Notes: a model not told the origin generated them from the sequence alone. Positions 1 through 64,000 are shown, numbered from the stretch's first letter. The stretch is 64,000 bases of DNA from Haloterrigena gelatinilytica (GCF_013342145.1 NZ_JABUQZ010000001.1:3906001-3970000), one strand, 5' to 3'. Made by a program: numbers and translations.

Positions 1-367
1 GGATCGCGTCGTGGATATCCTGCGTGTACCGCTCCCGCTCGATATCGCTCGGGTCGACCAGATCGTACGAGTAATCCTCAGTGAAGAACTCGGAGTCCGG
101 CCCCAGATCGAGAAACGCCGCGTCCGAGATATCGACGCCGACCGCCTCGCCGTTCGCGAGAATCTCCTCGCGCGACTCCTCGCCGTGAATGAACAGCACC
201 GTCTCGTCGTTCCGTAGTCCTTCCTCGAGGAAGTGCATCCCGAGCAGGGTCTTTCCCGTTCCGGGCTTTCCCTGCACGAGATACATCCGACCGGTGACGA
301 GGCCGCCACAAAGGAGTTCGTCGAGACCGTCGACCCCGCTCCGTATCGATGTAACGCGAGAATCCAT
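1..367 (-). CDS. KaiC/RAD55-like RecA-superfamily ATPase (partial, 3' end outside window)
   Basis: Read on the minus strand from the ATG at 367 to the window edge, giving about 122 residues with no stop. The N-terminus has the KaiC-type opening (SGVDGLDELLCGGL), then the Walker A motif GKPGTGKT at about residues 33-40, then a segment VLFIHGEES that matches the strand after the P-loop. Such single-domain RecA-fold ATPases are common in haloarchaea, often as signalling or regulatory proteins. The true function is not known. The C-terminal Walker B region lies outside the window. This is a different protein from ArlH further along. Confidence 0.8.
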   Translation of the reverse strand, partial: MDSRVTSIRSGVDGLDELLCGGLVTGRMYLVQGKPGTGKTLLGMHFLEEGLRNDETVLFIHGEESREEILANGEAVGVDISDAAFLDLGPDSEFFTEDYSYDLVDPSDIERERYTQDIHDAI

Positions 368-490
368 ACACCCGCTCACGAGAGTGGTCGTAATGAATGG
401 ATTCCTTCGCGAATCGAATGACAGCGGCCGTACCGGTATTTTAGCGTGAATTACCACCGGTATTATATCCGGACGGCGGTCGGGAGCGAG

Positions 491-1315
491 CTACAGTTCG
501 TACCGTTCGCCGTCGACCGCCAGCGGCTCCTCGAACGCCTCGTCGGCGGGGTAGTAGTGGGCGAGGTGGACCAGCCGCGTCCGCTCGGCGTTCAGTTCGG
601 CGGCCAGATCGAGGGCGCCCTCCCGGGTCATGTGCTTCGTCCCGAACGTCCGAGGGACGCCGTCGTCGGTCTCGTGGCGTCCGCCGGCGGGGTGGTACTC
701 GCAGAGGTTGGCGGGGACGATAGCGTCGGCCAGCAGCAGGTCTGGGTCGGCCAATACCTCGCGGGACTCTTCGGGAACGTTGTAGCTCGTATCGCCGGAG
801 ACCGATAGCTTCGATCCGGTCACGGGGTCTTCGATCGCGAGTCCGTAACAGACCAGCGGCGGGTGTTCGACCGGCACCAGGGTGACGTCGAACCCGCAGA
901 CGTGAATCGTCTCGAGGGGCGTCGTCGGGCGGACCTCGAGCGGATCGAGGTAGTGGTAGTCGTCGCGGACCGTTTCCGCGACGCTCTTTCCCGTCTGCGG
1001 GTCGGTCTCGTCGGCGGCGTAGACGGAAAGCGAGTCGAAGACCCGGAAGACGTTGCCGAGCCCGTCGAGGTGGTCGAAGTGGATGTGGGTGATGACGGCG
1101 GCGTCGGGCAGCGGCACGTCCTCGCGGAGGAACTGGTACCGAAAGTCCGGGCTGAAGTCGATCAGCAGCGACTCGTCGACCCGTTCGTTCTCGACGTGGA
1201 CGGAAAATCGGGTGCGCTCGACGCCGCGCTCGCGGGCGGCCTCGCAGGTGTCGCAGTCGCAGCCGACGGTCGGCGTGCCGGTGGTGTCGCCGGCGCCGAG
1301 CAGGGTTACGCGCAT
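491..1315 (-). CDS. MBL-fold metallo-hydrolase (PhnP-like)
   Basis: A 274-residue metallo-beta-lactamase-fold protein. The N-terminus MRVTLLGAGDTTGTPTVGC, followed by CDC and C, is typical of the PhnP/phosphodiesterase branch. The metal-binding motif HIHFDHLDG (H-x-H-x-D-H) is present, and a later HMTREG/LVHLAHYY region supplies further histidines. The start at 1315 is preferred over an ATG four codons upstream because it fits the family N-terminus and lies 2 nt after the stop of a small upstream ORF, suggesting translational coupling. A soluble cytoplasmic hydrolase of a cyclic nucleotide or phosphodiester is likely; the substrate is unknown. Confidence 0.88.
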   Translation of the reverse strand: MRVTLLGAGDTTGTPTVGCDCDTCEAARERGVERTRFSVHVENERVDESLLIDFSPDFRYQFLREDVPLPDAAVITHIHFDHLDGLGNVFRVFDSLSVYAADETDPQTGKSVAETVRDDYHYLDPLEVRPTTPLETIHVCGFDVTLVPVEHPPLVCYGLAIEDPVTGSKLSVSGDTSYNVPEESREVLADPDLLLADAIVPANLCEYHPAGGRHETDDGVPRTFGTKHMTREGALDLAAELNAERTRLVHLAHYYPADEAFEEPLAVDGERYEL

Positions 1316-1317
1316 CG

Positions 1318-1461
1318 CTACGCCCACCTCAATGAGGGGACTCCGGCGGGCGCGGGCTGTGTTGCGGTCCGGTCCTCGAGGCCGTCGACTCGTCGCCGCG
1401 GGTGCGGACGGATCGCGTTGCCGTCGGCCGCCGCGTCGTCCTGTGGCGATCCATCGCTCAT
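1318..1461 (-). CDS. small hypothetical ORF upstream of the MBL hydrolase
   Basis: A 47-codon ORF (MSDGSPQDDAAADGN..., ending SLRWA) that stops 2 nt before the ATG of the MBL hydrolase. A clear TATA-like element (CTTTATG on the minus strand, about 1485-1491) is centred 26 nt before its ATG, the spacing expected of a leaderless haloarchaeal transcript starting at this codon. So either this is a real small protein leading a two-gene operon, or the transcript has a long leader ahead of the hydrolase. I recognise no family. The sequence is acidic at the N-terminus and Pro/Arg-rich later. Confidence 0.4.
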   Translation of the reverse strand: MSDGSPQDDAAADGNAIRPHPRRRVDGLEDRTATQPAPAGVPSLRWA

Positions 1462-1483
1462 CGAGGTGTGATTAGCAGCCGTC

Positions 1484-1492
1484 GCATAAAGG
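1484..1492 (-). promoter_or_regulatory. TATA box for the 1461/1315 gene pair
   Basis: Minus-strand CCTTTATGC, AT-rich in a GC-rich gap between the DUF2237 gene and the small ORF, centred 26 nt upstream of the ATG at 1461. This is the normal distance for a leaderless haloarchaeal promoter. Confidence 0.5.
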
Positions 1493-1534
1493 GTATTCCC
1501 CCATCTCCCGCCCCCGTCGGTCGAATCGGCTGGC

Positions 1535-1942
1535 TCACTCCACCGTTCCGGATTCGCTGTCGACGCGACCCTCGTGCTCGTGATCCCGCAGCAGGTCCGG
1601 TTCGACGTCCCGGAGGACGGCCTCGTGGGTCGCCTCGAGGACGACCGGCGGCGCGCTGTCTGCCTCGACGGCCTCGAGCCACCGCGCGACGCACAGACAC
1701 CACCGGTCGCCGGGCTCGAGGCCGGGGAACTCGAACTCCGGACGCGGCGTGACGAGGTCGTTGCCCCGCGCTCGGCTGAACCGCAGGAACTCCTCGGTCA
1801 TCACCGCACAGATCTCGTGGCGGCCGCGGTCGCCCTCGACGCGCCGGCAGCAGCCGTCCCGCAGGAAGCCCGCCATCGGGTCAGTGCTGCAGGGCTCGAG
1901 TTCGGTGCCGTAGACGTTCCGGTCCTCGAGGTCGTCGGTCAT
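1535..1942 (-). CDS. DUF2237 family protein
   Basis: A 135-residue protein containing the family signature almost end to end: NVYGTELEPCSTDPMAGFLR, then DGCCRR, then ICAVMTEEFLRFS-RGNDL, then PGDRWCLCVARW and finally PVVLEATHEAVL. Conserved cysteines are in CST, DGCC and CLC. The family is widespread in bacteria and archaea but has no established function. The start at 1942 gives the family N-terminus; the open frame extends further upstream, but that extension is Arg/Ser-rich and unlike a haloarchaeal protein. Confidence 0.87.
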   Translation of the reverse strand: MTDDLEDRNVYGTELEPCSTDPMAGFLRDGCCRRVEGDRGRHEICAVMTEEFLRFSRARGNDLVTPRPEFEFPGLEPGDRWCLCVARWLEAVEADSAPPVVLEATHEAVLRDVEPDLLRDHEHEGRVDSESGTVE

Positions 1943-2048
1943 AGGCGGGCAGTCGGAGGCCGCCGGGAAAAGGGTGTGCGTCGCGGCCGACCGCGGAGGG
2001 CCGACGAAGGCGGGCGGACGAGCCGTGACGGCGGCGAGTCGTCTGCGC

Positions 2049-2855
2049 TCACTCGCGGTCCGACCCCGGTTCCGGTTCCAGCCCCGGCGGCGCCACCGGC
2101 TCGATGCCGCGCTCGGCGAGATACTCCTCGAGGAAGGCCGCGCGCTCACCGATCTCGTTCGGGCGGTGGGAGTCCGTGCCGACGGTGACGGAGACGTCGT
2201 GGGCCCGCAGCGTCTCGAGGAACGGGTCGGACGGGTGGACGAGCGCCGCGTCGGAGACCGCTCGCCCGGCGTTGATCTCGGGGACCGTCCGCGACGCCGC
2301 GAGCGCTTCGGCCACGCGTTCGTAGTGGTCCATCGTCGCCCGGCCGCGAAGGGGGGCGGTCCGCTCGACCAGATCGAGGTGGGCCGCGACGTCGAACAGC
2401 TCCGACTCGACGAGCGAGACGAGAGTCGCGAAGTAGTCGTCGACGACCCCGTCCAGCTCCGCCTCGGTCATCTGCGCGAAGTTGCTCGGCACCTGGACGT
2501 TCAGCCCGTCGACGCCGTGGACGCTCCCGATCGTGTAGTCGAAATTCGCCTCGGCGAGGAACTCGCGGATCTGGCGCTCGTCTCGCGGGTCGTAATCCAT
2601 CTCGACGCCGTCGTAGATCTCGATCGAGATGTCCTCGCGCTCGCGCTCCGTCTCGATCGCTCGACGGCGGCGCTCGTAGGTCAGATCCAGATTGAAGCCG
2701 TAGACGTTCCGGACGGTCGCGGGTCTCTCGCGGGACGAAACCGTGCAGTGGTCGGTGAACCCGATCCCCTCGAGGCCGGCCGCCGCCGCGGCCTGTACCA
2801 TCCCGCGCAGAAACTTCCCGTCGGAATAGTTCGTGTGGGCGTGGAAATCCCTCAT
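2049..2855 (-). CDS. PHP domain phosphoesterase (histidinol-phosphatase-like)
   Basis: A 268-residue PHP-fold protein. It opens MRDFHAHTNYSDG, the first metal-binding motif (H-x-H-x4-D), followed by GIGFTDHC (motif with D-H), an EMDY segment, GSVHGVDG, the AHLDLV motif and a late GTDSHRPNEIG, so all the usual metal ligands are visible. Family members hydrolyse phosphomonoesters such as histidinol phosphate; the substrate here cannot be assigned. It sits downstream of the AAA ATPase on the same strand with a 144-nt gap, so co-transcription is possible but not shown. Confidence 0.88.
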   Translation of the reverse strand: MRDFHAHTNYSDGKFLRGMVQAAAAAGLEGIGFTDHCTVSSRERPATVRNVYGFNLDLTYERRRRAIETEREREDISIEIYDGVEMDYDPRDERQIREFLAEANFDYTIGSVHGVDGLNVQVPSNFAQMTEAELDGVVDDYFATLVSLVESELFDVAAHLDLVERTAPLRGRATMDHYERVAEALAASRTVPEINAGRAVSDAALVHPSDPFLETLRAHDVSVTVGTDSHRPNEIGERAAFLEEYLAERGIEPVAPPGLEPEPGSDRE

Positions 2856-2999
2856 ACGGGTACGACACGGAGCGAGCAGTTGACAGTTACGCAGGAGAGT
2901 CCGCGCGCGACTCGAGAATGCGACGCGTCGCGGGTGGACGGTACCACGCCGGTCGACTGCGGATGAACGCCGGTACGTCGGTCGAGCGCCGGCAGACGG

Positions 3000-4439
3000 T
3001 CAGTGATCGTGATCGTGGTCGTGGTCGTGGTCGTGGTCGTGCGAGTGACCGCTCGGCTCGCCACCGTCGCTGGCCTTTCCGAGATCGCCGCCGGCGACCA
3101 GCGCGTCGTGGTCGCCGCCCATCATGTCCATGTTCTTCAGCGTGTCCCGCTCCTCGAACTCCTCGACGGCGTTGAGTAAGTCCTCCTGTGTCAGCGTCGT
3201 CCGGTCCTCGGTCAGGGCCTCGAGGACGGCCTCGCGGAGCACCATCCGGAGGTCGCTGCCGGTCAGCCCCTGCGTGGCCTCGGCGATGAGGTGGGGATCG
3301 AACTCGTCGATCTCCATCCGGCGGGTGATCAGCGAGAGGATGTCCGCCCGCATGTTGTTGTCGGGCTTGGGGAAGTTGATGATCTCGTCGAAGCGCCGCC
3401 AGGCGGCGTCGTCGAGCTGGTCGGGGTGGTTGGTCGCACCGATCAGCAGGACGTCGTCCTCGATGAGCGAGATGTTGTCGATGCTCTTGAGCAGGGTGTT
3501 GACGGCGCGTTTGAGCGCGGCGTGTTCGTCGCTGCTGCGGGTCTTGGCGACGAAGTCGAACTCGTCGATAAAGAGGATACAGGGCGACAGGCGCTTGGCG
3601 ACCTCGAAGGTCTTGTCGACGTTCTTCGCGGTCTCGCCGAGATACTGGCTCGTGATCATCGAGAGTTTGACTTCGACGAACGGCAGGTCCATATCCTGGG
3701 CCAGCGCCTGCGCTGTGGAGGTCTTCCCGGTACCCGGCGGGCCGACGAACAGCAGCTTCCCGATCTCGCGCAGCCCGATGTTCGAGAGGTAGTCGCGGTG
3801 TTCGATCGCCTTCGAGATCTTGTCGAGTTCGTTCTCCTGATCCTCGGTCAACACGAGGTCGTCGAGGGACATGTCGACCTCCTCGGGGGCCCGAACTTCG
3901 ACGAGATCCAGCATCTCCTCGTCTTCCTCCTCGTCGAAGTACTCCTCGAGGAGGCCGTCGATCCAGACCCGATCGGCCTGGATCGGGCGGTTCCGCTCTC
4001 GCGCTTCCTCGTGGGTGACGTCGAACGTCTCGCCGAACTCCTCGTGTTCGGCGAGGTGTTTCGCCAGCGTCGGGTTCTCGCGCAGTCGGTCGTCGTCGAC
4101 GCGCTCGGCGAACCATTTCTCGGCCATCCCTTGCTGGGCGAGGGTGATCGTCCCCGAGAACTCGTCGCGCTCGGTGAACATCAGCTCCGAGACGGCCTCC
4201 CACGGCCGACTGACGTCGGTCGCCTCCCGGGCCGTCGTCGTCGTCACCGAGAGCGGACGACTGATGCCGGCGGGAGTGCGTCCCGACTCGTCGTCATCGT
4301 CGTCGTCGCTCTCGACGCCGCCGGTCCAGAACACGCGGCGATACGCCGGCGGCAGATCGTTCTCGTCCAGCGTTCGGTCGTCCGAATACACGCTCGTCGT
4401 GAGCAGGAACTCCACGACATCGAGCGCCGCATCACTCAT
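3000..4439 (-). CDS. AAA family ATPase with His-Asp C-terminal tail
   Basis: A 479-residue protein with a roughly 200-residue acidic N-terminal region and one AAA module: Walker A GPPGTGKTS near residue 230, Walker B ILFIDEFDF, sensor 1 GATNHPDQLD, an arginine-finger region and a C-terminal AAA lid (QGLTGSDLRMVLREAV). This single-AAA architecture is typical of haloarchaeal proteasome-like or chaperone ATPases of the CDC48/SpoVK branch; the substrate is unknown. The protein ends in alternating His-Asp (HSHDHDHDHDH...), probably a metal-binding tail encoded by a short tandem repeat. Start chosen at MSDAALD; a longer open frame upstream overlaps the divergent USP gene and is spurious. Confidence 0.9.
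   Translation of the reverse strand: MSDAALDVVEFLLTTSVYSDDRTLDENDLPPAYRRVFWTGGVESDDDDDDESGRTPAGISRPLSVTTTTAREATDVSRPWEAVSELMFTERDEFSGTITLAQQGMAEKWFAERVDDDRLRENPTLAKHLAEHEEFGETFDVTHEEARERNRPIQADRVWIDGLLEEYFDEEEDEEMLDLVEVRAPEEVDMSLDDLVLTEDQENELDKISKAIEHRDYLSNIGLREIGKLLFVGPPGTGKTSTAQALAQDMDLPFVEVKLSMITSQYLGETAKNVDKTFEVAKRLSPCILFIDEFDFVAKTRSSDEHAALKRAVNTLLKSIDNISLIEDDVLLIGATNHPDQLDDAAWRRFDEIINFPKPDNNMRADILSLITRRMEIDEFDPHLIAEATQGLTGSDLRMVLREAVLEALTEDRTTLTQEDLLNAVEEFEERDTLKNMDMMGGDHDALVAGGDLGKASDGGEPSGHSHDHDHDHDHDHDH
3003..3038. repeat. hexanucleotide tandem repeat coding the His-Asp tail
   Basis: Six consecutive 6-bp units of the form GTGRTC (two GTGATC then four GTGGTC) at the extreme 3' end of the AAA ATPase gene, encoding alternating Asp and His. 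A repeat of this type can change length by slippage without a frameshift, so the tail length may vary between strains. Confidence 0.8.
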
Positions 4440-4593
4440 TCGGTCAACGTACTCACCACACGTTCTTAACGTCGTCGTCCTGCGCAAGGTCTGCGCCACC
4501 GTTTGCCACAGTCTCACTCGCACTCGAGTAGCCGTTTCGAGCCGCCGCGTACCCGACTGCGGCACAACGGTTTTCGTCCACCGGCGCACATGC

Positions 4594-4968
4594 ATGGATA
4601 TGAACGTCTTAGTGGGCCTCGTCGGGAGCGACGAATCGCTCAAAACGCTCCGACAGACGATCGAGCGCACGCGGGAGGTCGGGGACGACCTCACCGTCGC
4701 CGTCGTCGAAAAGCCCGAGTCGAAACGCTCGCAGGCGGAGATGGTCGAGCGGACCGAGGAGCTGCTGACCGAGACCGGCATCGACGCCGAGATCGTCACC
4801 CTCGAGGGCGATCCCGGCAGCGCGCTGGTCGACCACGCCGAACAGGGCGAGTTCGACCAGCTCGTGATCGGCGGCGGCACCCTGAGCCCGATGGGCAAGA
4901 TCCAGCTCGGCCCGATCACGGAGTTCGTCCTGCTGAACGCCCCGACGACCGTCAAACTGGTGCGATAA
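4594..4968 (+). CDS. universal stress protein family (UspA-like)
   Basis: A short Usp-fold protein of 124 residues (122 if the internal ATG at 4600 is used). It begins MNVLVGLVGSDES with the Usp beta1/nucleotide-binding loop, and ends with the VIGGGTLSPMGKIQLGPITEFV segment that stands in for the usual ATP-binding G-x2-G-x9-G-S/T motif. Members of the family help stress survival, some binding ATP. Divergent from the AAA ATPase and 2 nt upstream of an acetyltransferase, with which it is probably co-transcribed. Three ATGs lie within 13 nt (4590 out of frame, 4594, 4600), so the exact start is uncertain. Confidence 0.85.
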   Translation: MDMNVLVGLVGSDESLKTLRQTIERTREVGDDLTVAVVEKPESKRSQAEMVERTEELLTETGIDAEIVTLEGDPGSALVDHAEQGEFDQLVIGGGTLSPMGKIQLGPITEFVLLNAPTTVKLVR

Positions 4969-4970
4969 CG

Positions 4971-5531
4971 ATGGCCGGAACGAGACCGTATCCGGACGAC
5001 CCGGCCGGACCGTTCCCCTCGCCGCCGACGACGGTCGAGGACCGAGAGGGTCGCTCGATCGAGATTCGGGCCACGAACGACTTCGCGGAGACGCTCGCGG
5101 ACGTCGTCGAGATGTACGTCGCGTTCGACCCCACGGACCGCGCCCAGGGGATCCCGCCGACCGGCGAGTCGCGCATCCGCAACTGGCTCGAGACGATCGC
5201 CGACGAGAGCGTCAACGTCGTCGCCTACCACGAAGCGGACGTCGTCGCCCACGCGATGCTCGTCCCCGATACCGACGATCCGTCGGCGGTCGAGGACCGC
5301 AGCGACGTCGAGTGGGAACTCGCCATCTTCGTCCTCCAGGAGTACCAGCGGGCCGGCATCGGAACGAAACTGCTCGAGCACCTGCTCGGTCACGCCGCCG
5401 ACATCGGGATCGAACAGGTCTGGTTGACCGTCGAGCGCTGGAACAACCCCGCGATCGCGCTCTACGAACGGGTCGGCTTCGAGGCGACCGGCACGGAGAG
5501 CTTCGAACAGGAGATGGCGATCCGGCTGTAG
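4971..5531 (+). CDS. GNAT family N-acetyltransferase
   Basis: A 186-residue acetyltransferase. The GNAT core is visible: beta4 WELAIFVLQEYQRAGIGTKL carries the acetyl-CoA pyrophosphate loop (Q-x2-G-I/G-x-G), followed by the helix and the IEQVWLTVERWNNPAIALYE / RVGFEATG motif B typical of RimI-like enzymes. It starts 2 nt after the Usp stop, so the pair form an operon. Substrate unknown; protein N-terminal or small-molecule acetylation are both possible. Confidence 0.88.
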   Translation: MAGTRPYPDDPAGPFPSPPTTVEDREGRSIEIRATNDFAETLADVVEMYVAFDPTDRAQGIPPTGESRIRNWLETIADESVNVVAYHEADVVAHAMLVPDTDDPSAVEDRSDVEWELAIFVLQEYQRAGIGTKLLEHLLGHAADIGIEQVWLTVERWNNPAIALYERVGFEATGTESFEQEMAIRL

Positions 5532-5678
5532 CGAACGGGCATCTCTCTGCAGTCTCGACGATCGGATCGCAGGTCTCCGCGGTCTCGTTCGCGAACTCGG
5601 TCTCGAGGATCCGAGCTACCCGGCCATCGGGAACCCGTTGCGCTCCCCAGAAATCACTGGCTGAGAACCGTCCCACAC

Positions 5679-5686
5679 TTATATCG
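5679..5686 (+). promoter_or_regulatory. TATA box of the tRNA gene
   Basis: TTATATCG in an otherwise GC-rich gap, centred about 37 nt before the 5' end of the tRNA-Gly. It predicts a transcription start near 5708 and a leader of about 10 nt, as usual for archaeal tRNA genes. Confidence 0.6.
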
Positions 5687-5718
5687 AGAACGCCGGTGTC
5701 GTATCGGATGCAGTCGGC

Positions 5719-5788
5719 GTGGCGGTGGTGTAGCGTAACACACGCCCGTTCCACGGGTGTGCCGAAGGTTCGAATCCTTCCCGTCACA
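5719..5788 (+). tRNA. tRNA-Gly (anticodon UCC), atypical
   Basis: A cloverleaf folds by hand. The acceptor stem GTGGCGG/CCGTCAC has seven pairs, one of them G-U. The D stem is GTGT/ACAC. The anticodon stem CGCCC/GGGTG encloses a 7-nt loop with U33, anticodon TCC and A37. A perfect 5-bp T stem GAAGG/CCTTC encloses TTCGAAT, and the discriminator base is A. A TATA box lies upstream. Oddities: the D loop has only one G where the conserved G18-G19 pair is expected, loop positions 32 and 38 are G and C and could pair, and the second acceptor pair is U-A. No intron. It is either a genuine but divergent minor tRNA or a decaying copy. Confidence 0.65.
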
Positions 5789-5925
5789 TCCTTCTCGGTC
5801 CGTTACCCGTCCAGTGCCGACGCTTTCACAGGCGGTACAAGGCGGATGCCCCGGCCCTTGGGGCCGGGGAGGAAGCCGACACCCGATGACACAAACCACG
5901 TCACGATGGCAGGCCGACCCCCTAA

Positions 5926-6503
5926 ACGTATAATAACCACTGGCGTCGGGAGTACGAGAAACGCCGTGCATCGCTCCAGCAGTGTGGCTCTCGCCGCGCC
6001 CACGAAAACATCGAGAGCGTTGGGCAGAAAGAGTACGGACGGTTCGGGATATACCTGCATACGGTGGCGAACGAACTCATTGAGGAAGCCGTCGAGAACG
6101 ACTGTTCGCACATCGTGTTCGAGGACTTGACCTACATTCGGGAGAACATTCCCGAGGCGACGTGGCAACACATCTGGGCGTTCCGACGACTCCACGAGTA
6201 CGTCGAATACAAGGCCGAAGAACACGACATCGAAGCCGTACAGGTTGACCCTCAAAACACGTCAAAGCATTGCTCAACGTGTGGTTTACCCACGACGACA
6301 ATCGCCACCAAGAGTCGTTCGAGTGTCAGCAGTGCGGGTACGAGAACCACGCCGACTACAACGCTGCGAAGAACATCGGTTTGCAGTATCTCCGTCGTCG
6401 GCAAAACGCAGACGATGGAGGCGCACCCGTAGATGTGCGCTTGAATCGCGGGACGCTGAACGTGAGCGGGGAGTACGTCCCCCCTGCCTCTGTTGAGGCA
6501 TAG
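5926..6503 (+). pseudogene. tnpB: tnpB remnant: N-terminal half missing and frameshifted
   Basis: The in-frame stretch from about 5926 encodes a TnpB C-terminal half: [14 protein letters not shown], then [11 protein letters not shown] (the RuvC-II acidic segment), then [14 protein letters not shown]. One T is missing near 6283 (TGTGGTTTACC where a third T is needed), so reading moves to another frame for [20 protein letters not shown] and DYNAAKNIG (zinc ribbon and RuvC-III). About 190 of the usual 400 or so residues remain; the RuvC-I aspartate is gone. It cannot encode an active nuclease. The stop at 6501 lies inside a TGCCTC/GAGGCA hairpin. Confidence 0.8.
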
Positions 6504-6545
6504 AACGGGAGTCCACGCGAAAGCCTCGGTTGACCCCGAGGCGAT
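6460..6545 (+). ncRNA. possible omega-RNA-like 3' end of the tnpB element
   Basis: Three hairpins follow one another: GGGGA/TCCCC around 6468-6482, TGCCTC/GAGGCA at 6485-6500 and GCCTCGG/CCGAGGC at 6523-6542. In active TnpB elements the overlap of the tnpB 3' end with the right end encodes the guide (omega) RNA scaffold. Here the nuclease is broken, so this would be a relic. Inferred from position and hairpins only. Confidence 0.35.
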
Positions 6546-7007
6546 TTACACCGACAGGACCGGCTGGCTCGCGTAGGAGAGCACGTACTCGGCGGCCCGC
6601 TCGAGGACTTCGGCCGACGCGGTTTCGGTGACCGGCTCCCTCGGAAGGACGATGAAGTCGGCGTCGACGGCGTCGGCGGTATCGAGGACGACGTTGCCGG
6701 GGTGGCGCGTCTTGCGCGTCTGCGAGAAGCCGTCGTCGACGGAGGTCACGAGCGGGACGTCCGCCTCGTCCGCGATGATCCCGATGTCCGCGAAGAATCC
6801 CTGCGTGTCCTCCGCGACGGCGTCCTCCTCGAGGGTGCCGGCGTTCATCCCCTGCACGACGCCCCTGCCGAGGACGTACAGGGCGTGGACTTCGGCGTCG
6901 TAGCGCTCGGCGACGGCGACGGCGTACTCGACGGCGGTGGCGGACTCCTCGCTCCCGTCGACCGGCGCGAGTACGGTGTCGACGGTAACCGGCTCACTGG
7001 CGACCAT
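6546..7007 (-). CDS. universal stress protein
   Basis: A 153-residue Usp protein. It opens VTVDTVLAPVDGSEESATAV, with the family's V-D-G-S nucleotide loop, has a central region on a GMNAGTLEED helix, and ends EVLERAAEYVLSYASQPVLSV with the final beta strand. The canonical G-x2-G-x9-G-(S/T) ATP motif is not obvious (replaced by LPREPVTETASAEV), suggesting a non-ATP-binding member. Divergent from another Usp gene at 7110. Its stop abuts the right end of a decayed tnpB element, but the C-terminus looks intact. Confidence 0.88.
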   Translation of the reverse strand: MVASEPVTVDTVLAPVDGSEESATAVEYAVAVAERYDAEVHALYVLGRGVVQGMNAGTLEEDAVAEDTQGFFADIGIIADEADVPLVTSVDDGFSQTRKTRHPGNVVLDTADAVDADFIVLPREPVTETASAEVLERAAEYVLSYASQPVLSV

Positions 7008-7109
7008 ACGCGGTGGTGTGTCCCCCGTCACAAAAAAGCCACCCCACGACCGCCCGCTCGCGGGGCGGAGCCGCCGGTGTTTAAGCCGTCTCGGCCGTAA
7101 CCCCCGTGC

Positions 7110-7580
7110 ATGTTCGATACGGTCGTGGTCGCCACCGACGGCTCCGAGAGCGTCAAGCGAGCCGTCGACGTCGCGCTCGATCTCGCCGACCGCTTCGACG
7201 CCGAGGTCCACGCGCTCTCGGTCGTCGACGCCAGCGAGGTCGACGCCTCGCCCCAACAGCTCCGGGAGGAACTGCGGACCGCCCTCGAGACGACCGCCGA
7301 CGCCGCGCTCGCGACGGTCGAGGAGCGAGCCGACGCGGACCTCGAGATCGACACCGCCGTCCGCGAGGGCCGGCCGGCCGCCCAGATCTGCGAGTACGCC
7401 CGCGAGATCGACGCCGATCTGGTCGCGACCGGGACCCGCGGTCGCCACGGCGAGAACCGCCTGCTGCTGGGGAGCGTCGCCGAGCGAGTCGTCCGCACCT
7501 CGCCGGTCCCCGTCCTGACGGTTCGACAACTCGAGCCCGCCGGCGAGGGGGCCGACGACGAGGCGGTCGGCGCCGCCTGA
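7110..7580 (+). CDS. universal stress protein, ATP-binding type
   Basis: A 156-residue Usp protein: MFDTVVVATDGSESVKRAVD at the N-terminus, and the complete ATP-binding motif GTRGRHGENRLLLGSVAE followed by RTSPVPVLTVR near the end. It is therefore likely to be a nucleotide-binding member, unlike its divergent neighbour. A short acidic tail follows. The two divergent Usp genes share a 102-nt promoter region containing AT-rich sequence (ACAAAAAAGCC near 7030). Confidence 0.92.
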   Translation: MFDTVVVATDGSESVKRAVDVALDLADRFDAEVHALSVVDASEVDASPQQLREELRTALETTADAALATVEERADADLEIDTAVREGRPAAQICEYAREIDADLVATGTRGRHGENRLLLGSVAERVVRTSPVPVLTVRQLEPAGEGADDEAVGAA

Positions 7581-7707
7581 GCGGCGAGCAGCAGAACGAC
7601 GCCGGGCGCCATCGCGTCGCAACGGCCGAAATAGGAGACGCTGACTCCGCCGCGCCGCGACGGCCGAGACCGGCGATTACTTCCGGACCCGCCACGCAGT
7701 CGTTGCT

Positions 7708-8979
7708 ATGGACGAAGAACTCATCGACAGCGGCGACCTCCCGCTCGCCCGCAAGTCCGTGCTCCCGGGAACCGGTTTCTTCCTGCCCGACGCGCTCGAG
7801 GAGGACGTCGAGGACGAGCAGGCCGCGGCCGCCCTCGAGGGCGCTCGGGTCGCCGTCATCGCAGACCCCGACGCGGACGGGTTGGCCTGCGTCGCCCTGC
7901 TCCGCGAGGCCTACGACGACGTGCGGAACGTCCCGGAACCCGCCGAGGAGGACGAGAGCGACGGCGACGCGCCGACCGAGGCGACGGACGCGGCCGACGC
8001 CGTCGACGACGCCGACGAAGCGGCGGCGGGACTCGCCGACGAGACCGTCGATCCGCTCGAGGACCCCGAGCCCACGCCCCACGAGGTAGCCCTGATTCCC
8101 GCCAGCCCCCACGACGTCGAGGACGCGCTGGCCCGCGTCGCCGAGTTCGGCGACGAGGGGATCGACCTCTTCGTCTGCGATCTCGCGCCGGACAGATACG
8201 AGTACGTCGAGGAAGAACTCGATGCGGCGCTCGAGACCGCCGACCGCGTCTCGTGGTACGACCACCACCAGTGGAACGACGACGTCGCCCAAGCGGTCCG
8301 CGACGCCGGTGTCGACCTCGTCGTCGGCGACTCCGACGAGGAGTGTTCGGCCGACGTCGTCTACCGGTCGCTCGAGTACGACTTCTCGCCGATGTACGAG
8401 GAACTGGCCGCCGTGACCCGGGACCACGACCTCTGGCTGCGCGAGGACCCGCGCAGCGACGATCTGGCGGACTACGCCTACTGGACCGATCCGGCGGAGT
8501 ACGTCGAGGTCGTCCGCGAGTACGGCGTCGACCTCCCCGAGTGGGTCCGGGAGTTCCTCACCGAGCGCCGCGAGGAGAAGGAGGCGCTGATCGACCGGGC
8601 GCTGGCCCGCGCGGAGTTCCGCGAAATCGGCGGCTACACGGTCGGCGTCACCTACGGCCGCTGTTCGCAAAACGAGGTCGCCGAGGGGATGCGCGAGCAG
8701 GGCGCCGACGCCTCAGTCGTCGTCAAACCCGCCGGCTCCGCCTCGATCCGCGGCACCGACGCGTTCGACCGCTGCCACGAGGTCGCGGGGAAGGTAAACG
8801 GCGGGGGCCACCCCAAGGCCGCCGGCTGCAAACCCGACATCTACGACGACATGCTCGACTACGCGAACCACTGGACGTCCCGCGGCGCCGTGACGAAGCA
8901 GGTCATTCTCGACGCGTTCCGCGAAGTCGTCGCGGACGAGGCCGAAGACGAGAACAGCACGGACACCGACGAAACGTAA
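7708..8979 (+). CDS. DHH family phosphoesterase (RecJ-like)
   Basis: A 423-residue DHH/DHHA1 protein. Motif I is VAVIADPDADGLACVALL; an acidic low-complexity insert (about residues 75-110) follows; then LFVCDLAPD, the signature DHH in VSWYDHHQWNDD, and RDHDLWLREDPRSDDLAD. The C-terminal DHHA1 substrate-binding domain carries GGGHPKAAGC. Such archaeal proteins are related to RecJ/GAN nucleases and nanoRNA/cyclic dinucleotide phosphodiesterases; which activity applies is not evident. Start at the ATG after a TATA-free GC-rich gap. Confidence 0.9.
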   Translation: MDEELIDSGDLPLARKSVLPGTGFFLPDALEEDVEDEQAAAALEGARVAVIADPDADGLACVALLREAYDDVRNVPEPAEEDESDGDAPTEATDAADAVDDADEAAAGLADETVDPLEDPEPTPHEVALIPASPHDVEDALARVAEFGDEGIDLFVCDLAPDRYEYVEEELDAALETADRVSWYDHHQWNDDVAQAVRDAGVDLVVGDSDEECSADVVYRSLEYDFSPMYEELAAVTRDHDLWLREDPRSDDLADYAYWTDPAEYVEVVREYGVDLPEWVREFLTERREEKEALIDRALARAEFREIGGYTVGVTYGRCSQNEVAEGMREQGADASVVVKPAGSASIRGTDAFDRCHEVAGKVNGGGHPKAAGCKPDIYDDMLDYANHWTSRGAVTKQVILDAFREVVADEAEDENSTDTDET

Positions 8980-9261
8980 GCGGTCCTTTTCCGTTCCACT
9001 GCCGAGTCGAGCAATACCGACACCGCCCGCTCTCCGGCGTCGTCCCGCGCATACCCATCAGTTGGTGGGAATCCAAATCAGTTAGGAGTCACCGCTAATG
9101 GAGAGAGTGTGGTCTGCAAAACTGCGGCAGGAAGTGACTTCATAACCACCACTGGCCGTGTCGAACCGAGCTCCTGCATCCTGCCCGCACCCCCGTCAAC
9201 TGTCACTTCAGTTCCGACTCCCACTCCTATCCATCCGTTCGTTCCGACGACCGCGGAACCG

Positions 9262-9957
9262 TCACCGTTGGGAGAGCGCGTACCGCATCACGAGCTGCAG
9301 GACGTGAACGAAGACGCCGGCGACGGCGACGTAGACGCCGATCGTCTGGAGCGCGACCGAGGCGTCGCGATTGTCCCGAACTCGCCAGATCTCGTACCCC
9401 AGCCGGAGCAGGAATCCGAGGAAGATCAGGACGAACCCGGCCAGCAGGACGGGCTGGACGAATGTGCCGATCAGGATCGCGACGAGCCCGCCGATGAAGG
9501 CGTAACCCGCGTACGTCCCCCAGCTCTCGAACGTCTTCGAGCGCGCGTAGACGTAGCCGGAGATCACCGCCGTCATGAGCGCGACGACGACCGCCGTTAT
9601 CCCGAGAATAGTCAGCTGACTCTCCCGCGGAGCGAAACGGAGCACGCCCGCGCCGAAGATCCCGAACGCGAGTTGCAGGAGTACCATTCCGACGAATGCG
9701 ATGCCCATATCCCCGCCCTCGACGCCTCGCTGGGCGACGTACTGGCCGGCCATGATCGCCGCGCCGTAGACGACCGCGCCGATGATCGGGGCCGCGAACA
9801 GGTACTCGTTGACCTGCGCCAGCGGCGTCGTCGCGACGGCGTACATCACCGCGACGTTGATCGCCATCAGGACGCTCGCGCCGCCGATCACCTGCACCTC
9901 GCGACTCGAGAGACCGAATCCCCGTCCGGTCTCGTGTGGCGTTTCGAACGAACTCAT
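9262..9957 (-). CDS. Bax inhibitor-1/YccA-like seven-TM membrane protein
   Basis: A 231-residue integral membrane protein with about seven hydrophobic helices. The pattern fits the BI-1/YccA (TMBIM) family: a central segment YARSKTFESWGTYAGYAFIG resembles the family loop and helix, and the last helix region ASVALQTIGVYVAVAGVFVH matches the usual 'L-x3-Y-x-D/A-x2-N/G-x-F' pattern. These proteins are implicated in ion leak and membrane homeostasis. Convergent with the DHH gene; the 282-nt gap between them holds nothing I recognise. Confidence 0.7.
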   Translation of the reverse strand: MSSFETPHETGRGFGLSSREVQVIGGASVLMAINVAVMYAVATTPLAQVNEYLFAAPIIGAVVYGAAIMAGQYVAQRGVEGGDMGIAFVGMVLLQLAFGIFGAGVLRFAPRESQLTILGITAVVVALMTAVISGYVYARSKTFESWGTYAGYAFIGGLVAILIGTFVQPVLLAGFVLIFLGFLLRLGYEIWRVRDNRDASVALQTIGVYVAVAGVFVHVLQLVMRYALSQR

Positions 9958-10033
9958 AGCCCGACCCTAGCCGTGCGGGCCGCAAAAGCCTGCGCCCTAC
10001 CGCTGAAACCCGCGTGCGGGCCGTCCGCCGGGG

Positions 10034-10468
10034 TCAGGCGTCGGCGTCGGGAACGTTCCACTTGTCCGAGTACGCCGTCCCGCACGTACACTTCGCGTAC
10101 GCGTGCACGACGTCGCCCTCGGCGTAGATGCCGCCGACGTCCTCGTTCTGTTCCTCCGCGAAGGCGAAGACGAACTGCACCGCGTGGTCCTCGTCGGTCG
10201 GCGCCTCCGGACACTGGCCGCCGGTGAGGTCGTCCTCGATGATTCCCTCGAGTTCCATCGCGGACTTGGCGAACTGCATCGCCTGCGTGCCGGTCGCCGC
10301 CTCGAAGGCGTTGCGGCCGCGCTCGCCGTCGACGACGATCAGGACGCCGTCCTCGACGCGCTCGCCGAACTCAGCTAAGCGGTCGTCGGAGACGTACGAG
10401 TCGGCCAGAAACAGTGCGACGTCGTCGGGCCGCTCGCCGGCCAGAAACTCCTCGCGTGGGTCGGTCAT
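10034..10468 (-). CDS. conserved haloarchaeal protein (DUF5807-type)
   Basis: A 144-residue acidic soluble protein: MTDPREEFLAGERPDDVALF at the start, a stretch ERVEDGVLIVVDGERGR, and a C-terminal segment VHAYAKCTCGTAYSDKWNVP with a C-x-C pair. I believe this is the haloarchaeal family named DUF5807 (recall, not a search); no function is known. Start at 10468 is the first ATG that excludes a basic extension unlike haloarchaeal proteins. Confidence 0.78.
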   Translation of the reverse strand: MTDPREEFLAGERPDDVALFLADSYVSDDRLAEFGERVEDGVLIVVDGERGRNAFEAATGTQAMQFAKSAMELEGIIEDDLTGGQCPEAPTDEDHAVQFVFAFAEEQNEDVGGIYAEGDVVHAYAKCTCGTAYSDKWNVPDADA

Positions 10469-10663
10469 AGACCGGGATTGTCGCTCGAGGTGGAAAAAGG
10501 ACGCGTCATCGGGGTGGCCCTGGGATCGCAGGCTATGGGTCCAACTCCGATTTGGTCGCCGCGATAACTGCGGGAAACGGATCTCATCCACGGCCGTCGA
10601 TCGACGGCCGTCGGTGGCGGCCCAGACGACGAAAAAGACTCGGGGGATCCAGCTACGACGTAG

Positions 10664-11365
10664 TCAGCGCTCGTCGGACTCGTTCGTGCCGGGAGCAGTG
10701 CTCTCGTTCTCGAGGTCGTCGCCGTTCTCGACGTTCTTCCCTTCCTCTTCGAGGTCGGAGTTACCGTTCTCGAGATCCTCCTCGTATACCTTCGAGTTCA
10801 TGATGTTGCTCCAGATCATCACCTCGACCATATCGAGCTCGTTAGCGGCCGATTCGTTCTCGGCGGTCTCGTTATCGGCCGAGTCGTCAGGCGTCTCGTT
10901 GCCGGCCGACGTATTCCCGCCGGTATTGCCGCTATCGGCCGGGGTGAGCCACTCGGAATTGATTCCCCAGCCGAGCGCCTGTTCGTCGAAGGGGTTCGCG
11001 ATCTCGGAGTAGAGGAAGGAAATATCCGAGCCGCGGTCGATCAGCGCCTGCCTGTAGACCTCGTAGATGATCCGGATCTCCTCGTTAGATTCGTCGACCG
11101 TTTCCGCGTCTGATCGATAGGTCAGGTAGAGTTCGCCGTCGTCTTCGAGGAGTTCGTCGACCGCGATCCCGTTCTCCTCGAGGAAGTAGTAGAACTCGCC
11201 CGGCGATCCCTCCCGGGGTTCGGAGGGTTCGACGGGTTCGATTACGGTCGCCGACGAGGAGCCGCCGACCAGCGAGCCGAGACAGCCGGCGGTCGCGACC
11301 GTCGCGACGCTCCCGGCGGTCGCGCCGAGGAATCGTCGTCTGGACGGGGAGGACTCGTGTTGCAT
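10664..11365 (-). CDS. Tat-exported lipoprotein of unknown function
   Basis: A 233-residue secreted protein. The N-terminus MQHESSPSRRRFLGATAG carries a twin-arginine motif (RRRFLG) followed by a hydrophobic stretch and a lipobox TAGC, so it should be exported folded and lipid-anchored. The globular part (about residues 45-150) contains SPGEFYYFLEENGI and IRIIYEVYRQALID; a Gly/Asn/Asp/Glu-rich low-complexity linker and an acidic tail with many potential N-glycosylation sites (NTSA, NETP, NESA) follow. No family recognised. Confidence 0.82.
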   Translation of the reverse strand: MQHESSPSRRRFLGATAGSVATVATAGCLGSLVGGSSSATVIEPVEPSEPREGSPGEFYYFLEENGIAVDELLEDDGELYLTYRSDAETVDESNEEIRIIYEVYRQALIDRGSDISFLYSEIANPFDEQALGWGINSEWLTPADSGNTGGNTSAGNETPDDSADNETAENESAANELDMVEVMIWSNIMNSKVYEEDLENGNSDLEEEGKNVENGDDLENESTAPGTNESDER

Positions 11366-11661
11366 ACCGTTCAGTCGCAACGGCACCCGCAAAAAGACGC
11401 GGACGATATCGAACACTGAGTCGTGCCTCGCAGTGCACTCGGTTGCCATGTGAGTCAGCTACTGTAGTACGTAGCACCCACGAACCGAGCGGCCGTATTG
11501 AATCGTTGCCGTTGGACGCAGTACTGTGCGAATCCGTCCGCAAGAACCGAATTGGACCGCGCTCCACTATGGAGACGAGAGCGGCGGACTACGATGACCG
11601 CCGAAAATGAAACACGCCGTCTGCTGTATTCCCTGTAATGACCGTCTCGAGCCGACGGAGG

Positions 11662-12093
11662 TCAGGTCTCGAGATCGGATGCGGCCAGCATGACCTGCAG
11701 TGCCTCGCTTGGCGTCATATCATCGTCGAGCTGGCTGGCGTACCACGTTAAGAGATCAACGAACACCTCGCGGACATCGTGGGACGCCGCGCGGTGATGT
11801 GCGATCTCCCCGTCGGTTTTTAACGTAATATCGACCCCGTGCGGTTCGGACGCGTCGGACAGTCGTTCGCGTGGATCGTGTGCGTGATCGGACGATTCGG
11901 ACTCGAGTTGCGTGAGGCGACTCGAGTCGTCGGTGCTCGCGGCGTCGGCAGTCCCTGTGACTGCGTCCGCGGCGGGCGATTCGTCCGAGCGAACGAGATA
12001 GCGGTTCTCACCGAGGTCGGCGACAGTGTCGTCGTTTAACTGCAACTCGTCAGGGGTGAGCACGCTGTCGTCCTGCGTCGGTTCCGGGGTCAT
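11662..12093 (-). CDS. archaellin-locus companion protein (hypothetical)
   Basis: A 143-residue acidic protein: MTPEPTQDDSVLTPDELQL then NRYLVRSDE, a Ser/Ala/Asp-rich middle, and a folded C-terminus with HGVDITLKTDGEIAHHRAAS and LTWYASQLDDDMTPSEALQV. It begins 29 nt after the archaellin stop on the same strand, so it probably shares the transcript. Similar small proteins sit beside archaellin genes in other haloarchaea (from memory); no function is established. The C-terminal half looks helical and could be regulatory. Confidence 0.75.
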   Translation of the reverse strand: MTPEPTQDDSVLTPDELQLNDDTVADLGENRYLVRSDESPAADAVTGTADAASTDDSSRLTQLESESSDHAHDPRERLSDASEPHGVDITLKTDGEIAHHRAASHDVREVFVDLLTWYASQLDDDMTPSEALQVMLAASDLET

Positions 12094-12122
12094 GTGTCAG
12101 TTAGTCAGTTACTGTGAATCGC

Positions 12123-12719
12123 TTAGACCTGGACAACCTGTTTGTCACCGAAGGTCGACGGCACACTGACACCGTAGCTGAACTGTGCACCGGATTGGTC
12201 GATGAGTTTGATTGTCGCGCTCTCTCCGCCCGCGAGACCATTAGTCTGGATGTCCGAGACGGAAATCGAGAGTTTTACGCGGTCGTCTGTGTTCAGCAGT
12301 TCGGTACTGGTACCGGAGCCGGTGATGTTTGCTGTGGCGAAATTGTCTGCATTCGCGCCCGCGACAGTATCGCCACCATCGTCGTAAACCAGTGTCGTGT
12401 CGGCCTCATTACTGGTATACTGTACGGTCATCGCGGACAGGTCGATCGCTCCGGAACCTGCCGACTTCATGATTGTCATGTTGACCGTTTCGACGTAGTC
12501 GCCGTTAACGGAGCCGCTGGCGTGAACGACCTCAACCTGGTTCGCGACGGCTTCCTGAGTCTCGGAGCCAGTATCGGAGGCCTGGCTCTGCAGTGTTCCG
12601 GCCGTGTTGATTAATACGCCCGCTGCAATCGCTGCCACCAGAACCATCGCGATGAACACGATGAGGGTACCGATACCCACTTGACCGCGGTCTTCAGCCT
12701 CTGTGATTTTCTCGAACAT
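12123..12719 (-). CDS. arlA: archaellin (archaellum filament subunit)
   Basis: A 198-residue archaellin. The class III signal peptide [12 protein letters not shown] is cut by the PibD/ArlK peptidase before [20 protein letters not shown], the hydrophobic helix that builds the filament core. The exterior beta domain contains sequons NMTIM and NITGSG, expected to be N-glycosylated, and the protein ends [12 protein letters not shown]. It starts 4 nt after the stop of a second, almost identical archaellin and is surely co-transcribed with it. The two differ mainly in the surface-exposed middle third. Confidence 0.96.
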
Positions 12720-12723
12720 CAGT

Positions 12724-13323
12724 TTAGACCTCCACGACCTGCTTGTCGCCGAAGGTCGACGGCACGCTGATACCGTACGTGAATTGTGCACCAGACTGGT
12801 CGACGAGCGAAACTGTCGCGCTGTCGCCACCAGCGAGACCATTACCGCCGTTGATCGTCGCAACGTCGATGGAAAGTTTGACGCGGTCGTTTGTGTTTAG
12901 TAGTTCAGTATCATCACCAGAGCCAGTGATATTTGCGGTGGCGAATTCTGTCCCACTGGACAGAGTTGCCGGCGTTGCACTATCGTTGTACGTAAGTGTC
13001 ACGTCGTCCTTGTCACTGGTATACTGCACGGTCATTGAGGACAGGTCGATTGCTCCGGAACCTGCCGATTTCATGATCGTCATATTGACTTGATCAACAT
13101 AGTCTCCATTGACAGAACCGCTCGCGTGAACGACTTCGACCTGGTTCGCGACGGCTTCCTGCGTCTCGGAACCGGTGTCGGACGCCTGACTCTGTAGCGT
13201 TCCGGCCGTATTGATCAATACTCCTGCTGCGATCGCTGCGACCAGGACCATCGCGATGAACACGATGAGGGTACCGATACCCACCTGACCGCGGTCTTCG
13301 GTTTCTGTTATAGTTTCGAACAT
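12724..13323 (-). CDS. arlA: archaellin (archaellum filament subunit), tandem copy
   Basis: A 199-residue archaellin, first gene of the minus-strand archaellin operon. The signal peptide [12 protein letters not shown] precedes [20 protein letters not shown], identical to the downstream copy; identity is near complete up to about residue 100 and again in the last 25 residues ([20 protein letters not shown]). The middle ([20 protein letters not shown]) differs. Sequons NMTIM and NITGSG are conserved. The gene diverges from the arlCE-J operon across a 350-nt control region. Confidence 0.96.
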
Positions 13324-13676
13324 AGTGCGTACACCCTGCGTGCCGCGCTCGCCCACGACGGGTCGCGATTACACCGCGTGCGACGCGTCCGGCCGTCCAC
13401 ATCGCGGACGCCGATCGCCGACCTGACGGGGCGAGCCCGTCGCTCCCTCGAGGGGCGTGGCGACGGGACTCGATCGCTGTCCCGTCGAAGGCCGGCGTGT
13501 GGCGAGATCGGTGGCATCACAGTATCTGGGGATGCACCCCGGTGGTGACAACGGATAGTCGGACTATCAAGCTCTGTATCACTTCAGTCGGCGTATCGAG
13601 ACTCGACTCACGATTCGAAACGCGGCGCGAACTCGAGCGTACACCTTTAGGACCGTGCCCGCTACTGAGGAGTAGT
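13324..13676. promoter_or_regulatory. divergent control region between archaellins and the arl operon
   Basis: 353 nt between the archaellin ATG and the first possible start on the plus strand. No convincing gene lies here. It contains a perfect 7-bp inverted repeat GATAGTC-G-GACTATC at 13554-13568, almost exactly midway between the starts of the archaellin gene (13323) and arlCE (13800), and a TATA-like CCTTTAGG near 13643-13650 on the plus strand. No clear TATA box was found close to the archaellin start, so that message may have a long leader. Confidence 0.5.
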
Positions 13677-13793
13677 ATGAGTCTGCGACGTGTATCAGGG
13701 GAACCATCGTCCGTTGCCGCCGGCGTCTGCGAGCCGGAGCTCGCGCTCGAGCCGCCCGCGACGACGAGCCCGCCGCGTCGGGACTTCGTGTAG
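13677..13793 (+). CDS. small hypothetical ORF ahead of arlCE
   Basis: A 38-residue ORF (MSLRRVSGEPSSVAAGVCEP..., ending PPRRDFV) that stops 6 nt before the arlCE ATG. A TATA-like CCTTTAGG lies about 30 nt before its ATG, so it may be the first codon of the arl transcript. Against it: short, Pro/Ser-rich, not obviously acidic. It could simply be leader sequence. Confidence 0.3.
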   Translation: MSLRRVSGEPSSVAAGVCEPELALEPPATTSPPRRDFV

Positions 13794-13799
13794 GAGCCT

Positions 13800-14942
13800 A
13801 TGAATTTCGGACTCGCAACCCTCCGCGAACTCATCGAAGACTTCCTCAGTAACAGCGGCGGCCGTCGCGGCCGCCAGCGCGAGCAGCACCGAGAGAGCGA
13901 CGAGTTCGATGGGGAAGAGGGCGCCGGGTCGGCCGGCGCGCCGGAATCCGGCGACGAATCCGCGGAATCCCCCGCTGATCTAGCTGCCGACGACGACACC
14001 GAGTCCGATGCCGAGGAAGAAAGCAGCGGTGGGAGCGGCCTGTTCGGACGCGGCTCCGCGGACGGAGACGACGAGGACGATATCGACGACCTCTATTACC
14101 GGATCGAGGAGCTCGAGGAGGAACTCGAGGACAAGGAGAACGAGCTGGGGTCGGTCCAGGACTCCCAGCAACACGTCGCGGAGCAGGTCGAGGAGATGAA
14201 CGATCGCGTCCAGCAGCTGCTGGGCGTCTACGATCAGGTTACGGACGACGTGAACCCGTTCACCGGCGAGGGCGAAGCCCAGAACGGCTTCGGCGTCTTC
14301 GGCGAGGACGAAGCGGGCGCCGAGACGCGGGCGACGGACGGAGCCGGGATCCGGGCCAACATCGAGTCGAACGCCGACGGCGACGAGACGGTTTCGTTCG
14401 ACGACCTCAAGGGCGTGATCGAGGACGCCGCGGCGGCCCAGCCGTCGGACGGCGAGACGATCACGTTCGACGAGGAGGCGGTCGACGGAGACGATACGCA
14501 CGTCGCGGTACGGGCGACGGACAGCGTCGACGATTCGGACGCGTCGTCCGGGGCCGCGGACGGCGAGCACGACGACGAGTCGACGGGCGACGAGCCGGAC
14601 GACGCGACGCTGACGACGCTCGCGGACACGTACGCGACGGACATCATCGTCTTCGAGTGGCTTACCCAGTTAGTCAGAACGGGTGGATCGGCCGCGACCC
14701 TGCGGGCGATCTCCTACTACGCCGAGATCGGTTGGATCGACGAGGAGGTCAAGACGCACCTCGAGAGCGTGCTCAGCGGGCCGGACCTCGATATGAACGT
14801 CGATCCCGGCTCGACGCCGGAGGAGCTGACCGCCGAGGACCACGCGGACAGCTACACGTACATCATGAAGCTACAGGAGATCCACGAGACGAGACGGGAG
14901 GTCGAAACCGACGGCCCGACGGAGGCGGGGTCGACCCCGTGA
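13800..14942 (+). CDS. arlCE: ArlCE fusion: archaellum accessory/switch protein
   Basis: A 380-residue protein. Residues 1-80 are acidic and disordered. Residues about 95-140 form a coiled coil (DDLYYRIEELEEELEDKENE), and a long acidic linker leads to a C-terminal FlaD/E domain (LTTLADTYATDIIVFEWLTQ, then GSAATLRAISYYAEIGWIDE). In euryarchaea ArlC, ArlD and ArlE link the motor to the chemotaxis adaptor CheF and form the cytosolic ring. Haloarchaea have the fused ArlCE form, and ArlD (20141) carries the same C-terminal domain. First clear gene of the arlCE-F-G-H-I-J operon; arlF starts 20 nt downstream. Confidence 0.93.
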   Translation: MNFGLATLRELIEDFLSNSGGRRGRQREQHRESDEFDGEEGAGSAGAPESGDESAESPADLAADDDTESDAEEESSGGSGLFGRGSADGDDEDDIDDLYYRIEELEEELEDKENELGSVQDSQQHVAEQVEEMNDRVQQLLGVYDQVTDDVNPFTGEGEAQNGFGVFGEDEAGAETRATDGAGIRANIESNADGDETVSFDDLKGVIEDAAAAQPSDGETITFDEEAVDGDDTHVAVRATDSVDDSDASSGAADGEHDDESTGDEPDDATLTTLADTYATDIIVFEWLTQLVRTGGSAATLRAISYYAEIGWIDEEVKTHLESVLSGPDLDMNVDPGSTPEELTAEDHADSYTYIMKLQEIHETRREVETDGPTEAGSTP

Positions 14943-14962
14943 CCGATCGGAGGTGACCAGGA

Positions 14963-15403
14963 ATGGGATTCAGTACCAGTGGCGCGGCCGCGATCCTCTT
15001 CGTCGGCGCGCTCGTCGCCGTCGGGATCGCGTATCCGGTTATCCAGACGGCCCACGAGGACCGCCGGGCCGCGATCGACGACCGCGACGACCGGTCGCTC
15101 GATCTGCGCAACACCGATCTCGAACTCGAGGAGACGACCTACAACGATTCGAGCGACAATCTCACCGTGAACGCGACGAACGTCGGCTCGACGACGCTGT
15201 CGGTCTCCGAGACGGATCTGCTGATCGACGGCGAGTACGAGCCCAACGGCGAGTGGCTCGAGGTTCGAGTCGACGGCACCACCGGCCGGGAGCTGTGGCA
15301 GCCCGGCGAAACGCTGTCGATCGTCGTCTCGACCGCCGACCGACCGGACAGAGTGAAGCTCGTGACCGAACACGGCGTCGCCGCGACGACGACGGAGGTG
15401 TGA
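14963..15403 (+). CDS. arlF: ArlF, archaellum stator-type protein
   Basis: A 146-residue protein with one N-terminal membrane helix (SGAAAILFVGALVAVGIAYP) and an extracytoplasmic beta-sandwich domain (LRNTDLELEETTYNDSSDNL, GETLSIVVSTADRP). ArlF and ArlG of the pseudoperiplasm bind the S-layer and anchor the archaellum motor as stators (known for Sulfolobus). Position between arlCE and arlG fits the conserved order; 3 nt separate it from arlG. Confidence 0.92.
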   Translation: MGFSTSGAAAILFVGALVAVGIAYPVIQTAHEDRRAAIDDRDDRSLDLRNTDLELEETTYNDSSDNLTVNATNVGSTTLSVSETDLLIDGEYEPNGEWLEVRVDGTTGRELWQPGETLSIVVSTADRPDRVKLVTEHGVAATTTEV

Positions 15404-15406
15404 TCG

Positions 15407-15871
15407 ATGGCGAGTGACTCCGTCTCGTCGCTGATCCTCTTTATCGCGGCGATGCTCGTCGCGGCCGGCGTCGCCGGGACCCTCGTGACCAACGTCACCG
15501 AGATCAGCGGCTCGATCGACACCTACGGCGGCGAGGTCAAAGAGAAGATCGACACCGACGTCGAGATCATCAGCGATCCGGGCAGCGATGCGATATACAA
15601 CGACACGAGCGAAAACGTCTCCGTGCTCATCAAGAACACCGGCCAAAAGACCCTTGCCAGCGACGGCTCTGCACTCGACGTACTGATCGACGGTGAGTAC
15701 GTCTCGAGCGAATCAGCTACGTTCACCGTCCACGAAGGGAGTTCGGACACGTGGCGGCGCGGCGAGGTCGCCGAACTCGAACTCGAGCAGAAACTCGAAC
15801 CGGAGACCGAGCACCGGATCGTCGTCATCGTCAACGGCGACGAGGAAACGCTCCGATTCTACGTGCCATGA
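15407..15871 (+). CDS. arlG: ArlG, archaellum stator-type protein
   Basis: A 154-residue protein with an archaellin-like N-terminal helix (SSLILFIAAMLVAAGVAGTL) and an extracellular beta domain with sequons NVTEI, NDTSE and NVSVL. ArlG forms filaments capped by ArlF in Sulfolobus and stabilises the motor against the S-layer. The stop overlaps the arlH start (ATGA), so translation is coupled. Confidence 0.92.
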   Translation: MASDSVSSLILFIAAMLVAAGVAGTLVTNVTEISGSIDTYGGEVKEKIDTDVEIISDPGSDAIYNDTSENVSVLIKNTGQKTLASDGSALDVLIDGEYVSSESATFTVHEGSSDTWRRGEVAELELEQKLEPETEHRIVVIVNGDEETLRFYVP

Positions 15872-16596
15872 CCGACTACCACTCCATCGGATTGACAGGG
15901 CGGGACCGCGTGAACAACGCCATCGGCGGCGGCATCCCCGAGGGCAGCGTCGTGCTCATCGAGGGCGTCGACGGCGCCGGCAAGAGCGCGCTCTCCCAGC
16001 GCTTCTCCTACGGGATGGCCACCGAAGGGACCTACGTCACCTACATCTCGACGGAACTCGAGTCCTGGGAGTTCGTCCAGCAGATGAACTCGCTGTCCTA
16101 CGACGTCGTCGACCTCCTGTTAGAGGAACAGCTGCTGTTCCTCCACGCGAACGTCGACACGCACGACGAAGGGAAAAAGCGGCAACTGCTGGCTCGCTTC
16201 GCGAGCGCGAAGACGCTCTGGAAGGCCGACGTGGTCTACGTCGACACGCTCTCGGCGCTGTTGCGCAACGACCCCAACTACGAGGCGGTTATCGACGACG
16301 GTGACGAGGACCACGTGATCCAGCGGCTGGTCTCGTTTCTCCGGCAGGTCACGATGCAGGACAAGACGGTCGTGTTGACGGTCGATCCGTCGAGCGTCGG
16401 CGACGACGCGTTACGGCCGCTGCGGAACGTGGCCGACGTCTACTTCGAGATCGAGACGAACACGGTCGGCCAGGAGATCCGACGGAAGGTGTTGGTGCGA
16501 CGGTTCCAGAACATGAAGAGCCCGGTCGACGACTCCATCGGTTTCAGCGTTCAGCAGGGCCGTGGCATCTCGATCGTCAGTAGGACGGTGGCGTAA
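15868..16596 (+). CDS. arlH: ArlH, KaiC-like ATPase of the archaellum motor
   Basis: A 242-residue RecA/KaiC-fold protein: NAIGGGIPEGSVVLIEG, Walker A GVDGAGKSALSQ at residues about 33-44, Walker B VVYVDTLSALL, and the segment TVVLTVDPSSVG. ArlH binds ATP, forms a ring, and regulates ArlI and the switch from assembly to rotation. It overlaps arlG by 4 nt and its stop is directly followed by the arlI ATG with no gap. Confidence 0.96.
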   Translation: MTDYHSIGLTGRDRVNNAIGGGIPEGSVVLIEGVDGAGKSALSQRFSYGMATEGTYVTYISTELESWEFVQQMNSLSYDVVDLLLEEQLLFLHANVDTHDEGKKRQLLARFASAKTLWKADVVYVDTLSALLRNDPNYEAVIDDGDEDHVIQRLVSFLRQVTMQDKTVVLTVDPSSVGDDALRPLRNVADVYFEIETNTVGQEIRRKVLVRRFQNMKSPVDDSIGFSVQQGRGISIVSRTVA

Positions 16597-18276
16597 ATGT
16601 CGGACTTCGGAACCGCGCGACTCGAGAACAAACTGGACGCGCTGGCCGACGAGTACCCCCACCTCCGGGAACACCTCGAGTGGTTCTACGAGGAGTACAA
16701 CGAGTACCCGAAACTCATCGACGAACCCTCGAGCGAGTGGGAATCCCACCGGCCCAACGTCATCTACGTGGCCGAGGAACCGATCTTCTGTCACGTCTAC
16801 GGCGATCTGGGGATCAGCACGACCTACTACTGCGTCGAACCGACCCTCGAGGGCGAGGACGAGGAGCTGTACGACCGCATCCGCCGCCGGATCCTCGACA
16901 AGAGCGTCACGCGACCGGCGCCCGGCGACAACGAGGAGTTCGAGGAGCACTTGGACGAACTCCTCGACGACGTCGTCGAGGTCACGTCGGGGATCACCGG
17001 CCAGTCGATCGGTCGGCTCAAGTCCTTCGGGACCAGCAAGATCTCCCTCTCGCAGGACCAGTTCGATCGGCTGCGCTACCAGCTCCAGCGGGACATCGTC
17101 GGGCTCGGACCGCTCGAGCCCGTGATGACCGACCCGGCGAACGAGGACATCCACGTCATCGGACCCAAGCAGTGTTACCTCGATCACGGCACCTACGGCA
17201 TGATCGAGGCGACGGTCGACTTCGGCACGCCCGAGGAGTTCGAGCAGTGGCTGCGCAACATGGGCGAGCGGATGAACCACCCCGTCAGCGACTCCGACCC
17301 GGTGATCGACGCGACGCTGCCCGACGGCTCGCGTATCAACATCATCTACTCCGACGACGTCTCCGTGCAGGGGCCCTCGCTGACGATCCGTCAGGGCGAG
17401 GAGATCCCGCTGTCGGTCTTCCAGATCACGAAGTGGGGGACGATCTCGCCGGAACTGGCCGCGTACCTCTGGCTCTGTCTCGAGAACGAGCAGACGGTGT
17501 TCGTCGTCGGCGAGACGGCGTCGGGGAAGACGACGACGCTGAACGCCGCGCTCTCCTTTATCCCCCGGGACGCGAAGATCTACACCGCGGAGGACACCGC
17601 CGAGGTCATCCCGCCCCACGACACCTGGCAGCAACTGCTCACCCGCGAGGGATCGGGCGACGAGTCGGCCGACGTCGACATGTTCGACCTGGTCGCGGCC
17701 GCGCTGCGTTCACGTCCCGACTACATCATCGTGGGCGAGGTCCGCGGAGCGGAGGGGCAGATGGCGTTCCAGGCGGCCCAGACCGGTCACCCGGTCATGC
17801 TGACCTTCCACGCCAGCGACATCGTCTCGATGATCCAGCGGTTTACCGGCGCCCCGATCAACGTCCCCGAGACGTTCATGGACAACTGCGACGTCGCCCT
17901 GTTCCAGAACCGGGTCAAGCAGGGCGACGACGTCCTCCGACGGGTTACCTCGGTCCAGGAGATCGAGGGCTACTCCGATTACGAGGGCGGCGTGGTCACC
18001 CGGCAGGCGTTCAAGTGGGACCCCCGCGACGACGACGTCTCCTTTACCGGCCGAAACAACTCCTACGTCCTGGAGGAACAGATCGCGACGCTGCTGGGGT
18101 ACGAGGACACCCGCGAGATCTACGACGAACTCGACCGGCGCGCCGAGATCATCCGACAGCTGATCGACGCCGACATCCTGGGCTACCACGAGGTCAACAA
18201 GGCCATCGCCGACTTCCAGCGCGACGGCATCGAAGGTCTCCCGATTCGGATCCGCAACCTCAACCAGTTCGCCTGA
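16597..18276 (+). CDS. arlI: ArlI, motor ATPase of the archaellum
   Basis: A 559-residue secretion-type hexameric ATPase of the GspE/VirB11 superfamily. An N-terminal domain (about 1-200) is followed by a RecA-like domain with Walker A VVGETASGKTTTLNAA near residue 305, the Asp box IYTAEDTAEV, Walker B YIIVGEVRGAEG, and the His box TGHPVMLTFHAS. It powers both filament assembly and rotation with ArlH and the membrane platform ArlJ. It is followed 24 nt later by arlJ. Confidence 0.97.
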   Translation: MSDFGTARLENKLDALADEYPHLREHLEWFYEEYNEYPKLIDEPSSEWESHRPNVIYVAEEPIFCHVYGDLGISTTYYCVEPTLEGEDEELYDRIRRRILDKSVTRPAPGDNEEFEEHLDELLDDVVEVTSGITGQSIGRLKSFGTSKISLSQDQFDRLRYQLQRDIVGLGPLEPVMTDPANEDIHVIGPKQCYLDHGTYGMIEATVDFGTPEEFEQWLRNMGERMNHPVSDSDPVIDATLPDGSRINIIYSDDVSVQGPSLTIRQGEEIPLSVFQITKWGTISPELAAYLWLCLENEQTVFVVGETASGKTTTLNAALSFIPRDAKIYTAEDTAEVIPPHDTWQQLLTREGSGDESADVDMFDLVAAALRSRPDYIIVGEVRGAEGQMAFQAAQTGHPVMLTFHASDIVSMIQRFTGAPINVPETFMDNCDVALFQNRVKQGDDVLRRVTSVQEIEGYSDYEGGVVTRQAFKWDPRDDDVSFTGRNNSYVLEEQIATLLGYEDTREIYDELDRRAEIIRQLIDADILGYHEVNKAIADFQRDGIEGLPIRIRNLNQFA

Positions 18277-18300
18277 GTACCGCACCGCTTCTCACCGCAC

Positions 18301-20022
18301 ATGTCCACAGAGACCCAATCCGCGCCGGACACCAGCGCTCGATCGTTCCTCGAGTCGCTCGCCACGGCGTACGCGTCCATGGAGATGTCCTCCGGGCGGT
18401 ATCTCCTCCTCGCGATCACCCCGGCGTTCGGGATCTTCATCGGCGGGGTAGCGCTGATAATCGCGCTGGGGCTGCCGCTGTTCGTCGGCCTGCCGGTCGT
18501 CCTGTTGAGTCTGCTGGCGATGGTCGTCGCGATCATCTACCCGAAACTCTCTCAGGATCGGAAGCGAAAGCAGGTCCGCCAGCGGTTTCACCTCTTTCTG
18601 ACCCACATCACGGTCCTTTCGATGACGAACATCAACCGCGTCGAAATCTTCCGCACCTTAGCCGAGGAAGACGAGTACGACGCGCTGGCCGAGGAGATGG
18701 GCTACCTCGTCGCGCTGGTCGACACGTGGAACCAGAGTCTCGACGACGCCTGCCGGATCCGCGCCAAGCAGACGCCGAGTCCGCTCCTGACGGACTTCCT
18801 CGAGCGACTCGCCTACACGGTCGGCGGCGGCCAGCAGATCAGCGAGTTCCTGATGGACGAACAGGACACGATCATCCAGCAGTTCGTCACCAGGTACGAG
18901 GCCGATCTGGCGAAACTCGACGTGATGAAGGAACTGTACATGTCGATGATGCTGTCGGTGGCGTTCGTGCTCGTGTTCGCGATCGTCCTGCCGATCCTGA
19001 TCGGGACGAGTCCGACGCTGCTCATCGCCGGGACGATCGCCATGTTCGCGATCGTCCAAGTCGGGTTCGTCTACGCGATCCACGTGGTGTCGCCGTACGA
19101 TCCGACGTGGTACATCGAGGAGACGGACGGGGAGGGTCCGATGAAACGAATCCCGCGCGCGCTCGCGATCGGTATCGGCGGCACCCTCGTCCTCGCTATC
19201 GGCGTCCTCCTCGTTATCCTCGGCTACCTCCCGTTCGTCGCCGATCGAGTACCGCTGCCGATCCTCGCGGCGATCCCCGTGACGCCGCTGCTCCTGCCCG
19301 GGTGGCGCATCCGCGAAGAAGAGAGCAAGGTCAAGGACCGCGACAGCGAGTTCCCCAGCTTCATCCGGGCGCTGGGGACCGTCGAGAGCGTCAAGCAAAC
19401 CTCGACGGGGAGCGTCCTCGAGAGCTTACGCAAGAAGGACTTCGGGGCGCTGACCGCGAACGTCGACGCCCTCTACAAGCGACTCAACATGCGGATCGAC
19501 AACGTTCGCTCGTGGCGGCTGTTCGCCGCGGAGACCGGGTCGTACCTCATCCAGAAGTTCGGTGACATGTACGTCGTCGGCCGACAGATGGGCGGCGATC
19601 CGCAGGTGCTGGGGAACGTGATCAGCAAGAACCAGAACGAGGTGCTCAAGGTCCGCGAGAAGCGCCAGCAGGCGACGACGACGCTGATCGGCGTCCTCTA
19701 CGGGATCACCGCGGCGAGCGTCTTCTCGTTTTTCATCGGCCTCGAGGTCGTCGAGATCATGATGGACATCACCGGCGAGATGGATCTGGGCGAGCAGAGC
19801 CGAGTCGCGGGGGACCTCATGCACACCGAACAGTACGACCTCGTCACTATCGAGTATCTGCTGCTCGGGACGGTCCTGGTCAACGCCGCGCTGTCGGCGG
19901 TCATGATCCGGATCACCGACCGCGGCCACCTGCTCAGCGGGCTGGTCCACTTCGTCTTCCTCACGTGGCTCGGCGCGCTCGTCGCGACCAGCACGCAGTA
20001 CGTGGTCAACTTCGTGATGTGA
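18301..20022 (+). CDS. arlJ: ArlJ, archaellum membrane platform protein
   Basis: A 573-residue polytopic protein homologous to type II/IV pilus platform proteins (TadC/PilC). Two hydrophobic clusters lie near residues 35-80 and 215-260, a third and fourth near 280-345 and 455-570. Cytosolic domains contain SVESVKQTSTGSVLE-like and KVREKRQQATTTLIGV segments typical of the family. It is the only polytopic part of the motor and docks the ArlI ATPase. Last gene of the arlCE-J run. Confidence 0.95.
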   Translation: MSTETQSAPDTSARSFLESLATAYASMEMSSGRYLLLAITPAFGIFIGGVALIIALGLPLFVGLPVVLLSLLAMVVAIIYPKLSQDRKRKQVRQRFHLFLTHITVLSMTNINRVEIFRTLAEEDEYDALAEEMGYLVALVDTWNQSLDDACRIRAKQTPSPLLTDFLERLAYTVGGGQQISEFLMDEQDTIIQQFVTRYEADLAKLDVMKELYMSMMLSVAFVLVFAIVLPILIGTSPTLLIAGTIAMFAIVQVGFVYAIHVVSPYDPTWYIEETDGEGPMKRIPRALAIGIGGTLVLAIGVLLVILGYLPFVADRVPLPILAAIPVTPLLLPGWRIREEESKVKDRDSEFPSFIRALGTVESVKQTSTGSVLESLRKKDFGALTANVDALYKRLNMRIDNVRSWRLFAAETGSYLIQKFGDMYVVGRQMGGDPQVLGNVISKNQNEVLKVREKRQQATTTLIGVLYGITAASVFSFFIGLEVVEIMMDITGEMDLGEQSRVAGDLMHTEQYDLVTIEYLLLGTVLVNAALSAVMIRITDRGHLLSGLVHFVFLTWLGALVATSTQYVVNFVM

Positions 20023-20140
20023 CCTCGGCCGGCCTGTGACCGATCGTGGGGACGGGCGACTCACCGCTCGTAATCGGCCGAACCTTCTTGATACTACCGC
20101 GACTGCTGACCGTATAGACCGGAGACGCCGGCCACTCATC

Positions 20141-20599
20141 ATGATAGGATCAAAACCGTACCTCGAGACGCTCGAACAATCGGCCGGGCGGACCGACGCG
20201 ACCATCCAGTGGGCCCGCTTTCTCGGTGAAACATTCGGGACGACGGGGGCGCTCAACTGCCTGCGCTACTACGAGAACCTCGGCTGGATCAGTCCGCTCG
20301 TGCGCAAACAGATGGTCTCCTATCTGCGGGGCCTCTCCCTGGGAGAGATCCACAACAAACGGTACGACGAACCGACGACCCTGGAGTACCCCCTCGAGTC
20401 GCTCAGCGGAACGCTGTTTAGCACCCACGCCCAGAGTCTCGAGTACATCGCGACGATCCGCGGCGACGATCTCGAGGAACACGTCATGATCGCCCGGATG
20501 GCCGAACGACGCGTCGAACGGCAGATCGACGAGGACGACGAGGACGGAGATCCCGACGAGATGGTGAGCATCATCCGGGACGGTCCGTCGACGTACTGA
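20141..20599 (+). CDS. arlD: ArlD-type archaellum accessory protein
   Basis: A 152-residue protein made almost only of the FlaD/E domain: TDATIQWARFLGETFGTTGA, then LNCLRYYENLGWISPLVRKQ, matching the C-terminal part of ArlCE (ISYYAEIGWIDEEVK). A highly acidic, possibly helical tail follows. In Halobacterium, FlaD and FlaCE contact CheF. It starts 118 nt after arlJ; a longer open frame upstream was rejected because it lacks the family N-terminus. Co-transcribed with the operon or from its own promoter. Confidence 0.85.
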   Translation: MIGSKPYLETLEQSAGRTDATIQWARFLGETFGTTGALNCLRYYENLGWISPLVRKQMVSYLRGLSLGEIHNKRYDEPTTLEYPLESLSGTLFSTHAQSLEYIATIRGDDLEEHVMIARMAERRVERQIDEDDEDGDPDEMVSIIRDGPSTY

Positions 20600-20944
20600 T
20601 CCTCCCCTCCTCCCCTCTTCGGTTTCTGACATAATCCGCAAGAACTAGTTCGTTTTGAGATACAATCAGAACAATACAACCTATTCTGAAAATACACTGT
20701 CGTACGCATCGTTATTGAGTCCGCACAGGCCGCAGTAATATCCAATAGCCGATAAAACAGTTATTTTGTAACTCAGGATATGTTCTAATTACGAACACGC
20801 TGTCTGTTCCGTTCCCTGTCGTTTAATACGTATCAGTGCCAGGGTCACAGTAGTCGTGACTGGGGCCGCTGTCACCGGCGGCAGTGCGTGGCCGACGCGT
20901 GGCGTTGACGGTTCCAGTCACGTACCCCCCACTGGTGATCGTCA
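20600..20944. other. 345-nt AT-richer intergenic region
   Basis: The region between arlD and the PadR-type gene is clearly richer in A+T than its neighbours (20630-20830). No protein-coding frame with haloarchaeal composition was found. A TATA-like GTTTAATACG at 20820-20829 would give the PadR gene a leader of about 90-100 nt. It may be old insertion-prone or regulatory DNA. Confidence 0.5.
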
Positions 20945-21445
20945 ATGCGTGAGGAAACCCACAATACCGAGTCCGTCTTCGACGAACTGTCGAGGGCGGC
21001 GACTGCGGATTCACAGTCGGAATCGTACGATATCTCGCTTGGAACGACGGCGGAGTCGACCAAGGACGTCGAGCGCGAGCTCGACGAGCTAATGGATCAG
21101 GTCAACGCGGCGCTGCCGACCGACGACGTCACGTTCGACGAGGCGCTGATCAAGGAGAACCTGGACGAGATTCTCCTGATGCTGATCGCCTTACACGAGG
21201 AGACCCACGGCAAGGAACTCCTCTCGGATCTGACTCATCTCTTCGGCGCCCAGCTCAGTCCCGGCACCGTCTACCCGTGCCTCCACGCGCTGGAGGAGGA
21301 GGGCGTGCTGTCGATGCACGCGAAGGTTCGAACCAAGGAGTACTCCATCGCGGACGAGGAGTTCGTCAGATCGACCGTCGAGCGAACGATGGTCCAGCAT
21401 CTGGCCTTCGGACTGTTGCTGTACGCGTTCCTGCCGCGGCTCTGA
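20945..21445 (+). CDS. PadR-family winged-helix transcription regulator
   Basis: A 166-residue protein. After an acidic N-terminus (residues 1-60) comes a PadR-like winged helix: ENLDEILLMLIALHEETHGK, LLSDLTHLFGAQLSPGTVYP (recognition helix with the PadR S-P-G-T-V-Y-P motif), and LHALEEEGVLSMHAK. A hydrophobic C-terminus follows. Located right after the archaellum locus; archaellum regulators such as EarA of methanogens are HTH proteins encoded near arl genes, so a role in motility control is plausible but unproven. Confidence 0.82.
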   Translation: MREETHNTESVFDELSRAATADSQSESYDISLGTTAESTKDVERELDELMDQVNAALPTDDVTFDEALIKENLDEILLMLIALHEETHGKELLSDLTHLFGAQLSPGTVYPCLHALEEEGVLSMHAKVRTKEYSIADEEFVRSTVERTMVQHLAFGLLLYAFLPRL

Positions 21446-21572
21446 GCGGCGGCTACCCGCCGCGCTATCGAATTTTTACCGATCGCACCGATACCGGAAC
21501 GCAGTAGCGACGCCGTTTGTCGACCGGTGGTGCTCCCTCGGAGATCGGCTCGCTGACGACGGCTTCGAGCCG

Positions 21573-22010
21573 TTACTGCTCTTCGAGATCCTTTGCGATG
21601 TCGCTCAAGCTGTTGCTCGGCGGTTCGTACGCGTCGTAGTAGGTCGTCTCGCCGGGTGCACGCAGTCCGTAGAGGAAGTCGGGCTCGACGACGTCGATCA
21701 GTACCGAGCCGCCCTTCGAGACGCTTCCCGCGTCGACCCACTCGATAAGCCGATCCGTCGCCTCGCTCGGATCGCGCGCCGCGTCCGGCGTCTCGTAGAC
21801 GCCCGGAATCGACAGGTCGTCGCCGGTCAACGCCCGTTCGACTCGGCCGAACAGCTCCTCGCCCTCGATGACGATCCGGACGACCTCGTCGGTCGGAAAC
21901 GCCTCCCGGTCGTCGGCCGGGATCTCGAGGCGCACGCCCGTCGTCGTCTCCGCGCAGGTCGACCGAACCGTCTGCACTGACGGATGGTCGCTCGCAATTC
22001 GATCTGCCAT
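21573..22010 (-). CDS. conserved haloarchaeal hypothetical protein
   Basis: A 145-residue acidic soluble protein starting MADRIASDHPSVQTVRSTCA, with a beta-rich central part (RLEIPADDREAFPTDEVVRI) and a C-terminal segment GGSVLIDVVEPDFLYGLRAP. The neighbouring S6e gene lies 19 nt upstream on the same strand, so the two probably form an operon. I know no function; the type is conserved next to S6e in haloarchaea as far as I recall. Confidence 0.72.
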   Translation of the reverse strand: MADRIASDHPSVQTVRSTCAETTTGVRLEIPADDREAFPTDEVVRIVIEGEELFGRVERALTGDDLSIPGVYETPDAARDPSEATDRLIEWVDAGSVSKGGSVLIDVVEPDFLYGLRAPGETTYYDAYEPPSNSLSDIAKDLEEQ

Positions 22011-22029
22011 AACCGAAAAAACTCGTCTG

Positions 22030-22428
22030 TTACTCGCCGTCCTCGGCGTCGCCGAGCAGCTCGTCGACGTCGGTGCTGCCGCGGTCGACGATCGAGGCGT
22101 TGATCTGTGCGACGGCGTCGGAGACCTCGCGGCCGCGAACCGTGATGCGGCGGCGCTCACCGTCGCGAGACGGCTTGTAGCCCGTCTGGCGCTCCTTCAT
22201 CAGGACTTCCTTGAGGTTCGAGCCCGCGACCTCGGGGTTCAGCGGTCGCCCGGCGTCGTCCGAGCCGCCGGTGATCTCGAGCGTGTAGCCGTCGAGACCG
22301 ACCGCGCCGCCGTCGACTTCCTCGCCGATCGACTTGCCGATAAACCGATTCGCGTCCTGTTCCTCCGCCTCGAGCTGATAGGACGACCCGGAGTCGGGGT
22401 CGCCGACGACGACAGTGAAACTTGCCAT
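22030..22428 (-). CDS. rps6e: 30S ribosomal protein S6e
   Basis: A 132-residue S6e. The start [20 protein letters not shown], the segment [20 protein letters not shown] and the core [20 protein letters not shown] match the archaeal/eukaryal S6e beta-barrel, followed by [19 protein letters not shown]. Archaeal S6e lacks the eukaryotic C-terminal phosphorylation tail, as here. It is part of the small ribosomal subunit. Confidence 0.97.
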
Positions 22429-22773
22429 ACCCGACGGAAGAGGACCGTCGGTCAAAAGAACATCGATACGACCTTTTGCTCTGCGTGCGGTCGCGAAGCG
22501 ACCGCACTCGGCAAAACGTCGATGAAAAGCACTCCTCCCTCCGTTCCGTTCACTACGTTCACTCCACATCGGTCGTCGGCCCGCTCGTTCGCGCCTGCGG
22601 CGCTCACTCGCGGTCGTTATCGTGATTCGCCTGCCCTTCCCCGAGTCGGACGGCTCTCGCGGTGCTCGAGCCGTCCTCCCGACCGTGGAAATTAGTCCGG
22701 AGCCGCCCTCGAGTCGACCGTCACGATCACCGTCGCTCGAACAGTCAAGTACTTGCAACGCTTACGACAACCC
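22429..22773. other. 345-nt intergenic region without a recognised gene
   Basis: Between the S6e start and the divergent small gene. No reading frame with acidic haloarchaeal composition was found. It should hold both promoters. The AAGTACTTG element at 22747-22755 fits the TATA box of the plus-strand gene; no equally clear TATA box was seen for S6e. Confidence 0.5.
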
Positions 22774-23058
22774 GTGTTCATCGATCCCGGGAAACTCGAG
22801 GTCCGCCTGCGCGACGAGTTCGGCGGTACGATGGGCCAGTCCCGCGTGGTCGTTCGAGAGGCCGTCGACCTCGCCGACGCCGGACGGTACGAGGACGACG
22901 TCGGGGTGCCGCTGACGAACGAGGTGGTCCTCGACGAACTCGCGGACGCGCCCGACGGGCCGCCGACCGACCGGTGGAACTGGTGGATCGGGTCGCTCGA
23001 GATCGCCTACGGCGGCTACGGTCAGTTCGGAATCCGACGGTATCGAAACGAGGAGTAG
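22774..23058 (+). CDS. conserved haloarchaeal hypothetical protein
   Basis: A 94-residue protein read from a GTG at 22774 (FIDPGKLEVRLRDEFGGTMG). The GTG is preferred to an upstream TTG because a TATA-like AAGTACTTG lies 26 nt ahead, giving a leaderless transcript. Later the sequence holds QSRVVVREAVDLADAGRYED and ends with WIGSLEIAYGGYGQFGIRRY. It looks like a small folded protein of about one domain. No function known to me. Confidence 0.6.
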   Translation: MFIDPGKLEVRLRDEFGGTMGQSRVVVREAVDLADAGRYEDDVGVPLTNEVVLDELADAPDGPPTDRWNWWIGSLEIAYGGYGQFGIRRYRNEE

Positions 23059-23172
23059 CGGCCAGCGTCGGAGTTTCCCCCGCGCCATCGGTATTCGTGT
23101 GAACCGAAACGACTTTCTCCGTCCTGACTGACTATTCGGTAAGTGACCAGCACAGACGCTCGTGATGCGATC

Positions 23173-23337
23173 ATGGGTACGACCGACAGAGTTCACTGCG
23201 AAGTCGCCGACATCGACCTCACTGCCCGGATCGCCGCCGATAGAACCGATCGCAGCACGGCCGCGCCGTTCGCGCCCTCCGACTCGCTGGCCAGTGGCAC
23301 ACTGTGTCCGGAACAGGACGGTGGTTCCTCCGGATGA
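23173..23337 (+). CDS. possible small ORF overlapping the next gene
   Basis: A 54-codon frame (MGTTDRVHCEVADIDLTARI..., ending DGGSSG) whose TGA overlaps the ATG of the following gene (ATGA). Composition is acidic and plausible, but there is no clear TATA box and no family match. A GTG ten codons upstream is an alternative start. Confidence 0.28.
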   Translation: MGTTDRVHCEVADIDLTARIAADRTDRSTAAPFAPSDSLASGTLCPEQDGGSSG

Positions 23338-24332
23338 CCGGGTACAGCGACCCCACCACTACCGACGGATCTGTGACGGGACGGGAGGCCGATGAGACGG
23401 CTCGGAACGCCCGAGATCAGCCTCCCGCCGGGCCGACCGGCGGCCTCGCGGAGCCGATCCGAGCGCTGGCTACCGCATCGCTGCCGCCCCGGGACCGATC
23501 GCTGCCCGCGACGCTGTGTACGAACGCCGGCGAGGTCGGGCTCGAGGCCGCGGACTCCCACACGCGACCCGATTCAGACCGACTGGGTCGCCTCCTCGAA
23601 CCCGTCGCCACGTCCGTCGTCCTCCTCGAGGGCTACGTTCGACTCCGGCTCGCGCTGGTGGCGGGCGCCGACGGCGGCGATCACGACGCCCGGGTCCAAA
23701 CGGCCGACGCGACACCCGAGTGGCTGTCCGTCCTCCTCGAGAACGTTCGGTTCCCGGCGGACCGGGACGCCGTCCTCCTGGCGAGCGATCACCTCCACGC
23801 CGGCGCCTACGCGACGGTCGCCGACGCGCCGCTTCCGGCGGAGCGCCGGCTCGAACTGTACCGCCTGCTGACCGAGGGGTCCTCGGCGCTCGCGCGCCGC
23901 TTCCTGCTCCTGTCCGACGCCGCGCCGGTCGACGAACGACGCGGCGCCATCGACTCCGCGGCCGTCGAGGCGACGCTCGCCGAGACCGCCGGTGCGCTCG
24001 GCGCGACCGTCGTCGGCGCGCCGACCGAAACACGGACGGCGCTGCGGACGTATAGTCACGCGGTGATGACCGCACTCACGTCCCGGACCTCGGTCGCGTC
24101 CGACACCGATCTCCGGTCGCGCGCCGCTCGCATCCTCGCCGGCGAGGCCGAGACGCCCGCGGGAACGGCGCCGCGCGACGGGGCCGAGTCGGGCGGTCCG
24201 ACCGTCGAGTCCCACCTCGAGCGAGCCCGCGGAGCGCTCGAATCGCTGGCCGACGCCGTCGAGACGACCGGCTCCGGTTCGACGCCGCTGGACCGACTCG
24301 AGCGAGCGACGCGGCTGCCGTTTTCCGGGTGA
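23334..24332 (+). CDS. hypothetical protein, possibly polyprenyl synthetase-like fold
   Basis: A 332-residue helical protein. The segment VLLASDHLHAGAYATVADAP resembles the 'LLAGDYLxxxAF' helix of trans-isoprenyl diphosphate synthases, but the catalytic DDxxD motifs are not visible, so it may be a catalytically inactive relative. The type occurs widely in haloarchaea (I recall a DUF71xx label, not checked). The N-terminal 40 residues are low complexity. It is followed 10 nt later by a small membrane protein gene, probably co-transcribed. Confidence 0.6.
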   Translation: MTGYSDPTTTDGSVTGREADETARNARDQPPAGPTGGLAEPIRALATASLPPRDRSLPATLCTNAGEVGLEAADSHTRPDSDRLGRLLEPVATSVVLLEGYVRLRLALVAGADGGDHDARVQTADATPEWLSVLLENVRFPADRDAVLLASDHLHAGAYATVADAPLPAERRLELYRLLTEGSSALARRFLLLSDAAPVDERRGAIDSAAVEATLAETAGALGATVVGAPTETRTALRTYSHAVMTALTSRTSVASDTDLRSRAARILAGEAETPAGTAPRDGAESGGPTVESHLERARGALESLADAVETTGSGSTPLDRLERATRLPFSG

Positions 24333-24342
24333 GTCACGACCG

Positions 24343-24693
24343 ATGAGCGACGGCGAACTCTCGCGGCCGATCTGGCCTGCGTACCCGCTCTCGGCGTTCG
24401 TCGCCGGGCTCGGCCACTGCTATCTGGGCGAGTGGAAACGCGGGGCGAGCTGGTTCGGGCTGTACGTCCTCTCGCTCGCCTTCCTCTCCGCCCGGACGCT
24501 GTCCGGCGCGTTCGCCGTGAGCGAGCCGTTTTTCGTCACGGCGTTGCAGTTCGACTCCGTCAGCTATTTGGACGTCGCCGTACCCCTCGCCGTTCTGATC
24601 GTCTGCCTGCTCGACGTCTATCTCATCGGGCTCACGAAGCGAACGGCCACGCTCGCGGCCGTCTCCGGCGAACCGCGTTCCAACGGCTCGTAG
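24343..24693 (+). CDS. small TM2-like membrane protein
   Basis: A 116-residue membrane protein with three hydrophobic helices. The N-terminal segment ISxPAYPLSAFVAGLGHCYLG followed by EWKRGASWFGLYVLSL resembles the TM2-like 'PGLGHLYLGRWKRG' pattern found in haloarchaeal membrane proteins. C-terminus is short and polar. Starts 10 nt after the preceding gene. Confidence 0.7.
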   Translation: MSDGELSRPIWPAYPLSAFVAGLGHCYLGEWKRGASWFGLYVLSLAFLSARTLSGAFAVSEPFFVTALQFDSVSYLDVAVPLAVLIVCLLDVYLIGLTKRTATLAAVSGEPRSNGS

Positions 24694-24732
24694 CGTCTGT
24701 AGATTTTTGTGCGTGTGCGTCGAATTACAGGT

Positions 24733-25158
24733 ATGCCCCGACTCGGATCACTCCTGCTCAAGAGCGCCGGCGCCCTCCTGCTCGCGTTCATCGCGCTCAG
24801 CGTCATCGCGACGGTCGTCGGTATCGTCCTCTCGGTCGTCGCGACCGTCGTGACGGCCGTCGCGACGCTCGCGATGCTCGCCGTCGTCGTCCTCGCCGCC
24901 GTCGGACTCGTCTCCCTGCTCCGAGACGACGGCGGAGGAGACGGTCTCGAGACCGAGTACGGACGCGACGGCGCCCGGTCGACCGACGTTCGCGAGGAAC
25001 GCCTCCGCTCGCAGTACGTCGATGGCGAACTCAGCGAGGCCGAGTTCGAACGGGAACTCGACCGTCTGCTCGAGGACGGAAACGGTCGAACCGACGGTCT
25101 CGACGCGCGGCGCTCGCGCGACTCGACGACCGATCGAACGCGGCTCTGGGATCGGTAG
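24733..25158 (+). CDS. membrane protein with C-terminal SHOCT-like motif
   Basis: A 141-residue protein: two or three hydrophobic segments (about residues 9-62, e.g. LLLAFIALSVIATVVGIVLS), then a short acidic linker and a SHOCT-like helix pair (RLRSQYVDGELSEAEFEREL) near residues 92-115. SHOCT is a small oligomerisation motif common on membrane anchored proteins. Function unknown. A TATA-like TTTTTGTG is present near 24702. Confidence 0.75.
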   Translation: MPRLGSLLLKSAGALLLAFIALSVIATVVGIVLSVVATVVTAVATLAMLAVVVLAAVGLVSLLRDDGGGDGLETEYGRDGARSTDVREERLRSQYVDGELSEAEFERELDRLLEDGNGRTDGLDARRSRDSTTDRTRLWDR

Positions 25159-25291
25159 CCGCGGTCCCGCGCCGTCCCGTCGCCGCCCTGTCCCGTCGGG
25201 TCACTACACCCTGCCGTCGTTGGTCCGCCGTGGCCCTGCCGCCGCGTCGATTTTGAAACCCCTTATTCGACTCGAGGCCGCAGTGCGAACG

Positions 25292-26581
25292 ATGGAGCTT
25301 CGATTTCTCGGCGGCGCTCGCGAGGTGGGTCGCAGCGCGATCCTCGTGAACGACGCCCTGCTGCTCGATTTCGGGATGCTGACGGCGAACCCGCCGCAGT
25401 TTCCCGTCGAGACGCCGACGCCCGAGGCGGTCGTCGTCTCCCACGGCCACCTCGACCACGTCGGCGCCGTGCCGGCGCTGCTCTCGGGCGACGCGCGGCC
25501 GCCGATCCACTGGACGCCGCCGACGTACGAACTGACGCTGACGCTCGCTCGGGACACGCTGAACCTCCACGGCGGAACGATGCAGTGTCCGTTCACCGAG
25601 ACGGACGTCCAGCGCGTCACGCAGGTCTCGCAGACTCACGGCTACCGGGAGACGTTCGAGGCGGCCGGCCACGAGGTGACGTTCTACAACGCGGGCCACA
25701 TCCCGGGGAGCGCGCACGTCCTCGTCGACGACGGCGAGACGCGCCTGCTCTACACGGGCGATTTCCACGTCGACGATCGTCGGGGCGACGCGGCCGAGAC
25801 GACGTCCCCGAGCGGCCAGCGGCTCGTTCCGGGAACGACCGCGCGGCCCGATGCCGACGTCGTTCTCTGTGAGAGCACCTACTCCGACGTCGAACACGAC
25901 GACCGGGCCGTCGTCGAGGAGCGATTCGCCGAGAGCGTGCAGACGACCCTCTGGGAGGGCGGCACGGTCGTCGTCCCCGCGTTCGCGATCGGCCGCACGC
26001 AGGAGCTGATGCTCGTCTGCGACGCACACGACATCCCCTGTTACGTCGACGGGATGGGCAAGCGAGTGACCGAGATGCTGCGCCGGTATCCCGATTTCGT
26101 CCGCGACGCCGACGCGTTCCGGCGGGCGATCTCCCACGCGCGGTTCGTCACCGGCCGAAACGGGCAGCGAAAGCGCATCACCGACCAGAAAGCCGCGATC
26201 ATCACCACCAGCGGGATGCTCTCGGGCGGTCCGGCGATGACTTACATTCCCGAGATCCGCGCGAACCCGACGAACAAGATCGCGATGACCGGCTATCAGG
26301 TCGAGGGCACCCCCGGCCGCGACCTCCTCGAGACCGGGAGCGCCGAGATCGACGGCCGCCGGATGCCGATCAGCGCCCGGGTCGAGCAGTACGACTTCTC
26401 AGCCCACGCGGATCGGGACGGGATCCTCGGATTCCTCGAGTCCTACCGGGACGCCGAGGTGCTGATCAACCACGGCGACCGCTGCGAGGCGTTCGCCGAG
26501 GAACTGCGGGCGGACGGGTTCGACGCAGCGGCGCCCGAACGCGGCGAGACCGTCTCGGTGTCGCCTCGCTCCGCGTCGTAG
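25292..26581 (+). CDS. beta-CASP metallo-beta-lactamase nuclease (aCPSF2-like)
   Basis: A 429-residue two-domain nuclease. The MBL core has VVVSHGHLDHVGAVPALL (H-x-H-x-D-H), YNAGHIPGSAH, LLYTGDFHVDD and CESTYSD. The beta-CASP part has VVVPAFAIGRTQELM, IITTSGMLSGGPAM and SARVEQYDFSAHADRDG with the final histidine region VLINHGD. It resembles archaeal CPSF2-type RNases, which lack the N-terminal KH domains of aCPSF1, and so is expected to process or degrade RNA. No zinc-ribbon extension. Start at the ATG downstream of a TATA-like CCTTATTCG. Confidence 0.92.
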   Translation: MELRFLGGAREVGRSAILVNDALLLDFGMLTANPPQFPVETPTPEAVVVSHGHLDHVGAVPALLSGDARPPIHWTPPTYELTLTLARDTLNLHGGTMQCPFTETDVQRVTQVSQTHGYRETFEAAGHEVTFYNAGHIPGSAHVLVDDGETRLLYTGDFHVDDRRGDAAETTSPSGQRLVPGTTARPDADVVLCESTYSDVEHDDRAVVEERFAESVQTTLWEGGTVVVPAFAIGRTQELMLVCDAHDIPCYVDGMGKRVTEMLRRYPDFVRDADAFRRAISHARFVTGRNGQRKRITDQKAAIITTSGMLSGGPAMTYIPEIRANPTNKIAMTGYQVEGTPGRDLLETGSAEIDGRRMPISARVEQYDFSAHADRDGILGFLESYRDAEVLINHGDRCEAFAEELRADGFDAAAPERGETVSVSPRSAS

Positions 26582-26619
26582 TCTTCCGCCGCGCTACGGC
26601 CGTCCGCCGCGTCCTCGCC

Positions 26620-27096
26620 TCACTCCGCGTACTCCTCGAGCGCACCCCACGAGAGCGTCCGCTCCACGCGAATCTCGAGGACCGCGCGCTCGGATAGGTC
26701 GTGGTCTGCGTACTGGTCATACTTCGACTCGAGGGCGGCGACGGCGGCGCCGTGGGCGGTATTGTCTCCGTCTTCGGCCTCGATGACGGTGGCGCGGCCC
26801 CGGACCTGCACCCACGCGAGCCGCGACCAGTCCTCGCTGTAGTAGTCGACGAGCACGGTCGCGTGCGGGTTCGCCCGTGCGTCGCGGACGCGCCGGAGGT
26901 CGCGGGTCGACTTCGGTTTCTCGTCGATCGCCGAGACGAGTCGGAGGTCGCGATCGGAGTCGGACGCCGAGTCGCCGTCGGCGTCCTCGAGCACCGCGTA
27001 GCAGATCGGGACCGCGTGGGGGCGACCGTCGCCGTCGGCCGTCGCCAGCGACGCGACGCGGGCGCGCTCGAGGACGGCTCGCTCTTCGGGCGTCAT
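26620..27096 (-). CDS. PPOX-class (F420/FMN-binding split barrel) oxidoreductase
   Basis: A 158-residue split-barrel protein: MTPEERAVLERARVASLATA at the start, then GRPHAVPICYAVL, DEKPKSTRDLRRVRDARANP, and YYSEDWSRLAWVQVRGRATV. This layout matches the TIGR03668-type PPOX family, thought to use F420 or flavin. Substrate unknown. Convergent with the beta-CASP gene and divergent from the MFS gene. Confidence 0.85.
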   Translation of the reverse strand: MTPEERAVLERARVASLATADGDGRPHAVPICYAVLEDADGDSASDSDRDLRLVSAIDEKPKSTRDLRRVRDARANPHATVLVDYYSEDWSRLAWVQVRGRATVIEAEDGDNTAHGAAVAALESKYDQYADHDLSERAVLEIRVERTLSWGALEEYAE

Positions 27097-27209
27097 ACCG
27101 AACGAACGGCGCCGACGGGGAAAACGGTCGGTGGGGCCCGTCGCCCGAACCCGGGGCTATCCACCGGAAAAGCAAACTACTCGAGTGGCCCGACACTCAC
27201 TTCGTCCGA

Positions 27210-28424
27210 ATGAGGCGCTCGAGCGCCGGCTATCGTCGGGAGTACGGACTCGTCGCGTTCGGAGCGCTGAGCTACACCTGCCTGATGTTCGTCTGGTTCT
27301 CGCTGCCGGCGTACCTGTCGGTGATCATCGACGACGTGGGACTCTCGAGCACGCAGGCGGGGATTCTCACGGGCGCGGTGCCGCTGACCTACATCCCGCT
27401 GGCGCTGTTCTCCGGCGTCGCCGTCGACCGGATCGGGCCCGGCCGGAGCCTCGCGGCGGGCGTGCTGATCTACGGAGTGGCACAGATCGCCCGGAGTTTC
27501 GCGCCCGGCTTTCCGTCGCTGTTCGTCGTGACGCTGCTGCTCGGCGTCGGTGCCACGGCGATCACCTTCGGCCTCCCGAAACTGGTCGGCGTGTTGTTCC
27601 CGCCCGAGAAGACCGGCCGCCCGTCGGCCGTCTACCTCGTGGGCGCGTCGACGGGCTCCGCGCTCGTCTTCGCCGTCGGACGGCCGATCCTGGGACCGTG
27701 GCTCGGCGGCTGGCGGCCGCTGTTCTTCTGGAGCGGCGTCGTCGCCGTCGCCTACGGGCTCGTCTGGCTGGTCGTCACCCTCCGGGCGGGAATCGACGAC
27801 CGGATGGACGGCGACGGCGGCTTCTCCCTCGAGTCGATTCTCGAGGACCTCCGGCTGGTCCTTTCTCACCGGGAACTGCAACTGGTCGTCGTCATCGGGA
27901 CGATGTACCTGCTCTTGAACCACGGGCTGCAGGGGTGGCTCCCGACGCTGCTCGAGTCCCGGGGGCTCGCGGCCGGCCCGGCCGGACAGACCACGAGCAT
28001 ACTGGTGGCGTCCTACGTTGTCGGCGTGCTCACCGTCCCGGAACTGGCCGACCGATACGGACTGCGACGGCCCGCGCTGATGGCCTGCGGCGCCGTCGCG
28101 TTCGTCGGCGTCGCCGGCGTGATCGTCGGCGGTACCGGCCCGCTGGTCCTCGTCGGCATCGTCGTCACCGGGATCGGCGTCGGTGGCATCTCGCCGCTCG
28201 TCCGCGCGATCCCGCCGGACCTCGAGGGAATCGGCGCCCGCCTGACCGGCACCGCGGTCGGCTTCATCTTCGCCGTCGGCGAGCTCGGGGGCTTTTTCGG
28301 CCCGATGCTCGTCGGAGCGTTACGCGACGCGACCGGCTCGTTCGTCCCCGGACTGGTCGTCCTCGCGGCCGGCGCGCTCGTCGTGGTCCTCGCGGGGTGG
28401 GCGTTGCACTCGCTCGAGAATTAA
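27210..28424 (+). CDS. MFS transporter (CynX/NimT-like)
   Basis: A 404-residue, 12-helix major facilitator. The loop 2-3 motif reads FSGVAVDRIGPGRSLAAG, a variant of the MFS G-x3-D-R-x-G-(R/K)-(R/K). A central hydrophilic loop (DDRMDGDGGFSLESILEDLR) separates the halves. The C-terminal half contains VPELADRYGLRRPALMACGA, the duplicated form. The arrangement resembles cyanate/nitrate-type CynX transporters but the cargo cannot be assigned. Leaderless start at the ATG at 27210. Confidence 0.86.
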   Translation: MRRSSAGYRREYGLVAFGALSYTCLMFVWFSLPAYLSVIIDDVGLSSTQAGILTGAVPLTYIPLALFSGVAVDRIGPGRSLAAGVLIYGVAQIARSFAPGFPSLFVVTLLLGVGATAITFGLPKLVGVLFPPEKTGRPSAVYLVGASTGSALVFAVGRPILGPWLGGWRPLFFWSGVVAVAYGLVWLVVTLRAGIDDRMDGDGGFSLESILEDLRLVLSHRELQLVVVIGTMYLLLNHGLQGWLPTLLESRGLAAGPAGQTTSILVASYVVGVLTVPELADRYGLRRPALMACGAVAFVGVAGVIVGGTGPLVLVGIVVTGIGVGGISPLVRAIPPDLEGIGARLTGTAVGFIFAVGELGGFFGPMLVGALRDATGSFVPGLVVLAAGALVVVLAGWALHSLEN

Positions 28425-28561
28425 GGTGGACTCGAGGATACCAGCGATCAACGGCCTCCGTCCCCCGGTTCTCGGGACGCCTCGGACGGTCGTTCGAGAT
28501 TGTCAGAGAGCCGTTCGCTCGGCTTCGATCCGGTGAGCCCGGTCCGGAGAGGGACCGGAGA

Positions 28562-29005
28562 TCAGGCCGCTTCGTGCGGTGCAGCGACCACGGCCCGATC
28601 GGCGTTCAAGAGCAGCGACTGGGTGACGCTGCCGAACAGGACCTGGTCGAACGAGGAGCGTTTGCGAGCGCTGACGACGATACACTCGGCGTCGCGTTCC
28701 TTCGCGTAATCGAGCAGTGTCGGTGCGGGATCACCGGTCAATCCGACGGGCGTGAACTCGCCGGATCCTTCGATCCCTTCGACGATCTCGCGGGCGATTT
28801 CGGTCGCCCGCTGGTCGCGGTCGTCTTCGACTATCGCGTCGACCTCCTCGAGGGCGTACCTGGCGGCCTCGTTGCTGGTGGTCTCCGCCGCGTCCCGCAC
28901 GTGGACGGCGTGGAGTTCGACGCCGTACGCGTCGGCGAGTTCGCGGGCTTGTCTGATCACTGATCTCGCTCGATCCGACCGATCGACCGCTGCGACGATT
29001 GGCAT
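28562..29005 (-). CDS. universal stress protein
   Basis: A 147-residue Usp protein, MPIVAAVDRSDRARSVIRQA at the start, and a C-terminal SARKRSSFDQVLFGSVTQSL that carries the S-x-R-x10-G-S variant of the ATP-binding motif, followed by ADRAVVAAP. The fourth Usp family gene in the window. Monocistronic; upstream is an AT-rich stretch (TAATTTCGATGAATAG) likely to hold the promoter. Confidence 0.9.
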   Translation of the reverse strand: MPIVAAVDRSDRARSVIRQARELADAYGVELHAVHVRDAAETTSNEAARYALEEVDAIVEDDRDQRATEIAREIVEGIEGSGEFTPVGLTGDPAPTLLDYAKERDAECIVVSARKRSSFDQVLFGSVTQSLLLNADRAVVAAPHEAA

Positions 29006-29184
29006 ACGGGTCTAATTTCGATGAATAGCGACTTAGGTCTGTGCTACTTACTACCACGATATTGCGGATGCGAGTAAACGCTACGATCTCTTCGTCGTTC
29101 TCTGAAACTGGGGCCGGGAGTCGGTATCGCGGCTCTCCGCTACCGGGAGAACGGAATACTCGGAAAACGGATCAGTGAAAGGCA

Positions 29185-29697
29185 TCACGCGTCCTCGAGT
29201 ACCAGCGTCGCGTCACAGTCCGGGCACTCGAAGTCGACGCCGTCGGTCCGCGAGATCCGCATGTGGTCGCACTCGCAGCCGGGACAGGCGACGTCTCTGT
29301 CCTCGAGGACGGGTATCCGAGCGATGCGAACGTCGTCGCTTTCTCGGGGTGCACCCAGCGCGATCGCGACCACGCGCTCAGTCCCGGCGTTGTACCCCGA
29401 CTGGAACTCGCCGGGCGCGAATCGGACCGCCTCGTCCTCGGCGACGGTCACCTCGCCTCGCTCGTCGCCGTCGTCCGCTCGGAGTTCGAACGTCGCCTCT
29501 CCCTCGAGCACGAGGAACACCTCCTCCTGATCCGCGTGAGCGTGGACGGACCCGCTGAACCGCTCGCCGGGCTCGAGGACGTAGCGCGTGATCGCGAGGT
29601 GGTCCGTCCCGAGGGGGTCGGCGAGGGCGCGGCGATCGGTGTGGAGCTCCTCGTCGTACGGATCGGAGTCGACGTCGTCGATCGCGAGGTGTCGCAT
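29185..29697 (-). CDS. cupin-domain protein with C-terminal zinc ribbon
   Basis: A 170-residue fusion. Residues 35-115 form a cupin: RYVLEPGERFSGSVHAHADQ, EEVFLVLEGEATFELR and APGEFQSGYNAG with the H-x-H metal ligands in VHAHADQEE. Residues 135-165 form a rubredoxin-like zinc ribbon (C-P-G-C ... C-P-D-C). Fusion of the two is uncommon to me. A TATA box is expected near 29720. The role is unknown; cupins of this type are often sugar or small-molecule isomerases or binding proteins. Confidence 0.82.
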   Translation of the reverse strand: MRHLAIDDVDSDPYDEELHTDRRALADPLGTDHLAITRYVLEPGERFSGSVHAHADQEEVFLVLEGEATFELRADDGDERGEVTVAEDEAVRFAPGEFQSGYNAGTERVVAIALGAPRESDDVRIARIPVLEDRDVACPGCECDHMRISRTDGVDFECPDCDATLVLEDA

Positions 29698-29795
29698 GGA
29701 TCTCCGTTCGGCGCGTCGGCACAAAACCGTTCGAGAGCGAAGCGGACTTCTAATTCAGCGCGAAGCTTTATCCATTCGGTTCGTGTCGGAGGCCT

Positions 29796-30584
29796 ATGGC
29801 GACCTCGCCACGAACGAACCTCTTACAGCAGACGCTCGCGGACGGCGACGTCGCGCTCGGCGTCCTCGAGAACGCGTACGATCCGACGCTGGTCGAGTTC
29901 TACGGCGAACTCGGACTCGATTTCGTCTGGATCGACCTCGAGCACGCCGGGCCGAGCCCGTTCGACGGGGACCGACTCGAGGAGCTGACTCGGGCCGCGA
30001 ACGTGACGGGAACGGAACTGCTCGTCAGATTACCGGAACCCGACCCCGGAATGGTCCGGAAGACGCTCGATGCCGGCGTCCGGTCGCTGTTCGTCTCCCG
30101 GATCGAGTCCGCCGACGAGGTGCGGCGGGCGATCGAGGCCTCGCGGTTCGAGTACGACGGCGAGCCGGGCAAACGCGGCTTCGCCAGCCCCCGCGCGAGT
30201 CGGTGGGGGACGACCGACGACTACGCCGGCACCGAGGACGACGAGATCGTCGTCGGCGTGACGATCGAGAACCCGACCGCGATCGACGACATCGAGGAGA
30301 TCCTCGAGGTGCCGGGGCTGGGGTTCGTCTTCGCCGGCCCGCTCGATCTGGCCGTCTCGCTGGGCCACCCCGGCGAGCCCACCCACGACGAGGTCGAAGA
30401 GCGAATCGAGGAGATTCGGGAGGCGGCCCTCGAGGCCGAGGTCCCGCTGGGCGGGCTCGGGTTCGGAATGGACGACGTCAACGAGAAGGCCGAGTCGGGC
30501 TACCAGATCCTCAACCTGGGGAGTACGACCGGGGCGCTGGGCGGCGCCGTGCGCTCGTGGCTGAACGAATACGGAGGGTCCTGA
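29796..30584 (+). CDS. HpcH/HpaI-type aldolase
   Basis: A 262-residue class II aldolase-like protein: ALGVLENAYDPTLVEFYGEL and VWIDLEHAG (catalytic metal region), LVRLPEPDPGMVRKTLDAGV, IESADEVRRAI and VTIENPTAIDDIEEILEVPG, then VFAGPLDLAVSLG. These are the landmarks of the HpcH/HpaI/2-keto-3-deoxy-sugar aldolases that cleave a hydroxy-keto acid to pyruvate and an aldehyde. Substrate not assignable. Followed 2 nt later by the SRPBCC gene; first gene of a three-gene operon. Confidence 0.88.
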   Translation: MATSPRTNLLQQTLADGDVALGVLENAYDPTLVEFYGELGLDFVWIDLEHAGPSPFDGDRLEELTRAANVTGTELLVRLPEPDPGMVRKTLDAGVRSLFVSRIESADEVRRAIEASRFEYDGEPGKRGFASPRASRWGTTDDYAGTEDDEIVVGVTIENPTAIDDIEEILEVPGLGFVFAGPLDLAVSLGHPGEPTHDEVEERIEEIREAALEAEVPLGGLGFGMDDVNEKAESGYQILNLGSTTGALGGAVRSWLNEYGGS

Positions 30585-30586
30585 TC

Positions 30587-31324
30587 ATGTCCGAACACTC
30601 GTTCGATTCGGCGGTCGAGGAGGTATCGAACTCGATGCATCCGGGAGCGTCCGCGGGAGCGGAATCTAACCGATCCCGGTGGAAACGAGTGGGCACCGTC
30701 GCCCTCGGCGGCGCCCTCGTCGCGTTCGGGCTCCGGCGCCGCTCGCTGGGCGGGACGGTACTCGCGCTCGTCGGCGGCGCGCTCTCCTACCGAACGCTCA
30801 GCGACTATCTGTCCGACGCCGGCGGGACGGAACCGGTCGAACGGTCGATCACCATCGACAAACCGGCGGACGAACTGTCCGACCTCGCTCGCGACCCCGA
30901 GAACTTAGAGCGCATCGTCGGCCACTTCGCCGACGTCTCCGCGGTCGGCGACGAGCGCTACCGGTGGAGCGCGGCCGGCCCGCTCGCCCGGGAGCTGTCG
31001 TGGGAGATGGAGATCACGACCGACGAGTCCGGCGAGCGGCTCCGCTGGGAGACGGTCGACGACGACGCGAGCGGCGCGCTGTTCGACGCCTGGTCGCTGT
31101 CGTTCGACTCGGCTCCGGGCGACCGCGGGACGGAGGTGACCCTCGAGGTCCGCCTCGATCCGCCGGGCGGGACGGCCGGCAGCGCGGCCGTGGAGCGACT
31201 CGACGTCGTCCCCGAGTCGCTCGTCGGGACGGCGCTGGATCGCTTCAAGAGTCTCGCGGAGACAGGCACGGTGCCGACGACCGAGAATCGACCGTCCGCT
31301 CGCGGACGGGGTGATCTGCTATGA
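30587..31324 (+). CDS. membrane-linked SRPBCC-like protein
   Basis: A 245-residue protein. The N-terminal half contains a short hydrophobic region ([20 protein letters not shown], then [20 protein letters not shown]) like the YgaP/DUF2892 type, and the C-terminal half (from about residue 90) is an SRPBCC/START-like domain ([40 protein letters not shown]). SRPBCC domains bind lipids or aromatic compounds. Its stop overlaps the next ATG by 4 nt (ATGA), so it is translationally coupled to the dehydrogenase. Confidence 0.82.
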
Positions 31325-32502
31325 CCGACGAAACGATGCGAGCGCTCACGTGGCACGGCGAAAAGGACGTTCGAGTCAGCGAGGTTCCCCGGCCCGAGAT
31401 CGTGGAGCCGACCGACGCGATCGTCGAGATCACGGCCACCGCGATCTGCGGCTCTGACCTCCACCTCTACAACGACCGGATGCCGGGAATGCGCGAGGGC
31501 GACGTCCTCGGCCACGAGCCGATGGGCGAGGTCGTCGAGACCGGCGACGAGGTCGAGAACCTCGAGGTCGGCGACCGGGTCGTCGTCCCCTTCACGATCA
31601 GCTGCGGCTCCTGCTGGTTCTGCGAGGAGGACCTCTACTCGCTCTGTGACAACTCGAACCCCAACGCCGAGATGGCCCGCAAGATGATGGGCCAGTCGCC
31701 GGCCGGCCTGTTCGGCTACTCCCACCTGCTGGGCGGCTACGCCGGCGGCCAGGCGGAGTACCTGCGGGTACCCTACGCCGACGTCGGTCCGATCAAGATC
31801 GAGTCCGACGTTCCCGACGAGCAGGTGCTGTTCCTCTCCGACGTCTTCCCGACGGGGTACATGGCCGCCGAGAACGCCGATATCGAGCCGGAGGACACCG
31901 TCGCCGTCTGGGGCTGTGGCCCGGTCGGCCAGTTCGCCGTCCAGAGCGCACAGATGATGGGCGCGAACCAGGTGATCGCCATCGACCGCGTCCCCGAACG
32001 CCTCGAGATGGCCGGGACACACGGCGACGCGGAGACGATCAACTACGAGCACGCGGACGTCTACGACCAGTTGATGTCGATGACCGGCGGTCGCGGCCCG
32101 GACCGCTGTATCGACGCGGTCGGGACGGAGGCCCACGGGACGGGTCTCGACGGCGTCTCCGACCGCGTCAAGGAAGGCGCGAAGCTGCAGGACGATCGCC
32201 CGTACGTGCTCCGCGAGGCCATCAAGTGCTGTCGCAAGGGCGGCACCCTCTCGGTGCCCGGCGTCTACCTCGGGCGCGCGAACGTCCCCTTCGGCCCGCT
32301 GATGAACAAGGCGCTGACGGTCAAGACGGGACAGACGCACATGCAGCGCTACCTCGACCCGCTGCTGGGGAAGATCGAGGAGGGCGAGATCGACCCCTCC
32401 TTCATCATCTCCCACCAGGTCGGCCTCGAGGACGGGCCGGAGATGTACCAGACGTTCAACGACAAGGAGGACGACTGCATCAAGGTCGTGATGACGCCCT
32501 GA
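31321..32502 (+). CDS. zinc-dependent alcohol/formaldehyde dehydrogenase (MDR superfamily)
   Basis: A 393-residue medium-chain dehydrogenase. GHEPMGEV and [13 protein letters not shown] are the catalytic zinc landmarks (C-x-S-D, H, E). A cluster of four cysteines, in CGSCWFC and C of LYSLCDN, is the structural zinc site. The coenzyme-binding Rossmann motif is [13 protein letters not shown] and D-R follows. The pattern is that of glutathione-independent formaldehyde dehydrogenases. Coupled by ATGA to the SRPBCC gene; the three-gene operon (aldolase, SRPBCC, dehydrogenase) suggests catabolism of an aldehyde released by the aldolase. Confidence 0.92.
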
Positions 32503-32593
32503 GGCGATTCGGGCCGGCGGCGTAACGGGTCGGTCCCCGCCGTCCTGCGACGAACGCGCCAACCCTTTTGCGCTGCGCGGATTCACGCCCGAT

Positions 32594-34057
32594 ATGTTCC
32601 ACGGCGAGGAGTTCTGGCTCGTTCGCTTCCTCTTCCAGCGGGGGCTGGCGTTGCTGTACCTGCTGGCGTTTCTCGTCGCCGCGTTCCAGTTCCGGCCGCT
32701 GGCCGGCGAGGACGGCCTGTTGCCCCTCGAGTGGTACGCCGAGGGCGCCGACTTCCGCGAGCGGCCGAGCCTCTTCTACTTCGTCCCGAGCGATCGGGCG
32801 ATCGCCGTCGTCGCGTGGTCCGGCGTCGTCCTCTCGGCGCTGGCGCTGGTCGGGTTGCCATACTGGCTGCCGGAGCCGTATCCGACGCCGGTCTCGGTGG
32901 TGCTCTGGGCCTTCATGTGGGCGCTCTACCAGTCGTTCGTCAACGCCGGGCAGACCTTCTACGGCTACGGCTGGGAGTCGATGCTGCTCGAGACGGGCTT
33001 TCTCGCGATCTTCCTCGGCGCCGGAGCGGTGGCACCGCCGGTCGTCATCCTCCTGCTCCTGCAGTGGGTGCTCTTTCGCAACATGTTCGGTGCGGGCCTG
33101 ATCAAACTCCGCGGAGACGACTGCTGGCGCGACCTCTCTTGCATGGACTACCACTACGAGACCCAGCCGATTCCGAACCCGCTGAGCTGGTTCGCCCACC
33201 ACCTCCCGAAGCGGTTCCACCGGTTCGAGACGTTCGGGAATCACGTCGTCGAACTGCTGATCCCCTTCTTGTATTTCGCCCCGCACCCCGCCTCGTCGCT
33301 GGCGGGCGCGGCGACGATCGGCTTCATGGGCTGGCTGATGCTCACCGGCAACTTCGCATGGCTGAACGCGCTGACGATCGTACTGGCGATCGCGACGTTC
33401 AGCGACGGGGCCCTCGAGTGGGCGCTGCCGGTGACGGCGCCCGAGACCGTCGCGACGCCGCTCTCCCTCGAGGGCGCGGCGATTCTGGTCGCGATCGTCG
33501 TGGTCGCGATGAGCGTCCGACCGATCGAGAACATGCTCTCGGAGAGCCAGACGATGAACACGGCCTACGATCCGCTCCACCTCGTCAACACCTACGGCGC
33601 GTTCGGCTCGATCACGCGGGATCGCTACGAGATCGTCATCGAGGGGACCAGCGACGATGAAATAACTGAGGAGACCGAGTGGGAGCCCTACCGGTTCGAG
33701 GGGAAGCCGACCGACCTCGAGCGGCGGCCGCCTCAACTCGCGCCCTACCACCTCCGGCTGGACTGGCAGCTCTGGTTCGCCGCTATGGCGCCCTCCCCGC
33801 GCCGCCACCCGTGGTTCACTCGCTTGCTGGCGAAACTGCTCGAGCAGGACGACGACACGCGGGCGTTGCTGGCCGCGGACCCGTTCGCCGAGCGCGAAGA
33901 GTCGCCGACGCACATTCGCGCGGTCCGGTACCGCTATCGGTTCACGACGCCCGAGGAACGGGCGGAGACCGGCCGGTGGTGGGAACGCGAGCGCGTCGGC
34001 ACCTACGTCGCGCCCGCGTCGCTCGAGGAACTGCGGCTCCGCGGGCCGGGGCTGTGA
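32594..34057 (+). CDS. lipase maturation factor (LMF1-like) membrane protein
   Basis: A 487-residue polytopic membrane protein. Its opening MFHGEEFWLVRFLFQRGLAL, FVNAGQTFYGYGWESMLLET, and the sequence FRNMFGAGLIKLRGDDCWRD with LSCMDYHYETQPIPNPLSW match the LMF1 family. A C-terminal soluble domain (MNTAYDPLHLVNTYGAFGSI, EWEPYRFEGKP) is also family typical. In eukaryotes LMF1 matures lipases; the archaeal role is unknown. The following DCC gene lies on the opposite strand (convergent). Confidence 0.88.
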   Translation: MFHGEEFWLVRFLFQRGLALLYLLAFLVAAFQFRPLAGEDGLLPLEWYAEGADFRERPSLFYFVPSDRAIAVVAWSGVVLSALALVGLPYWLPEPYPTPVSVVLWAFMWALYQSFVNAGQTFYGYGWESMLLETGFLAIFLGAGAVAPPVVILLLLQWVLFRNMFGAGLIKLRGDDCWRDLSCMDYHYETQPIPNPLSWFAHHLPKRFHRFETFGNHVVELLIPFLYFAPHPASSLAGAATIGFMGWLMLTGNFAWLNALTIVLAIATFSDGALEWALPVTAPETVATPLSLEGAAILVAIVVVAMSVRPIENMLSESQTMNTAYDPLHLVNTYGAFGSITRDRYEIVIEGTSDDEITEETEWEPYRFEGKPTDLERRPPQLAPYHLRLDWQLWFAAMAPSPRRHPWFTRLLAKLLEQDDDTRALLAADPFAEREESPTHIRAVRYRYRFTTPEERAETGRWWERERVGTYVAPASLEELRLRGPGL

Positions 34058-34116
34058 GCGGCGGGACTCCACGCGGCCGAAATCGAAGCTCCCCGCTCGA
34101 GCGCTTATCGGCCGGC

Positions 34117-34512
34117 TTACCGCTCGTCGTCCGACTGCTGGCGCGCCGGCGGCGTCTTCGACAGTAACTGGCCCCACTTGTCGCGGTTGTCCGCCACCTG
34201 CCGGTAGCCCCACTCGCGGATCCGCGCGTAGTCCTCGAAGTTCCGCAGGAAGCCGAGCGTTTCGGCAACGGGGCCGCCGCTGTCATACCGGCGCAGCGCC
34301 TCCTCGATCGACGCCCCGCAGGAGTAGACGCGGGTTTCGGTCACGAGATGGGAGCACTCCTCGTAGTACTCCGGCAACCGCTCGCGGAGTTCGGGGTGGT
34401 CCGGCAGGTCGCTAAACCCCACGATGCGGAGGTCCGTCCGCTCGTCGAAGTAGTCGGCCCACCAGGTACAGAAGCCGCAGTCGTCGTCGTAGACGAGGGT
34501 CGGCTCGAGCAT
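34117..34512 (-). CDS. DCC family thiol-disulfide oxidoreductase-like protein
   Basis: A 131-residue protein with the DCC signature near the N-terminus: LVYDDDCGFCTWWADYFDE (D-D-C-G-F-C), followed by RIVGFSDLPDH and a CSHLVTE and YSCGASIEEALRRY region. DCC proteins (DUF393) carry a C-x2-C redox motif. The gene is convergent with LMF1; DCC and LMF1/HTTM-type genes are frequently neighbours in prokaryotes (from memory), which supports a shared pathway. Start at 34512 gives the family N-terminus. Confidence 0.9.
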   Translation of the reverse strand: MLEPTLVYDDDCGFCTWWADYFDERTDLRIVGFSDLPDHPELRERLPEYYEECSHLVTETRVYSCGASIEEALRRYDSGGPVAETLGFLRNFEDYARIREWGYRQVADNRDKWGQLLSKTPPARQQSDDER

Positions 34513-34629
34513 GGCTAGCGGTACGGGCTCGAGACACAAACCGCTGACTCGGATTCGCCGCCGGGACGGCACGCGAGGCGGGGCCGTCGAACGGTCGGAT
34601 ACTTGAGCCGGGGTCGTGAACACGGGCGT

Positions 34630-34818
34630 ATGGAGCGGTTCGTCCGACTGATCGTCGCCGGCGGCCTCGTCCTCGTCGGCGCGCTCTGGCTCGTCGACCT
34701 GTTCGCGCGGGGCTCGCCGCAGTGGCTCGTCGGCGTCGCGCTCGCGATTCTGGGGTTCGTCGGCGTTATGGCCGGGATCTTCAGCGAACTCGAGTCCGAT
34801 GCGTTCAGTGTCGAGTAG
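34630..34818 (+). CDS. small two-TM membrane protein
   Basis: A 62-residue protein: two hydrophobic helices (VRLIVAGGLVLVGALWLVDL and WLVGVALAILGFVGVMAGIF) joined by RGSPQ, with an acidic tail. Probably a small integral membrane protein; no known function. Its start is the first ATG of the frame. Confidence 0.65.
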   Translation: MERFVRLIVAGGLVLVGALWLVDLFARGSPQWLVGVALAILGFVGVMAGIFSELESDAFSVE

Positions 34819-34980
34819 CGGCGTACTCGAGTACGTTCGCGGGAACGCCTCGAAAGCCCCGAGAGTCCTCGCCCCTTCCAGTCCCGCCCGACGGCGGTGC
34901 GGTCCACCGGCAGTACTATCGCGGTTGTCGACCCGTCGATCCGCCGGAACATTATTGACGGCAGTGACGAATCGTGACTC

Positions 34981-36225
34981 ATGAGTAGCGCGGCCGGACC
35001 CCTCTCCGAACCGCAGGTGCTGGCCCACACCAAGCGGCGGCTCTTTCCGACCGAGGGCGGCGCGGAGCGTTCGTACGTCGTGGCCGACACGCAGTTCTCG
35101 CAGGACGAGTGGCTGCCCGGACGCCCCATCGAACCGGCGATCCGGGACCGGCTGGCGCCGTTCAACCACGTGCAGGTCGGCGGCGGCTACCCGGATCTCG
35201 TGGGCGTTCGCGACCTCGAGTCGGATCTGCTCGCGGTCGAACGGCTGGGCGAGGAACCGCCGCTGATCGCCATCGAGGCGAAGGGGTACGCCAGCGGCGG
35301 CGTGGACACGCAACGCGGCATCGTCCAGGCCTACGACCGGCTCCACGAGGCCAACGCGGCGTACCTCGCGGCGCCGGCGGCGGCGATCTCGGAAACCGAT
35401 CGGACGCTGGCCCGGGAGCTGAACGTCGGCGTACTGGGCGTCGACGCCGCCGGCGACGTCGAGGCGCTCGAGGTGCCCCGAATCGTCGGGAATCGGACCT
35501 CGAGCGAGGCGACGGCGCTGCGGTTCCAGGCCGGCGCGCAGGGCGTAGCGGACAAGTCGTTCGGGCTGAACCATCCGAAGAACTACCTCGGCTACCCGCT
35601 GGCCCACTACGCCGACGGTGAGACCGCGGACCTGCTGTCGGAGTACCAGGTGGTAAACGCCGTTACGGATGCGCGACGCGGAGCGGCGTTCCTCGGTCTG
35701 ATCGACGACGGGACGAGGATCGAATTGACGTCGTTAGGAGACGAGGTGATTCGCTTCGCGAAGGCTCGCTACGGGACCGTCGAGCGGGCACTCGAGGAAT
35801 TCGAAGACTGGCACGGATCGCCGAAGCGATTCAGCGAGCTGGCCCCGGAATGGGGAATGCTAGCGCGACGCGTTGTTTTCGACTACGAGGCGACGGAATT
35901 GCTCGTTCGGGAGCTGCAGGACATGCACGAGGACGGTATCGAAGCGCCGTCGCTCGTCGACGTCGTTGCCTGGGTACACGAGTTTCACCCATCGTTTACC
36001 GTCGAATTGTTCATTCGGGGCGACGAGGATATCCGGAGCCGCGTACTCACCGAAGACGGGGAGCTTCGGCTCGCGGAACTCGAGGACGGAAACGTGTACC
36101 ACTCGCCGACGGTCTTTCAGCTGAAGGCGATGTTGTATCACGCTGGCATCCTCACGACGCGAGGGGACGAACCGAGCGAACTCGAGCCCCTCGAGGACGT
36201 CTGGGCGCTCCGCGAGCCGGTCTGA
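34981..36225 (+). CDS. PD-(D/E)XK-like nuclease domain protein
   Basis: A 414-residue protein. The N-terminal 130 residues show a PD-(D/E)XK-type core: GGGYPDLVGVRDLESD (Asp72), then PPLIAIEAKGYASGG (Glu99-x-Lys101), then QRGIVQAYDR (a Q-containing helix). A winged helix-like middle (ADLLSEYQVVNAVTDARRGA...IELTSLGDEVI) and a C-terminal region of about 150 residues (SLVDVVAWVHEFHPSFTVEL) follow. It probably cuts or binds DNA; the target is unknown. A TATA-like ATTATTGAC near 34951-34959 gives a leaderless start at the ATG. Confidence 0.62.
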   Translation: MSSAAGPLSEPQVLAHTKRRLFPTEGGAERSYVVADTQFSQDEWLPGRPIEPAIRDRLAPFNHVQVGGGYPDLVGVRDLESDLLAVERLGEEPPLIAIEAKGYASGGVDTQRGIVQAYDRLHEANAAYLAAPAAAISETDRTLARELNVGVLGVDAAGDVEALEVPRIVGNRTSSEATALRFQAGAQGVADKSFGLNHPKNYLGYPLAHYADGETADLLSEYQVVNAVTDARRGAAFLGLIDDGTRIELTSLGDEVIRFAKARYGTVERALEEFEDWHGSPKRFSELAPEWGMLARRVVFDYEATELLVRELQDMHEDGIEAPSLVDVVAWVHEFHPSFTVELFIRGDEDIRSRVLTEDGELRLAELEDGNVYHSPTVFQLKAMLYHAGILTTRGDEPSELEPLEDVWALREPV

Positions 36226-36286
36226 GGCTGAGGGGGCGACCGTCGTCCGTGCCGAGGGAAGGCGAGAGACCGCTCCGAGCGTTCGG

Positions 36287-37426
36287 TTACGGCCACTCGA
36301 CGGTTTCGTCGGATCCGGCCTCGATCTCGACGGTCCCGCTGTCGACGGGGATCCCGCTTTGATTGTAGACCTCGACCGTGACGTCGTACGTATTTCCGTC
36401 GACTCCGCCCTGTCGCTGGCCCTCAGCCGGGTAGACGACCGTTCCGGTCGGAGCGTCGTCGCTCGATTTCGTCCGATCTGCCCAGTCCCGTTCCGTGTTA
36501 TCGAACTCGACCTGTACCTCGTCGAACTCCTCGAGTCGGGTTACCTCGTAGTCGACGGTAAACCGGTTGTTCGTGTATTGCTCGTCGTTCGTGACGGAGA
36601 ATCCGACGAGTTTCGGATCATCCTCGCTCCCGAGATCGTCGCCCGGCGGATTCTCACCGTCGGCGGTGGTCGTCGTCTCCGTATACAGTTCCGTGACCTC
36701 ACCCGACTGGTCGTAGACGCGAAACCGGAACTCGTAGGTATCGCCATCGGCGCCGCCGTCGCCCCCGCCTCCCCGCGGATATGAAACGGACCCCTCTTTC
36801 GTCGTCTGAACGTACGTCTCTTTCCCGATGTAGCCTGCATCGAGGTTCTCGACCTCGATTTCGATCCGGTTGAAGTCGGGAAGCCGCCGCACCCGATAGG
36901 AGATCGTAAACGCCGCGTTCCCGTTTCGCGTGCGATCGCGAATCTGTTCGCTGACGACCGGTGGGTCCGTGACCGTGACCGCCCTCGTCAGCGTGATCTC
37001 CACCGCGTCCCCCGAGGCGGTGACCTCGAACGGCAGCGCCGCCTCCCCGGTCGAACTGTCGCGGTCGACGGAGACAGCGACCGATCGGGTCGCTCCGTCG
37101 GCGAGTGCGAATCCGGTGTCCGAAAGCTCTCCCTGCCCGGGATTGGACAGTGAGATGGAGACCTCGAGGAGTCCGTCGGTATTGTTCGTCAGGTCGACGA
37201 GGTGTTGGTCGTCGATGCCGGGGCGGACCGCGTCGGTCCGCTGGAGGCCGAGCAACGCGCTATCGTCGTCGCTAGTGGCGAGGTGTGTGAGTCGGCCCGC
37301 ACTGACCTGCGAAAACGCGCCCGTGTCGCTGCGGATCGCGACTCCGCCGGCGATAAGCGCGCCGCCGGCGAGAAACGAGCGTCTCGTCGGTCCACTCCTC
37401 GATCGTCTGCGTCGGTTTCGCCCCAT
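36287..37426 (-). CDS. Tat-exported protein with two Ig-like repeats
   Basis: A 379-residue secreted protein. The basic N-terminus with GPTRRSFLAGGALIAGG is a twin-arginine signal; cleavage is likely near VSA (residues 41-43). Residues about 44-150 resemble the TasA/DUF1102-like proteins below (SDDDSALLGLQRTD). Residues 157-250 and 271-368 are two diverged copies of one beta-rich domain: FTISYRVRRLPDFNRIEIEV versus FTVDYEVTRLEEFDEVQVEF, and GGADGDTYEFRFRVYDQSG versus GGVDGNTYDVTVEVYNQSG. Probable surface or extracellular protein; no known family name. Confidence 0.8.
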   Translation of the reverse strand: MGRNRRRRSRSGPTRRSFLAGGALIAGGVAIRSDTGAFSQVSAGRLTHLATSDDDSALLGLQRTDAVRPGIDDQHLVDLTNNTDGLLEVSISLSNPGQGELSDTGFALADGATRSVAVSVDRDSSTGEAALPFEVTASGDAVEITLTRAVTVTDPPVVSEQIRDRTRNGNAAFTISYRVRRLPDFNRIEIEVENLDAGYIGKETYVQTTKEGSVSYPRGGGGDGGADGDTYEFRFRVYDQSGEVTELYTETTTTADGENPPGDDLGSEDDPKLVGFSVTNDEQYTNNRFTVDYEVTRLEEFDEVQVEFDNTERDWADRTKSSDDAPTGTVVYPAEGQRQGGVDGNTYDVTVEVYNQSGIPVDSGTVEIEAGSDETVEWP

Positions 37427-37704
37427 CGTTCCCCCAACTCGGTTAACTCTTCTACGAATTGATCTGTGAAAGTATTGGTGGCCCGATGAGTCTCCATCGG
37501 ATCGGCCATTAGAACGGTCTCTCGGTCGGCGTGCGATCGATGAGACGCTTTACCGGGTAGCCGTGAGACCTCGAGCGACTCGTACGTGTCTCCGACCGTC
37601 GAACGAGAGTAGACGCCCACGGTGTCACGACGGCGAGCCACCGACTGATGGCCGCGGGGACGTTCTTCCCCGCCATTTTTCACCCCGTTCGGATAGTATC
37701 AACC

Positions 37705-38058
37705 ATGACCCACGGGCTGGAGCCGACGGAGGAGTACGACGGCTCGATCACGGTGCGGCTCTTAGACGACCGGTCGGGAACCGAGGAGATCCGCTGTTCG
37801 TCCTACGAGGACGCGATCGACCGCGTCAGGGAACGCCAGCACGCGGTCACGGCGGCGAAGATCGTCGCCGGCGACGGCTCCGTCGTGTTCACCTCCGCCG
37901 AGATGGACATCGACGACTGGGAGAGCGTCTGGCGACGGGAGAAACGTCGGCAGTCGGTGCAGGTCGAAGACCACGACTGTCCGTACGACAGCGTCTCCTG
38001 TTTCCCCGACGATCTCTGCGTCCAGTGTCAGATCGACGCGGTTCGGGACGGCTACTGA
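37705..38058 (+). CDS. conserved hypothetical protein with Cys cluster
   Basis: A 117-residue acidic protein: MTHGLEPTEEYDGSITVRLL, a central segment VTAAKIVAGDGSVVFTSAEM, and a C-terminal cysteine cluster H-x-C-x6-C-x5-C-x2-C (DHDCPYDSVSCFPDDLCVQC) that probably binds a metal. Haloarchaea have many such proteins with no known function. A TATA-like GGATAGTATC lies just before the ATG. Confidence 0.75.
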   Translation: MTHGLEPTEEYDGSITVRLLDDRSGTEEIRCSSYEDAIDRVRERQHAVTAAKIVAGDGSVVFTSAEMDIDDWESVWRREKRRQSVQVEDHDCPYDSVSCFPDDLCVQCQIDAVRDGY

Positions 38059-38084
38059 GCGCGGAAGCGTATCCGCCGGCGGTC

Positions 38085-39575
38085 CTACGGCGATTCGAAC
38101 CCGTGTCGCTCTCGGTGGGCGGCCAGGAACGTCGCGTGCGGCCGATGCTCCGTTTCGTCGGGGAGCGTTAGTTCCTCGCCCTCGAGTCGCGCGAACTCCT
38201 CGTACCCCTCGAGGTCGGGACGGTCAGCGACCAGTACGCGGTAGTCGTCGGTCACCGCGAGCCACCCGGCGTCGAACGCCCAGTGGTGGAGCCGGCAGAG
38301 CGCGAGCCCGTTCCGGACGGTATCGCGGCCGTTCTCCTTCTTCGGGTAGATGTGGGCCGCTTCGATGTCGACGGTCCCGGCGGGCGACTCGCGTGACGCG
38401 CCGCAGATCGCACAGCGCCGGTCGTAGGCGGTTGTCACTCGCTTCGCGAAGGCGCTCGAGCGGACGCGCCGCTGCGTCGCGGTGAACTCCGCCTCGTCGG
38501 CCGTGAGCGCGGGTTCGTCCGCATCGCCTCCGTCGCCGGCGTCGGTTCCGGACGACTCGTTCTCGATTCCGGCGCCGCCGTCGACCACCGAGTCGGCGAG
38601 CGCCGCGAATTCGGCCGGATCGTCGATCTCGAGTCGTTCCAGCGTGAACCGGTAGACCAGTCGATCACCGTCGGCGTCGGCCACGTACTCGGCGTCGACG
38701 ACGTCGACCAACCCCTCGTACCGGAGCCGGTCCTCGTCCGCCGGCTGGTAGAGGAAGTAAACCGGCACCACGGCCCCTTCGGCGAGATTGACCAGCGCCC
38801 CGTTCGCGGGCGTCAACTGCTGGTCACCTTTCGAGGGGACGCCCTCGCCGATATAGGTGAAGCGCTCGCCCTCGAGGTCGTCGCCGTACGGGCCGTCCTC
38901 GCGAGCCTTCACGATGATGTACGCCGGTTCTCCGTCGTCGTCCGTCCGCGGGTTGATCCCCTTGATGTAGGAGCCGAAACTCGTGTCGAACGCGGCCTCG
39001 AGTTCCGACTGCGAGTAACCGGTCCCGCGCTCGAGCGCCGGAAGCCCGGACGCGACCCGCTGCGCCAGTCGCTCGCCGCTCTCGGTCAGCGAGTTCAGCC
39101 CGTCCGACCGCTCGACGTAGCCGAGGCTCTGCAGCCAGCCGCGGTGCTGTGCGGGACCGGAGGGGTCGGTCCACTCGACCTCCGAATGGTCGGCTGCGAT
39201 CGCCGCCCCGAGTTCGGCGTCCGTCTTCGGCCCGTCGAACAGCGCCTCGAGAAGCGTCTCGAACCCGCGGACGTTCTCCGCGAGCGCGTCGAACAGGATC
39301 TCGGGGTCCGACTCCGCCACCCACTGGACGCCCCGATCGGTGAGTTCGACCTGCGCTTCGTCGAGTGCGAGCAGCCCGATCGCCTCGAGAAACCGCAGTC
39401 GGTCGGCGATTCCCGCGTCGCTGGTCGCTCGCGTGTTGGCTTTCACCCACTCGAGAAGCGCCGGCAACTCCGGTTCCTCGGTGAGCACGTAGTGACAGCA
39501 CTCCTCGAGGACGGTCGTGTAGTTCCCCGCACCGCCGAAGAACCGGACGGCGATGTTCCGTTTGTCTCCACCCAT
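38085..39575 (-). CDS. type IV modification-dependent restriction enzyme (SRA-like + HNH)
   Basis: A 496-residue multidomain protein. Residues 1-180 are helical and winged-helix-like (two candidate wHTH units: AIGLLALDEAQVELTDRGVQ and DAELGAAIAADHSEVEWTD). Residues about 195-320 resemble an SRA-like beta domain: YIKGINPRTDDDGEPAYIIV, GERFTYIGEGVPSKGDQQLT and GALVNLAEGAVVPVYFLY, the 'YTGEG...GDQ.LT..N.AL' pattern of ScoMcrA-type enzymes. Residues about 384-450 form an HNH nuclease: RRCAICG, EAAHIYPKKENGRDTVRNGL, CRLHHWAFDAGWLAV. Such enzymes cut modified (methylated or phosphorothioated) DNA. Acidic linker between the two. Confidence 0.82.
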   Translation of the reverse strand: MGGDKRNIAVRFFGGAGNYTTVLEECCHYVLTEEPELPALLEWVKANTRATSDAGIADRLRFLEAIGLLALDEAQVELTDRGVQWVAESDPEILFDALAENVRGFETLLEALFDGPKTDAELGAAIAADHSEVEWTDPSGPAQHRGWLQSLGYVERSDGLNSLTESGERLAQRVASGLPALERGTGYSQSELEAAFDTSFGSYIKGINPRTDDDGEPAYIIVKAREDGPYGDDLEGERFTYIGEGVPSKGDQQLTPANGALVNLAEGAVVPVYFLYQPADEDRLRYEGLVDVVDAEYVADADGDRLVYRFTLERLEIDDPAEFAALADSVVDGGAGIENESSGTDAGDGGDADEPALTADEAEFTATQRRVRSSAFAKRVTTAYDRRCAICGASRESPAGTVDIEAAHIYPKKENGRDTVRNGLALCRLHHWAFDAGWLAVTDDYRVLVADRPDLEGYEEFARLEGEELTLPDETEHRPHATFLAAHRERHGFESP

Positions 39576-39695
39576 TCGCGTGGCTATCGGTTAGCCCCAC
39601 GAGAGATAAATCAACGGGACAGTCTTGGCAGTAACGAGGACGAAAATAACGACTCGACGTTCGACCGAACGGTTGCGTACGACCTCGAAAACAGC

Positions 39696-39995
39696 CTACA
39701 GGGAGGGACCGGAAACGCCGGAGGACCGATCGGAGCCGATCGTGACGGGTTCGAGCGAAATCTCGATCCCGTTGCCCGTTCCGTCGACGACGACGGTGTG
39801 ACCGGCGTACTCGAACTCGAGGGACGAGAACCCGGAACTCGAGGAGAGGGTGTCGATGACTTCGGGATCGATGACGTTGTAGAGCGGATCGAGTTCGATC
39901 GGATCGATTCCGGAGGCGTCGGCAACGAGTTCGATGACGGCCATACTCGGGTTATCGTCGTCGGCCGCCACTGTCGTCGAATACTCGGAGTTCAT
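39696..39995 (-). CDS. HalOD1 output-domain protein
   Basis: A 99-residue protein whose core is a HalOD1 domain: SMAVIELVADASGIDPIELD, then LYNVIDPEVIDTLSSS, and a C-terminal beta part (SSLEFEYAGHTVVVDGTGNG). HalOD1 domains are a haloarchaeal output domain, often standalone. No partner gene adjacent. The 196 nt before its start, up to gnd, contain only promoter-like sequence. Confidence 0.83.
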   Translation of the reverse strand: MNSEYSTTVAADDDNPSMAVIELVADASGIDPIELDPLYNVIDPEVIDTLSSSSGFSSLEFEYAGHTVVVDGTGNGIEISLEPVTIGSDRSSGVSGPSL

Positions 39996-40191
39996 AACTA
40001 ACGCTGTTGGGACCGGGAGTAAAGAAAATGACTCAATTTTTCGGCCCGCGTCCAACAGGCAAAATCACAGTTCGCTCGGACGAACTGTCGCTCCCGTCGC
40101 TACTCTCGAACGCGTTCGTATCGAACTTCTTCGAACGGCCATATATGGACTTCGGAATGACGCGTCCGTTTTCAATGGGCGGTCGCGTCCG

Positions 40192-41091
40192 TCAATCCCG
40201 TCGCGGGACCTCGTGACGGCCGAACCCGTACCGGAGCCGGTTCGCGAGGCGCCGCGAGAAGCGTCCGTCGTCGGCCCGCGAGCCGAACCGTTCGGAGAGC
40301 GCCGTGTAGATCAGGGGGAGCGGCACCTCCTGTTCTAAGGCCTCCTGGACGGTCCAGGTCCCTGTCGAGCCGCCCTCGATACGATCGGCGACGGTTCCGA
40401 GGTCGTTCCCCTCCTCGCGGAACGCCTCCTCGCAGAGTTCGAGCAGCCACGACCGGATGACGGCGCCGTTGTTCCAGACCGACGCGACTGACTCGAGGTC
40501 CAGATCGTAGCGACCCTCGTGGAGCAACTCGAAGCCCTCGCCGTACGTCTGCATCAGGGCGTACTCGACGCCGTTGTGGATCATCTTCACGTAGTGGCCC
40601 GAGCCGGCGGGCCCCATGTGCTCGTGGCCGTCGGGACCGGTCGCGACCGCGTCGAAGACGGGCGTCAGCTCGTCGTAGGCCCACTCGGGGCCGCCGACCA
40701 TCAGCGAGAAGCCGAGTTCCGCGCCCGCGGGGCCGCCGGAGGTGCCACAGTCCAGATACGCCGCGGGACAGGACGCCGCGCGGCGCACGGAGTCCTCGAA
40801 GTAGGAGTTGCCGCCGTCGACGACGACGTCGTCGCCGCCGAGGTGGCTCTCGAGTTCCTCGAGGGTCGCGTCGACGGCCTCCCCGGCGGGAACCATCAGC
40901 CAGATGCGCTTGTCGTCGCCGAGGCGGTCGGTCAGGTCCGCGATCGACTCCGCCGGCTCGGCGCCGGCGTCGGCGGCCGTCGCGACGGCCTCCGCATCGA
41001 GGTCGAAGGCGACGACGTCGTGGCCGGCCTCGAGGGTGCGGTCGACGACGATCTGTCCCATGCGTCCGAGTCCGATTACGCCCAGTTGCAT
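40192..41091 (-). CDS. gnd: 6-phosphogluconate dehydrogenase (decarboxylating), short archaeal form
   Basis: A 299-residue enzyme. MQLGVIGLGRMGQIVVDRTL is the Rossmann start; FDLDAEAV marks the coenzyme loop. Then LVDGGNSYFEDSVRR-type DVVVDGGNSYFEDSVR, the signature CGTSGGPAGAELGFSLMVGG, HVKMIHNGVEYALMQTYGEG in the form GHYVKMIHNGVEY, and IEGGSTGTWTVQEAL. It oxidises 6-phosphogluconate to ribulose-5-phosphate and CO2. Short (about 300 aa) forms are NAD-preferring in other prokaryotes. Start chosen by the family N-terminus; upstream extension in frame is basic. Confidence 0.95.
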   Translation of the reverse strand: MQLGVIGLGRMGQIVVDRTLEAGHDVVAFDLDAEAVATAADAGAEPAESIADLTDRLGDDKRIWLMVPAGEAVDATLEELESHLGGDDVVVDGGNSYFEDSVRRAASCPAAYLDCGTSGGPAGAELGFSLMVGGPEWAYDELTPVFDAVATGPDGHEHMGPAGSGHYVKMIHNGVEYALMQTYGEGFELLHEGRYDLDLESVASVWNNGAVIRSWLLELCEEAFREEGNDLGTVADRIEGGSTGTWTVQEALEQEVPLPLIYTALSERFGSRADDGRFSRRLANRLRYGFGRHEVPRRD

Positions 41092-41386
41092 GGGGACCAC
41101 TCGGCGGGGCTGCGAGGTAGTGGTTGTGATTTCGCGGGCTGCGGCCGTACCCGGCGCGTCGACTCGTGCGCGTTTCGACGGCCCGTTCGAGCGCGTTTTG
41201 CTGTTCGGTCGCTCACTCGAGCGCGCGACGTGGCGTCGCTCCCGGTGGAGACGCGCCGGCACCGCCTCCGTGCGATCCGCTGGTGTCGCTGGCCGACGCT
41301 ATCGACGGAGAAGGAACGAACTGCCACGTACCGCTAGCATACCGTCTCGCTCGCAACCGGTGCAGTGACCCGAGTCAGCCGACCGA

Positions 41387-41824
41387 TCAGTGCAGCGGCT
41401 CCTCGAGTCGGGCCCAGCCGATCGCGTCGAGGACGACGATGCGGTCGTTGTAGTGGACGTAGACGCCGTTGTACTCCCCGCCGGAGCCGCTGTAGTAGGG
41501 CAGCGAGCCGCGGACGGTGTCGACGACGGACCAGGCGCCGTCGCGGTCGATCGTGACGTGTTCCCATTCCTCGCGCGCGTCGTTGCGGACCGCGCGGTCG
41601 ATGGCGCGTCGCGCGCCCGGAATCTCGGCCAGCCGCTGGGAGGTGCTGTCGACGACGGTCGCGCCGTCGGGAACCTCGTCGCGGCCGATGATTCGTGCGC
41701 CGAGGTTCGCTTTCGATCGCGACGGCGAATCGGTGCGCTGACCCGAGCGAAGCGCGTATCCGGCGACTGCGGCCGTTCCGACCGCCAGCAGCGACAGCGC
41801 CATTTCTTTGCCCCTGATCATCAT
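41387..41824 (-). CDS. haloarchaeal hypothetical protein with N-terminal membrane helix
   Basis: A 145-residue protein with one N-terminal hydrophobic segment (MALSLLAVGTAAVAGYALRS) that may be a signal anchor or uncleaved signal peptide, followed by a soluble alpha/beta part (IIGRDEVPDGATVVDSTSQR, REEWEHVTIDRDGAWSVVDT). The C-terminal part GEYNGVYVHYNDRIVVLDAI looks beta-rich. No family known to me. A second ATG two codons later gives nearly the same protein. Confidence 0.72.
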   Translation of the reverse strand: MMIRGKEMALSLLAVGTAAVAGYALRSGQRTDSPSRSKANLGARIIGRDEVPDGATVVDSTSQRLAEIPGARRAIDRAVRNDAREEWEHVTIDRDGAWSVVDTVRGSLPYYSGSGGEYNGVYVHYNDRIVVLDAIGWARLEEPLH

Positions 41825-41948
41825 GGGAGTACCTTACAGTAACTGATTAAGTATCTTTCGCAAGAATGTCCGGCTTTCGTTGGCGTCCGGACGACAGAAT
41901 TGCGGCGCGAACTGTCCCGTTCGGCCGACGGTCGCCGTTCGACGGTAT

Positions 41949-42413
41949 TCAGAGAAGCGCCGCGGCGTTGGACGTGATCGCGCCGCCGACGACGAGCAAT
42001 CCGATGGCGACGACCGCCCCCGCCCGGTACACGGGGAGCGCGTTGGCCGCCGGCTCGCGGAGTTTCTTCCCGTTGAGTCCCGTCTCGAGTCGCTTCGCGC
42101 CGATCTCGACGAGACCGGCCAGAAGCGCCCAGAGGATCACCATTCCGAGCACCAGGTGACCGTTGGTCGTCTCGAAGAGCGTTTCCGACGTGTAGCGCTG
42201 GCCGGCGAGGTGGCCGCCGGAGAGCAGCAAGACGAGGGCGCTCACGCGCGAGATCGTAGTCAGTTTTCCGGAGATCGCCTCGAGGGGCTTGGTCGTGTTG
42301 AACGCCCCGTCCCGCGCGAGGGGCAACACGACGAACGCGACGTAGAAGACGCTGCCGGCCCAGATCCCGGCGAAGATCAGGTGAATCGTCTGGGCGAGGA
42401 ACGCATCAACCAT
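41949..42413 (-). CDS. CopD-like membrane protein
   Basis: A 154-residue protein with four hydrophobic helices: LAQTIHLIFAGIWAGSVFYV with conserved H and W, the loop KPLEAISGKLTTISRVSALV, then HLVLGMVILWALLAGLVEIG and the last helix VYRAGAVVAIGLLVVGG. The layout and conserved helix residues match the CopD copper-resistance domain or heme-binding membrane protein family. Metal or heme binding is inferred. Downstream of the DUF457-like membrane gene on the same strand. Confidence 0.78.
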   Translation of the reverse strand: MVDAFLAQTIHLIFAGIWAGSVFYVAFVVLPLARDGAFNTTKPLEAISGKLTTISRVSALVLLLSGGHLAGQRYTSETLFETTNGHLVLGMVILWALLAGLVEIGAKRLETGLNGKKLREPAANALPVYRAGAVVAIGLLVVGGAITSNAAALL

Positions 42414-42492
42414 ACCGACTGCCTCGGAGGGATGGAGTATCAGCGTTCCGACTCGCGGTCGAGCGCGATGTCGACTCGGGCGCCGAGTCCCG

Positions 42493-43047
42493 TCACTCGA
42501 GCCAGTCGGGGAGCCACGCGACCAGCCGTCGCCGGAGGAGCGCGTAGACGATCGAGAGGACGACGCCGACGAGAACGACGACGGCGATCGGGCCGTCGAA
42601 GACCGCCAGCGCGGGCACCGCGAGGACGGTGGCGAGCGCGGCGTCTTCGGGGGCGCCGTCGTACCGGATCCAGCGCCGCGGTCGGAGCCACCGGCCGCGG
42701 ACGTGGTCGTAGACGGCCCGGTCGTGTCGGTGGTTCCACGGGTCCATCTCGGGGCCGCTGCCGGCGGCGTCGCTGACCGCGTGGAGCCACGCGGCGACGG
42801 CGAAGGCAGCGAGCGCGGCCGTGAGCGAGCCGGGGGCGGCGACGGCGACGCCGACCGCGAGAACGGCGACCGCGGCGCCCGCCACCGGGAAGTGAAACGT
42901 CCGTCGATGGTCGAAGACGAGGTCGAAATCGGGGGCGAGTCCGCCGAGTATCGCCCCGACGGCCAGCGGCGTCGCCAGTTCCGGCAGCAGGTAGGCGACC
43001 GGGGCGACGGCGGCGAGTCCCGCGAACACGTGCGTCGTCGCCATCAT
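42493..43047 (-). CDS. YdjM/DUF457-like membrane-bound metal-dependent hydrolase
   Basis: A 184-residue membrane protein: THVFAGLAAVAPVAYLLPEL and GAILGGLAPDFDLVFDHRRTFHFP carry the family's conserved H, P-D-x-D and H-R-x3-H residues, followed by further hydrophobic helices (VVVLVGVVLSIVYALLRRRL). Members are thought to be metal-dependent phospholipid or other membrane hydrolases. The start could be either of two successive ATG codons; the first is used. Confidence 0.8.
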   Translation of the reverse strand: MMATTHVFAGLAAVAPVAYLLPELATPLAVGAILGGLAPDFDLVFDHRRTFHFPVAGAAVAVLAVGVAVAAPGSLTAALAAFAVAAWLHAVSDAAGSGPEMDPWNHRHDRAVYDHVRGRWLRPRRWIRYDGAPEDAALATVLAVPALAVFDGPIAVVVLVGVVLSIVYALLRRRLVAWLPDWLE

Positions 43048-43113
43048 CGGTACGGCTCCCGCAGACGGACGATCGCAAACGGATACGCGAACCGGCACGC
43101 CGCCGCCATCGAT

Positions 43114-43596
43114 TCACTCGAGGCCTTCGCCCTGATAACTCCCGTCGTAGACGCCCTCGTGGTCGGCTTCCGCGAGGACCAGCTGGGCGATCCGGGCGCC
43201 GCGTTCGATCTCGACGTCGTGGTGGACCTGCAACAGGCCCTCGCCGCGGCCCTCGTAGCCGGCGTCCCAGACGGCCGTGTTCAGCATACAGGAGTTGCGC
43301 ATCAGCGACGAGCGAGGATAGACGAAGCCGATGTGGCCCTCCGGAATTTCGATCCGCTCGCCGTAGCGGGCGACGTAGGCGCCCTGTGGCAGGTAGTAGG
43401 TGTCGGGATCCTTCTGCTCGAGTTCCTCGAGGGGGCGGGCGACGCGGTCGCCGACCTGCTTGCCGTCCCGGCCGATTCGACCCGGCTCGAGCTGTTCGAA
43501 GACGACGTCCAGCGTGAGGTCGACGCCGTTGGGCTGGATCTGATCGGCGGCCGTCGGCGAGACGTGCTCGGCGACGAACGTACCGGAGCGGAACAT
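43114..43596 (-). CDS. dUTPase/dCTP deaminase-family protein
   Basis: A 160-residue trimeric dUTPase-fold protein. The conserved motifs appear as VSPTAADQIQPNGVDLTLDV, LPQGAYVARYGERIEIPEGH, FVYPRSSLMRNSCMLNTAVW and DAGYEGRGEGLLQVHHDVEI, followed by RGARIAQLVL. The R-S-S-L and D-x-G-Y/F-E-G motifs are those of dCTP deaminase/dUTPase enzymes that keep uracil out of DNA. Which of the two activities it has is not decided from sequence. Start by the family N-terminus MFRSG; a 24-codon N-terminal extension in frame was rejected. Confidence 0.92.
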   Translation of the reverse strand: MFRSGTFVAEHVSPTAADQIQPNGVDLTLDVVFEQLEPGRIGRDGKQVGDRVARPLEELEQKDPDTYYLPQGAYVARYGERIEIPEGHIGFVYPRSSLMRNSCMLNTAVWDAGYEGRGEGLLQVHHDVEIERGARIAQLVLAEADHEGVYDGSYQGEGLE

Positions 43597-43802
43597 GTAC
43601 TGCAGACGCTTCGGGACGGAGAAAAGCGTACCGTTCGGGACGGCCCGTACGGGACGACCACGCGTCACATGCCGGGCGGTATCGGGCCCCGACAGACGCG
43701 GCCGCGCACCCCGCGGCGTCCGTTCGCTTGCCCGGCAATAATTACGGGAAAACTGTCGTGTTCGCCGCTCTTATCCCCGCGCTGGCTCGCGGAAACACGC
43801 TG

Positions 43803-43811
43803 GATTTATCA
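43803..43811 (+). promoter_or_regulatory. TATA box of the aconitase gene
   Basis: Sequence GATTTATCA at about 30 nt before the aconitase ATG at 43838, in a gap otherwise free of AT-rich elements. Probably gives a transcript with a leader of a few nucleotides. Confidence 0.5.
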
Positions 43812-43837
43812 CGACGGAAAGCCGAGTTTTGGGTGCT

Positions 43838-45811
43838 ATGGGACAGACTCTCACCGAGAAGATTCTCGACGACCACCTCGTCGAGGGCGAACTCGAGACC
43901 GGCGAGGAGATCGGGATCGAGATCGACCAGGTGCTCACACAGGACACGACCGGGACGATGGTCTGGCTCCAGTTCGAAGCCATGGGACTGGACGAGGTCC
44001 AGACCGAAATCGCCGCCCAGTACTGTGACCACCAGACGTACCAGTTCGACTTTAAGAATACTGACGACCACCGCTTCCTCCGCTCTGCGGCCGGCACGTA
44101 CGGCGCATATTTCTCTCGGCCCGGCAACGGTATCTGTCACAACGTCCACCGCGAGAACTTCGCGGCGCCCGGCAAGACGCTGCTGGGATCCGACTCCCAC
44201 ACCCCGACGCCCGGCGGGCTCGGCGAACTCGCCATCGGCGCCGGCGGGATCGACGTCACCGTCGCCATGGGCGGCGCGCCCTACTACATCGAGATGCCCG
44301 AGATCGTCAACGTCCGCCTCGAGGGTGAACTCCCCGAGTGGGCCACCGCGAAGGACGTCATCCTCGAGCTGCTCCGTCGCCTCAGCGTCAAGGGCGGCGT
44401 CGGCAAGATCCTCGAGTACACCGGTCCGGGCGTCGAGACCCTGACCGCGCCCGAGCGCATGACCATCACCAACATGGGCACGGAGCTCGGCGCGACCTCG
44501 TCGATCTTCCCGACCGACGAGCAGACCGAGGACTACCTCGAGCGCGTCGGCCGCGCCGACGAGTACGAGGAGCTCCAGCCCGACGAGGACGCCGAGTACG
44601 ACGACGAGATCGTCGTCGACCTCTCCGACCTCGAACCGCTGATCGCCCAGCCCTCGATGCCCGACAACGTCGTCCCCGTCCGCGAGGTCGAGGGCCAGGA
44701 CGTCAACCAGGTCATCGTCGGCTCCTGTACCAACGGCGGCTACGAGGACATACTTCCGGCCGCGAAGATGCTCGAGGGCCGCGAGGTCAACAAGAAGACC
44801 GAGATGATCGTCGCGCCCGGTTCCAAGCAGGCCTCCGAGATGCTCGCCCGCGAGGGCTGGGTCGCGGAGATGATGGCCGCCGGCGTCAACTTCTCCGAGG
44901 CCACCTGCGGCGCCTGTATCGGCATCGGTCACGTCCCCGCCAGCGACTCCGTTTCGCTGCGGACGTTCAACCGCAACTTCGAGGGCCGCTCGGGTATCGA
45001 GGACGACAACGTCTTCCTCTGCTCGCCGGAGGTCGCCGCCGCCGCGGCGATCAAGGGCGAGATCATCGACCCGCGCGACCTCGCCGAGGAAGAAGGCGAC
45101 CTCGAGGCGCCCGGCATCGAACTCCCCGACGAGTACGACGGCTCGAAGGCGGACCTCATCACGCCCGACGAGGCCGTCGACGACGAGCTCGTCAAGGGCC
45201 CGAACATCGGCGACGTCCCGCTGAAGGACCAACTCGGCTCCGACATCGCGGGTGAGGCCCTCCTGAAGATGGAGGACAACATCACGACCGACCACATCAT
45301 TCCGGCGACCCAGGACATCCTGATGTACCGGTCGAACATCGACAAGCTCTCCGAGTTCACCCTCTCCCGCGTCGACGACACGTTCGCCGAGCGCGCTCGA
45401 GAGGCCGACGGCGGCGTCCTCGTCGCCGGCGAGAACTACGGTCAGGGCTCCTCGCGAGAGCACGCCGCGATGTGTCCGATGTACCTCGGTATCGAGGCCG
45501 TCCTCGCACAGAGCTTCGCGCGCATCCACCGCGCGAACCTCTTCAACTTCGGCATCGTGCCGCTGACGATCGACGAGGACACCTACGCCGACATCGATCA
45601 GGGCGACGAGGTCGAGATCGTCGACGACGTCTACGACGCCGTCACCTCCGGTCAGGAGGAGTTCACGGTCCGCGTCAACGGCGACGAGGAGTACACCGCG
45701 ACGCTGGACGCCTCCGAGCGCGAACGCGACATCCTCGCGGCCGGCGGCAAGCTCGCCTGGACGAAAGAACAGGCCGAGAGCGGCTCCGGCGCCGCCCCCG
45801 CCGACGACTGA
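43838..45811 (+). CDS. acn: aconitate hydratase
   Basis: A 657-residue aconitase of the prokaryotic/archaeal AcnA-like group. The [4Fe-4S] cluster is bound by cysteines in VGSCTNGGYEDILPAAKMLE (SCTN) and EATCGACIGIGHVPASDS (C-G-A-C). Swivelling domain motifs: PATQDILMYRSNIDKLSEFT, AGENYGQGSSREHAAMCPMY and AQSFARIHRANLFNFGIVPL. The enzyme converts citrate to isocitrate in the TCA cycle. Start at 43838 by TATA spacing. Confidence 0.97.
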   Translation: MGQTLTEKILDDHLVEGELETGEEIGIEIDQVLTQDTTGTMVWLQFEAMGLDEVQTEIAAQYCDHQTYQFDFKNTDDHRFLRSAAGTYGAYFSRPGNGICHNVHRENFAAPGKTLLGSDSHTPTPGGLGELAIGAGGIDVTVAMGGAPYYIEMPEIVNVRLEGELPEWATAKDVILELLRRLSVKGGVGKILEYTGPGVETLTAPERMTITNMGTELGATSSIFPTDEQTEDYLERVGRADEYEELQPDEDAEYDDEIVVDLSDLEPLIAQPSMPDNVVPVREVEGQDVNQVIVGSCTNGGYEDILPAAKMLEGREVNKKTEMIVAPGSKQASEMLAREGWVAEMMAAGVNFSEATCGACIGIGHVPASDSVSLRTFNRNFEGRSGIEDDNVFLCSPEVAAAAAIKGEIIDPRDLAEEEGDLEAPGIELPDEYDGSKADLITPDEAVDDELVKGPNIGDVPLKDQLGSDIAGEALLKMEDNITTDHIIPATQDILMYRSNIDKLSEFTLSRVDDTFAERAREADGGVLVAGENYGQGSSREHAAMCPMYLGIEAVLAQSFARIHRANLFNFGIVPLTIDEDTYADIDQGDEVEIVDDVYDAVTSGQEEFTVRVNGDEEYTATLDASERERDILAAGGKLAWTKEQAESGSGAAPADD

Positions 45812-45970
45812 TCGGACGCGACGACGCGGCCGTTACCGCCGTTTGATTTCCTCTTTCTTTCGATGCGCGATCTCGCCGCTCGAGCGTGAGCGCTCCCCGC
45901 GCTACCGGAGTCGAGCGACCCCGCGGGTCGAGCGTCACCGTCTTGAGCGAGCGGCCGATAGCACGAGCGA

Positions 45971-46894
45971 ATGCCACCGGCAGGACACGAAAACGCCGGC
46001 TACCGCCGCCTGTTCGACCGCGACGGCCTGACCTTCGGCGCCGGCTTCCCGTTGACGGGAGCGAACCGTTCGACCCCCGATATCGAGTCCGAACTGCGAC
46101 TCGCCGAGCACGCCGAGCGGGTCGGCTTCGACGGCCTCTGGGCGCGGGACGTTCCGACCTACTGGCCGAAGTTCGGCGACGCCGGCCAGACGTTCGACAC
46201 GTGGCCGTGGCTCTCCCACGTCGCGGCCCGCACCGACGACGTCGCGCTCGGCACCTCGAGTATCGTCCTCACGCTGCGCCACCCGATCCACGTCGCCAAG
46301 TCCGCCGCGACCGTCGACCGGCTCTCGGACGGCCGGCTCGTCCTCGGCGTCGCCTCCGGCGACCGCGACCCCGAGTACCCCGCCTTCGGCGTCGACCGCG
46401 AGGAGCGGGGCCGGGCGTTTCGCGAACGGTTCGAGGCCGTCCGCACAGTCTGGCGGGAGGACTTTCCGACCGTCGAAGGAGAGTGGGGCTCCCTAGAGGG
46501 CGACCTTGAGGTCGTCCCCGAGCCCACGACCGAGACGATCCCGCTCCTCCCGACGGGCAACGCCCGTCAGTCCCGCGAGTGGATCGCCGAGCACGGCGAC
46601 GGCTGGTTATTCTATCACCTCCCGGAACGCACGCTGGAGGAGTACCTCGTCGAGTGGCGCGAGTCGGCCGGCGAGAAACCGTTCGCCATCGCCGTCCGCG
46701 TCGAGTTCGCCGACGATCCGACGGCCGACGCCGAACCGCTGCACCTCGGCTTTCGGGCCGGCGTCGAGTGGTTCCGGGATTACTTCCGGCGACTCGAGGA
46801 GTACGGCCTCGACCACGCCATCATCGGGTTCGAAAACGAGGATCGCGAGGCGGCGCTGTCGACGTTCGCCGACGAGATCATGGCGACGCTGTAG
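45971..46894 (+). CDS. luciferase-like (LLM class) flavin-dependent oxidoreductase
   Basis: A 307-residue bacterial luciferase-family TIM barrel: LTFGAGFPLTGANRSTPDIE, VGFDGLWARDVPTYWPKFGD, HPIHVAKSAATVDRLSDGRL and LVLGVASGDRD are the flavin/F420-binding landmarks. In archaea many such proteins use F420; the substrate is unknown. Monocistronic; a 160-nt gap separates it from aconitase. Confidence 0.88.
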   Translation: MPPAGHENAGYRRLFDRDGLTFGAGFPLTGANRSTPDIESELRLAEHAERVGFDGLWARDVPTYWPKFGDAGQTFDTWPWLSHVAARTDDVALGTSSIVLTLRHPIHVAKSAATVDRLSDGRLVLGVASGDRDPEYPAFGVDREERGRAFRERFEAVRTVWREDFPTVEGEWGSLEGDLEVVPEPTTETIPLLPTGNARQSREWIAEHGDGWLFYHLPERTLEEYLVEWRESAGEKPFAIAVRVEFADDPTADAEPLHLGFRAGVEWFRDYFRRLEEYGLDHAIIGFENEDREAALSTFADEIMATL

Positions 46895-46927
46895 CTTCCG
46901 GATCCGCAGTCGCGACGTAGCGGTCGA

Positions 46928-47857
46928 TCACGGGCGGTCCCGTGTCGCCTCGGTGACGGCGCTGAATCCGGCGTCGAACAGTTCGACCGTCGCACCCGTC
47001 GGACTACCGGGTTGACCGCCCGGACTCGCCGGTCCGCCGAGTTCCGCGAGTACGAGTTCGACGGCGGCTCCGTCGAGCGCCAGCGGGTTCGCGAGCGCGA
47101 CGGTGAGTCGGTTCGGCTCCAGCGTCTCGATCGTCGCCGGACGGTCGGCGCCGTCGACAGTGACCGAGACCGACGGCCCGTCCGCGTCGGTGAAGTCGAT
47201 CGCGCCGGCGGTCTCGGCGTCGCGGTAATCGAGTCGGAGCGCCTCGAGGCCGTGCGTCGTGGTGTCGACGCCCTCCAGTAGCCACCGGTGTTCGAAGACG
47301 CCGCCGCCTCGCTGGGACACCGACAGCAGCGCCCGTTCGACCGAAACGCCGGGAACCGAAAGCGAGAGGTCGCGCTCGGCGTCGACCCGCGTCTCCGCGC
47401 CCGTCGCCGTGACGTCGACGGTTCCGGTTATCGTCGAGCCGACCGACGATCCGATCGCTGCCGGCGTCGGCTCGACCGTAATCTCCGCGAGGCGGTCGCC
47501 CGGGTCCAGCGGATCGCCCGCGTCACCGCCGACGAGCAGTCCGTCTCCGTCGACGGCCGCTGCCTCGTCGGCCGTCCGAAGCCGAAACTGATCGGACGCG
47601 AGGGTGAGCGCGATAGGCGCGGAGAGCCCGTTGACGACGGAGAACGTCGCGGGCGACGGCCGGGGGCCGTCTTCGAACAGGGTACCGCCGGCCTCGACGC
47701 CGTCCTCGGTCAGTCCCAGGTAGGCGGCGGCATCGCCGGCGGCGTCGACGACCGCGTCTCGCCGGGCCGCCGATCGCGAGAGGCCGAGTGTCTCGACGGC
47801 AAGGGTTCCGCTCGAGGCGGCCATCAACAGCAGCGCTGCGCGTCTGGTTCGCTTCAT
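46928..47857 (-). CDS. secreted/membrane-anchored TasA-like protein of the export locus
   Basis: A 309-residue exported protein. N-terminus MKRTRRAALLLMAASSGTLA is a signal peptide with an RR pair. The mature start, about residue 33, reads RDAVVDAAGDAAAYLGLTED, the same 'D-A-x-A-Y-L-G/R-L' element as in the DUF1102-type proteins at 48997 and 49552. The rest is beta-rich (TFSVVNGLSAPIALTLASDQ, ITVEPTPAAIGSSVGSTITG). It begins 1 nt after the stop of the winged-helix gene (47859), so the two are coupled. Confidence 0.72.
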   Translation of the reverse strand: MKRTRRAALLLMAASSGTLAVETLGLSRSAARRDAVVDAAGDAAAYLGLTEDGVEAGGTLFEDGPRPSPATFSVVNGLSAPIALTLASDQFRLRTADEAAAVDGDGLLVGGDAGDPLDPGDRLAEITVEPTPAAIGSSVGSTITGTVDVTATGAETRVDAERDLSLSVPGVSVERALLSVSQRGGGVFEHRWLLEGVDTTTHGLEALRLDYRDAETAGAIDFTDADGPSVSVTVDGADRPATIETLEPNRLTVALANPLALDGAAVELVLAELGGPASPGGQPGSPTGATVELFDAGFSAVTEATRDRP

Positions 47858-47858
47858 C

Positions 47859-48482
47859 TCATCGCCCCCCTTCCGTTCGGTCCCGGTACTCGAGTTCCAC
47901 GGCCGGCGGTTCGTCGGCGATCCCGAGCCGGTTGCGCCGCGCGTAGTAGCGGTGTGCGAGCGCGGAGACGCCGAAGGCGACGACGACGAACACGCCCCAC
48001 GCGTACGACGGGAGGTCGGCGAACGGCGGGAAGCCGGCGACGGTCGCCCCGAGCAACAGCGTGGCCACCGCCGTCAGTCCCAGATAGTAGTCGCTCCACG
48101 GGATCTCTCGTCCGCGAACGACGTCCATGTAGATCTCGACGTTCTCGAGCGCCGGGGTGGGTTCGACGACCCCCCGATCGCGGTCGAACTCGACGACGCC
48201 GGCCTTATCCAGCTTCGGTAGATGCGACTGCTGGAGCGCCGTATAGACTCGCTTTCGATCGGTGCTCGAGACCTCCTCGTAGGCGAGTCCGTCCTCCGCC
48301 GCGGCGATCTCCTGCGAGAGGTCGCCGATGTCGATCGTCTCCGCTTCGTCCATCAGCGTGTGAAGGATGTGTCGTCGTCGTCGGTTCGACAGGAGCTCGA
48401 AGAGTTCGTCTTCGGTCAATTCGTCTCGGTTTCGTCGCGGGACGTTCCGGTCCCGAGTCTGTTCCGCGTGGCATCCCCCCAT
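47859..48482 (-). CDS. winged-helix DNA-binding protein with C-terminal membrane helices (DUF7344-like)
   Basis: A 207-residue protein. Residues about 20-110 form a winged helix: TEDELFELLSNRRRRHILHT, then DIGDLSQEIAAAEDGLAYEE, then RKRVYTALQQSHLPKLDKAG with VEFDRDRGVVE as the wing. Two transmembrane helices follow (YLGLTAVATLLLGATVAGFP, YAWGVFVVVAFGVSALAHRY). This is the haloarchaeal DUF7344-type arrangement often next to secreted protein loci. It is divergent from the DUF1102 genes and is the obvious candidate for their regulator. Confidence 0.82.
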   Translation of the reverse strand: MGGCHAEQTRDRNVPRRNRDELTEDELFELLSNRRRRHILHTLMDEAETIDIGDLSQEIAAAEDGLAYEEVSSTDRKRVYTALQQSHLPKLDKAGVVEFDRDRGVVEPTPALENVEIYMDVVRGREIPWSDYYLGLTAVATLLLGATVAGFPPFADLPSYAWGVFVVVAFGVSALAHRYYARRNRLGIADEPPAVELEYRDRTEGGR

Positions 48483-48996
48483 TCAATCGGACGTAGGACG
48501 CGTCCGGAAATAAAACTATTGAAATCCTGAACTTCACTAATTAAATTATATTGGAGTAGATATATTTGTTCCCGTGATAAGCTTCGATAGTCCTCCGATC
48601 GACGGTCACAGACCCGCTTTCGGGAGTTTCCCGGAACAGTCGTCGTCGCTCGATTCTCTCGCGATGCGGGGTCAGTCACCGGTTGACCGAGAGTCAATCG
48701 GATCGAGACCGCCTCCGAATCGTACTCAGGGGTCGATTGACCGAAAGCCACCGATGCGCCGATCGCAGTCTACGGACCGCTGACCCGCACGCGACTCGAG
48801 TCAACCGCCCCCATGCGACGCAGCACGTTCGCTCCGCCGCTCGTTGATAGAAGGTAAACCAGTAGCAGAATTAACTCCACGACTGTATTACAATATTCCC
48901 TGCTATCCATCGCTGAATCGTGGTTCCCGCGAGAAGCGGGGCGACGGGGTCTCGCGGACGACCGTCCGCGAGGTTCCGCTCACCACACCACCAACC
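48483..48996. promoter_or_regulatory. divergent control region of the export locus
   Basis: 514 nt between the winged-helix gene and the first DUF1102 gene. The first 90 nt (48505-48575) are strongly AT-rich with several TATA-like stretches (AATAAAACTATTG, TTAAATTATATTGG). Two similar elements, TTGACCGAGAG near 48683 and TTGACCGAAAG near 48737, occur about 50 nt apart and could be operators. A further AT-rich stretch (ACTGTATTACAATATTCC, 48882-48899) precedes the DUF1102 start by about 100 nt. No gene with haloarchaeal composition found. Confidence 0.5.
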
Positions 48997-49536
48997 ATGC
49001 AACGACGCAAATTCGTCATCGGAATGGGCGCACTGGCATCCGGAACCGCCGCCGCGATCGGGACGGGGGCGTTCTCGAGCGTGAGCGCGAATCGTGACAT
49101 CGACGTCGAAGTCGCCGACGACGCTTCGGCCTACCTGCGACTCGAGGGTACCGGCGGCGACAACGCGGACTACGTCACCGACGACGGGAACGGCGGTACG
49201 CTGACGATCGACCTCAGTCCGAGCAACGACGGCGTCGCGGGCGGCGGCGAGGGGGTCAACCCCGATGCGGTCACGCAGATCGGGAACCTGTTCGACATCG
49301 AGAACCAGGGGACGCAGGAAGTCGACGTCACCGTGGCCAAACACGGCGACAACGCCGACCTCGTCGCGTTCTACCCGGACGGCGAGGCCTACGACGGCGA
49401 CTCGCTGACCGACAGCGCGGTCACGCTCGGCGCCGGCGAGAGCACGACGATCTGTCTCGAAATCGATACCGAAGACAGCGGCCTCGGCGACGGCGACGAA
49501 CTGCTCGACTCGGTGACCTTCAGCGCGACCGCGTAA
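48997..49536 (+). CDS. DUF1102/TasA-like secreted protein
   Basis: A 179-residue exported protein. The N-terminus MQRRKFVIGMGALASGTAAA carries an RR-like signal with a hydrophobic stretch, then GTGAFSSVSANRDIDVEVAD with likely cleavage after VSA. The mature part is beta-rich (DDASAYLRLEGTGGDNADYV, IENQGTQEVDVTVAKHGDN). This matches DUF1102 proteins related to TasA-type beta-sandwich subunits. First gene of the operon with 49552, 50152, 50394 (signal peptidase) and 51558. Confidence 0.82.
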   Translation: MQRRKFVIGMGALASGTAAAIGTGAFSSVSANRDIDVEVADDASAYLRLEGTGGDNADYVTDDGNGGTLTIDLSPSNDGVAGGGEGVNPDAVTQIGNLFDIENQGTQEVDVTVAKHGDNADLVAFYPDGEAYDGDSLTDSAVTLGAGESTTICLEIDTEDSGLGDGDELLDSVTFSATA

Positions 49537-49551
49537 CTGGGTGGATAACAG

Positions 49552-50148
49552 ATGGAACGACGCAACTTCGTCCTGAGTATCGGTACGCTCGCGGCGGGCG
49601 GCGGACTCGCCCTCGGTACCGGCGCGTTCAGCAGCGTCCGGGCCGAGCGCGACGTCGCCGTCACCGTCTCCGAGGACGCCAGCGCGTACCTCGGCGTCCA
49701 GCCCGGCGACGGGCCGAACGGCAATTACGCGGACACGACCGACAGCGACGCGCTCGCGATCACCCTGACCGGCGACAACGACAACGTCGGTGACAGCATC
49801 GCCGGCGGCCAGGGTCTGAACGCCAACGCGGTCACGGGAATCGAGGACATCTTCCAGATCCAGAACCAGGGCACTCAGGAGGTCGAACTCCGGGTCACGC
49901 CGCTGGCGTTCGGCGACGTGGACTGGCAGGACTTCGACGGCGTGCTGGGCGTCCTGCTCGTGCCCCAGGCCGGCGAAGTCGGGATCGACCTCGAGTGGCC
50001 GCCGTGGGAGAGCAACTTCGTCTCGATCTCGACGCTGTCGCCCGGCGAGGAGATCGAGTTCAGTCTGGCGGCGTTCGCCCTCCCGGAAACGGCGGTGGAC
50101 TCGGTCGCCGTCAACGACGAGATCGAAATCACCGCGGAGGAGGTCTAA
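49552..50148 (+). CDS. DUF1102/TasA-like secreted protein, second copy
   Basis: A 198-residue paralogue 15 nt downstream of the first. N-terminus MERRNFVLSIGTLAAGGGLA, then GTGAFSSVRAERDVAVTVSE; cleavage likely after VRA. Mature part contains EDASAYLGVQPGDGPNGNYA and IFQIQNQGTQEVELRVTPLA, aligned with the first copy, but the C-terminal third is different (GIDLEWPPWESNFVSISTLS). Two distinct subunits of one structure are likely. Confidence 0.82.
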   Translation: MERRNFVLSIGTLAAGGGLALGTGAFSSVRAERDVAVTVSEDASAYLGVQPGDGPNGNYADTTDSDALAITLTGDNDNVGDSIAGGQGLNANAVTGIEDIFQIQNQGTQEVELRVTPLAFGDVDWQDFDGVLGVLLVPQAGEVGIDLEWPPWESNFVSISTLSPGEEIEFSLAAFALPETAVDSVAVNDEIEITAEEV

Positions 50149-50151
50149 GAG

Positions 50152-50277
50152 ATGACGGACACGACACCCACGCTCGACGACTACGAGACGGTAGCGGGTA
50201 TCGAATTCGACCTATCCGACGAGGAACTCGACCGGGAGACGATCAACGCGGAGCTAGAGCGACTCTTCTCCGCGTAG
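50152..50277 (+). CDS. small acidic protein in the export operon
   Basis: A 41-residue ORF beginning MTDTTPTLDDYETVAGIEFD and ending with RETINAELERLFSA. It starts 3 nt after the second DUF1102 stop and has the acidic composition of a haloarchaeal protein. No hydrophobic segment. Role unknown; its position between the secreted subunits and their signal peptidase suggests part of the same system, perhaps an assembly or regulatory factor. Confidence 0.6.
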   Translation: MTDTTPTLDDYETVAGIEFDLSDEELDRETINAELERLFSA

Positions 50278-50364
50278 CGCCGCGACGCCGATTTTCGCCG
50301 TAACGAGCCGCGTTCGACTGTCACCGATACCTCGAACACATGTTATAAATCGAAATATACAAGT

Positions 50365-50378
50365 AATTTTATAAAATT
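50365..50378 (+). promoter_or_regulatory. palindromic TATA element upstream of the signal peptidase gene
   Basis: AATTTTATAAAATT, a perfect 14-nt palindrome in an AT-rich stretch, centred 22-23 nt before the ATG at 50394. It is the TATA box of a near-leaderless promoter, giving the signal peptidase a start independent of the genes ahead of it. Confidence 0.6.
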
Positions 50379-50393
50379 AGTTCAGGTGTACGA

Positions 50394-51554
50394 ATGATTC
50401 ACCGGGGGGTGACGCGGGTGTTCCAGGGGCTCGTACTCGCGAGTATTCTCGCCCTGTTCGCGGGGCAGATACTCGGACAGCCGATCCTGCTGGGGTTCGT
50501 CGAGACCGGCAGCATGGAGCCGACTATCGAGACCGGCCACGGGTTCGTCGCGGTTCCGGCCGTCGTGACGGACGATCCGGAGCCCGGCGACGTGATCGTC
50601 TTCGAGGCCGAGGCGATCGACGGCGGCGGGCTGACGACTCACCGGGTGGTCGAGGAGACCGAGCGGGGGTACGTCACGCGGGGCGACGCCAACCCGGTTA
50701 CGGATCAGGACTCGGGGGAACCGCCCGTTCAGGACGGACAGATCGTCGCGAGCGCCTGGCGACCCACGGGCGAGGTCGTCACGATACCCCATCTCGGGAC
50801 CGCCGTGATGACGGTCGGCGACGTCGTCGAGTCCACCCAGAGTCGACTGTCGGTCGCGTTCGGGCTCGGATCGATCCGGGGAACGTCGGGGCTGGCGTAT
50901 CTGGGTCTCGGGCTATCGGGAGCCCTCTACGCCATCGAGACGGTCCGCGAGCGCCGCAGCGCGTCCGACGAGTCGCGGTTGGGCGGCGACGACGGGACGG
51001 CGCTCGATCCGCGACTCCTCTGTGGCGCCTTCGCGCTGCTGGTCGTCGTCGCCGCCGCGGGTGCGATGCTCGTCCCCGCCGGGACCCAGTCGTACGGCGT
51101 CGTCAGCGCGGAGTTCGACTCCGAGCAGGCGCTGGTGATCGAACGGGGAACCACCGAGACGGTGCCGTACGTCGTGGCCAACGACGGGGCCGTCCCCGTC
51201 GTCTCGTACGTCGAAACGGAGAGCGACCGCGTCGCGGTCGACGAGGGACCCGCGACCGTCGGTCCGCGGGACGACGCCGAAGTCCCCCTGTCGATCTCGG
51301 CGCCCGCCGAGACCGGCCACTACCCGGCCTACGTCACCGAGTACCGGTACCTGCACGTGCTCCCGCTGCCGGTGATCGACGCCCTCCACGACGTCCATCC
51401 GTGGTCGCCCGTCGTCGTCATCGTCTCGCTGCTCGGCGGGCTCACGTACGGTGTCGGCCGTCGGCTCTGTGGCCCCCGCGATCCGCGCTCGCGGCGGGAC
51501 GCGGCTCGCGACCGGCAGACGAAGACGCGCTCGCTCATCCGGAGACGCTACTGA
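50394..51554 (+). CDS. signal peptidase I, SipW/archaeal type (S26B)
   Basis: A 386-residue membrane-bound signal peptidase. Residues 1-25 form a membrane helix. The catalytic Ser region ETGSMEPTIETGHGFVAVPA, the TTHRVVEETERGYVTRGDAN segment, and the D-N-P-V-T-D-type region (GDANPVTDQDSGEPPVQDG) match S26B (His instead of Lys as general base). A second membrane segment is near residues 215-240 and the C-terminus has a third (SPVVVIVSLLGGLTYGVG). The DUF1102 neighbours have A-x-A-like sites and are the likely substrates. Confidence 0.9.
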   Translation: MIHRGVTRVFQGLVLASILALFAGQILGQPILLGFVETGSMEPTIETGHGFVAVPAVVTDDPEPGDVIVFEAEAIDGGGLTTHRVVEETERGYVTRGDANPVTDQDSGEPPVQDGQIVASAWRPTGEVVTIPHLGTAVMTVGDVVESTQSRLSVAFGLGSIRGTSGLAYLGLGLSGALYAIETVRERRSASDESRLGGDDGTALDPRLLCGAFALLVVVAAAGAMLVPAGTQSYGVVSAEFDSEQALVIERGTTETVPYVVANDGAVPVVSYVETESDRVAVDEGPATVGPRDDAEVPLSISAPAETGHYPAYVTEYRYLHVLPLPVIDALHDVHPWSPVVVIVSLLGGLTYGVGRRLCGPRDPRSRRDAARDRQTKTRSLIRRRY

Positions 51555-51557
51555 CAC

Positions 51558-53132
51558 ATGGTATCGCTACTGACGGACGCCGACGGCGACGAAACGGGGC
51601 GGGAGCGACGGCTGCGGCTTCGCGCCCTGTTCGCGGAGTATCGGACGGTGCTACTGATCGCGTTCGTCGTCCTGCTCGGCCTCGGCGCGTGGCTGAGCTA
51701 CGGCGCCTACGCCACCTCGGAGACGGCGACCGAGCAACAGCTCGAGCACCGCTGGACGGCGACGGGGGAGTTCTCTCACGGTGCCGTCGTCACCGAGTCC
51801 AACCCCGTCCATCCCGAGGGGACGCGCCTCGAGAACGAGTCGCTGTACTACGAGGGGATCGCGCCGACGGTCGACGGCGAGTTCGCCGGCGGATACGACG
51901 CCGGCGGCGGCGAGGACGTCCGCGTCTCGGTCGCGGTCGACCTCGTCTATCGATCGGTCGACCCGAACGGCGACGGCGTCTACTGGAGCCGACGAACGGA
52001 ACTCGAGTCGGCGACGGCGACGGACGTCGCGCCGGGCGAGGCGGTCACCGCGTCGTTCGCCGTCAACGTCACGGCGGTCAGGGAGTCGATCGCCGAGATC
52101 GAGCGGGAGGTCGGGACCGGCCCCGGCGAGACCGAGATCGTCCTCGACCTCGAGCGGACGGTCGACGGCCGGATCGACGGCGAGCGCCGCTCGGCGAACC
52201 ACAGCTACGAGGTGCCGATCACGACGGACGGGGAGGCGTACCGCCTCGAGGCCGACGGCTCGTACGACGAACCACGAGAGGAGCACGAGTCCGTCGAGGT
52301 CCCCGTCTCGGCGGGGCCGCTTCGATCCGTCGGCGGACCCCTGTTGCTGGGGCTGGGCGCGACCGGTATCGGTGCCGTGGGAGTTGTAACGCGCCGGTTC
52401 CCGGAGCTGACGGAGACCGAGCGCGAGTGGCTGGCCTACCGGGCCGACCGCTCGGAGTTCGAGGAGGTGATCACGACGGTCAGTCTACCCGCGTCGGGAC
52501 TCGCAGAGCCTCGTGCGACGGTCGACTCGCTGGCGGCGCTCGCGCGCCTCGGAATCGATCTCGAGGCGGCGGTGCTCTTCGATTCGGACGAGAACCGCTA
52601 CGTCGTCCGCGGCGACGGCGTCCGATACGTCTTCGAGCCGCCGCGGCCGCCGACCGGGGACGATCTGCTCGCCCCCGTGACGATGGGGACTGATTCGGCG
52701 GCAGACGACGATACCGACACCGGCGGCGAGGGGATCGCAGTCGGCGAGACCGACGGATCCGACGCGTCGGCGACCGAATCCGATACCGGGTCCGCGCCGG
52801 TGACTGTTTCCGACGGCCGCGACGCGGACTCCGACCGATCGGCGCGTAGCGAGACGGCCGAGGTCGCTGTCGAACCGACTGCTCCCGCCGTCGAATCGGC
52901 GACGAAAGCGCCCCGCGGCCCGTCGAGCGAGACGAGCCGCGAGCCGCCGCTCGAGTCGTCGTCGGAGTCGTCGGAGCCGGCGTCCGACTCGACTGCCGGT
53001 ATCGACGACGAGGACCTGCTCGCACTCGCCGGACTCGAGCCCAGGGACCTTTCGGGGCCCCGCCTGTTCGAGTCGACGGGAGACGGCGACGAGGAGCGGG
53101 CGGATCGATCCGAGGGCGGGCCCGATCACTGA
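51558..53132 (+). CDS. DUF5305 domain membrane protein
   Basis: A 524-residue protein beginning 3 nt after the signal peptidase stop. It has one N-terminal helix (TVLLIAFVVLLGLGAWLSYG), an extracytoplasmic region (residues about 55-255) with ATGEFSHGAVVTESNPVHPE and VDLVYRSVDPNGDGVYWSRR, and a second helix (GGPLLLGLGATGIGAVGVVT) near 258-280. The rest is cytosolic, with a folded segment and a long acidic Ser/Thr-rich tail from about 375. DUF5305 is a haloarchaeal family usually found with signal peptidases (from memory). Function unknown. Confidence 0.85.
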   Translation: MVSLLTDADGDETGRERRLRLRALFAEYRTVLLIAFVVLLGLGAWLSYGAYATSETATEQQLEHRWTATGEFSHGAVVTESNPVHPEGTRLENESLYYEGIAPTVDGEFAGGYDAGGGEDVRVSVAVDLVYRSVDPNGDGVYWSRRTELESATATDVAPGEAVTASFAVNVTAVRESIAEIEREVGTGPGETEIVLDLERTVDGRIDGERRSANHSYEVPITTDGEAYRLEADGSYDEPREEHESVEVPVSAGPLRSVGGPLLLGLGATGIGAVGVVTRRFPELTETEREWLAYRADRSEFEEVITTVSLPASGLAEPRATVDSLAALARLGIDLEAAVLFDSDENRYVVRGDGVRYVFEPPRPPTGDDLLAPVTMGTDSAADDDTDTGGEGIAVGETDGSDASATESDTGSAPVTVSDGRDADSDRSARSETAEVAVEPTAPAVESATKAPRGPSSETSREPPLESSSESSEPASDSTAGIDDEDLLALAGLEPRDLSGPRLFESTGDGDEERADRSEGGPDH

Positions 53133-53157
53133 CGGGACGGTCGGGGCGGCCGTCGGC

Positions 53158-53559
53158 TCAGTCCTCGCCGTCCGCGCGATCGCGAAGCTGCCGCTTCTGC
53201 CGGCGTTCGGTCACGTGATCGACGCCGTCGGCCAGTTCCTCGCGGACCTCGGTCTCGAAGGCGTCGACCTCCGCTACGAACTCGTCGGAGAACTCCTCGA
53301 CGAGTTCGAAGGTCCACTGGTCGCTGACCGCGCCGGCCGGGAGGTGGTCGTCCCTGAGGGCGTCGGCCCACTCCTCGTGGCCGGCCTCGCGGAGGGCGTC
53401 CTCGGCGTCGCCCATTCGGTCCATCGCGTGGCCCAGCTCGTGGTGGAACTCGAGGAGGGTCCCGTAGGCTCGGTGGACGTACTCGATCCCGAGCTGGAGT
53501 TCGTGCAGCGCGTCCGCTTCGACGTCGCTCAACTCGAGGTCGTCCGGGTCGCGTTCCAT
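53158..53559 (-). CDS. conserved hypothetical helical protein
   Basis: A 133-residue acidic helical protein: MERDPDDLELSDVEADALHE then LQLGIEYVHRAYGTLLEFHH, and a C-terminal KRQ/RDRADGED tail. The whole sequence is predicted helical, with His residues in LEFHHELGHAMDR that could bind metal (ferritin or hemerythrin-like), but no convincing family can be named. Convergent with the DUF5305 gene and divergent from the Mrr-like gene. Confidence 0.7.
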   Translation of the reverse strand: MERDPDDLELSDVEADALHELQLGIEYVHRAYGTLLEFHHELGHAMDRMGDAEDALREAGHEEWADALRDDHLPAGAVSDQWTFELVEEFSDEFVAEVDAFETEVREELADGVDHVTERRQKRQLRDRADGED

Positions 53560-53675
53560 ACCGGTCGGACGCCGACCGCGAGGAAAGCCCTTGGGCCAAA
53601 CAGCGTCCGATTCTCGCGGCCGATACCGGAGCCGCAACACTCTCGGCGGTCGACTCGAGAGGAGTCGTGAACGCG

Positions 53676-55037
53676 ATGGCGATACTCGACGACCTCTCGG
53701 GCTACGAGTTCGAGGACCTGATGGAGGACGTGTTTCGACACTGCGGCTACGAGAACGTCCGCCAGTCGCGGCGGACGGCAGACGAGGGACGGGACATCCT
53801 GATGGAGGAAGTCGTCGACGGCCGCCGCCGGGCGGTCGTCGTCGAGTGCAAGCACACGGGGACCGTCAGCCGGCCGGTCATCCAGAAACTCCACTCGGCG
53901 GTCGCGACCTACGACTACGACGGGCCGGTCCGCGGGACGGTCGTGACGACCGGTCGGTTCACCGAGCCCGCACGCGAGTACGCCGCGAACCTGGGGTCGA
54001 ACCGGGAGGGCGGCGTCGAACTCCTCGACGGACGGGACCTCCGGGAGATCGGCGCGGAGATCGGTCTGGATCTCTACAACGGTCGGATCGAGATCCTCTG
54101 CGAGGAAGCGCTCCGGCCGACCCACCCCACCGCCGGTCGAGACGCGCCGGTCTTCGAGGCCGTCCGCGAAATCGAGAACCTCGAGGCCGCGACGATTCCG
54201 ACGCCCGAGACGACGGTCGCGCTCGAGCCGGTGGTCACCGTCCGCGCGACGACCGACGCGACGTTCGAGACCTCCGTCGGCGTCATCCACCGGATCGACG
54301 AGGCGACCGACCTCGCGATCCGCGCCGACCGCGACGAGCCGCGGGCCGCGACCGGCGACGTTCGCGACCTCGCCGCCAACCGCTCGGCGTCCCGTATCGA
54401 CCTCGAGGCGGCCGACCTCGAGTCGACCTTCGACGGCGTCGAGCGCCGCCGGTTCGGACAAACTGAGACCGAGTACAAGGAGTGGGCCGTCGACCGCCTC
54501 CGGCAGGCGCAGACGACGACGGTCCACTACACGGGCGACAACAACGTCGACTACGAGAAGACCTGCACGCCCAAGCGGTCGGACATCTCGGTCCGCGATA
54601 TCGACCCCGTCTACGTCCCGCACGTCCGGTCTCGCCTCTCGCTGGGCGAGTACGACTACCGGTACGCCTACCGCGCCGCCGGCCCCTCGCGGGCGACCAC
54701 GCGAAACGACTTCCGGGAGTGCGTCCACTGCGAGACGGCGGGCGCGAGCGAGACCTACACCTACTGCGACAACTGCGGGAGCGTCAACTGCGAGGAGCAC
54801 ACGAAAACGGAGCGACTCGAGGGCGACCCCGTCTGTACCGGCTGTGCCGTCACCGAACGGTTCGCGCTCGAGACGAAGTACTTCTACGACGAGGCGAACC
54901 TCGAGGCCTTCCGCGAGGAGTACGCGGCCATGGCGATCCACGAGAAGGCCACGGAGAACGTCCCGTTGGCCGTCGGAAGCGTCCTCTGTGCGCTGCTCGC
55001 GACGTTCTTCGTCGCGAGTTCGATCGGGCTCGTCTAG
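53676..55037 (+). CDS. Mrr-like restriction endonuclease with Zn-binding and membrane segment
   Basis: A 453-residue protein (a GTG three codons upstream is an alternative start). Residues 1-100 form an Mrr/PD-(D/E)XK nuclease: LSGYEFEDLMEDVFRHCGYE, TADEGRDILMEE (Asp40) and AVVVECKHTGTVSRP (Glu57-x-Lys59). Middle part is unclassified (LEAATIPTPETTVALEPVVT; TFETSVGVIHRIDEATDLAI). Around residue 350 there is a cysteine-rich segment (CVHCETAGASETYTYCDNC...CEEH...CTGC) likely to bind zinc. The C-terminus has one membrane helix (PLAVGSVLCALLATFFVASS). Probable membrane-anchored nuclease; its target is not known. Confidence 0.82.
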   Translation: MAILDDLSGYEFEDLMEDVFRHCGYENVRQSRRTADEGRDILMEEVVDGRRRAVVVECKHTGTVSRPVIQKLHSAVATYDYDGPVRGTVVTTGRFTEPAREYAANLGSNREGGVELLDGRDLREIGAEIGLDLYNGRIEILCEEALRPTHPTAGRDAPVFEAVREIENLEAATIPTPETTVALEPVVTVRATTDATFETSVGVIHRIDEATDLAIRADRDEPRAATGDVRDLAANRSASRIDLEAADLESTFDGVERRRFGQTETEYKEWAVDRLRQAQTTTVHYTGDNNVDYEKTCTPKRSDISVRDIDPVYVPHVRSRLSLGEYDYRYAYRAAGPSRATTRNDFRECVHCETAGASETYTYCDNCGSVNCEEHTKTERLEGDPVCTGCAVTERFALETKYFYDEANLEAFREEYAAMAIHEKATENVPLAVGSVLCALLATFFVASSIGLV

Positions 55038-55102
55038 CTCGGGTCCGTCGGCCGGTCACTCTTTCGTCGATCGGCGCCGAGAACCGGCCTCGAGCGACAG
55101 CC

Positions 55103-57640
55103 TCACTCGTCGCCGACCAGTTCGCGCAGCGAGTTGCCGGTGATCGCCAGCCCGGTGACGGCCAGCGCGCCGGTCGTGACGACCGGATTCAACAGGCCCG
55201 CCAGCGCGACGGGAATCACGATCGCGTTGTAACCGAGCGCCAGGCCGAGGTTCCGGACGACCCGACGGCGGGCGGCCCGCGCGAGGGCGAACGCGCGCTC
55301 GACCGCGGCGAGGTCGTCCTCGACGATCGCGAGATCGGCCGCGTCGGCGGCCAGCGCCGTCCCGCCGCCCAGCGAGAGCCCCAGATCCGCCGCCGCCAGC
55401 GCCGGTGCGTCGTTGGTGCCGTCGCCGACCATCGCCACGCGCCCCTCGGCGCGCAGCCGACGGATCGCCGCGGTCTTGCCCGCGGGCGGAACGTTCGCGA
55501 AGACCCGCGTGACGCCCGAGTGCTCTCGGAAGGCGGCCGCCGCCGAGCCGTCGTCGCCGGTGAGAACCACGACGTCGACGCCCTCGTCGGCCAGCGCCGT
55601 CACCGTCTCCGCCCACCCCTCTCGAGGCTCGTCGCCGACGACGATGACTCCCTCCGCGCGACCGTCCCGGCCGACGACGACGGGCAGGTGGCCGGCCTCT
55701 CGCGCCTCGGCGATGCGGTCCGTCAGTCCGTCCTCGAGGTCCCAGCCTCGCTCTCGGAAGAGGTCGGGGTGGCCGGCGAGGATTCGCCGCCCGTCGACGA
55801 CCCCCCCGACGCCGGTGGCGTGGCGCTCGAACTCCCGGACCGTTCCGGGTTCGGCGCCCTCGCCGCCCGCGGCGTCCTCGGCGTCGTCCACGACGCCGCC
55901 GTCGGCTCGAGCGTCCGACGCGGCGTCCGTCGAGTCGCCGAAGGCGTTCGCGATCGCCGCGGCCGCCGGATGCGAGGCCCGGCGCTCGACCGCGGCGGCG
56001 GCCCGCAGGAGATCCTCGGGCGCGTCGGCCTCGAGGACGGTCATCTCCCCGGTCGTCAGCGTCCCCGTCTTGTCGAAGACGACGACGTCGATCTCGCGCA
56101 GGCGCTCGAAGACGCTCTCGTCGAAGACGACGATCCCGCGCTCGAGGGCGTCGCGGATGCTCGAGGCGATCGAGATCGGCGTCGCGAACGCGAACGCCCA
56201 CGGGCTCGCGGCGATGAGCGCCAGGCAGACGGCCGCCGCGACGCCGACTGCGGTCCCGTCGAGGACGAGGGCGGCCAGTCCCGCGACGACGGCCGCGGCG
56301 ACGACGATCGGAAGCGCGGTGCCGGCGAGCGCGTCGGCCCGGCGCTGGACGCCGTGGTCCGCGCTCTGGAGGTTCCAGACGGTCCGCGTCAGCCGGTCGA
56401 TGCTGCTGGTCGTCTCGTCGTCGACGGCGACGACCGCGGCGCCGTCGGTGACGACCGAGCCGCCGATCACCGGGTCGCCGTCGGCCTTCGAGACCGGCAG
56501 GGACTCGCCGGTGACGACCGCCTCGTCGACGGTACACAGCCCCTCGGCGAGGCGGCCGTCGACCGGGATGCGCTCGCCCGCGCGAACGAGCAGGCGGTCG
56601 TCGGCCGCGACGTCCGCGACCGGCACCTCCCGAGTCGCCCCGTCGGACTCGAGGACCCGGGCCGTGCCGACCTGCGAGATCGTGAGGTCGGTCAGCCGGT
56701 TTAAGGCGTCGCGTTTGACCGTCTCCTCGTAGAAGATCGCGCCCATCACGATCGCGGCGACGAGGATCGTCAGGTCGAAGTAGAGATCCGGCCCGCCGCG
56801 GACGAAGGCGACCGCCCCGGCGGCGTAGGCGGCCACGATGGTCAGCGTCGCCAGTAAGTGCGTGCTCGGTTCGCGGAGCTTCAGGCTCACGTACGCACCC
56901 CGCAGGAGCGGCCGGCCGGTCAGGTAGAGAATGGCGCCGGTCATCCCCATGAACAGCGGGGCGTAGAGGCTGACCTCGTAGCTGTCGAACTGCTGTGCGA
57001 ACTGTTCGAACAGCCAGTAGTCGGTGAACGCGGCGAGATACATCGGGTAGAACGTCGTGACGTACGGCACCAGCAGGAACGAGCCGAAGACGATCCCGAC
57101 GATGTAGCGCACCTCGAGGACGTTCTCCGAGCGGCGCTTTCGGACCCCCTGCATCTCGCGCGACCGGCGGGTCGCGCTCTCGTCGCTCGCCGCGTCGTCG
57201 TCCTCGGCCGCCTCCTCGCGGCGGTAGGCCGTGTAGCCGGTCGTGCTCAGCGCGTCCTCGAGTGTCTCCGCCGCGATCCGGTCTGGATCGTGATCGACGC
57301 GGACCGTCTCAGTGACGTAACTGGCCGCCGCGTCCGCGACGCCGTCGCGACCCTCGGCGACCGACTCGAGGTACGCCTCGCACTGGGCCGAGTGCATCCC
57401 GTCGATCCGGAAGAACGACCGCTCGAGGTCCGCGGAGCGATCGTCATCGGGGGTCTCGTCCGCGTCGACCGTCCCGTCCGCACCGCCCTCGCCGACGCCG
57501 AGGTCCGCGGCGATATCCCGACACCCCGTCGAGCAGAACGGCCCGTCGGCTCCCGCGTCCGCCACCGGCTCGCCGGGCGACTCCTCGAGTGCGGTTCCAC
57601 AGAGGCGACACCGCTCCCGGTCCGTTCGCGTTTCGCTCAC
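55103..57640 (-). CDS. heavy-metal P1B-type ATPase with non-canonical SPW motif
   Basis: An 845-residue pump read from GTG at 57640. Residues 1-45 form a cysteine-rich zinc ribbon or TRASH-like domain (CRLCGTALEE...FCSTGCRDIA). Residues 75-140 form an HMA domain whose metal motif is degenerate: GMHSAQCEAYLE keeps only Cys87. TGES (377-380), DKTGT (523-527), the GDGTNDAPAL motif and HP-containing region (ERRASHPAAAAI) are intact. The membrane metal site, normally CPC, CPH or SPC, reads ASPWAFAFATPIS (SPW, 479-481). Transport of a metal is certain by fold, but the cargo is unclear. Probably exported across the membrane. Confidence 0.9.
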   Translation of the reverse strand: MSETRTDRERCRLCGTALEESPGEPVADAGADGPFCSTGCRDIAADLGVGEGGADGTVDADETPDDDRSADLERSFFRIDGMHSAQCEAYLESVAEGRDGVADAAASYVTETVRVDHDPDRIAAETLEDALSTTGYTAYRREEAAEDDDAASDESATRRSREMQGVRKRRSENVLEVRYIVGIVFGSFLLVPYVTTFYPMYLAAFTDYWLFEQFAQQFDSYEVSLYAPLFMGMTGAILYLTGRPLLRGAYVSLKLREPSTHLLATLTIVAAYAAGAVAFVRGGPDLYFDLTILVAAIVMGAIFYEETVKRDALNRLTDLTISQVGTARVLESDGATREVPVADVAADDRLLVRAGERIPVDGRLAEGLCTVDEAVVTGESLPVSKADGDPVIGGSVVTDGAAVVAVDDETTSSIDRLTRTVWNLQSADHGVQRRADALAGTALPIVVAAAVVAGLAALVLDGTAVGVAAAVCLALIAASPWAFAFATPISIASSIRDALERGIVVFDESVFERLREIDVVVFDKTGTLTTGEMTVLEADAPEDLLRAAAAVERRASHPAAAAIANAFGDSTDAASDARADGGVVDDAEDAAGGEGAEPGTVREFERHATGVGGVVDGRRILAGHPDLFRERGWDLEDGLTDRIAEAREAGHLPVVVGRDGRAEGVIVVGDEPREGWAETVTALADEGVDVVVLTGDDGSAAAAFREHSGVTRVFANVPPAGKTAAIRRLRAEGRVAMVGDGTNDAPALAAADLGLSLGGGTALAADAADLAIVEDDLAAVERAFALARAARRRVVRNLGLALGYNAIVIPVALAGLLNPVVTTGALAVTGLAITGNSLRELVGDE

Positions 57641-57703
57641 TGTCCGAACAGTCGGACTCGAGGGACATAACGCTGTCAACCTCGGTCGAGGGTCGTTCCG
57701 TCT

Positions 57704-59095
57704 TCACCCTCGAGCGACGATCGTTCCGTCCTCGCCGACGGCGACCGCCCGCGCTGCGCCGAGCGAAACGGCCAACAGCGCGCCGGCGGCGTCGGTATCG
57801 GTGCGTTTCCAGCCGGCGGCGCCGCCGGCGCGCTCGTGGACCGCGCCGTCGGCCGCACACGCCATTGCCCGCTCCTCTCGGCGGGCGAGGCCGGTCAGCG
57901 CGTCGTCGGCGACCCGCTCGGGCGTCCAGGTCGGTCCGTCGTAGCGGTGGACGACGCCGTCGTCTGCGCTCACCAGACAGTCGTCTCGGCCCGCGGTCGC
58001 GACGTCGGTCAGCGTCCCGTCGGCGCCCTCGAGTCCGACTCGATCGAACGACTCGCCGCCGTCGGTCGTCTCGAAGACGCCGTCGTTGGTGTCACAGCAG
58101 TAGCCGACCGCGTCGTCGGCGAACGCGACGCCGGAGAGGCTCGAGCCGCTGCCGGGTTTCTCGGGACCGGTCCACTCGAGAGCGCGGCCGTCGCCGTCGG
58201 CGCCGTACGTCCCGCGGAGCACGGCGCCGGAGCCGTTGATCAGGAGGACCGTCTCCGCGCCGCTCGCGCCGCCGACGGCGACCCCCAGCCAGTTGTCGGT
58301 GATGTCCTCGGGGGCCGTGAAGTCCGTGTGACGGCCCGTCTCGGCGTCGATCCGTCCCACCGCGCCGCTGTCGCCCGCGATCCAGACGGCCGCGCCGTCG
58401 GCCGTCGCGTCGACCCCGCGGAGGTCGTTGCCCCCCGCGGCGGGGCCGTCCTCGAGGACGGTCGTCCACTCGTCGCCGTCGTCGGCGAGGACGATCCCGC
58501 CGTCGCCGACCGCGTAGGCGGCGCTCGACTCTGCCGTGTCGTCGGCTGCGGCGACCGCGGCGTCTCGTAGCGTCGCGTCCGTGGGCGCCTCGACGGCGTG
58601 CCACTCCCGCTCGGATTCGGGTTCCGGTTTCTCTCGAGCGTCTCGCACCGCGGCGTCTGCCGTCCCATCGGCCGCGATCGATTCGCCATCGTCGTCGCTC
58701 GAGGGCGGTGACTCGAGCGCGTCCCTCGTGTCCGTCGCGTCCGGTTCGGCGCGGCTCGATCCCGACGGTTCGGATTCCGGTTCGGCGTGGTTCGATTCGG
58801 ATTTCGGTGTGTCGGATTCCGGCTCGGATTCGGTCGGTGACTCGTCGCGTTCGGGCGTCGACGCGCCTCGGTCCGCGTCCGCCCGGTCGTCGTTCCGGCC
58901 GTGGCGCAGGTAGAGCACGATCGGCGGCACGACGTACGACGCCAGCGCGAGCGCGGCGAACCATCGGTGGACGATGGTCAGCGTCCCGAACGCGGTCAGG
59001 CCGGCCGTCGCGACGGCGTGGATCCACGTCTTCGTGTAGGACCGATAGAAGGGAACGAAGCCGCCGGTCTCGAGACGAGCGTTCTGTGATGACAT
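57704..59095 (-). CDS. membrane-anchored beta-propeller protein (YCF48-like)
   Basis: A 463-residue protein. Two hydrophobic helices near residues 25-65 (WIHAVATAGLTAFGTLTIVH, RWFAALALASYVVPPIVLYL), a long acidic Ser/Glu/Pro-rich linker (70-165), then a beta-propeller of about six blades with repeated 'G-G-x-V-x-R-x-D/E-G' motifs: SAAYAVGDGGIVLADDGDEW, WIAGDSGAVGRIDAETGRHT, GVFETTDGGESFDRVGLEG and ARAVAVGEDGTIVARG. It resembles YCF48/photosystem stability factor-type propellers. It lies immediately upstream of the P-type ATPase on the same strand (its 3' end is 64 nt from the ATPase start), but any link is inference. Confidence 0.78.
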   Translation of the reverse strand: MSSQNARLETGGFVPFYRSYTKTWIHAVATAGLTAFGTLTIVHRWFAALALASYVVPPIVLYLRHGRNDDRADADRGASTPERDESPTESEPESDTPKSESNHAEPESEPSGSSRAEPDATDTRDALESPPSSDDDGESIAADGTADAAVRDAREKPEPESEREWHAVEAPTDATLRDAAVAAADDTAESSAAYAVGDGGIVLADDGDEWTTVLEDGPAAGGNDLRGVDATADGAAVWIAGDSGAVGRIDAETGRHTDFTAPEDITDNWLGVAVGGASGAETVLLINGSGAVLRGTYGADGDGRALEWTGPEKPGSGSSLSGVAFADDAVGYCCDTNDGVFETTDGGESFDRVGLEGADGTLTDVATAGRDDCLVSADDGVVHRYDGPTWTPERVADDALTGLARREERAMACAADGAVHERAGGAAGWKRTDTDAAGALLAVSLGAARAVAVGEDGTIVARG

Positions 59096-59229
59096 CGGGT
59101 GTTCGGTCGCGGTGTCGGCGGATCGGCGTTCGGTCGATCGGCTTAGGTCCACCGTATCGGACTCGCGAGCAAAAGGGTGCTGCAGGCACGCGCACGACGG
59201 CTTCGCGGGACGTCCTCGATGCCGTCCGC

Positions 59230-59895
59230 TCAGAAGCCGTGGTCCCCCTCGAGCAACACGAGTTGCGTCCGGTCGTCGACCCGCTCGTACTCCATCGAGA
59301 CGAGTTTCCCGACGACGCTGCCTTGCCCGTAGACCTCCTGTGCGCGGGCGTCCTCGAGCGGATAGGCGTACTCCCGGACGCGCTCGACGGCGGCCTCGAA
59401 GTCCGCGACGATCTTGTTAGTCGAGCCGACCAACACGAGGTTCTTCGCACCGAAGGCCCACGCGCCGACGCCGTTGCCCAGCGCGTTGGCGCCGAGCAGT
59501 TCGCCGGACTCCGCGATGGCGTTGACGCTGTCGAAGAAGACGTCCGCCGTGGTTGCCTCGCGGCGGGCGTCGGCGCGATCGTCGTCGTCGTCGGTCCCCT
59601 GAATCCGGTGGCTGAGGTAGTCGAACCCGTCGCCGTCCTCGAGGTCGTCGGTGAAGCCGAGCTCCTCTAAGGTCGTCGAGTGGCCGTCCATCACCGACGC
59701 GCCGTCGGGGATCTGCTCGCGGAGGTGCTCGCGAGCCGCGTCGCCGTCGTCGAAGACGTGGACGTCGATGTTCCGGTCCTCGACGTTCGAGACGACCGTC
59801 TCGATCGTCTCCTCGTCCGGGTCTGTATCGAACCTTGAGGCGTCCACCTCGAGGTCGTCGACGAAATCGCCCTTCGTGTAGTAGTCGTCGCTCAT
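59230..59895 (-). CDS. LUD domain protein (LutC/YkgG-like)
   Basis: A 221-residue LUD domain protein. Landmarks are HVFDDGDAAREHLREQIPDG, ASVMDGHSTTLEELGFTDDL, GELLGANALGNGVGAWAFGA, and KNLVLVGSTNKIVADFEAAV. LUD proteins take part in lactate utilisation (LutC) and related iron-sulfur oxidoreductase complexes, or act alone with unknown role. No lut partners are adjacent. A TATA-like element was not obvious before it. Confidence 0.85.
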   Translation of the reverse strand: MSDDYYTKGDFVDDLEVDASRFDTDPDEETIETVVSNVEDRNIDVHVFDDGDAAREHLREQIPDGASVMDGHSTTLEELGFTDDLEDGDGFDYLSHRIQGTDDDDDRADARREATTADVFFDSVNAIAESGELLGANALGNGVGAWAFGAKNLVLVGSTNKIVADFEAAVERVREYAYPLEDARAQEVYGQGSVVGKLVSMEYERVDDRTQLVLLEGDHGF

Positions 59896-60027
59896 CCGTT
59901 CGCTCGTTCGACCGCCCGACCGATCAAACGCCGGCCTTGCCTTGCAATACCGGTCCCGGTGCTCGAGCAGTTGACTCTCTCGTGCTCGGACGCGATTCGA
60001 TCGCCGCGGCTCGGTGGCGGCGAGCGA

Positions 60028-60336
60028 CTATCGCGTTCGACGACCCGTCGTCTCGAGCGAAATCGTCAGCACGCCGTTGTTGTAGACGGCGCTGCGATCC
60101 CCGCCGAAGGCCCGCCGCAGGGGGATCGACGTCAGCGGCGACAGGACACAGGCGTCGCGCTCGTCGTCGCGGTCGATCGCAATCTGGACTCGAGTCGCGC
60201 CCGCCTCGACGGTGAGGTCATCAATTTCGGCCGGCGAGACGTCGGCGACGATCTCGAGGCGGTCGGCGGTGCGGTCGTGGAGGATCCGAACGGGGAACGG
60301 GAGGGGCGTCGTTTCGGCGGCGCCGAACGCGGACAT
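60028..60336 (-). CDS. Hsp20-like (alpha-crystallin) domain protein
   Basis: A 102-residue beta-sandwich protein: LPFPVRILHDRTADRLEIVA, DVSPAEIDDLTVEAGATRVQ and the C-terminal AVYNNGVLTISLETTGRRT. The last segment has the Hsp20-type 'N-G-V-L-T-I-x-L' strand. No typical N-terminal oligomerisation arm. It belongs to a haloarchaeal group of small Hsp20-like proteins; function is unproven. Confidence 0.72.
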   Translation of the reverse strand: MSAFGAAETTPLPFPVRILHDRTADRLEIVADVSPAEIDDLTVEAGATRVQIAIDRDDERDACVLSPLTSIPLRRAFGGDRSAVYNNGVLTISLETTGRRTR

Positions 60337-60641
60337 GCGACGACGGTTCGACTCGAGCGCCAAATGGCTCCGCGTGTACGACTGGCCGTTTGATAGGCTA
60401 CGAGGAGCGGAGCGATCGACAGTTCGTGGGGTATCCATGAACCGTCATGTGACTTCGACGTTCGTCACTCCGATCACTTTATCCCAAACCGTCAGGTAGC
60501 GAACATCTATCGATGCAGCGACTGATTTCCGTTTGCTGTAAAGCAGCGAACGATCGCTGTTATAGTCTCGAACTCGTACCCGAGCAATGGGTACGAGAGT
60601 GATCGATAGATTATTTAATCCAACTCTACTATGGTGTAAAT
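60337..60641. promoter_or_regulatory. boundary region to the AT-rich island, with inverted repeat
   Basis: A 305-nt gap in which G+C content falls. It contains a perfect 9-bp inverted repeat CTCGTACCC/GGGTACGAG (60573-60581 and 60589-60597, 7-nt spacer) just upstream of the TATA box TTATTTAATC (60611-60620). The TATA box is centred 26 nt before the ATG at 60642, so the repeat sits where an operator or activator site would lie. Confidence 0.55.
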
Positions 60642-60866
60642 ATGGGAGAAAGGATTAAAGCATATGGTTCAGTTCTAGTCTTGGTTGCATTTGCAATAAG
60701 TGGTAGTATTGCAGCAGGCATGTTTATAAATGGGGCGTGGATATTGGACAAAATTGGGCTGGTAGGACTAGTTATAGAGATTATTGTAATAAATCTCTGT
60801 GCAATTTTGTCTCTTCTCTATGATATCTCAGGAAATGCTAGGAAGGTATTCGAGGGGCAGATATAG
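60642..60866 (+). CDS. small two-helix membrane protein of the halocin island
   Basis: A 74-residue protein with two hydrophobic helices: YGSVLVLVAFAISGSIAAGM and LVGLVIEIIVINLCAILSLL, and a short polar tail. Codon use is AT-rich, unlike the surrounding genome. It has its own TATA box and a leaderless start. Small membrane proteins accompany many peptide toxin loci as immunity or export factors; that role is inference. Confidence 0.7.
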   Translation: MGERIKAYGSVLVLVAFAISGSIAAGMFINGAWILDKIGLVGLVIEIIVINLCAILSLLYDISGNARKVFEGQI

Positions 60867-61436
60867 TCGCCTAAATTATATTTAGTAGTCAATAGGAATT
60901 GATATTCCACAATTTATAACTATATCCGTGAATAACTGGGCTTTCAAATTAAATATCGGTCCTCTGTTGAACCGGAACAATTCTACTATTTTTTGGCCGT
61001 GGTATTGCGCCGTCGCTTAAGATCATGGTCTTCCAACAATCGTATTGCCTGCGTATCTAATTTATCCATCAATTTGTAAGAGCCTCTATACTATGGCAAG
61101 ATTGGTCTGGAACGAAGCAGATTCTGAACAACCTCGGAGGTGGTCTACCTGTCTACTCAACAAGGCACTGTCCAAGACATTGGTGTAGTAAACATGAATC
61201 CCTAAAGGAAACGTCTTTGTGCTCTGTTGTTTGAACAAACCTACGATAACCTATGTCCATCGACGTTCCAGCGACTCCGTACTGGCAAAACAACAGGCAG
61301 ACTCAACGGTGCCAAGGATGGGAGAACTGGAAACTTGGCACGTACAGAGGTATTAAATAAGCCTCACGGACCGTAATGAAATCCATGGCCGGAGGTCCCA
61401 AAAATTTTTATACAGAGTCTGTGTATAGATGAAATA
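60867..61436. other. 570-nt AT-rich intergenic region in the halocin island
   Basis: No convincing gene. A 35-residue frame at 61253-61360 (MSIDVPATPYWQNNRQTQRC...) and a 31-residue one near 61095 exist but are not acidic and lack a TATA box at the right spacing. The sequence could be a remnant of an older insertion. A strong TATA box (TTTTTATA, 61405-61412) at its right end serves the next gene. Confidence 0.5.
61405..61412 (+). promoter_or_regulatory. TATA box of the small membrane gene at 61437
   Basis: TTTTTATA centred 28 nt before the ATG at 61437, in AT-rich island DNA, indicating a leaderless transcript. Confidence 0.6.
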
Positions 61437-61637
61437 ATGGCAATGCTTGATACTGGATTCGGGAATGAGGTCTCGATTGAACTCGGTGCACTCATCGTCG
61501 CGATCGCGAGTTCAACAGTATTGTTGGCATTTTTTCTCCTAATCGGACGGAATCCCGTCCTGAGCCTCTTCGAAGTAATCCTTAGCGGTGTTGTAATGGG
61601 GACTGCGTACTATCTCGGTCTCAGAAAACGCTCATAA
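61437..61637 (+). CDS. small two-helix membrane protein of the halocin island
   Basis: A 66-residue protein with two hydrophobic helices: ELGALIVAIASSTVLLAFFL and LFEVILSGVVMGTAYYLGLR, ending with a basic R-K-R-S tail. Convergent with the halocin gene (its stop is 127 nt from the halocin stop). Start at the ATG at 61437; another ATG two codons later is possible. No homology recognised. Candidate immunity or transport accessory by position only. Confidence 0.7.
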   Translation: MAMLDTGFGNEVSIELGALIVAIASSTVLLAFFLLIGRNPVLSLFEVILSGVVMGTAYYLGLRKRS

Positions 61638-61764
61638 GAAAAAACGATGCGTTCTGCTCTTTCAAGTACTGAAGTTCGATTACCGATTCACTGTATCTGG
61701 TAATAGATGGCCAAATATACTGCACATTATCAGTAAAAACAGAATATATAATTTCGTTTTGGTT

Positions 61765-62715
61765 CTAGAATTGTGGAATGTCGACGTCAAGCGGACTTCC
61801 GGGCTTCTCGTTAGGCCCACAGATATCAAGTCCAGTTCCCTTACAGATGGTCGCAGCGACGGGTTCAGCGCACTGCGGAGCCTTGCTGGCCACCCAACAT
61901 ACAGCTCCGACGAAAGTTACGCAACTAAATCCACCGACGATAGAGATTCCGAGGAGACCACAGAGGAATCCACCGCCTGCACCGCAGAGGTTCCGACAGA
62001 CGAGAGTCGAAGCATAATAGCAGCCGTTACACGTGCTAATATCCAACTCAGCCGGGAAATCGTCTGGAATGCTGGCGGCAGGGGTGATCCCCTGAACCGA
62101 TAACGACTGCTGATCAAGTTCCGTAATGAATTGTTCCTTAGCACGGGGATCGGATTCGATTACTTTTCGCTCGATTTCCTGCTCTGCATCATCCGCTGTG
62201 TGTCCTCCAAACGCCTGCACTTCTGTCCCCGCTTCAGCGCTGGAATCGACAACCTCGAAACGGATAGTTTCCTCAGGAATACCGTTCCTGTCCAGATGCT
62301 CGATATCGAAATTAGCGAAAATTATACTATTATCGTTCAGGTCGCGACCAATATGAATCGCAGCGTGCTCATCACTATCGCTGCCTACCAAGTTATAGGA
62401 AGCGACTTCACGTCGGAAGGATCCAGATTCAGTCTGTCCAGCATAAATATTATCGAGGCTCCATTCGAGATAATAGCCTTCCGACTGAGCTTTGTTTAGC
62501 AACTCACCGAATTCTGGCGTTCGAGCCAAGTCACTGGCAAGCGAAAGTTTCTGGTCACCTTCGAAAATTTCGACAGGGTCTTCCTCAACGACATCCCCAT
62601 CAACTGCCTCAGCGGCTGCAACGTTAAGCGACATTGTCGAAAGGACACCAGTTGCTGTTGCGCCTCCAGCAATCTTTTTCAGAGCATTCCTCCTATTGAT
62701 GTCGTCTTCTGACAT
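61765..62715 (-). CDS. halocin C8-like precursor (antimicrobial peptide)
   Basis: A 316-residue exported precursor. N-terminus has a Tat-like signal (DINRRNALKKIAGGATATG, cleavage near residue 35-36). Residues about 40-220 are the propeptide, which in halocin C8 acts as the immunity domain (HalI). Residues about 225-299 are the toxin core: DISTCNGCYYASTLVCRNLC, GGGFLCGLLGISIVGGFSC and C's in VC, QC, TIC, DIC, ten cysteines in all, in the same order and similar spacing as halocin C8. A 17-residue tail (GPNEK..., to the end) goes beyond the usual end of the mature peptide. Toxic to other haloarchaea in known family members. Confidence 0.88.
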   Translation of the reverse strand: MSEDDINRRNALKKIAGGATATGVLSTMSLNVAAAEAVDGDVVEEDPVEIFEGDQKLSLASDLARTPEFGELLNKAQSEGYYLEWSLDNIYAGQTESGSFRREVASYNLVGSDSDEHAAIHIGRDLNDNSIIFANFDIEHLDRNGIPEETIRFEVVDSSAEAGTEVQAFGGHTADDAEQEIERKVIESDPRAKEQFITELDQQSLSVQGITPAASIPDDFPAELDISTCNGCYYASTLVCRNLCGAGGGFLCGLLGISIVGGFSCVTFVGAVCWVASKAPQCAEPVAATICKGTGLDICGPNEKPGSPLDVDIPQF

Positions 62716-63255
62716 ACATGAATAAAGCTATTACACTATAACTTAATATTTTCTAATTGAATTTATTTTAGTAGTAGTCTATTATAATAATATATAAATA
62801 AGATTCTATGGTTAGAATAACCAGTTTAAATCACTCAGTATTTAATAACTATTTATTAGATGATTCACTCCGCTATCGAATACATATGTATAGTTATTTA
62901 ACTCGAGACCACCGTTTTCGACGACAGTTACTTTCACTCGAGTCGGTCATTCTTTCGACGTATTTCCCTTTCGCGTCGAGACCGAACTCAGGACTTCAAC
63001 TCCGGTACCGATTACATTCGCAAAAACCGTTCAGTCGTGCAGTTCTAGAAGGTTGCTACCGTCGGCTTCGACATCTCTCCAAACCAATTCGCTCGGTACA
63101 CTCGAACGGTCCTCGTACGATGTGTCTCGATCAGTACGCTGCCGTTCGAGCGAGCGACAGCACGCGTCGCTGTACGTCGACTTCTCGAGTACAAACTGCC
63201 GATAGATAGTGGGATTCGAGAACGCCGCAATCGCTACCGAGACGAACGCTGATCG
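62716..63255. other. 540-nt region upstream of the halocin gene and beyond the sulfatase
   Basis: The first 90 nt (62720-62810) are extremely AT-rich and hold the halocin promoter: minus-strand TTATAG (62736-62741), centred 24 nt from the ATG at 62715, so a leaderless start, and further TATA-like sequence at 62780-62800. A 133-residue frame on the plus strand (62808-63209) is rejected because its product is Arg- and Leu-rich and basic. From about 62900 the sequence becomes GC-richer again and nothing was recognised. Confidence 0.55.
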
Positions 63256-64000
63256 CTACAGGTAGCCCAAATCCGCGAGTCGCTCCTTGGTCCCCTCGCG
63301 CATCTCGACCTCGCCGCTCGCGCCGGCCTCGGCGAGCGGGTCGAACCGCTCTTCGAGGCGCCGCTGCATCGCTCGGACCCGCTCGCGCTCGCGGCCAGAG
63401 AGATCCTCGCGCTCGAGCGGGTCGGTCTCGACGTCGTGGAGTCGGTCGTACCCGTCGTCGCCGCGGACGTACTTGTACTCGCGCGTGCGGACGGCCCGGA
63501 GGCGTCGGTCGTACTCGTAGACGCGGTCGGGAAGGTCGTCGAAGCGGGCCTCGAGGCGGTCGATCGAGGGCTGTGGGGCGACGTACTCCGCGAAGACGGC
63601 GTCTCGGGGGTCGTCGTCCGACGCGGGGTGGAACGAGCGGCTGGACCACTGCGTACGCAGTTCGGGGTCGTCGATACCGGCGGTCTCGAGCAGCGTGGCG
63701 GGGAGGTCGAGCAACTGGACGAGGTCCTCGCGCCGCCCGCCGTCGGTGAAGGGACCGCCGTGACAGACCAGCGGGACGTTGATCAGGGTGTCGTAGAGGT
63801 TGTACTGGTGGCCGAAGAAGCCGTGTTCGCCGATGTGCTCGCCGTGGTCGCCGCAGACGACGAGCAGGGTGTCCTCCCACTCGCCGGCGTCCTCGAGGGC
63901 TTCTCGGAGCCGTCCGAGCTGCTCGTCGACGTAGGCGAGTTCGGCCCGGTAGAGCCCGCGAAGCAGGTCGAAGTCACGTTCGGAGAGGTGATAGTCCTCG
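63256..64000 (-). CDS. sulfatase-family protein (partial, 5' end outside window)
   Basis: The visible C-terminal ~248 residues are those of an arylsulfatase/phosphatase-superfamily enzyme. Read from the window end they begin EDYHLSERDFDLLRGLYRAE, then VCGDHGEHIGEHGFFGHQYN carrying the metal-binding D-H-G-E, NVPLVCHGG, LDLPATLLETAG, and TREYKYVRGDDGYDRLHDVE with DPLEREDLSG. The N-terminal catalytic C/S-x-P-x-R lies outside the window. In haloarchaea such enzymes act in polysaccharide or glycan metabolism. Confidence 0.9.
   Translation of the reverse strand, partial: EDYHLSERDFDLLRGLYRAELAYVDEQLGRLREALEDAGEWEDTLLVVCGDHGEHIGEHGFFGHQYNLYDTLINVPLVCHGGPFTDGGRREDLVQLLDLPATLLETAGIDDPELRTQWSSRSFHPASDDDPRDAVFAEYVAPQPSIDRLEARFDDLPDRVYEYDRRLRAVRTREYKYVRGDDGYDRLHDVETDPLEREDLSGRERERVRAMQRRLEERFDPLAEAGASGEVEMREGTKERLADLGYL

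Follow-up and report, generated by a model that had tools for sequence, protein, structure and literature searches.

A probable Taf-type pilus locus with two pilins and a conserved 41-residue protein in the haloarchaeon Haloterrigena gelatinilytica

Results

Two divergent operons encode secreted proteins, a signal peptidase and membrane proteins

The window that we analyzed, a 64,000-nucleotide stretch of the genome of Haloterrigena gelatinilytica (GCF_013342145.1, NZ_JABUQZ010000001.1:3906001-3970000), contains seven genes between positions 46928 and 53132. These are organized as two divergent operons that flank a 514-bp intergenic region, with B followed by A on the minus strand and with C, D, E, F and G on the plus strand (Table 1); all seven are present where an initial annotation of the sequence had placed them. 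The likely start of the pilin gene C is the ATG at position 48997. An Rfam search of positions 46000-54000 found nothing.

Table 1 Genes and candidate regulatory elements of the locus, numbered from the first letter of the window
Feature	Position	Strand	Description
A	46928-47857	-	309 aa, secreted; third subunit
B	47859-48482	-	207 aa; DUF7344 winged helix (PF24035, E 2.9e-29) and two C-terminal transmembrane segments
Candidate operator palindrome, GTTGAC-CGAGA-GTCAAT	48682-48698	no strand	Between the divergent operons
Conserved ACTGTATTACAATA element, candidate core promoter of the pilin operon	48882-48895	+	
C, Taf-type pilin 1	48997-49536	+	179 aa; DUF1102; twin-arginine signal peptide
D, Taf-type pilin 2	49552-50148	+	198 aa; TafE 1.7e-19; twin-arginine signal peptide
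E	50152-50277	+	41 aa, acidic, conserved, without signal peptide
F, S26B signal peptidase	50394-51554	+	386 aa; TIGR02228 above cut-off
G, DUF5305 membrane protein	51558-53132	+	524 aa; PF17231, E 7.6e-55

The product of F exceeds the cut-off of TIGR02228 (53.3 bits versus 51.85) and carries the catalytic set of an S26B peptidase (Ser40, His83 and Asp98/Asp104/Asp106), which is invariant in five homologues; the initial assignment of F as an S26B signal peptidase is thereby borne out. F also has a strong transmembrane segment at residues 209-227 and a C-terminal extension resembling an extracellular Ig-like domain. The host genome contains four signal peptidase genes, two of which are of the Taf type, and only the copy at a second locus, designated L005, aligns with F. 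(Outside the window, at G000:C1:3521149-3522724, lie two tandem, shorter signal peptidase genes with frames of ~330 aa, presumably the housekeeping pair.) The DUF5305 membrane protein and the winged-helix membrane protein had likewise been recognized correctly. In particular, G has two transmembrane segments and a long acidic tail, and the transmembrane segments of B span residues 133-151 and 157-175. Only two DUF5305 genes are found in the host genome, both in Taf-type loci, and none of the 14 reference genomes of a control search contained one; G is a candidate assembly or anchoring platform.

Relatives of the locus were found through the peptidase across the Halobacteria, which yielded 80 loci, 57 of them with full flanks. 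Among these 57, a pilin is present in 53, DUF5305 in 55 and a DUF7344 gene in 54, and all four partners (pilin, DUF5305, DUF7344 and an A-type gene) are kept in 48. The DUF5305 gene directly follows that of the signal peptidase in 51, and the DUF7344 regulator is divergent from the pilin operon in 52. With the set of partners recurring in most of these loci, the arrangement of the genes in the window is not a matter of chance.

C and D are homologous to the subunit of a haloarchaeal pilus

The products of C and D had been described as two DUF1102/TasA-like proteins. C passes the DUF1102 threshold (E 3.4e-9; 37.5 bits versus a cut-off of 22.2), whereas D has no Pfam match; yet a profile comparison (hhalign 100%, E 6e-51) shows D to be a homologue of C, and the description was therefore right in substance. 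Both proteins match by sequence the chain of PDB entry 9p0a, entitled 'Structure of Natrinema sp. J7-2 Tafi pilus' (for C and D, respectively, 1.8e-10 and 1.6e-15 with phmmer, and 1.5e-15 and 5e-18 by profile). In NCBIfam, C matches TafE (2e-19) and TafA (8e-10), and D matches TafE. Of the three fimbrial families TafA, TafC and TafE (NF052520-NF052522), C and D match TafA and TafE in the signal and the N-terminal strand, and C also matches over most of the length of TafE. These matches fall below the equivalog cut-offs (70 bits versus 155 for TafE, and 39 bits versus 190 for TafA), and we regard C and D, by sequence, as homologues of TafA and TafE that are not these equivalogs.

Models of mature C and D, built from 50-55 homologues, reached a mean pLDDT of 72, which is moderate. 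In Foldseek searches the best match for both was 9p0a (1e-3 for C and 4e-5 for D), and the VIA Z scores to 9p0a were 9.2 over 119 residues for C and 8.0 over 136 residues for D; against a noise level of 7-8, the D model is tied at Z 8.0 between 9p0a and the Pyrobaculum bundling pilus (7ueg). Because the models are only moderate and the Z score of D is near noise, the sequence match to 9p0a is the main evidence. Two archaeal pili other than 9p0a that are TasA-related or of the donor-strand type (PMC9674648, PMC9715654) were among the fold matches listed. The Pyrobaculum bundling pilus, which is structurally related to TasA and donor-strand-complemented (PMC9674648), ranked 2-9 (VIA Z 7.7-8.0); it gave no sequence match in PDB searches and comes from a different phylum. 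The thread of Sulfolobus acidocaldarius (PDB 7pnb), a donor-strand filament for which a general signal peptidase I has been proposed (PMC9715654), was a weaker fold match (Z 5.5-6.6), also with no PDB sequence match.

The initial annotation had proposed that predicted structures of C and D be compared with TasA. In the fold searches 9p0a came out best with the TasA-related Pyrobaculum pilus close, and TasA itself was not among the 50 fold matches listed, which does not exclude TasA. The TasA/M73 (camelysin) family gave no Pfam match to C, D or A, and no TasA chain was found in PDB profile searches with the pilins. Since no TasA structure appears among the fold or sequence matches listed, the link to TasA runs through the related archaeal pili.

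C, D and A share a signal and an N-terminal strand

Conservation in C, D and A is highest after the signal, in the stretch FSSVxAxRxVxVxVxxDxxAYLxL. In the monomer models the N-terminal ~17 residues of C and D are of low confidence and largely unpaired, which fits a donor strand. In 9p0a, 188 residues of the 215-aa chain are resolved, as a start at F28, immediately behind GTGA, would give, and this residue count suggests that cleavage occurs there; in C and D the site would be A25/F26. A TATFIND-like rule is passed by 139 of 141 pilins and an RR lies within the first 12 residues in 140 of 141, counts that our choice of start codons, in which RR was preferred, slightly favors. Export of C and D through the twin-arginine translocation (Tat) pathway is likely on the strength of these signals. 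Among the A-type proteins the picture varies (the rule is passed by 44 of 58, and 11 of 58 have no RR), so that Tat may not be universal. We infer that the subunits encoded in the window are processed, polymerized and displayed at the surface. Elsewhere in the window, at 36287-37426 on the minus strand, an orphan gene encodes a secreted protein of 379 aa that has the twin-arginine/GAFSxVxA..R signal and the N-strand module of the pilins (TafC N-terminal match, 5.9e-13); this protein is possibly an extra substrate or adhesin of Taf systems.

The minus-strand gene A had been annotated as encoding a secreted partner. A is secreted, but it is more than a partner, as a profile match identifies it as a third subunit of the pilin family. 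Specifically, the profiles of the A family and of the pilins align over 119 columns, the whole domain (98.3%, E 2.3e-14), and A consists of a pilin-like signal/N-terminal-strand module, a Taf-type domain and a variable C-terminus. The NCBIfam TafC match is confined to the first 56 residues (3.4e-5; 23 bits versus a cut-off of 410). In most related loci the A-type gene adjoins the DUF7344 gene. Pfam found no known domains in 41 A-type proteins, and we found no description of a third subunit family with the common N-terminal strand in the literature searched. Because this strand is common to A, C and D, all three could enter one fibre, and A is a candidate tip, cap or initiator subunit. TasA fibres form by donor-strand exchange and include TapA as a minor accessory component, and a protein that caps or nucleates the filament may also exist in threads (PMC9674648, PMC9715654). 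At locus L030 (10543-11682), the C-terminal part of a reference TafC-type protein resembles, by eye, a LamG/concanavalin-type domain; many long proteins match the TafC model in this region alone.

A 41-residue protein is conserved behind the second pilin

Thirteen orthologues of E lie between D and the peptidase, and one more is fused to D (L038). In ten aligned E sequences P6, L8, Y11, E12, F19, D20, N32, E34, L35, E36, L38 and F39 are invariant, and the mean pS of 0.57 versus a pN of 0.21 indicates purifying selection; the pN/pS values and this conservation led us to reject E as a chance open reading frame. E was found in 24 of 391 haloarchaeal genomes and in 12 of 86 genera, with two of the matches weak, mostly in the family of the host, and it lies directly behind D in distant families too. 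E starts only a few bases from the stop codon of D, and it does so too at two C-D-E modules that have no adjacent signal peptidase gene (L148 in genome G282, 5596-6891, and L149 in genome G196, 5778-7041). E therefore travels with the pilins and not with the peptidase. All D-clade pilins sampled (FastTree) come from E-bearing loci except that of L118, which is without E.

In the window, E is in the same frame as D with one TAA between them, and we considered whether E might be a read-through extension of D; this was rejected, as E of L043 is in another frame with overlapping stop and start. E is probably translationally coupled to D, and the simplest reading of E would be a D-specific partner. 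No description of a 41-aa protein under purifying selection behind a second pilin was found in the literature searched.

The intergenic region contains a locus-specific palindrome

The pattern RTTGACN5GTCAAY has one exact copy in the 4.55-Mb genome, namely the palindrome between the two operons. With up to one mismatch, the pattern has 15 matches versus 8 per strand for a reversed control. In the related loci GTTGAC/GTCAAC, mostly as TTGAC-N5-GTCAA, occurs 3.29 times per kb in the divergent intergenic regions versus 0.57 times per kb in their remaining non-coding DNA (~six-fold), although these are not independent events because the loci are related. In several relatives copies of the palindrome are ~53 bp apart. 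B is plausibly a membrane-tethered regulator of the locus with its own operator, and it is the obvious candidate for binding the palindrome at 48682. A Csa3-like identity of the winged helix of B (PADLOC, 0.0086) was rejected as weak and generic. The literature searched contained no description of the locus palindrome GTTGAC-N5-GTCAAC.

The sequence GTATTACAATA occurs 16 times in the 57 intergenic regions versus 0.0 expected from shuffles. Just downstream of the TATTACAATA element, at ~48920-48945 in the window, there is a conserved inverted repeat, GATCCCCGC-GG-GCGGGGATC (TCCCGCGAGAAGCGGGG in the window), which is also present in L052, L057, L058 and L063 and is a candidate 5' leader hairpin or second operator.

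The host genome contains a second, Tafi-type locus

A gene 100% identical to the 165 available residues of the 9p0a pilin was found in one genome (G159), at locus L162, in which genes for DUF5305, signal peptidase, a CARDB protein and the pilin are divergent from those for a VWA protein, DUF7344 and a secreted protein. Like the window locus, the Natrinema Tafi locus (9p0a was released on 2025-07-23) has a homologous pilin with the same signal/N-strand module, together with a peptidase, DUF5305, DUF7344 and a secreted subunit. It differs in having one pilin, CARDB and VWA, whereas the window locus has two pilins, neither CARDB nor VWA, and in addition E. The closer counterpart of the Natrinema locus in the host genome is not the window locus but L005, which is arranged like L162 and lies ~120 kb from the window locus. 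Both kinds also occur together in genome G159 (L162 and L164). The equivalent core gene set and the presence of the Tafi-type L005 in the host genome identify the window locus as a paralogous Taf-type pilus locus; as a variant of this kind, it has a second pilin and the extra 41-aa protein, lacks CARDB and VWA proteins, and carries a candidate operator of its own.

The Taf reference loci share DUF5305, DUF7344 and the peptidase with the window locus but differ in gene order, the peptidase and DUF5305 lying at opposite ends. The core set is found, differently ordered, in L030, L031, L047 and L048, which score above the curated TafC/TafE thresholds. Beside the Tafi-type pilin of L005, at 8908-11556 on the plus strand, is a gene for a large secreted protein with VWA and DUF7305/ice-binding-like character that has relatives in L037, L044, L045, L162 and L163; this VWA/DUF7305 protein is a candidate tip adhesin.

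Discussion

Our findings make it likely that the locus makes a haloarchaeal surface pilus of the Taf/Tafi type, paralogous to the Natrinema Tafi pilus of known structure. A surface fibre system with its own peptidase, as the initial annotation had suggested, is thus retained, most likely as a donor-strand fibre whose best match is a solved haloarchaeal pilus, but the locus is not a new kind because the fibre type was solved in 2025 and is named in NCBIfam. The parallel to TasA-SipW holds in that secreted beta-sandwich subunits accompany a dedicated SipW-like (S26B) peptidase; the 9p0a matches, however, make the haloarchaeal Tafi/Taf pilus the closest system.

C, D and A could instead be separate beta-sandwich proteins of a surface-protein or matrix secretion locus with a substrate-specific peptidase, none of them forming a polymer. 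Other secreted proteins with the same signal do occur outside such loci, such as the orphan elsewhere in the window, but C and D are close in sequence to a subunit solved as a filament, the donor-strand module is common to all the subunits, and the locus is equivalent to that of the solved pilus; we consider such a non-polymeric system unlikely. That the locus is TasA-SipW proper, an orthologue of the matrix system of Bacillus in which A would correspond to TapA, is very improbable. Although both loci combine a fibre subunit, a minor subunit and a dedicated S26B peptidase, as in tapA-sipW-tasA (PMC9674648), and F does match the SipW model of NCBIfam (E 5e-9), that match reaches 36 bits versus a cut-off of 190, the window signals are twin-arginine, neither the Pfam search with C, D and A nor the PDB profile searches with the pilins gave a TasA match, and there are extra partners, DUF5305 (absent from the reference genomes) and DUF7344. 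Equally improbable is a decayed or silent paralogue of a functional Tafi locus (L005) that makes no fibre of its own, for although the host has that locus as well and some congeners are without the E-bearing version, the frames of the window locus are all intact, the catalytic residues of F are kept, orthologues in Haloterrigena salina are 95-99% identical and E is under purifying selection.

For the pilus that we favor, the following sequence of events can be envisaged. B, or a regulator acting with B, would control both operons through the palindrome. C, D and probably A would be exported by way of their twin-arginine signals, which are evident in the sequence. F would then cleave at GTGA/FSS, a site suggested by the first resolved residue of 9p0a, and so free the N-terminal strand of C, D and A; the strand and the peptidase are seen in the sequence, and the linkage of the genes points to F as the enzyme. 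By homology and from the models, each freed strand would fill the groove of a neighboring beta-sandwich to give a C/D donor-strand fibre, with A as a low-copy end subunit. From their linkage, G and the Ig-like domain of F may together make up a platform in the membrane on which the base of the fibre is held or assembled. More speculatively, E might act on D in the cytoplasm, for instance by aiding its export or folding. A more specific version, to which we give little credence, is that E is a cytoplasmic partner dedicated to D, is synthesized along with it through translational coupling and keeps D assembly-incompetent until Tat export, the conserved xxVEFDLS strand of E possibly serving as a stand-in donor strand. 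If this were true, E would be the first pilin-specific chaperone known to us in archaeal donor-strand pili.

Such a fibre would likely be used in adhesion, cell-cell contact or biofilm formation. Haloarchaea appear commonly to carry TasA/Taf-type donor-strand pili on their surface: at least a TafC-like match is present in 239 of 292 genomes, part of which match only the C-terminal region of TafC. We found no account of the regulation, export or assembly partners of such pili in the literature searched. The locus offers a compact list of parts for them: two pilins, a candidate end subunit, a peptidase, a candidate DUF5305 platform, a candidate operator and a microprotein.
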